Part shown: positions 1 through 24,042 of the stretch, one piece after another | How the letters are laid out: the number at the start of each line of letters is the position of its first letter | Position numbering within the stretch: the first letter of the stretch is position 1 | Virus record (IMG/VR): IMGVR_UViG_3300032006_000082 | Coordinates: 1 to 24,042 of that record | Length of the DNA: 24,042 nucleotides | Source of the DNA: a virus | Strand: one strand, 5' to 3' | Translations under genes and position numbers: made by a program | Notes under the pieces: model-generated | What the model saw: only the letters and a program-made list of their open reading frames with translations | What the model was told of the DNA's origin: nothing | Database searches by the model: none

Positions 1-126
1 AGATTAAGATCGCAAGGATCTGCACCAGCAGTAAAAATGAAAGCGTCAGACGAAGATATTAAATTAGGGGCACCGGCAACATATGAAGTTCCAGTGACAT
101 TTGATACTGCAAATTTTTTCGTTTAA
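1..126 (+). CDS. 3' end of an unidentified phage protein (partial)
   Basis: The first 41 codons in frame 1 are open and end at TAA 124-126, so this is the C-terminal tail of a protein whose start lies left of the window. The visible tail ends in TFDTANFFV and has no motif I recognise. Its last codons run over A_AAT_TTT, a canonical -1 slippery heptamer, and the -1 frame leads into the next open frame. In T4 the adjacent genes 26 and 51 act in baseplate-hub assembly, and this pair could be their counterpart, but that is only a guess from layout. Confidence 0.6.
   Translation, partial: RLRSQGSAPAVKMKASDEDIKLGAPATYEVPVTFDTANFFV
111..117 (+). other. candidate -1 ribosomal frameshift heptamer A_AAT_TTT
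   Basis: Read in the upstream gene's frame, the sequence is gcA AAT TTT ttc gtt taa, which fits X_XXY_YYZ exactly. A -1 slip here avoids the stop at 124-126 and joins the frame that ends at 350; that -1 frame is open from 105 onward. No convincing stimulatory stem or pseudoknot is obvious just downstream, which weakens the case. Confidence 0.45.
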
Positions 127-128
127 CT

Positions 129-350
129 TTGCTTTCACAGCCGGAATCTGACATTATAGCAACTCTAAAAACTATGGATAATCAAGCAAAAGAAATTAGA
201 AATGAGTTACTTAAAATATGTTGGTATATGAGAGGCGGAGTAACTTTTGAAGAGTCTGCCGCATTGTGTCCTCAGGATCGCGAAATGATTGGTAAATTGG
301 TAAAAGATAACTTGGAAACTACCAAAAAAACTGGTCAACCTTTCTTCTAA
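129..350 (+). CDS. small conserved-looking phage protein, possibly expressed by -1 frameshift
   Basis: The frame gives at most 73 residues from a TTG at 129, or 58 from the ATG at 174. The second half is helical and charged, with WYMRGGVTFEES followed by DREMIGKLVKDN and a C-terminal TTKKTGQPFF. Its look is that of a short tail-assembly or hub-assembly accessory protein, but I cannot name the family with certainty. Neither start has a recognisable ribosome-binding site. Expression is therefore likely to depend on the gene upstream, either by reinitiation at the TTG two bases after the stop or by frameshifting at 111-117 into a longer fusion. Confidence 0.6.
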   Translation: MLSQPESDIIATLKTMDNQAKEIRNELLKICWYMRGGVTFEESAALCPQDREMIGKLVKDNLETTKKTGQPFF

Positions 351-373
351 AATTATAGTATAATATAATGGTG

Positions 374-381
374 TATAAATT
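374..381 (+). promoter_or_regulatory. probable T4-type late promoter (TATAAATT)
   Basis: TATAAATT matches the T4 late-promoter consensus TATAAATA at seven of eight positions. It lies about 20 bases before the ATG at 402, and a late promoter needs no -35 element. Exact copies occur elsewhere in this window at 7486 and 13969. Confidence 0.5.
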
Positions 382-401
382 AATGGATAATTATCACTTG
401 T

Positions 402-719
402 ATGTCTGAAAGAGATCTTATTCAAGAGCTCAAATCAACAATTAAGGATCTCAGCGATGAGAAGGATGACCTCCTTAAGACTATTAAATCTAAAGAGTCG
501 CGAATTAAGACTCTTATGATTAAATTAGAACACGCCACGCAGGATGTTAGTAGTGTTGGACACAAAATTGGTGATAAAGATAAAGAGATATCTAAGTTAC
601 AAGCCAAACTCGATACGAAAACCAAACTACTTGACGAAGCATTAACTAAATTAAAAGGCATACATGACGACTCAACACAAAAACCAGACACCGACGCAGA
701 CGATTCAGAAGTGGATTAG
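402..719 (+). CDS. small coiled-coil protein
   Basis: This 105-residue protein is almost entirely predicted coiled coil. Residues 1-90 are Leu/Ile heptad-rich and dominated by Lys, Glu and Asp, and the C-terminus is acidic (residues 91-105, ending DDSEVD). It has no signal peptide, membrane segment or catalytic motif. It follows a late-promoter-like TATAAATT by about 20 bases and overlaps the start of the next gene by 56 bases in another frame, so the two are probably co-translated. A virion-assembly or scaffold role would fit a late coiled-coil protein, but nothing in the sequence proves it. Confidence 0.7.
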   Translation: MSERDLIQELKSTIKDLSDEKDDLLKTIKSKESRIKTLMIKLEHATQDVSSVGHKIGDKDKEISKLQAKLDTKTKLLDEALTKLKGIHDDSTQKPDTDADDSEVD

Positions 720-1185
720 TGAGTTTGTAACAAAACCTAATCCAGTTTTTGGCAACTTACCGCCTTGTCCATTTGCACAAAAAGCCATTATAGAAAATAA
801 AGTTGAATTTTTAGAACTTAATAGTATTGCTTGTTATAACACATTGTATCAACACATTTGGGATTTTAATTTTGAAGAAAAAGATGTGTTGTGTATGATT
901 GCACGGCCAGATCATTTTACTGCAAAAGAAACTATAAACCTAGCACACGATTTAAATCAATATTTTATGTCAAAAGATATTGTTGTTTTAGAAGATCATC
1001 CAAAAATAAATGAATATGTTAAAGATGTAAAATTAAACAATGGACATTATATATTGTTTCTTGTGCAAAGTTTATCTAAGTTGAATAAATTTTCTAAAAT
1101 GTTAGAATCAGGACCTTATTATAAAAATTGGTCTAAGTCTTATTTCGAGTCAGTGAAAACTTTCCGAGAGAAGAAAAGTCAGTAA
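664..1185 (+). CDS. conserved hypothetical with LPPCPFA motif (DUF1415-like?)
   Basis: The protein has 173 residues. Residues 25-40 read KPNPVFGNLPPCPFAQ; the Cys-Pro-Phe-Ala core recalls the NLCPFAK motif near the N-terminus of DUF1415 proteins, which have a similar length. The relationship is tentative and the function of that family is unknown to me. The start at 664 is supported by an AAAAGG ribosome-binding site about 9 bases upstream, which lies inside the end of the preceding coiled-coil gene. The last 53 bases are also read on the opposite strand as the end of the transferase-like gene. No membrane segment is visible. Confidence 0.7.
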   Translation: MTTQHKNQTPTQTIQKWISEFVTKPNPVFGNLPPCPFAQKAIIENKVEFLELNSIACYNTLYQHIWDFNFEEKDVLCMIARPDHFTAKETINLAHDLNQYFMSKDIVVLEDHPKINEYVKDVKLNNGHYILFLVQSLSKLNKFSKMLESGPYYKNWSKSYFESVKTFREKKSQ

Positions 1186-1903
1186 GTCGCGAATCTCTAT
1201 TACACAATCTACGATATTGACTTTTATTAGTACTCCATTCAGTACCAGTCCACCATTGAAAACCTTGCCATGATGCTTTATATTCTGAAGATTGTTCGTA
1301 TCCAGAACCCAAGTAGTAATAAGGTATTCTACTTTCAGCCGCCCACGTCATTTCTATATCTAAAGTTTCAGCACTAATTGGAATTGTATTTGCATGAAGA
1401 ACACTTTCAACACCGGAACACTGCATAGTATCAATGTCATCAATATCAATATTATGGTCTTCTCCGTAAGAATATCTTTTTTGTTTAGTAAATCCTACAA
1501 TATTATCTGCCGTACCTAAATAAAATATCATAAATTGATCACGTTGGTGATAGTGTCCAAAAGGATCATAATCCTCACAGAACTTTTTACGTTTCATATA
1601 TTTTTTATAAATGTATGGTAGACTTAATAAATTAACCATCTCCGATGCGTCAATTATTTTGTAGCCAATTTTTTTACCTTCGTATTCGTATTTAGAAAAA
1701 CGTGGCTTATATCGGTCAAGATTTACTCGTGTACTACGAGATTGATAAAATACTTCTTTGCCATTTAATGGATGATCTAACGCTAACCAGCCAGATTCTA
1801 ACGCTGTTTCTTCTTCGTCGTGTTCAACAATAGCCATAGGTCGGCATATTACTAAATCTTGATGTTCTTGTTTACCGAAAGTGTGATCCCAGAGTAGTTC
1901 CAT
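1133..1903 (-). CDS. arginyltransferase/GNAT-like protein
   Basis: I take the ATG at 1901-1903 (MELLWDHTF) as the start, giving 256 residues. A GTG at 1984 and an ATG at 1942 also keep the frame open, but they fall within or beyond a terminator-like hairpin. The C-terminal third contains a stretch resembling the acyl-transferase fold of arginyl-tRNA-protein transferases (ATE): SAETLDIEMTWAAE, then PYYYLGSGYE and EYKASWQGFQWWTG. In ATE the comparable YLGYW...YKARF stretch lies in the GNAT-like domain. A role in modifying or marking proteins is thus possible but unproven. The gene converges with the CPFA-motif gene and shares 53 bases with it tail to tail. Confidence 0.65.
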   Translation of the reverse strand: MELLWDHTFGKQEHQDLVICRPMAIVEHDEEETALESGWLALDHPLNGKEVFYQSRSTRVNLDRYKPRFSKYEYEGKKIGYKIIDASEMVNLLSLPYIYKKYMKRKKFCEDYDPFGHYHQRDQFMIFYLGTADNIVGFTKQKRYSYGEDHNIDIDDIDTMQCSGVESVLHANTIPISAETLDIEMTWAAESRIPYYYLGSGYEQSSEYKASWQGFQWWTGTEWSTNKSQYRRLCNRDSRLTDFSSLGKFSLTRNKT

Positions 1904-1911
1904 AACATTAC

Positions 1912-1922
1912 TTAAGGTCAAT
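1912..1922 (+). repeat. left copy of 11-bp direct repeat TTAAGGTCAAT
   Basis: TTAAGGTCAAT is identical at 1912-1922 and 2354-2364, and the match stops after 11 bases on both sides. The copies bracket the GC-rich structured block. This copy lies only 9 bases before the ATG of the leftward gene, too close to act as a -35 box for it, which favours a boundary or duplication scar over a promoter element. Confidence 0.6.
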
Positions 1923-1944
1923 AAAAGATGGCTTACAGCCATCT
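1920..1944 (-). terminator. intrinsic terminator, leftward
   Basis: Read on the minus strand, AGATGGC-TGTAA-GCCATCT forms a 7-bp stem with a 5-base loop and is followed by TTTATT. The plus strand has no T-run on its side, so the direction is clear. It would end a transcript coming from the structured block before the start of the leftward gene at 1903. Confidence 0.55.
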
Positions 1945-2335
1945 GAAACTTCGCTACGCTCGTTTCTATTTCTAACTTACGCACTGTAAATTAAAATTTT
2001 GACGCAGTGTGCGTCCTATGTGGCAGATGAGCAGTCACAATACGGCTATTTCTAGCCGTACTGACTTAAACCCATGTGGCGAGTTCACAGTCACCATACA
2101 TCGTTGCCGTAGCCGGGCGGTTGTGCTGTACCCGTTAACTCATACTTCCAACGCGAGCCTATTATGCCTTTGTATGATAATTCATAATAAACTTAAGGTT
2201 GCTTTTTCTCAGAGCCTTATCGTTTTTGCTGTTTGCATCAAGGGATTCACCTGTCGCTTGTTAGCCGCATTTCCCTGCTCACTGGTAGAGATGCTATGTT
2301 TGCCTGATTGAAATTGTGGTGTGCCTATCGCATAT
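1923..2335 (-). ncRNA. candidate structured non-coding RNA, about 400 nt, family unknown
   Basis: Between two divergent AT-rich genes this stretch rises to 47-58% G+C in 60-base counts around 2041-2160, against about 23% at 2341-2400. Perfect stems visible include TACGGCTA closed by a GAAA tetraloop on the minus strand (2041-2060), GACGCA/TGCGTC (2001-2015), TGACT/AGTCA (2062-2093, with an inner 6-bp stem), CGTTG/CAACG (2102-2153), TATTATG/CATAATA (2160-2189), GAAAC/GTTTC (1945-1966) and a long-range 7-bp pair, TGAGCAG 2028-2034 with CTGCTCA 2275-2281. A minus-strand promoter-like element precedes it and a minus-strand terminator follows it. An open frame of 100 codons on the plus strand (2009-2311) looks like a by-product. 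I could not fit it to tRNA, tmRNA, RNase P or a group I intron core. Confidence 0.6.
2015..2094 (-). repeat. two imperfect repeats with a 56-bp period inside the structured block
   Basis: On the plus strand CCTATGTGGC-N7-CAGTCAC (2015-2038) recurs as CCCATGTGGC-N7-CAGTCAC (2071-2094) with identical spacing. Both are followed by ATAC and, a little later, GCCGTA. The seven-base inserts differ completely. This suggests two copies of a structural module within the RNA. Confidence 0.65.
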
Positions 2336-2336
2336 G

Positions 2337-2363
2337 TTTATACTAGTTTTATTTTAAGGTCAA
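2337..2363 (-). promoter_or_regulatory. sigma70-like promoter reading into the structured RNA
   Basis: On the minus strand TTGACC (2358-2363) is followed after 15 bases by TATAAA (2337-2342). The boxes are good but the spacer is two bases short of ideal. Transcription would start near 2330 and run through the GC-rich block to the terminator at 1920-1944. Confidence 0.4.
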
Positions 2364-2364
2364 T
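2354..2364 (+). repeat. right copy of 11-bp direct repeat TTAAGGTCAAT
   Basis: It is identical to 1912-1922. This copy contains the -35 box of the minus-strand promoter and lies 16 bases before the ATG of the GIY-YIG gene. Removing one copy plus the block between would leave about 46 bases between two divergent genes, a normal spacing for this phage. Confidence 0.6.
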
Positions 2365-2380
2365 CTTTTTGGATTTAAAT

Positions 2381-2806
2381 ATGGTTATGCATTGGTTATA
2401 TCAAGGAAAAGACGTAAACGAACTGCCAGAAGACTGTGTTGGCTTTGTATATCAAATAACAAATACAACTAATGGTAGGATGTATATTGGTAAAAAATTA
2501 GCAAAGTTTAAAAGATCACGTAGACCTTTAAAAGGACGTAAAAATAAACGTAGGTATAAGGTTGATAGTGATTGGCAAGACTATTATGGATCTAGTGACG
2601 AACTTACTATAGATATTAAAAAACTAGGTAAAGAATATTTTAAAAGAGAAATACTTTTTTACTGTAATTCCAAAGCAGAGATGTCATATGTAGAAGCACG
2701 AGAGCAGTTTGCTCGTAAAGTGTTAGAATCTAATGATTATTATAATGGCCATATCCGTGTACGAGTGCATGGCAAAGGTATCTTAAAAGAAAAAGCCTCC
2801 ACTTAA
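2381..2806 (+). CDS. GIY-YIG endonuclease-like protein
   Basis: From the ATG at 2381 the protein has 141 residues; GGA at 2371-2373 can serve as ribosome-binding site. Extending to the GTG at 2321 adds an unrelated 20-residue stretch that runs into the structured block. Residues near 20-38 read GFVYQITNTTNGRMYIGKK, the GIY-YIG nuclease signature with the first motif as FVYQI and the second as MYIGK. Downstream come a very basic Lys/Arg-rich segment, W..YYGSS, G..YFKREIL and a conserved-looking Glu near YVEARE. Such free-standing nucleases in T4-like phages are often homing endonucleases (Seg type); a plain phage nuclease is the alternative. It sits directly beside the structured RNA block. 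The stop codon lies in the loop of the terminator. Confidence 0.8.
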   Translation: MVMHWLYQGKDVNELPEDCVGFVYQITNTTNGRMYIGKKLAKFKRSRRPLKGRKNKRRYKVDSDWQDYYGSSDELTIDIKKLGKEYFKREILFYCNSKAEMSYVEAREQFARKVLESNDYYNGHIRVRVHGKGILKEKAST

Positions 2807-2822
2807 AAAAAGCAGAGGCTTT
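2792..2822. terminator. bidirectional intrinsic terminator
   Basis: AAAGCCTC (2792-2799) pairs with GAGGCTTT (2815-2822) across a 15-base loop that includes the GIY-YIG stop codon. On the minus strand the stem is followed by TTTCTTTT, making it a strong terminator for the Hc1-like gene. On the plus strand the T-run is short (TTTGTT), so it is weaker there. Confidence 0.75.
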
Positions 2823-2847
2823 GTTAATTGGATCCAATTAGCAGTAA

Positions 2848-3039
2848 TTACGCCGCAGTTTTTGCCGCGTTTTTAGCCTCTTGAATTTCTTTTCTTCTTG
2901 CTTTGATCAATTTGCTAAGATTCGCAAGTGCTTTTCTGGCTCTAGTTGCAGAAGCCTTAACACCCTTCTCTGTGAACTTGCCGTTCTCTTCAGAGTAGTT
3001 CTGAATCTCAGTCATGATCTGTTCATGTGTTTGTGACAT
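2848..3039 (-). CDS. small basic histone H1/Hc1-like protein
   Basis: This 63-residue protein is Lys/Arg/Ala-rich and helical. Residues 22-55 run FTEKGVKASATRARKAL then LSKLIKARRKEIQEAK. That pattern (KGxKAaxtRxRKxLxxLxKLxKxxRkEIqexK) is typical of short bacterial and phage proteins related to chlamydial Hc1. These are thought to bind DNA and affect compaction, so the role inferred here is nucleoid or phage-DNA association. A strong ribosome-binding site, AAGGAAGG, precedes the ATG. The gene is transcribed leftward into the bidirectional terminator at 2792-2822 and is divergent from the oxygenase gene. Confidence 0.75.
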   Translation of the reverse strand: MSQTHEQIMTEIQNYSEENGKFTEKGVKASATRARKALANLSKLIKARRKEIQEAKNAAKTAA

Positions 3040-3066
3040 ATTATTTGCCCTTCCTTATTCGTACGA

Positions 3067-3074
3067 TATAATTA
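3067..3074 (+). promoter_or_regulatory. possible -10/late-type promoter TATAATTA
   Basis: In the 43-base divergent gap, TATAAT at 3067-3072 lies just before the oxygenase ATG (3083). It could be a sigma70 -10 box or a degenerate late promoter. It is close to the start codon, leaving almost no leader, and no -35 is clear, so the call is weak. Confidence 0.25.
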
Positions 3075-3082
3075 ATTAACAT

Positions 3083-3628
3083 ATGTTTAATTTAAGCACA
3101 CAAGAAGTGGTTTTGTCAATAGAAAACGCACCTTTGGTAAAATTAAATGGATTAGTTTACCAAGAATATAATAATTTTTTTGGTAATAACTTTAATTTAG
3201 ACTTTGGTCAGAAAGAAACTTTTGAAAAATTAGAAAATCAAACACATTTGAATCGTGTAAAATTATCTGATAATGATATTGATTTAAAAAAAGTTAAAAT
3301 ACTTTTTATGAATACGCAAATTACCAAAGCATTAGAAAAAAAGTTTAATACAAATTTAAAATTTGAATCCGTTGATATTTGGGTTGATAGTAAAGGTTAT
3401 AAACTAATACCACACGTTGACGATTCTAGAATTAAATTACATTTACAAGTGTATCTTAGCAACGATAATAAAGGCACAACGTTATATGATAAGGCAGGAA
3501 AAGAATTATATACGTTTCCGTTCAAAGCAAATTTTGGATATGCTTTGCTTAATAATGAACATAGTTATCATGGAGTTGAAGAAATTATAGAAGATGGCAG
3601 AACAAGTTTATACGTAAGGTATAATTAA
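3083..3628 (+). CDS. 2OG-Fe(II) oxygenase
   Basis: This 181-residue protein has the double-stranded beta-helix ligand set of 2-oxoglutarate/Fe(II)-dependent dioxygenases. H111 and D113 lie in IPHVDDSRIKLHLQVYLS, H163 in SYHGVE, and R173 in GRTSLYVRYN is the likely 2-oxoglutarate-binding Arg. GTTLYD and the FPFKANFGYALL strand are typical of this fold. Enzymes of this type hydroxylate proteins, nucleotides or small molecules; the substrate cannot be told. Many marine T4-like phages carry several. There is no strong ribosome-binding site before the ATG. The gene converges with gp46, whose 3' end lies 5 bases away. Confidence 0.85.
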   Translation: MFNLSTQEVVLSIENAPLVKLNGLVYQEYNNFFGNNFNLDFGQKETFEKLENQTHLNRVKLSDNDIDLKKVKILFMNTQITKALEKKFNTNLKFESVDIWVDSKGYKLIPHVDDSRIKLHLQVYLSNDNKGTTLYDKAGKELYTFPFKANFGYALLNNEHSYHGVEEIIEDGRTSLYVRYN

Positions 3629-3639
3629 TATCGTTATAC
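3619..3639. terminator. weak hairpin between convergent genes
   Basis: GTATAA (3619-3624) and TTATAC (3634-3639) can pair across 9 bases, spanning the stop codons of the oxygenase gene and gp46. The stem is AT-rich and lacks a proper T-run, so termination here is only possible. Confidence 0.25.
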
Positions 3640-5409
3640 TATTATCTCAACATCATTAGCATAGTTTGTAAATCCATTTTCTTTTACAACTTTTAGTACT
3701 GAATTTACTCTACTGATCAACTCATCTTTGTGAGAAATAAGGAAAATGTTCTTTTGTTGCGTCCTACTCATGTCTTTTAGTACTGCCATAGAACTCTCAA
3801 CACCTGATATATCCATACCAGCGTCTACCAACTCATCAATAAACAACAAGTTGATCTGTTGATAAAGTGATTCCCATACATCTCTAAATGCCCAACTTAA
3901 ACTTAATATTAACCTGTTTCTTTCACCTCTACTTAAATTATCAAAGTCTAACTCTCGGCCTAGTTCTTCAATAGTAACTGTTAAGTCTGATTGGAATGTA
4001 ACTGTGTGTGGCAATTTAACTTTGCTTAAGAAAAATGCTAAACGTTGATTTAAGTACGTTAAGTTTTGTTCAATAATTCTTGTTCTTATAAAAGAATCTT
4101 TTGCTGTTAATAATTTGTATAAAAACTCTTGGTGTTTATACAAATCTTCCATTTCATTTACTTTAGTATAATCAATTTTTTGTATTGCTGTTTTAGTTAA
4201 TTCTTCTATTTGTTCAGCATATGGATCTTCTTTTTTCTCTGTTTGTTCTAATTGACGTTTTAAGTCTTTTAAAGAACCTTTATGATTGTATGCTTCATCC
4301 ATTGAGTCATAATACGTATCTGGAGTATTACCTAAATCACCAATTACATCTATATCCTGTTGTATTTTTGCAAGATCATTTTTTAATTTTTCAACATCTG
4401 CTTTACTTTCAGTTAAAGTAATTGTTAGTTTACTGGTTAATTGTTTATGTTTTTCGTCATGTAAAGTTTGTTCACAAGTAGGACATTTGGCTTGTTGTGC
4501 ATATTCTAAATCGTTTTCAGTTTTAGTTACATTTGCTTCTGCTTTAGTAAAACTATCTTCGTGATATGCTTTTTCTTTGTTCAAACTTAATAGTTTTAAA
4601 TAATCTTCATTATGTTTTTGTAGTTTTTTGTGTGTATCAAGTTCTGCTTTAATGTCAACTTTTTCTAATTCGGCTATTGCCTCTTCAAATTTTGTAGAAT
4701 CTTCTTCTTTTTGTGTTTGCCATGCACTTGATCTTATTTTTAAACTTTCAATTGATTCTTGTATTTTTTCATTTGCTGACATTCTAGAATCAATTTTCAT
4801 TTTTTCTTCCATTAATTCTGTTTTAGTTGCTTTCATTTTTTCTTTAAGCAAGTCTGCTTTTTGAGATAATAATGTTATACCAAGCAACTGCTCAATAATT
4901 TCTCTTTGTTCTGCTTGTTTAGTTGCTAAAAATGGTTGTGTGTATGTATTCAGTGCAACTATGTTTTTAAACATAGCAAGAGTCATACCAACTAGTTTAT
5001 TAATTTCTTGTTGTGTTTCTTTGTTTTCGCCTTGTGCTTCGTTGCTGTCTGTATTTTGTTCAATGTTGTTTGCATAGAATTTAAAAATGCCAGGTTTTCT
5101 ACCTCTTTCAATAGTGTAATCAACATTATTTTTTGTAAACTTAACACCCACTAACATTCCTTTTTCATTTGTTTTGTTTACTAGATTGTCTCTTCTAATA
5201 TTTGTTAATGCTTCACCAAAAAATACATAAGATAATGCATTAATAATAGTTGTCTTACCAGTACCATTTCTAGCACCAGCGTCATCTCCACCTAGATCTA
5301 AATTTTCTCCAATAACCAGTACTAACTTTTTATTAGCAAAGTTTATACTTTGTGTAGCATTACCTACACTCATAAAGTTTTTAACTGTAAGTTCTTTAAT
5401 TGTTAACAT
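3634..5409 (-). CDS. gp46: gp46 recombination endonuclease subunit (Rad50/SbcC-like)
   Basis: This 591-residue ATPase is the partner of gp47 in the T4 Mre11-Rad50-type complex, which resects DNA ends and feeds recombination-dependent replication. Domains in order: N-terminal ABC half with Walker A GARNGTGKTT (about 45-54), a long charged coiled coil (about 185-305), the zinc hook CPTC (309-312), a returning coiled coil (about 330-450), ABC signature LSRGERNR (492-499), Walker B LLFIDEL (521-527) and an H-loop SH at 559-560. All ATPase elements are intact and the length is near that of T4 gp46 (about 560). The start overlaps the end of gp47 by 14 bases, so the pair is translationally coupled. 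Confidence 0.95.
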   Translation of the reverse strand: MLTIKELTVKNFMSVGNATQSINFANKKLVLVIGENLDLGGDDAGARNGTGKTTIINALSYVFFGEALTNIRRDNLVNKTNEKGMLVGVKFTKNNVDYTIERGRKPGIFKFYANNIEQNTDSNEAQGENKETQQEINKLVGMTLAMFKNIVALNTYTQPFLATKQAEQREIIEQLLGITLLSQKADLLKEKMKATKTELMEEKMKIDSRMSANEKIQESIESLKIRSSAWQTQKEEDSTKFEEAIAELEKVDIKAELDTHKKLQKHNEDYLKLLSLNKEKAYHEDSFTKAEANVTKTENDLEYAQQAKCPTCEQTLHDEKHKQLTSKLTITLTESKADVEKLKNDLAKIQQDIDVIGDLGNTPDTYYDSMDEAYNHKGSLKDLKRQLEQTEKKEDPYAEQIEELTKTAIQKIDYTKVNEMEDLYKHQEFLYKLLTAKDSFIRTRIIEQNLTYLNQRLAFFLSKVKLPHTVTFQSDLTVTIEELGRELDFDNLSRGERNRLILSLSWAFRDVWESLYQQINLLFIDELVDAGMDISGVESSMAVLKDMSRTQQKNIFLISHKDELISRVNSVLKVVKENGFTNYANDVEIIV

Positions 5410-6415
5410 CTAAATCGTTGTAAATTGCTGTTAATATGTTTTTGTCATATGTTTCAGAATCTACACCTTGTAATTGTTTAATAACAATTTGATCAACACT
5501 ATCAAATTTTTGCACTTCAACTGTAGGCTGTTGTGCTTGATCAAGTTGTTCTGGTATTAGTTGTAATTCTCTTAATTGATATTTGTCAATAAATGTTTCT
5601 CTTATAAAGTTTGCTTCTTCATAAGATATTTTAATATCTAAAGTAACTCTAGTATACATTTTTGGTTTTAAAAACTTTTCTGGATCTTCTAACAGTTCAC
5701 TTATTTTAATAGTTCTATATCTTGGCATATCTGGCCAATTAATATATTTTGGTTGTCCACCATATTCTAATATCATCATACCACGTTCGTCATCCCAAGC
5801 GTCTGCGTAGTTGTGTGGAAATGCATTACCCATATAAGTTACATTTGCGTTTTGTTGTCTTTTATGAAAGTGTCCTGAAAATACCATTCCACAATTTGCA
5901 AAGTGTTCTGTTTTAATAGTTCCAACATCCGGCATATCTACCATTGCGTTCATTTTAAAATATGGAAGTTCAAAATGTCCAAACACATATTTTTGTGTCA
6001 TTTTTTCAATAACTTTCCATTCATCACCAACTACCCATGGAATAATTGCAACATCATCTTCAATAATCCAATCATTAACAAGATGTATGTTTGGAATATT
6101 TCTAATATATTCCATTGAATTAATTTCTCTTTTTTCTCTGTAAAATAAATCGTGATTACCCATTATTACATAAACTTTTTCAAACGCCGCACTTAATCTT
6201 TCCATATTAGAAACTGTATAGTTCATTGTGGAAACGTTAGTTGCAGATCTTTGGTGGTGCCAATCGCCTAGGAATATACAAGTTTCACAACCGTGTGCTT
6301 TGGCTTGTTCAATAAACCAATATATAAATGATTCGCAATCATCGTTGTGTATTCTAGAATTACCTTTTAGTCCAAAGTGTATATCTGTAAAACAAGCAAC
6401 TTTTTTAAAAAACAT
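5396..6415 (-). CDS. gp47: gp47 recombination nuclease subunit (Mre11/SbcD-like)
   Basis: This 339-residue calcineurin-like phosphoesterase is the nuclease half of the gp46/gp47 complex. Metal-binding motifs are complete: DIHFG (11-15), GDWHHQR (50-56), MGNHD (85-89), GHFE (146-149) and GHFHKR (181-186). The C-terminal third is the usual variable capping and partner-binding region. It lies 3 bases downstream of gp55 on the same strand and overlaps gp46 by 14 bases, giving the T4-like order 55-47-46. Confidence 0.95.
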   Translation of the reverse strand: MFFKKVACFTDIHFGLKGNSRIHNDDCESFIYWFIEQAKAHGCETCIFLGDWHHQRSATNVSTMNYTVSNMERLSAAFEKVYVIMGNHDLFYREKREINSMEYIRNIPNIHLVNDWIIEDDVAIIPWVVGDEWKVIEKMTQKYVFGHFELPYFKMNAMVDMPDVGTIKTEHFANCGMVFSGHFHKRQQNANVTYMGNAFPHNYADAWDDERGMMILEYGGQPKYINWPDMPRYRTIKISELLEDPEKFLKPKMYTRVTLDIKISYEEANFIRETFIDKYQLRELQLIPEQLDQAQQPTVEVQKFDSVDQIVIKQLQGVDSETYDKNILTAIYNDLDVNN

Positions 6416-6418
6416 ATT

Positions 6419-7399
6419 CTACCATTTCTTTTTAACAGGCGGTTTATGGCCAGTCATATCTAATTTTTTATAATTTACTTTTTCAAAATCCTCTGCATCT
6501 AGTTGACCAGTTTTTTTAAATTTTTTGTTTAATTTTGCAATACCGGTTTTATTAACATATGTTACTTCACCATGTGCAGTTTCCATTCTCTTTTTATAAG
6601 CAACAGTGTTTCTATCATTTTCACCTTGTCTAGTAAAAGAAGGATTCATATGATTCATTTCTAATAAATCATCTCTAATAGATTGATTTTTCTTTTCAAT
6701 GTTTAAAATTCTTGTGAAACTATTAGTAATTGCCGCAGTATAATATGCAAAAGGATTTTCAGATTTACTTTCATCAAACTGCAAACCAATTTGTGATAGT
6801 TGCATTAATGCTTGTGACTGCATTTCATCATTGTAAGTATAACCTCTCCAGTTTGATCTTGTTCCGTATCTTTCACAAAGTTTCATAAACATCATTGCTA
6901 AACTATTTGTAATTTTTCCATGAGTACAAGAGAAATAGCCATTGCCCATTCCACCAATCCAATGTGATTTTCCTATAACCTTTGCTTTACCTTTTTTGTC
7001 CAACCTATAATGTTGGAAAGGCGGAAAGTTTACTTTACTGTGATGATCCGCTACACTTTTTGGATTTTTCTTTCTATCAGCATCCGTTGGAATATGTTCG
7101 TAAGTCATTACTCGAAATACTAAATCAGTTTTATCAATTTTTCTTGTAGAAACCGAGTAGTCTGAGAGTTTTATTTTTTTTAATCCAGATTCTTTTGCGG
7201 TTTCCCATGCTTCTTGTGTTAATCTTTTTGCTTTTGCTTTTCTGGCTTTTGCTATTGCTGAAGGATTAATTTTTTTAAGACTAGGTACTATGATATCATA
7301 CTGTGAGTCTTCTGTACTAACATATGAGCAATATGTATTTTTGCTGGCGTGTATTTGAGCCAATAGATCCCGGTTGTTTAAGTATTTCACTCGCTTCAT
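6419..7399 (-). CDS. gp55: gp55 late-transcription sigma factor, enlarged
   Basis: T4 gp55 is a small sigma-like factor that directs host RNA polymerase to TATAAATA late promoters with gp33 and gp45. Here the N-terminus KYLNNRDLLAQI (5-16) resembles T4 gp55 NYVNNKELLQAI. The sigma region-2-like part lies at about 163-245: LAMMFMKLCERYG, WRGYTYNDEMQSQAL, then FDESKSENPFAYYTAAITNSF. It corresponds to T4's GYTQSWKQEMI...FDETKYKNPHAY. The protein has 326 residues against about 185 in T4. The excess is a basic insert at about 35-160, with HYRLDKKGKAKVIGKSHWIGG, and a longer Lys-rich tail. Two exact late promoters in the window fit its role. Confidence 0.85.
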   Translation of the reverse strand: MKRVKYLNNRDLLAQIHASKNTYCSYVSTEDSQYDIIVPSLKKINPSAIAKARKAKAKRLTQEAWETAKESGLKKIKLSDYSVSTRKIDKTDLVFRVMTYEHIPTDADRKKNPKSVADHHSKVNFPPFQHYRLDKKGKAKVIGKSHWIGGMGNGYFSCTHGKITNSLAMMFMKLCERYGTRSNWRGYTYNDEMQSQALMQLSQIGLQFDESKSENPFAYYTAAITNSFTRILNIEKKNQSIRDDLLEMNHMNPSFTRQGENDRNTVAYKKRMETAHGEVTYVNKTGIAKLNKKFKKTGQLDAEDFEKVNYKKLDMTGHKPPVKKKW

Positions 7400-7485
7400 A
7401 ATTATCTCTATTTTTTAGTAAATGACCACAAACAGGTCTGTTGAATCGTGTCGTAAAGGGAATTAAATGCGCCTATTATCTTGCC

Positions 7486-7493
7486 TATAAATA
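7486..7493 (+). promoter_or_regulatory. T4 late promoter TATAAATA
   Basis: This is an exact match to the T4 late-promoter consensus, 43 bases before the ATG of the gp48-like gene. An AAAGGAAA ribosome-binding site (7518-7525) lies between. It starts the rightward baseplate operon and lies opposite the start of the gene for its cognate sigma factor gp55. Confidence 0.85.
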
Positions 7494-7536
7494 TGTTTAA
7501 AGTATACAAAATTTAACAAAGGAAATCAACCAAATT

Positions 7537-8394
7537 ATGGTTTGGAAAACAATAAAAAACACAGCTGGAAAGATAGCTAAAAGCACAGTAGGTGAAGGCA
7601 TATTTAATAGAACAGCGGAAAGGCTTTTTGGCGCAAACATAAAGTCAAAGTATCTATTAAGAGGCCAAGCAAAATGGGTTAATAGAAAAGATGATGTTGA
7701 TTGGCGTGTAAGATTGGCAGTCCCTCAGCAAGGTCCGTTGTTTGAAGAATTATTTCCAACAACTGGGCAAACTAGCCATCAACTATATCCATTAAGATCT
7801 GAAGCAGGATTCCATTGGCCAGTAACACCGTCAATGGTTGTGCAACATTCGGCTAATTATAATGCTTTATCACAAACACATAGCAATTATCCATTTCAAG
7901 CATATCAAAATTCACAAGTTGATCAAATGAATATTGTTGGAGAATTTCCTGTGCAAAATCAAGATGATGCCGCATATTGGGTTGCAACTGTAAATTTTTT
8001 ACGTACAGTTTCAAAAATGTTTTTTGGCAACGACAAATCAAAATTAAAAGGTAATCCACCTCCTATATTACATTTAACAGGATATGGTGATCATATGTTT
8101 AAAAATGTTCCAGTTGTTTTAAACACGTTTAACGTTGAGTTAAGATCTGGAATTGATTATATTTCAACAACTCAAAGATCTCCATATCGTGAAATGGCTA
8201 ATGACAATTATGACACAGTTGAATTTAATCCAGATTCTTTTGATCAAACATGGGCACCAACATTATCGCTTATATCAGTATTAGTAACACCAGTTTACTC
8301 TAGACAAAGTTTGAAAAACTTTAGTCTTAAACAATTTGCCGCAGGCGATATGGTGATTGGTGGTGAAAATGATACTAAGATAGGATTTATTTAA
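7537..8394 (+). CDS. baseplate/tail-tube protein, gp48-like
   Basis: This 285-residue structural protein has no catalytic motif. The core (about 135-275) has FPVQNQDDAAYWVATVNFLR, LHLTGYGDHMFKNVPVV, SGIDYI, WAPTLSLISVLVTPVYSRQ and FSLKQFAAG. That beta-rich pattern is shared by tube-initiator/baseplate proteins of T4-like marine phages, and gp48/gp54 is the best T4 counterpart by position. I could not match it to T4 gp48 over its length, so the name is provisional. It is the first gene after the late promoter at 7486, and its TAA overlaps the ATG of gp53 (TAATG), giving translational coupling. Confidence 0.55.
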   Translation: MVWKTIKNTAGKIAKSTVGEGIFNRTAERLFGANIKSKYLLRGQAKWVNRKDDVDWRVRLAVPQQGPLFEELFPTTGQTSHQLYPLRSEAGFHWPVTPSMVVQHSANYNALSQTHSNYPFQAYQNSQVDQMNIVGEFPVQNQDDAAYWVATVNFLRTVSKMFFGNDKSKLKGNPPPILHLTGYGDHMFKNVPVVLNTFNVELRSGIDYISTTQRSPYREMANDNYDTVEFNPDSFDQTWAPTLSLISVLVTPVYSRQSLKNFSLKQFAAGDMVIGGENDTKIGFI

Positions 8395-8693
8395 TGTCAG
8401 AATATTCAAGCACATCACCGTATTATTCAACAGGTCAAAACGCAATTAATTTGGATGTATTAGTTCCAAGAACAATAACAGCAGAGGCCGATGACCAGTC
8501 TTATACAATTGAAAGAACTTATGCATATAGACCAGACCTATTAGCATTTGATTTATACGGAACTCCAAGGTTATGGTGGGTCTTTGCACAAAGAAATCCA
8601 AATGAGATAGAAGATCCAATTTATGATTTCAAACCGGGAGTTACGATACAGTTGCCTAAACCTGCAAACATATCTAAAGATTTAGGAGTATAA
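8394..8693 (+). CDS. gp53: gp53 baseplate wedge protein
   Basis: This 99-residue protein carries the gp53 hallmark YAYRPDLLAFDLYGTPRLWWVFAQRN (43-68), comparable with T4's PEELANAIYGNPQLYWVLLMCN. It is followed by DPIYDFKPGVTIQLP, which resembles the end of a LysM-type fold. T4 gp53 (196 residues) joins baseplate wedges to the hub; this is a short version that keeps only the core, as seen in many marine T4-like and Mu-like baseplates. It starts in a TAATG overlap and ends one base before the next gene. Confidence 0.8.
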   Translation: MSEYSSTSPYYSTGQNAINLDVLVPRTITAEADDQSYTIERTYAYRPDLLAFDLYGTPRLWWVFAQRNPNEIEDPIYDFKPGVTIQLPKPANISKDLGV

Positions 8694-8694
8694 A

Positions 8695-11094
8695 ATGCCA
8701 TCGTTAGGTAAATCAGACCAACTCAGAAAAAGAGCAACAAAACAAACTGAAACTGTTAACAATACTAATAATGGTACCACTAATAATGCTCATCACATAT
8801 TAGGTAAAAATAAAAACATCCAACGTTTCCGAAACCTAGAGGAAACTAGAGTAATAACAACAACAAGGTCTGATGAAACAAGAGCAGACACTCAATCATT
8901 AAAAGGTTCTAATGTAGAAAATCCTTTACACCAATTTACTACATATAACTCTCTTTTTACACTATCAGGAGTATCAGAAAAAGAATTATTTGATCATTCT
9001 TTTATGAAGAATCCTGTACATGATATTATTGCACGTAGTGGCGGTATAGGTAATCCAGTAGTTTCTGGATATAGAGGAGAAGACGAAGATGCTGGCGAGA
9101 ATAATCCTATATTTCAAGATAAAATAAAACCTTTCCTAAAAGAAAAATGGCAAAAAGATCATGCAGAGAGTATTAGAATATTAGAACAAGGCAAGGATAT
9201 ATTTTTTGAAAATGTAAATATTCTTTCAACAGCATCTCCTAATCCTGAAAGAGGAATGGGTAGTTTTACTAGAATGGAGTTTGAATTGCATGAACCATTT
9301 GGAGTGTCTTTTGTTGAAAAGGTTAGAGCGGCCACGGCTATTAATAGATTTCAAGATTATCAAGATGCACCATTATTGTTAACAATTGAATGGAAAGGGT
9401 TTGATGAACATGGAAGAGATATTACGCCAAAATTTAAAAGAGAAACCTTAGTTAGAAAAATTCCAATAATAATTTCAAGAGTAGAGTTTAATGTAAATGC
9501 TGGAGGAGCCACATACAGGATAATAGCAGTACCATATACGGATTTAGCATACGATGACAGATATAAATTTCCAAGAAGTGCTATGCCAATTGAATCCGAT
9601 GATGCATTTACATGGTGCAAATCAGCTATAAGAATTTTAAACAATCAAATGTTACAAGAAATTAAAGAGAAAAAAAGAGAATTAAAAGATGTTTATGAAT
9701 TTATCATTAGTTCAGAAGTTGAGCATGGTGCAATAAAATATAAAAAAGATGTTGACGGAAAAGCAAGTACTGTTTTGTCAGCAGGAGAAGTTAAAATTTA
9801 TACATACGACGAAACATCTGATGCTAAAATGTCAGTAAAAATAAGTGGCCAAAAAACAACCGGAACAGACGGAACGTCACTGCCAAAATTATTTGAAGAT
9901 ATAATTAGGAATAGTTTTGGCTATCAAAATCTTATTGAAGACTTTTGGGCCACATATGTTTCTTCTGGAGGTGGAGGCGATATAGAAACATTAACAAAAA
10001 ACGACAACGAAGAATTAAAGAAAAAAATGCAAAATGAAGCATATATGAATGCTTTGTTTTCAAATAATCAATATGTTAATTGGTTTAAAATTAAAACGTC
10101 AGTACAAACGTATACAAACGAAAATCCTGACAAATATACTAAAATGCACCGGAAAAAAATAACTTTTTATGCACAACCGTATAAAATTCATATAGGAAAA
10201 TTAGTTACATCCGGATTAAGCCTACCTGGAGATTTTACAGATAACGTAGTAAAACATTACAATTATATCTATACAGGAGAAAATATAGATATACAAAATT
10301 TAAATATCTTTTATAAAAGTGCATACTATATGCGTAGTCTAAGAGGAGATACAGAGACAGAAGGTGCTATAAAAAAAGCCTGGAATTGGATAACAAATAC
10401 ACCTACAAAAGTATTTGGGCAAGACCCAGCCGGAGCACTTCTAGGAACTAGATCTTATCCGTCAATAATAAAGTCTAGAAGTTCAGTTAGTTCAACTGAG
10501 AAAGGTAATACTAGAGCACAAGAATTTTATGATTATCTAACAAACCCTGAAGCAGATATGATGAAAATTGAATTAGAAATATTAGGTGATCCAACATATG
10601 TAGCACAAGATTTATATACACCGATTCATGCACAAAATATAGTAAATGATGGTTCTGGCTTTAATGGTAATTTTAATTACCAATGGCATTGTTTTAATGT
10701 TGATAACAACACACCAGCCATAAATTTAATATACTGGCTACCAGAAGACATAAATGAAAGTACAGGAGTTTTATCAGGAGTTGGTGATAAAGTAAAAAGA
10801 AATATGAAAAATTTATTTTTTAGTGGTGTTTATGAAGTTGTAAGAATTGATTCAAGTTTTAATCAAGGAGAATTTAAACAAACATTAACTTGCGTAAGAT
10901 TACAAGGACAAAATGGAGAAGGGTTACCGGCGGCATTGACGGAGGGAGTTACAAAAAGTTCTAAAAAAATCGATAGTAACAAAGAGAAAGATAAAGATAA
11001 TGTAAACAAGAAACATAAGTTAGATATTGATTGGACCAACCCATCTGAAATTAACCAATTTGATACAACAATTAGCAACAAGAGGTTCCCTTAA
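8695..11094 (+). CDS. probable baseplate hub protein (gp27-like?)
   Basis: This is a large 799-residue structural protein. The first 70 residues are polar and Asn/Thr-rich. From about 78 come HQFTTYNSLFTLSGVSEKEL and HDIIARSGGIGNP. A central block (about 190-300) has FTRMEFELHEPFGVSF, LLLTIEWKGFDEHG and VEFNVNAGGATYRIIAVPY. The C-terminal region (about 711-743) has VYEVVRIDSSFNQGEFKQTL then CVRLQGQ, a strand pattern typical of hub proteins such as T4 gp27 and P2 gpD. It lies directly before gp5, where a gp27-type partner would be expected. The last 55 residues are Lys-rich and disordered. The hub assignment rests on context and pattern, not a full match. Confidence 0.5.
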   Translation: MPSLGKSDQLRKRATKQTETVNNTNNGTTNNAHHILGKNKNIQRFRNLEETRVITTTRSDETRADTQSLKGSNVENPLHQFTTYNSLFTLSGVSEKELFDHSFMKNPVHDIIARSGGIGNPVVSGYRGEDEDAGENNPIFQDKIKPFLKEKWQKDHAESIRILEQGKDIFFENVNILSTASPNPERGMGSFTRMEFELHEPFGVSFVEKVRAATAINRFQDYQDAPLLLTIEWKGFDEHGRDITPKFKRETLVRKIPIIISRVEFNVNAGGATYRIIAVPYTDLAYDDRYKFPRSAMPIESDDAFTWCKSAIRILNNQMLQEIKEKKRELKDVYEFIISSEVEHGAIKYKKDVDGKASTVLSAGEVKIYTYDETSDAKMSVKISGQKTTGTDGTSLPKLFEDIIRNSFGYQNLIEDFWATYVSSGGGGDIETLTKNDNEELKKKMQNEAYMNALFSNNQYVNWFKIKTSVQTYTNENPDKYTKMHRKKITFYAQPYKIHIGKLVTSGLSLPGDFTDNVVKHYNYIYTGENIDIQNLNIFYKSAYYMRSLRGDTETEGAIKKAWNWITNTPTKVFGQDPAGALLGTRSYPSIIKSRSSVSSTEKGNTRAQEFYDYLTNPEADMMKIELEILGDPTYVAQDLYTPIHAQNIVNDGSGFNGNFNYQWHCFNVDNNTPAINLIYWLPEDINESTGVLSGVGDKVKRNMKNLFFSGVYEVVRIDSSFNQGEFKQTLTCVRLQGQNGEGLPAALTEGVTKSSKKIDSNKEKDKDNVNKKHKLDIDWTNPSEINQFDTTISNKRFP

Positions 11095-11096
11095 AG

Positions 11097-13574
11097 ATGC
11101 CAAAACAACATTTCGGATTTTCAGACACAGAAGATAACCAAAAGAAAAGCAGTATTGGTCAATATGATACGGATCCAGGCCCATATATTGGTATAGTTGC
11201 TTTTCCGGCCGATCCTACAAGAATGGGAAAATTAGGTGTTAATATACCAGAGTTATCAAAAACAAATAATCCAACAAAAGATCAAATAATATGGTGTGAT
11301 TATCTATCACCTTTTTATGGTTCAAAACCTAGAGATGCAGTATCAAAAACTGATCCTTACAATTATAAAGAGTCACAACAATCATATGGTATGTGGTTTG
11401 TTCCACCCGACATAGGAACAGAAGTACTAGTAATGTTTATAAAAGGTAATAAAAATCATGCATTTTGGCTTGGTTGTGTGCCACAACCGTTAATAAATCA
11501 AGAAATTCCTACTTCTGGATCAAGCGAGAATACTTCAGTAAGTGCTGATTATGTAGGAGAAATGTCTACGCAATCAACTGATGATATATTTGGTACAAAC
11601 TTATTGCCTGCAGGCGAAAAAAATTCTAGACTAAATCCAGAACCCCTAACAGGTCGAGAAGAAAAATCATTTAAGAGACCAGTTAATGACTTGTTAGCAG
11701 ATCAAATGTTAAATCAAGGAACAGTTGGAGACCCAGTTAGAGGACCAATATCATCATCTGTAAGAAGAGAAACACCAAGCAGAGTGTTTGGTATGAGCAC
11801 ACCAGGACCAATAAGAACAGATTCGCGACAAATGAATATTGGAATAGAAGGTGATAAAATAAGACCAGATAGAGGATTAGGACATTCATTTATAATGGAT
11901 GATGGAGATTTTTTAGGAAAAAATAAACTTACAAGATTGAGAACAGCATCAGGACATCAAATATTAATGCATGATACTGAAGGGTCAATTTATATTGCTA
12001 ATGGTTCTGGAAATGCATGGATTGAAATGACTGCTGAAGGAAGAATTGATCTTTATTCTGGTATTGGAGGAATCAATTTTAGGACAGAGGGAGATTTTAA
12101 TTTACACGCAGACGGAAACTTTAATGTTCATGCAGGAAACTCACTTCGAATGAGTGCTACAGGTGAAATGTTAAAATCTGCCGCGGCAATATATTCAATG
12201 GGTGATATGGGAGTATTCACGTCAGCACAAAGCGGACCAATAATGGATTATGCCAAATTTGATATTTCGTCATACACTTTGAAGGGTTCGCAGATGCATG
12301 GTGCTGAAAAGGGTCAAATTCATTTAGCAGGAAGACAAGTACACCTTAACTCAGTTCGTGCAAGTGCTAGTTGGGGACCAGATTTTTTAACTCCAGAAAG
12401 GGCAGGAATGAAAGAATATGATGCCAATGATGTTGAGTTAGCAGACAAAGGTTTAAAACCATTAGAACCATTTACTAGAAAAACAAAAACAACAGTTCAT
12501 AGATTTATACACCACGAACCTATGCCAAGATTTAAAGCCTTCCAAGCAGGGTCGGTACTTCCTATTGATCATGATGATAAAAAAATGTGGTCTAGGTTAT
12601 CAAGCACGCCAGGAACTCCAGAATTTATAGCTCAACAAAATAGAATATCAGAAAATAAAACTATTAGAGATGCACAATATCAAACAGATATGTTGTCATA
12701 TGTAAAAACAAAAATGGGTAATTCAACTGATGTAGCTAAAGCAAGAAAACTAATTAATGACTTTGGAAAAAAATACGATGACACTTTTCAGGTTGTTAGT
12801 CAAGTTGGTGGTGCATGGGACACAGCTAATGATAGTATTTCAAATGCAATAGGCAAGTTTCCTCTTTCAGACCAATTAGATGTATCAGGAAACATAAAAG
12901 AATATTCTAGTAAATTAACTTCTCAAGTAATTGAAAATTTAACAGGTAAAGGAAAGGATATATTTGCAAATAAAGTTTTTGTAAACAATAAAGGAGATGT
13001 ATTTTCACTTGGAGATACTGTCTCAGGCATAACAGGAAACGTAGATATAGCTTCTCTATCTAATGATATAAATGTAATTAAAAAATTAAAAGGCGATTTA
13101 AGTGTTCAAAGTTTAACATCAGCAATGAATGTTTCTTCGGTATCTCAAATTTATAAAAACGTTGTAGGTGGAAATGTAACTGGACTTACAAATATACAAA
13201 GTATTAATCAAGTAAAAGGAGTAGCAACTAGAGCTCTAGCAAAAATAAGAGGCGCAGATTTAATGAATCCAAATGAAATGAAAAATTTAACTAATTTTGG
13301 TAAGTTTTCAACAGGCCTTAAAAAGTTTGCCGCAAATCCTGGTGCTTTCTTTAAAGGTTTTAAATTCAGTGATATTAGATTAAAAGAAGAAATACAATTA
13401 GTTGGCAAATCACCTGCAGGTATAAACATTTATTCGTTTAAATACAAACACACAGATGGAACGTATCAAGGTGTTATGGCACAAGAAGTTCCGTGGGCAA
13501 CAAAGATGACTGATACAGGATTTTATATGGTAGACTATAATAAAGTAGACGTAGAATTTAGGAGATTAAATTAA
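11097..13574 (+). CDS. gp5: gp5 baseplate hub/spike with S74 chaperone domain, no lysozyme
   Basis: The protein has 825 residues. An N-terminal OB-fold (about 29-135) has YIGIVAFPADPTRMGKLGVNIPEL, IIWCDYLSPFYG and the closing GMWFVPPDIGTEVLVMF...HAFWLGCVPQP, as in T4 gp5 and VgrG. A low-complexity linker (135-275) occupies the place of T4's lysozyme domain and shows no lysozyme motif. Then comes a beta-helix-like stretch (about 280-360) with HQILMHDTEGSIYI, WIEMTAEGRIDLYS and FNLHADGNFNVHAG. The C-terminus is an S74-type chaperone: SDIRLKEEI starting at S758, then INIYSFKY, GVMAQEVPWA and MVDYNKV. It forms the membrane-piercing spike at the centre of the baseplate. It ends in a TAATG overlap with gp25. 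Confidence 0.88.
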   Translation: MPKQHFGFSDTEDNQKKSSIGQYDTDPGPYIGIVAFPADPTRMGKLGVNIPELSKTNNPTKDQIIWCDYLSPFYGSKPRDAVSKTDPYNYKESQQSYGMWFVPPDIGTEVLVMFIKGNKNHAFWLGCVPQPLINQEIPTSGSSENTSVSADYVGEMSTQSTDDIFGTNLLPAGEKNSRLNPEPLTGREEKSFKRPVNDLLADQMLNQGTVGDPVRGPISSSVRRETPSRVFGMSTPGPIRTDSRQMNIGIEGDKIRPDRGLGHSFIMDDGDFLGKNKLTRLRTASGHQILMHDTEGSIYIANGSGNAWIEMTAEGRIDLYSGIGGINFRTEGDFNLHADGNFNVHAGNSLRMSATGEMLKSAAAIYSMGDMGVFTSAQSGPIMDYAKFDISSYTLKGSQMHGAEKGQIHLAGRQVHLNSVRASASWGPDFLTPERAGMKEYDANDVELADKGLKPLEPFTRKTKTTVHRFIHHEPMPRFKAFQAGSVLPIDHDDKKMWSRLSSTPGTPEFIAQQNRISENKTIRDAQYQTDMLSYVKTKMGNSTDVAKARKLINDFGKKYDDTFQVVSQVGGAWDTANDSISNAIGKFPLSDQLDVSGNIKEYSSKLTSQVIENLTGKGKDIFANKVFVNNKGDVFSLGDTVSGITGNVDIASLSNDINVIKKLKGDLSVQSLTSAMNVSSVSQIYKNVVGGNVTGLTNIQSINQVKGVATRALAKIRGADLMNPNEMKNLTNFGKFSTGLKKFAANPGAFFKGFKFSDIRLKEEIQLVGKSPAGINIYSFKYKHTDGTYQGVMAQEVPWATKMTDTGFYMVDYNKVDVEFRRLN

Positions 13575-13948
13575 TGTCGACAACATTTAAAGGATTTTCA
13601 TCAAGAGCAGACAAGCAGAACTTTAAGATTTATGATTTTGAGTGTGCTAAACAGGATCTCATAAATCGTTTGTCGGTACGGAAGGGCGAAAGAGTGGAGA
13701 ATCCTGAGTTTGGCACAATTATATACGATGCACTGTTTGAACCATTAACAGATGTGTTAAAAAGTGCTATTGTAGACGATGTTACAGCAAATATGAATGC
13801 TGATCCTCGGTTAGCTGTAGACGATATTAGAGTATCAGAGTCTAACCATGGGATAGCAATACAGTGTTCAGTTACATTTGTACCTCTTAATATCACTGAA
13901 AAAATGCGTTTTCATTTTGATGAGAACTCGCTATTACGCCTATCTTAA
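13574..13948 (+). CDS. gp25: gp25 baseplate wedge protein
   Basis: This 124-residue member of the gp25/gpW (TssE-like) family has VRKGERVENPEFGTIIYDALFEP at 35-57. KGER and PEFG are the family marks, and Glu39-Arg40 sit at the sheath-polymerisation interface known for the family. In T4 gp25 links gp6/gp53 wedges to the first sheath ring. It is shorter than an average structural gene here but normal for the family (T4: 132 residues). The start codon overlaps the gp5 stop. Confidence 0.95.
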   Translation: MSTTFKGFSSRADKQNFKIYDFECAKQDLINRLSVRKGERVENPEFGTIIYDALFEPLTDVLKSAIVDDVTANMNADPRLAVDDIRVSESNHGIAIQCSVTFVPLNITEKMRFHFDENSLLRLS

Positions 13949-13968
13949 TATACGCATATAATTAATTC

Positions 13969-13976
13969 TATAAATA
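13969..13976 (+). promoter_or_regulatory. T4 late promoter TATAAATA
   Basis: This exact consensus match lies 15 bases before the ATG of gp6 in the 43-base gap after gp25, the only sizeable gap in the structural operon. It would give gp6 and the giant gene their own late transcript with a very short leader. Confidence 0.85.
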
Positions 13977-13991
13977 TTGTTGTAAAACACT

Positions 13992-16900
13992 ATGGCCACA
14001 ACAGAACGACAGAATAGATTATTAGTAGCGGAAGATTGGAGAAAAATCTATCAAGCATTCCAACAAGCCGACTTTAAATCTTACGATTTTGAAACATTAC
14101 GTAGAACAATGGTGGCTTATCTACGTGAAAATTATCCAGACGATTTTAATGACTTTATTGAAAGTTCAGAATATGTTGCATTAATTGATTTAATTGCATA
14201 CATTTCACAAGCACTTTCTTTTAGAGTAGACTTAAATGCTAGAGAAAACTTTTTAGCAACCGCTGAAAGAAGAAACTCGGTTTTAAGATTAGCAAGATTA
14301 ATCAATTATAATGCTAGACGAAATTTACCAGCAACAGGACTTTTAAAAGTAGATTCTATTTCTACTACAGAAGATGTAATTGATTCTACAGGAACAAATA
14401 TAGCAACACAAACTATTATATGGAATGATTCAGCAAACTCAAATTATAGAGAACAATTTACTGCTATATTAAATGCGGCAAATCAAACAGGACAGTTATT
14501 TGGAAAACCAAGAGAATCAGGAGACATTGGTGGAATAAAAACCGAAGTTTACACTCTTGCATCAAACCAATCTGATTTACCTATTTTTACATTTACTAAA
14601 AGTGTTGGTGGAACATCAAGAGCTTTTGAGATCGTACCATCGTCTATTAATAATTCAGAATCAATTTACGAAGCAGATCCAATTGATGGAACAGGTTTAA
14701 CTTATTCATATAGAACTGATGGATCTGGAGATGCATCTAATAATACAGGATTTTTCTTTTTATTCAAACAAGGTTCATTACAACAATCAGATTTTACTGT
14801 TGATACAGCTACTACAAATTATAAAAGACCAGTTGGTTCAGGTGGTATAAATGATACAGACGTTTGGTTATATAAATTAGATCAATTTGGACAAGTATAT
14901 GAAAAATGGACAAGGGTTCCTTCTGTATCGGGTAACAATGCCATTTACAATTCTTTATCAAAAAGTGAAAGAAATATTTACAACGTTGTTACAAAAAATA
15001 ACGATGCAATAGATTTAGTTTTTGGAGATGGAAACTTCTCTAATATGCCATTGGGATCTTTTAGAGCATATTATAGAGTAAGTGATGATGCCAAATATGC
15101 TTTACAACCAGCAGATATGTCGTCAATTCAAATTGATGTTCCATATCTATCTGTTAACGGATCACAACAAACGTTAACTATTAATTTAGGATTAAAATCA
15201 TCAATATACAATAGTGCGGCAACTGAATCTAATGATTCAATTAAAGAAAAAGCACCACAAGTTTATTATGCACAAAATAGAATGATTACTGCAGAAGACT
15301 ATCAAGTAGTACCGTTGTCGGCATCACAAGAAATTATAAAAGTAAAATCAGTTAATAGATCAGCATCTGGAATATCTAGAGCAAAAGAAATTTTAGACCC
15401 AACTGGTGCTTATTCAAATTTAAGTATATTTGCTGACGATGGAATATTATATAGAGAAGAAAATACAAACCAATTTACATTTACATTTACTAATAGAAAT
15501 GAAATTTTGTCTACAGTTAATAATTCAGTTGAAGCAAAATTAAAAGAAGCATATTCAAGACATTTTTATTATTTGAAATATGGAACTAAAGATTTAAGCA
15601 CATTATCAGCTACGTGGAATTCTACAACAACTGGTACAAATACTAATACAGGATATTTTACATCAGGCGGCGCACTTGTAATTGGTGACTTTGCAACATC
15701 CAATTTAAAATACGCAAAAGTAGGGTCTTTAATTAAATTTACTTCTCCTGACAGTAGAGAATTCTTAAACGGTTCATTAGTTACTGCAGGCACAGATAAC
15801 GCAGAAGATAGATCATGGGCAAAAGTTGGTGCAGTCGACGGAGATGGTGCAAATGGTGGTGTAGGAAATCTAGCATCAGGATTAGGCCCAGTTACACTTA
15901 ATAATATAATACCGCAAGGTGCAAATATAACAGCAATATTTCCTAACTTGGCTACAACATTTAGTGATGCACTTAAAACTGATATAATTGACAGAACAGA
16001 AGCATATGAAGACTTTGGTTTAAGATATGATTTAGATAGTCAAGAGTGGAAAGTTATTACTACAACAAATTTAAGTTCAAGTTCAACATTTAGTTTAAGT
16101 AATGCAGGATCAACAACAGGCTCGAACACAGACGCAAGTTGGTGGTTTAAGTTTACAAACGATGGAAACACCTATACTGTAACTTATAGAAGTTTAGATT
16201 ATATATTTGAATCAGAATCTCAAAATAAATTTCATTACGATAAGCAAGAAAAAATTTATGATTACAAAACAGGTAAAAGTGTTAAAGATACAGTAAAAAT
16301 TTTAAAAACTAATTCAATAGTTTCTACAGGAAATTCAATTGGTTATGATATTAATTGGCAAGTTGTAGATACAATTACAGAAGCAGACGGATATCAAGAT
16401 AACAGAAAAGTAAAAGTTGGTTTTTATGATGACGACGACGATGGTGTTGTTGATAATCCAGATATATTTGATATTATAGTAGAACCAGATACAAGCGAGT
16501 CTACAAAATATGTATTTTATCAAAAGTATACATCGTACGACAACATAGAAAGATATAAACCATATGCGGCAACTAATTTTGTTGTAACGCAAAATGAATC
16601 TAGTATTACACTACCAAGTTCTTATTCAGATGGACAATTATTTTATTTTTATGATACATCGGAAAATGTAATTAAAAAATTTAGTTCATCAACAAATACT
16701 CTAGTTACAACTACAGATTATTATGCAAGACGAGGTAGATCAACTATAAATTTCCAATATAAACATAATGCTGGACAAGAAACAAGGATAGATCCTGCAG
16801 TTTCAAATATAGTTGATGTGTATATGTTAGAAAGAACGTATGATAATTTATTTAGAATATGGTTACAAGATGGCGGAACAAGACCTACACCACAAACATC

Positions 16901-17471
16901 AGATCAAATAAGAATTGCATATTCAGGAAAATTAAATCCGTTAAAATCATTATCAGACCAAATAGTTTATCATCCAGTAAAATATAAAATTTTATTTGGT
17001 AAAAATTCAGACGAAGAATTACAAGCAACATTTAAAATAGTTAAAAATTCAAATACAAATGTAACAGACGCAATAGTTAAAACTAGAGTAATTAATGCAA
17101 TTAACGATTTTTTTGCGTTAGACAACTGGGATTTTGGAGATTCATTTTATTTTACAGAATTAGCCGCATTCGTACATAACAGACTAGCACCAGATATTAT
17201 GACAGTTGTTATTGTACCAAATCAATCAGGACAAAGTTTTGGGTCTTTGTTCCAAATAAATTCAGCGGCAGACGAAATTTTCATTAGTGGGGCCACCGTT
17301 AGTGATGTATCAATTATAACTGCATTAGGTGCCAACCAACTAGTAGCATCAGGAACAGTTGTAACTTCAACATCAACCGCTACAACAAACACTACAACAG
17401 GTTCAGCAGTGTCAGGCTCTACTACATCAGGATCCGGTTCAAGTACCGGCAGTAGTGGGGCAGGATACTAA
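13992..17471 (+). CDS. gp6: gp6 baseplate wedge protein, extended
   Basis: This 1159-residue protein is the T4 gp6 counterpart, which forms the ring of dimers holding the wedges. The N-terminal part (about 10-115) has FKSYDFETLRRTMVAYLREN, FNDFIESSEYVALIDLIAYI and ENFLATAERRNSVLRLARLI, all classic gp6. The middle carries the Baseplate_J-like region with IDLVFGDGNF (near 338-347) and MITAEDYQVVPLS. The C-terminal part has LKSLSDQIVYHPVKYKILFG and FGDSFYFTELAAFVHNRL. It is nearly twice the length of T4 gp6 (660) because of inserts between about 490 and 950. One insert has an Asp-rich DxDxDG-type loop at 813-824. The last 45 residues are a Ser/Thr/Gly tail. Its TAA overlaps the next ATG. Confidence 0.9.
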   Translation: MATTERQNRLLVAEDWRKIYQAFQQADFKSYDFETLRRTMVAYLRENYPDDFNDFIESSEYVALIDLIAYISQALSFRVDLNARENFLATAERRNSVLRLARLINYNARRNLPATGLLKVDSISTTEDVIDSTGTNIATQTIIWNDSANSNYREQFTAILNAANQTGQLFGKPRESGDIGGIKTEVYTLASNQSDLPIFTFTKSVGGTSRAFEIVPSSINNSESIYEADPIDGTGLTYSYRTDGSGDASNNTGFFFLFKQGSLQQSDFTVDTATTNYKRPVGSGGINDTDVWLYKLDQFGQVYEKWTRVPSVSGNNAIYNSLSKSERNIYNVVTKNNDAIDLVFGDGNFSNMPLGSFRAYYRVSDDAKYALQPADMSSIQIDVPYLSVNGSQQTLTINLGLKSSIYNSAATESNDSIKEKAPQVYYAQNRMITAEDYQVVPLSASQEIIKVKSVNRSASGISRAKEILDPTGAYSNLSIFADDGILYREENTNQFTFTFTNRNEILSTVNNSVEAKLKEAYSRHFYYLKYGTKDLSTLSATWNSTTTGTNTNTGYFTSGGALVIGDFATSNLKYAKVGSLIKFTSPDSREFLNGSLVTAGTDNAEDRSWAKVGAVDGDGANGGVGNLASGLGPVTLNNIIPQGANITAIFPNLATTFSDALKTDIIDRTEAYEDFGLRYDLDSQEWKVITTTNLSSSSTFSLSNAGSTTGSNTDASWWFKFTNDGNTYTVTYRSLDYIFESESQNKFHYDKQEKIYDYKTGKSVKDTVKILKTNSIVSTGNSIGYDINWQVVDTITEADGYQDNRKVKVGFYDDDDDGVVDNPDIFDIIVEPDTSESTKYVFYQKYTSYDNIERYKPYAATNFVVTQNESSITLPSSYSDGQLFYFYDTSENVIKKFSSSTNTLVTTTDYYARRGRSTINFQYKHNAGQETRIDPAVSNIVDVYMLERTYDNLFRIWLQDGGTRPTPQTSDQIRIAYSGKLNPLKSLSDQIVYHPVKYKILFGKNSDEELQATFKIVKNSNTNVTDAIVKTRVINAINDFFALDNWDFGDSFYFTELAAFVHNRLAPDIMTVVIVPNQSGQSFGSLFQINSAADEIFISGATVSDVSIITALGANQLVASGTVVTSTSTATTNTTTGSAVSGSTTSGSGSSTGSSGAGY

Positions 17472-20400
17472 TGGCAGATAATCCAACTAGTCCATTAACA
17501 AATCAGGAAGTTGTTAAACAAGGTAACAACGAATTACGAAGAACAGTCCAACACTTACCTGCATTTTATAGAACAGACGCAAACGAAAGATTTTTAGGTA
17601 GCACATTAGATCCATTAGTACAAAAAGGATCTTTAGAAAGGATTGATGGATATATTGGTAGACAAGATTCATACACTAGAAAAATTACAGATAGGTATGT
17701 AGGAGCAACAAATAGAGATAGATTTGCTTATCAGTTAGAACCGACAGTAACTTATACAGATAAAGATACAACATCAGTTAATCCAGAAGACCACGTTAAA
17801 TTTACAGGAACGTATGATGATTATATTAGTCAAATAAAATATTTTGGTGGTGTAGTAGATAATCATGATAGATTAAACAAAGAAATTGTTTATTCTTGGA
17901 ACCCTGCTATTGATTATGACAAGTTAATTAATTACAGAGAATACTATTGGGTGCCAGAAGGTCCTAATCCAATTGAAATAGATTCAGTTGGACCATCGGC
18001 TGTATCAGAATATAAAGTCGAAGTATGGCCAGACGATGGTAGTTCTGCTAAAGCATGGAATTTACCTCATAGAGAAAACGAAAGAAATCCAATTTTAACG
18101 TTATATAGAGGTAATACTTATAAATTTAATGTAGACGCAAAAGGTCATCCGTTATGGATAATGACCGAACCATATAAAGACAGTGTAGCCGCAGACGGAT
18201 CAACGTCAACAATATATTCAACTGGAGTAACAAATAATGGTACCGATGGCGGCACAGTAACATTTACAGTACCAACAGGTGCACCTGATACATTATATTA
18301 TCAGTGTGGCAACCATGATTCTATGTATGGTACATTGTATATTAGAACTATATCAACTACTGATAAATTAGATCCAGATAAAGATATAATTGGAGTTAAA
18401 AATTATTCATTAAGAACATTAGATTTATCTAATGGTATGAAAATTAAATTTAAAGATAGTATTCTTGGAGGAGCATCAACATATAAAGGTAAACAATATT
18501 ATGTTGAAGGAGTTGGTGATGCTATTACTTTAACCAATGTTGAAGATTTAATTACGCCAGAAAGTTATGCAACAGAAACTCAAATTCCATATGATTCAGC
18601 TGTTTACGATTCAAGACCATATTCAACAGCATTTTATAGACCAGAAACATTAGATTATATAACAATTAAAAGAGATTCAATAGATAAAAACCCGTGGTCT
18701 AGATACAATAGATGGTTTCATAGAGATGTAATTGAAAGAACTGGAGAAATAACTGGAGAAAAGAAAGTATTAGATGAAACAGATAGAGCAAAAAGACCAA
18801 TTCTAGAATTTGATTCGGGACTTGAACTTTATAATCATGGAAATGTTTCAAAAGGATCAGTAGCATTATTTGATACAGTAACAACAGATGCTTTTAGTAA
18901 TGTAGTTAATTCAACAGGTTATATTATTGACGGTATTTCGTTAGCTGACGGAATGAAGGTAATATTTTCTGCAGACACCGATCCCACTGTAAAAAATAAA
19001 GTATATGTAGTAAATTTTGTAACAGCAGGAGATTCAACTTTAAGTATTGCATTAACTGAAGACACTAATGGCTCTCCAGTTGATGGAGAATCAATATTTG
19101 TTGAACTTGGTACATCAAATCAAGGTAACACTTTTTATTATAACAATACAACAAAAGTATGGACAGCGGCACAAGAAAAAACAAAAGTAAATCAACAACC
19201 TTTGTTTAAAATGTTTGATGATAGTCATATATCTTTTGATGATGCTACAACATATCCAAACTCAACGTTTAAAGGAGCAAAAGTTTTTGAATTTGCAACA
19301 TCAGATTCAGCAACTAAAGACACAGTATTAGGAATCAAAGTAAAATATAACACAATTAATAATGTTGGAGATATTGTATTTGAATCTGATCACACTTCCG
19401 GAAGTTTTACATATAACTCAGGAACAACTATTGTAACAAAAAAATTAGCAGAAGGCCATTTACATTATACTACAAGTTCAACAACACATAACTCAAAAGG
19501 TGCATGGATTAAAAGATCAAGCGAAAGTAAACAAAGAGTTATAAGAACTTTTATTGCTGATGAAACAGAAAAACAATTATTTCAAGTTGATTTTTATAAA
19601 GAGTCAGCGTCATTAACTGATTTAGAAATTTCAGTTTCAGTTAATGGAGTTAGAAAAAATTTAACAACTGATTATACTTTAGTTAATGGAACAGTTAACA
19701 AATATGTAAAATTTGTTAAAGAATTATCAGTTAATGATCAAGTAAAAATTACTGGATATTCTAGTGCAAAAAAAGTTGCAAATAAAGGAATATACGAAGT
19801 ACCAAAAAATTTAGAAACTAATGCTTTGAATAAAACTATAGGCACATATACCTTTGGTCAAATATTAAACCATGTACAAGATATGTTTGAAAGGAACATT
19901 GAAGTAACTGGAGTAATACCAGGAGTTTCAAATTTAAGAGATAAGCCAGATGCAAGGTTAAAAGGTGGGACAATTTTGCAACACCAAAGTTCTTTGTTAC
20001 CCGCAGTTTTTGGTTTAATTGATCAAAATGCAAATGTAATAACTGCTTTAGATTATTGTAATAAAAAATACGAAGAATGGTATAATTCATTTTTAACACA
20101 CGCCGTTGGAACTGCATATGAAGGTGTAGCATCAGATAGAGTTGATGAAATATTAGAATCCATGAACCAAGGTAAAAATAGCTCATTTCCATTTTACTAT
20201 GAAGACATGGCAGGATTTGGTGAAAATGTTTCAATAAGAACTTATACCGTTCCTGATGCTTCTCAAACAGAATACGCAATTGATTCACAATTTAGTATAA
20301 CAACTTCAAGTAATAGAGCGGTGTATGTATATCTAAATGATGTATTGTTAAATTTAGGTACAGATTATACTTTTAGCACCGACGACGATACTGTTAATAT

Positions 20401-23400
20401 AACAGCCACACTTGCAGAAGGTGATACAATTAAGATTAGAGATTATCCTGATACAACTGGTAGTTATATTCCACCAACACCAACTAAACTTGGAATGTAT
20501 CCAAAATTTACACCAGAAAAGTATACAGATACAACTTATATTACTGATACTGAAGTTATTAGAAAACATGACGGATCCATTATAAAAACATATGGAGACG
20601 AAAGAGATGATTTAATAATAGAATTAGAAAGAAGAATTTATAATAATATAAAAGCGTCTTATGATTCTACATTATTAGATATTAATGAATCTACGCCATC
20701 AGCATTTACATCAACTGAATTTACATTACAAAATATTAATGACGTTATGGCTGGAGATTTTTATAAATGGGCTGGTAGAAATAATGTGCAATATCTTACA
20801 AATACAACTTTTTCTGAAGGATCACCTTTTACTTACAACTATGCAAGAAGTACTGATAGAGTAAACAATCAAAGTTTGCCAGGACATTGGAGAGGAATAT
20901 ACAAATATTTTTATGATACAGATTGTCCACATACTAGACCATGGGAGATATTAGGCCATTCTGAAAAACCTAGCACGTGGGACGCAACTTATGGTGCGGC
21001 ACCTTATACGTCAGGTAACACAGTATTATGGGACGCAATAGATTCTCAAACTGGAAGATATGGAAAATCAGGAATTAAAAGTTATTTGCCTGTTAATGCA
21101 TCAGGCGAGTTATTAGATCCTATTGCGGCAGGACTTATAGATAATTTTGATATACCAGGAAGAAGAGCAGGATGGAAGTTTGGTGATCATGCACCAGCAG
21201 AAACGTCTTGGAGAAGGTCATCAGCATATCCATTTACTGTAATGAAAACTTTAGCATTAACAAAACCTGCTAAATTTTTCTCAATATATTTTGATACATC
21301 AAGGCACACATTAAACTCTGTAGGAAATTTAGTAAGTTCTGAAACAGGAATTCGAACACAATTAGCAACAGCAAAATATCATTTAGAAACATTAACAGAT
21401 AATACAACTGGCACAACAACAAGGTATACTACTGCAGGATATCAAAATTTTGTTGTAAATTTCTTAGTTTCAAGAAATTTAGATCCAACAACTTTTTATT
21501 ATGATAAAATGAAAGCCTTAGATGTACAATTATCTTATAAACTTGGTGGATTTACGGATAAAGATAATTTAAAAGTTTTAACAGATTCAGTTTCACCAGG
21601 ATCAGCATCCGGTTCTAAATTTATTCCAGATGAAAACTATAAAATATTATTTAGAACATCAAACCCAGTTGAATCGTTTGAATATTCAGGTGTGTTAATT
21701 GAAAAAAATACTGATACTGGTCTTGATGGATCAACATTATTAGGTGGATATAAAGTTTTAGGTTATAATACTACAAAACCATATTTTAATTTTTATTATC
21801 CTGTCGAATCAGCAACACATAACAAAGTTAAAATATCCGGAGTAGAAGTCAAACAATATCCAAATTATTCAGAAGATTTGCAAACTGTTCCTTATGGATT
21901 TGTATTTGACACGATACAAGAAGTAGTAAACTTTTTATTTGGATATGGACACTATTTAGAAAACAGAGGATTTAAATTTAACAAATATTCAAATGAAATT
22001 AAAGAAACATTAAATTGGTCAAATGCAGTTAGAGAGTTTTTATTTTGGACAACTCAAAATTGGTCGCCCGGAAGTGCTATAACTGTATCACCGGGGGCTA
22101 ATGGATTTGAATTAGATACAAATAATTCAGTTGTAGGAAAAATTAAAAACCTTGCAGGGGATTATTCAACATTAGATGCAGGTGGAAGAAAAGTAGATAT
22201 AAGAGATATTTCTATTAAAAGAATTGGAAAAACATTTGATTTAGGAATAAAAGCAAACGATGTAGGATTGTTTAATATTGAATTAAACACAGTTCAAAAA
22301 GAGCATATGCTTTTATTTGATAACTCTACAGTGTTTGCAGATATAATTTATAATCCACAAACTGGCTTTAGACAACAAAGATTAAAATTAGTAGGATGGA
22401 AAACTGGTGGATGGAATGGTGATTATTATGCTCCGGGATTTATATTTGATTCAGCACAGGTTAGTTATTGGATAGCAAACACAGATTATAAAATTGGAGA
22501 TTCAATTGAATACCAAGGTAAATTTTATGTTGCAAAAATAAACCATACTTCAACAACAGAATTTGTAACGTCCAATTGGATATTAAAATTAGAAAAACCA
22601 GCACCACAATTAATTCCAAACTTTGATTATAAAATTTCACAGTTTAATGATTTTTATAGTTTAGAATCAAATAATTTTGATGAATCGCAACAAGAACTTG
22701 CACAAAAATTAACTGGATACCAGTCAAGAGACTATTTAGAAAATTTATTTGTTAATGATATATCACAATATAAATTTTATCAAGGATATATTAGAGAAAA
22801 AGGAACAAAAAATGCTATTGATAGAATATTAAAAGCAAAATACGAAGACCAAGACATTTCTTTAGACTTGTATCCTGAATGGATGATTCGTACAGGAAGA
22901 TTTGGTAATGTTGATGCGATTGAAAATATACAAATAAGGTTAAAAGATAATGAAATTGTAAACAATCCACAAAGTATTGAATTACTTGATTCTTCAAATA
23001 GTACTAAATCTTATATAAGAAGTTTAGGAATTCCAAAACAAGACTTTTATCATACACCAGTTGAATATACAGCTAGTACAACTTTTTCACAATATGATTA
23101 TACGAAAACAGGTGTTGATAGAGATACAGTACAAGTTTATAAAACTGCAGGGTATCCACAATTAAAACAAGTTCAACATACGGCATTTAACATTTCAGAT
23201 CTTCTTAATCTTGATATTGACGGTGTAGAAGCCAATGAGTTAGTTTGGGTTGCAAATAAATCAAATAACGATTGGGACGTTCTTAGAATAACAAATGCAG
23301 GAGTAAAAATTGCAAATTTAAGATCAATAAACGAATCAACGCAAATGGAAATTACTTTTACAGCAGGTCACGGATTGACTGACGCTACATCTACTACGTT

Positions 23401-24042
23401 AGCTGATTATATTGGAATAGCAGAGGCAGAAGACGAAGCATTAAACGGAGTTTACGAAGTTAAAAATGTAATTGACTATAAAAGAATAGTAGTAGATTAT
23501 ACAGGTAATTTGGCTTTACCTACACTTGATGATGGATCAACAGCAGATAGTTTTGGAAATGTTTTAAAATTTGTTTCAGTAAGATTAGATTCAATGGACA
23601 ATGTAAACGATCGTCTAGGCTATGATGTATATAAAGACAGAATTGAGGCATTAGAAACAGGTGATAAAGTATTTGCAGATGCAGATAGTGACGGATTATG
23701 GAGAGTATATGAAAAACAAAATCCATATACACATAAACAATTATTATCACCAGATAGTACAACTGCTGATCAGGATTTTGGATGGCAAATTGTTGCAAGA
23801 AACGACGGAAGAGCTGTGGTAGTTGCCGCACCAACAGATGGACAAGGTACAATAAACTTTTTATTCAGATCAACAGCAACAGCAGGATCGACTTTCTTAT
23901 CACAAGCATCTTTAACAACCACTTCAGGTGACGATAACACAGGTAAGTTAGGTTATTCGTTGTCAATGAGTACAGACGAAAACTTTGTTGTAGCAGGTGC
24001 ACCTTATACCAATTCTTATGGCTCTGATGGAAGCACAAGATT
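17471..24042 (+). CDS. giant virion structural protein, possibly gp7-like (partial, open at right edge)
   Basis: From the TAATG overlap with gp6 the frame stays open for 2190 codons to the window end. N-terminal residues 20-60 (LRRTVQHLPAFYRTDANERF, LDPLVQKG) resemble baseplate-wedge linkers. A cupredoxin-like domain lies at about 208-293 with H226, C279, H282 and M285. Conserved-looking motifs follow: NPWSRYNRWFHRDVI (about 409), two related 45-residue beta units (about 718-764 and 950-994; VNG/LND...DYT...gD), GHWRGIYKYFYDTDCPHTRPWEILG (from 1138), EFLFWTTQNW (about 1515), FYQGYIREKGTKNAIDRIL (about 1770-1788) and FG-GAP repeats from 2102 to the edge. By position it corresponds to T4 gp7 (1032 residues), the peripheral wedge, but it is at least twice as long. 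Virion surface or baseplate location is inferred. Confidence 0.7.
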   Translation, partial: MADNPTSPLTNQEVVKQGNNELRRTVQHLPAFYRTDANERFLGSTLDPLVQKGSLERIDGYIGRQDSYTRKITDRYVGATNRDRFAYQLEPTVTYTDKDTTSVNPEDHVKFTGTYDDYISQIKYFGGVVDNHDRLNKEIVYSWNPAIDYDKLINYREYYWVPEGPNPIEIDSVGPSAVSEYKVEVWPDDGSSAKAWNLPHRENERNPILTLYRGNTYKFNVDAKGHPLWIMTEPYKDSVAADGSTSTIYSTGVTNNGTDGGTVTFTVPTGAPDTLYYQCGNHDSMYGTLYIRTISTTDKLDPDKDIIGVKNYSLRTLDLSNGMKIKFKDSILGGASTYKGKQYYVEGVGDAITLTNVEDLITPESYATETQIPYDSAVYDSRPYSTAFYRPETLDYITIKRDSIDKNPWSRYNRWFHRDVIERTGEITGEKKVLDETDRAKRPILEFDSGLELYNHGNVSKGSVALFDTVTTDAFSNVVNSTGYIIDGISLADGMKVIFSADTDPTVKNKVYVVNFVTAGDSTLSIALTEDTNGSPVDGESIFVELGTSNQGNTFYYNNTTKVWTAAQEKTKVNQQPLFKMFDDSHISFDDATTYPNSTFKGAKVFEFATSDSATKDTVLGIKVKYNTINNVGDIVFESDHTSGSFTYNSGTTIVTKKLAEGHLHYTTSSTTHNSKGAWIKRSSESKQRVIRTFIADETEKQLFQVDFYKESASLTDLEISVSVNGVRKNLTTDYTLVNGTVNKYVKFVKELSVNDQVKITGYSSAKKVANKGIYEVPKNLETNALNKTIGTYTFGQILNHVQDMFERNIEVTGVIPGVSNLRDKPDARLKGGTILQHQSSLLPAVFGLIDQNANVITALDYCNKKYEEWYNSFLTHAVGTAYEGVASDRVDEILESMNQGKNSSFPFYYEDMAGFGENVSIRTYTVPDASQTEYAIDSQFSITTSSNRAVYVYLNDVLLNLGTDYTFSTDDDTVNITATLAEGDTIKIRDYPDTTGSYIPPTPTKLGMYPKFTPEKYTDTTYITDTEVIRKHDGSIIKTYGDERDDLIIELERRIYNNIKASYDSTLLDINESTPSAFTSTEFTLQNINDVMAGDFYKWAGRNNVQYLTNTTFSEGSPFTYNYARSTDRVNNQSLPGHWRGIYKYFYDTDCPHTRPWEILGHSEKPSTWDATYGAAPYTSGNTVLWDAIDSQTGRYGKSGIKSYLPVNASGELLDPIAAGLIDNFDIPGRRAGWKFGDHAPAETSWRRSSAYPFTVMKTLALTKPAKFFSIYFDTSRHTLNSVGNLVSSETGIRTQLATAKYHLETLTDNTTGTTTRYTTAGYQNFVVNFLVSRNLDPTTFYYDKMKALDVQLSYKLGGFTDKDNLKVLTDSVSPGSASGSKFIPDENYKILFRTSNPVESFEYSGVLIEKNTDTGLDGSTLLGGYKVLGYNTTKPYFNFYYPVESATHNKVKISGVEVKQYPNYSEDLQTVPYGFVFDTIQEVVNFLFGYGHYLENRGFKFNKYSNEIKETLNWSNAVREFLFWTTQNWSPGSAITVSPGANGFELDTNNSVVGKIKNLAGDYSTLDAGGRKVDIRDISIKRIGKTFDLGIKANDVGLFNIELNTVQKEHMLLFDNSTVFADIIYNPQTGFRQQRLKLVGWKTGGWNGDYYAPGFIFDSAQVSYWIANTDYKIGDSIEYQGKFYVAKINHTSTTEFVTSNWILKLEKPAPQLIPNFDYKISQFNDFYSLESNNFDESQQELAQKLTGYQSRDYLENLFVNDISQYKFYQGYIREKGTKNAIDRILKAKYEDQDISLDLYPEWMIRTGRFGNVDAIENIQIRLKDNEIVNNPQSIELLDSSNSTKSYIRSLGIPKQDFYHTPVEYTASTTFSQYDYTKTGVDRDTVQVYKTAGYPQLKQVQHTAFNISDLLNLDIDGVEANELVWVANKSNNDWDVLRITNAGVKIANLRSINESTQMEITFTAGHGLTDATSTTLADYIGIAEAEDEALNGVYEVKNVIDYKRIVVDYTGNLALPTLDDGSTADSFGNVLKFVSVRLDSMDNVNDRLGYDVYKDRIEALETGDKVFADADSDGLWRVYEKQNPYTHKQLLSPDSTTADQDFGWQIVARNDGRAVVVAAPTDGQGTINFLFRSTATAGSTFLSQASLTTTSGDDNTGKLGYSLSMSTDENFVVAGAPYTNSYGSDGSTR

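Follow-up and report, generated by a model that had tools for sequence, protein, structure and literature searches.

Does the highly foldable block at positions 1904-2380 of this phage DNA encode a protein, a catalogued RNA or neither, and what might it do for the phages that carry it? The window (the whole stretch of DNA analysed, 24,042 nucleotides) is part of the genome of a T4-like marine phage, in which profile searches identify gp46 (3637-5409), gp47 (5399-6415) and the late sigma factor gp55 (6422-7399), while a segE-like GIY-YIG gene (2381-2803, plus strand; PF19835, E 7e-36) adjoins the block. The initial annotation had proposed a structured minus-strand RNA gene of about 400 nt, a proposal that is borne out by conservation, covariation, an excess of G-U pairs and the lack of a conserved open reading frame (ORF). 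We lean towards reading 1920-2363 (minus strand) as a gene in its own right, whose product would be a large, structured non-coding RNA belonging to a new class; the structure and the independence of this RNA are well supported.

Some observations on the neighbouring genes deserve mention in their own right. The SegE-like protein falls in phrog_447, which bears the name 'NAD synthetase'. Many cyanophage records have taken over this name, which looks wrong, since Pfam gives a SegE GIY-YIG domain. The minus-strand ORF directly downstream of the RNA (1136-1903, 256 aa) is kept in many group A loci and has no Pfam or PHROG match. A 62-aa protein (2848-3036, minus strand) matches the histone H1-like Hc1 (PF07432, E 2e-12).

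Scanning IMG/VR with the SegE protein yielded 437 relatives, and among the best 80 of these 437 loci every one (80/80) holds a DNA-similar copy of the block beside segE. The alignment of 64 copies retains a TTGAC/TATA pair, a terminal hairpin with a T-rich run, and about 405 nt in between; the RNA is expected to run from about 2330 down to 1921 on the minus strand (Table 1). The promoter is of a sigma-70-like type, with the variant TTGACA-17-TATATA in relatives, and both the promoter element and the stem with its T-rich tail that had been claimed for this strand were found and are conserved. The block is also richer in G+C than its surroundings, as had been noted, but the contrast is smaller than the claimed rise from about 23% to 47-58%: G+C amounts to 41% across 1904-2380 and 53% across 2009-2160; the 500-bp flanks have 34% each, and the window as a whole has 32%.

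Table 1. Features of the predicted RNA gene, in the order of transcription (positions in the window).
Feature	Positions	Strand	Sequence and conservation
Whole RNA gene (promoter, RNA, terminator)	1920-2363	-	Kept in 64 copies of <95% identity
-35 box	2358-2363	-	TTGACC; TTGAC part conserved among relatives
-10 box	2337-2342	-	TATAAA; 15-nt spacer from -35 box
P1 domain	2234-2294	-	Helices GCATC/GATGC and GGGAA/..TCCC; compensatory pairs; pair 103-136 E<0.05
P2 hairpin	2195-2218	-	Internal loop GGCUC...AACC; 100% paired across groups A-D; both sides changed in 3/4 pairs
P3 long hairpin	2156-2194	-	Strongest covariation; 12/12 pairs changed on both sides
GCGUUG	2149-2154	-	Invariant
P5 core hairpin	2114-2134	-	Stem co-varies; 13-nt loop UACAGCACAACCG at 2118-2130
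P6 hairpin	2102-2114	-	Loop switches between UNCG and GNRA tetraloops among relatives
Repeat 1	2075-2095	-	GGUGACUGUGAACUCGCCACA; co-varies with repeat 2
P7 hairpin	2041-2060	-	UACGGCUA-GAAA-UAGCCGUA (8-bp stem, also TACGGCTA-GAAA-TAGCCGTA); 11 pairs nearly all formed across the 64 copies; E<0.05 for pair 323-336
Repeat 2	2019-2039	-	UGUGACUGCUCAUCUGCCACA; co-varies with repeat 1
P8 hairpin	1945-1966	-	GAAAC-GAGCGUAGCGAA-GUUUC; compensatory changes
Intrinsic terminator	1920-1944	-	AGAUGGCU-GUA-AGCCAUCUUUUAUU hairpin, then TTTTATT; compensatory changes GGC/GCC, GAC/GUC, GGU/ACC

How stably the window copy folds by itself would not suffice to establish a structured RNA, because the z-score of its folding energy is only moderate on both strands (-2.30 on the minus and -2.55 on the plus strand). 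The comparison of relatives carries the argument. RNAalifold was run on 64 full-length copies, all below 95% identity, and covariation was scored with an in-house, phylogeny-aware procedure (a G-test with APC correction and 60 nulls, in which the substitutions of each branch are dealt out afresh over the columns; it is not R-scape). Seven pairs among about 100,000 reached E<0.05, six of them base pairs in predicted helices and the seventh a link between the equivalent position of two direct repeats, which is not base paired. The core alignment (40 sequences from the four divergent groups A-D) points the same way, with 90.5% of helix cells able to pair versus 71.9% in shuffled alignments and a covariation score of 0.527 versus 0.173. 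Compensatory base changes beyond chance, which the initial annotation had proposed to look for in homologous phage loci, were thus found, and the stems that it had listed are present, including the GAAA-capped 8-bp stem of the minus strand. Its long-range 7-bp pair (2028-2034 with 2275-2281) exists in the window, but up to 33 of the 64 relatives disrupt it and no compensatory change is seen, and we reject it as a conserved feature. Read on the minus strand, the helices hold 272 G-U against 34 A-C cells, and it is this excess that assigns the RNA to the minus strand. The two repeats are near-identical GUGACU..CCACA elements on either side of P7, and their positions 301-356 and 307-362 change in concert without base pairing, as would be expected for two equal, putative binding sites.

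Codon-like conservation, by contrast, was sought and is absent: a 100-aa ORF on the plus strand is open in three of the 64 relatives and broken in the other 61. Comparison of the relatives shows a gene at the level of RNA, with a conserved predicted secondary structure and promoter and terminator signals and without a conserved ORF. Nor does the block carry a catalogued name. A cmscan against Rfam 15 (4,227 families) gave no match up to E 10, and 20 further member loci and records, jumbo-phage relatives included, gave none at the gathering threshold. Neither the window nor any of 20 member loci has a tRNA or tmRNA gene according to ARAGORN, and with respect to group I and II introns there is no Rfam match, the flanking genes are intact and unrelated, and no gene is interrupted; the earlier exclusion by eye of tRNA, tmRNA and group I intron is upheld. 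No description was found in the open literature of PubMed Central, where preprints and subscription papers are thinly covered and an earlier mention is possible. The accessible parts of the paper on phage CBB report promoters and terminal repeats and yielded no such RNA. Judged from these searches, the class is new and uncatalogued, with GOLLD and ROOL as precedents for large phage RNAs of unknown function.

The hallmark of the family is a compact core, in which GCGUUG is followed by the P5 hairpin with the loop UAC[A/C]GCACAACCG, invariant except for the A/C alternation, on a stem that takes the forms CGGG/CCCG, AAGGGG/CCCCUU, CGAG/CUCG, GGGUG/CACCC, AAAUCG/CGAUUU or AAAAGG/CCUUUU. The GUUG of the first element could form four base pairs with the CAAC of the loop in 39 of 39 sequences. 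Such a pseudoknot is plausible, and it is unproven because both partners are invariant. We also considered the core loop as an rRNA mimic or antisense, since it resembles 16S rRNA positions 1392-1404 (GUACACACCGCCC), and rejected this idea: the longest shared word (7) and the longest complementary word (8) are the same as for shuffled sequences, so neither the resemblance of the core to E. coli rRNA nor its complementarity exceeds chance.

A covariance model of the core (R1, comprising P2, P3, GCGUUG and P5) was built from 40 sequences; it recovers the window at 2112-2224 on the minus strand (E 1.9e-24, the window being one of the 40 building sequences) and scores members down to 57 bits. Scanning for the core motif gave at least 120 stretches. 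In T4-like phages (groups A-D) the RNA is inherited at one slot: gp47, gp46, then either a small gene or a resolvase, and often segE precede it, and gp51/gp26-like baseplate genes come next. Further carriers are contigs that encode a T7-type terminase large subunit (L220, L226) and a phage contig of 330 kb (L254). Which gene follows the RNA differs between loci, and in most divergent loci it is convergent, on the opposite strand. The locus had been described as encoding a phage RNA; a phage RNA it is, but its spread is much wider than the window implied, and it is kept by many marine phages and common in aquatic viromes, across types of phage that otherwise have little in common. Copy numbers in long IMG/VR contigs are lower bounds, since such contigs may be incomplete. 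Contigs of bacterial genomes held only five clear copies and four chance matches; the five copies sit in unrelated metagenome-assembled genomes, and the contigs that were read carry phage genes. Their binning (L203, L204, L207, L208 and L209, as Neomarinimicrobiota, Rickettsiales, Pacearchaeota, Betaproteobacteria and Pelagibacter) is likely contamination. By these searches the RNA is absent from Melnitz and HTVC008M, two marine myophages that either have a related segE or share the ecology, and it is therefore not universally required. No core was found in T4, P-SSM2, PA5oct-type phages, Phosso, Vibrio 2.275.O or Atu_ph07, and the DNA of groups A-D shows only chance similarity to INPHARED.

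The nearest annotated gp47 proteins come from jumbo phages, in several of which the matching slot contains a gap of 0.8-1.5 kb that is free of ORFs. A second conserved block (J) is found in 40 records of the 121Q, RaK2, GAP32, CBB, BF, Munch and XaC1 type, with two to five copies per genome, usually four or five, and two in K64-1 and RaK2. One copy usually occupies the same slot as the window family, with gp46 (in some cases together with EndoVII) on one side and gp51/gp26 on the other. Its core consists of GACCGUUG, about 15 nt, and a 5-bp stem with the loop AAAC[A/C]GnnCAACCCG, and the stem pairs in every distinct copy (27/27) and shows compensatory changes. Both RNAs have the core order CGUUG, 8-32 nt, stem, [A/U]AC[A/C]GnnCAACC(C)G, stem; the J loop has 15 nt versus 13 nt in the window RNA, and the remaining sequence is not alignable. 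The joint signature CGUUG-N8-32-AC[A/C]G-NN-CAACC has 36 matches in nine J-type genomes, all within J copies, against a background of one chance match (ICP1, inside the major head gene) and two matches to reversed controls in about 6 Mb. R1 does not reach the J RNAs, with no significant match in L286-L291. Common descent of the two RNAs is nonetheless likely, because they have the same order, the same A/C alternation and the same slot. The J RNA is a previously undescribed RNA of cultured 121Q/RaK2/GAP32-type jumbo phages, including phages of E. coli and Klebsiella. Within a genome its copies (L300-L329, L381-L409) share one orientation and are separated by tens of kb (in most genomes about 50-110 kb), with a spacing that looks even. 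Two other jumbo-phage gaps are of note. In Pseudomonas phage 30-3 (L212, 9021-10535), and in the same slot of PA5oct (L213), a 1.5-kb ORF-free gap beyond gp46 probably holds another large RNA; the gap in L212 has a TTGACA-TATAAT promoter, and its best R1 score is 8.2 bits, which is not significant. In Sinorhizobium phage Phosso (L286, 12465-13480), a hairpin-rich, ORF-free gap of 1 kb occupies the same slot and adjoins a Holliday junction resolvase, with no Rfam match and no core signature.

What, then, could such an RNA do? Clearly it is a viral RNA under selection. Host RNA polymerase would very probably make it as an independent transcript that acts in trans, because it has its own promoter, ends at a terminator, has no constant neighbour, is often followed by a gene on the opposite strand and occurs in different phage types. 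When folded, the RNA would display the P5 loop, which never changes and may form a pseudoknot with GCGUUG, and the two near-identical elements as putative binding sites. Their target would be a host component that is widely conserved (perhaps RNA polymerase, the ribosome or an RNA-binding protein) and that would be tied up or redirected during takeover. This mechanism is our tentative preference, short of probable; no binding partner or co-varying protein was found. The several copies in jumbo phages suggest a dose-dependent, stoichiometric role in which the amount matters. That T4-like, jumbo and T7-like phages have one ancient RNA class in common, performing a conserved host-takeover task through the invariant, putatively pseudoknotted loop, is a proposition that we regard as evenly poised. 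We would rank binding of a host component first, followed by a self-assembling particle, an origin transcript and a cis-acting element.

It is possible, if rather unlikely, that the RNA, needing no protein partner, self-assembles into a multimer or cage and accumulates late in infection, as GOLLD and ROOL form cages (PMC12286853). Like them it is large, ornate, phage-borne and possibly pseudoknotted, and its two matched elements could be intermolecular contacts; however, it matches neither family in sequence or structure, has half their length and lacks tRNA islands beside it. An improbable alternative is a replication-origin transcript, a primer or R-loop former like the origin transcripts of T4. 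The RNA adjoins the recombination genes gp46/gp47, the two to five jumbo-phage copies are co-oriented and tens of kb apart, and contig G001 has a GC-skew minimum near the RNA. GC skew follows the gene strand, though, and does not turn at other copies, so that an origin is not supported by skew; one-way gene blocks account for most of the co-orientation, and a primer needs neither a conserved loop nor a terminator. More doubtful still is a cis-acting leader, a riboswitch or a put-like polymerase-modifying antiterminator for the next gene: in many group A loci a same-strand gene directly follows (1136-1903 in the window), but a conserved terminator ends the RNA, and most divergent loci have a convergent or a different gene next to it. 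That the RNA is a mobile element or intron remnant tied to segE is a reading with very little left to it, already largely refuted by loci without segE. Although segE adjoins the RNA in most loci, and an exact 11-bp direct repeat (TTAAGGTCAAT, 1912-1922 and 2354-2364) brackets the gene, the RNA stands without segE in L106, L233, L235, L220 and L254, and there is neither an intron match in Rfam nor an interrupted gene. The repeat is not conserved in relatives and one copy is the -35 region, so we take its resemblance to a target-site duplication as coincidence. Practically negligible is the chance that the block is no functional RNA but a G+C-rich horizontally acquired or coding stretch: its composition is unlike the flanks and it holds the 100-aa frame, but that frame is rarely open, block lengths are mostly not multiples of three and compensatory changes are present.

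Compared with known systems, the RNA gene preferred here resembles group I introns and HEARO-type endonuclease-associated RNAs in adjoining a GIY-YIG gene in many loci, but it differs in having no Rfam match, no split gene and an inconstant link to segE. Phage ICP1 makes an abundant noncoding transcript of about 800 nt (PMC7567579). Like the RNA described here, this transcript comes from an ORF-free, phage-borne block, one twice as big, and R1 found nothing in ICP1. Should the invariant loop indeed bind a universal host component, a viral way to control that component would be revealed. Some phages that grow on laboratory E. coli carry relatives of the RNA that are open to experiment, and its task is directly testable by genetics. 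Large structured RNAs without known function are rare, and OLE, GOLLD and ROOL each raised a new question. GOLLD and ROOL are, like the RNA of the window, large ornate phage RNAs of unknown function, from which it differs in being shorter, in lying away from tRNAs and in matching no Rfam family.
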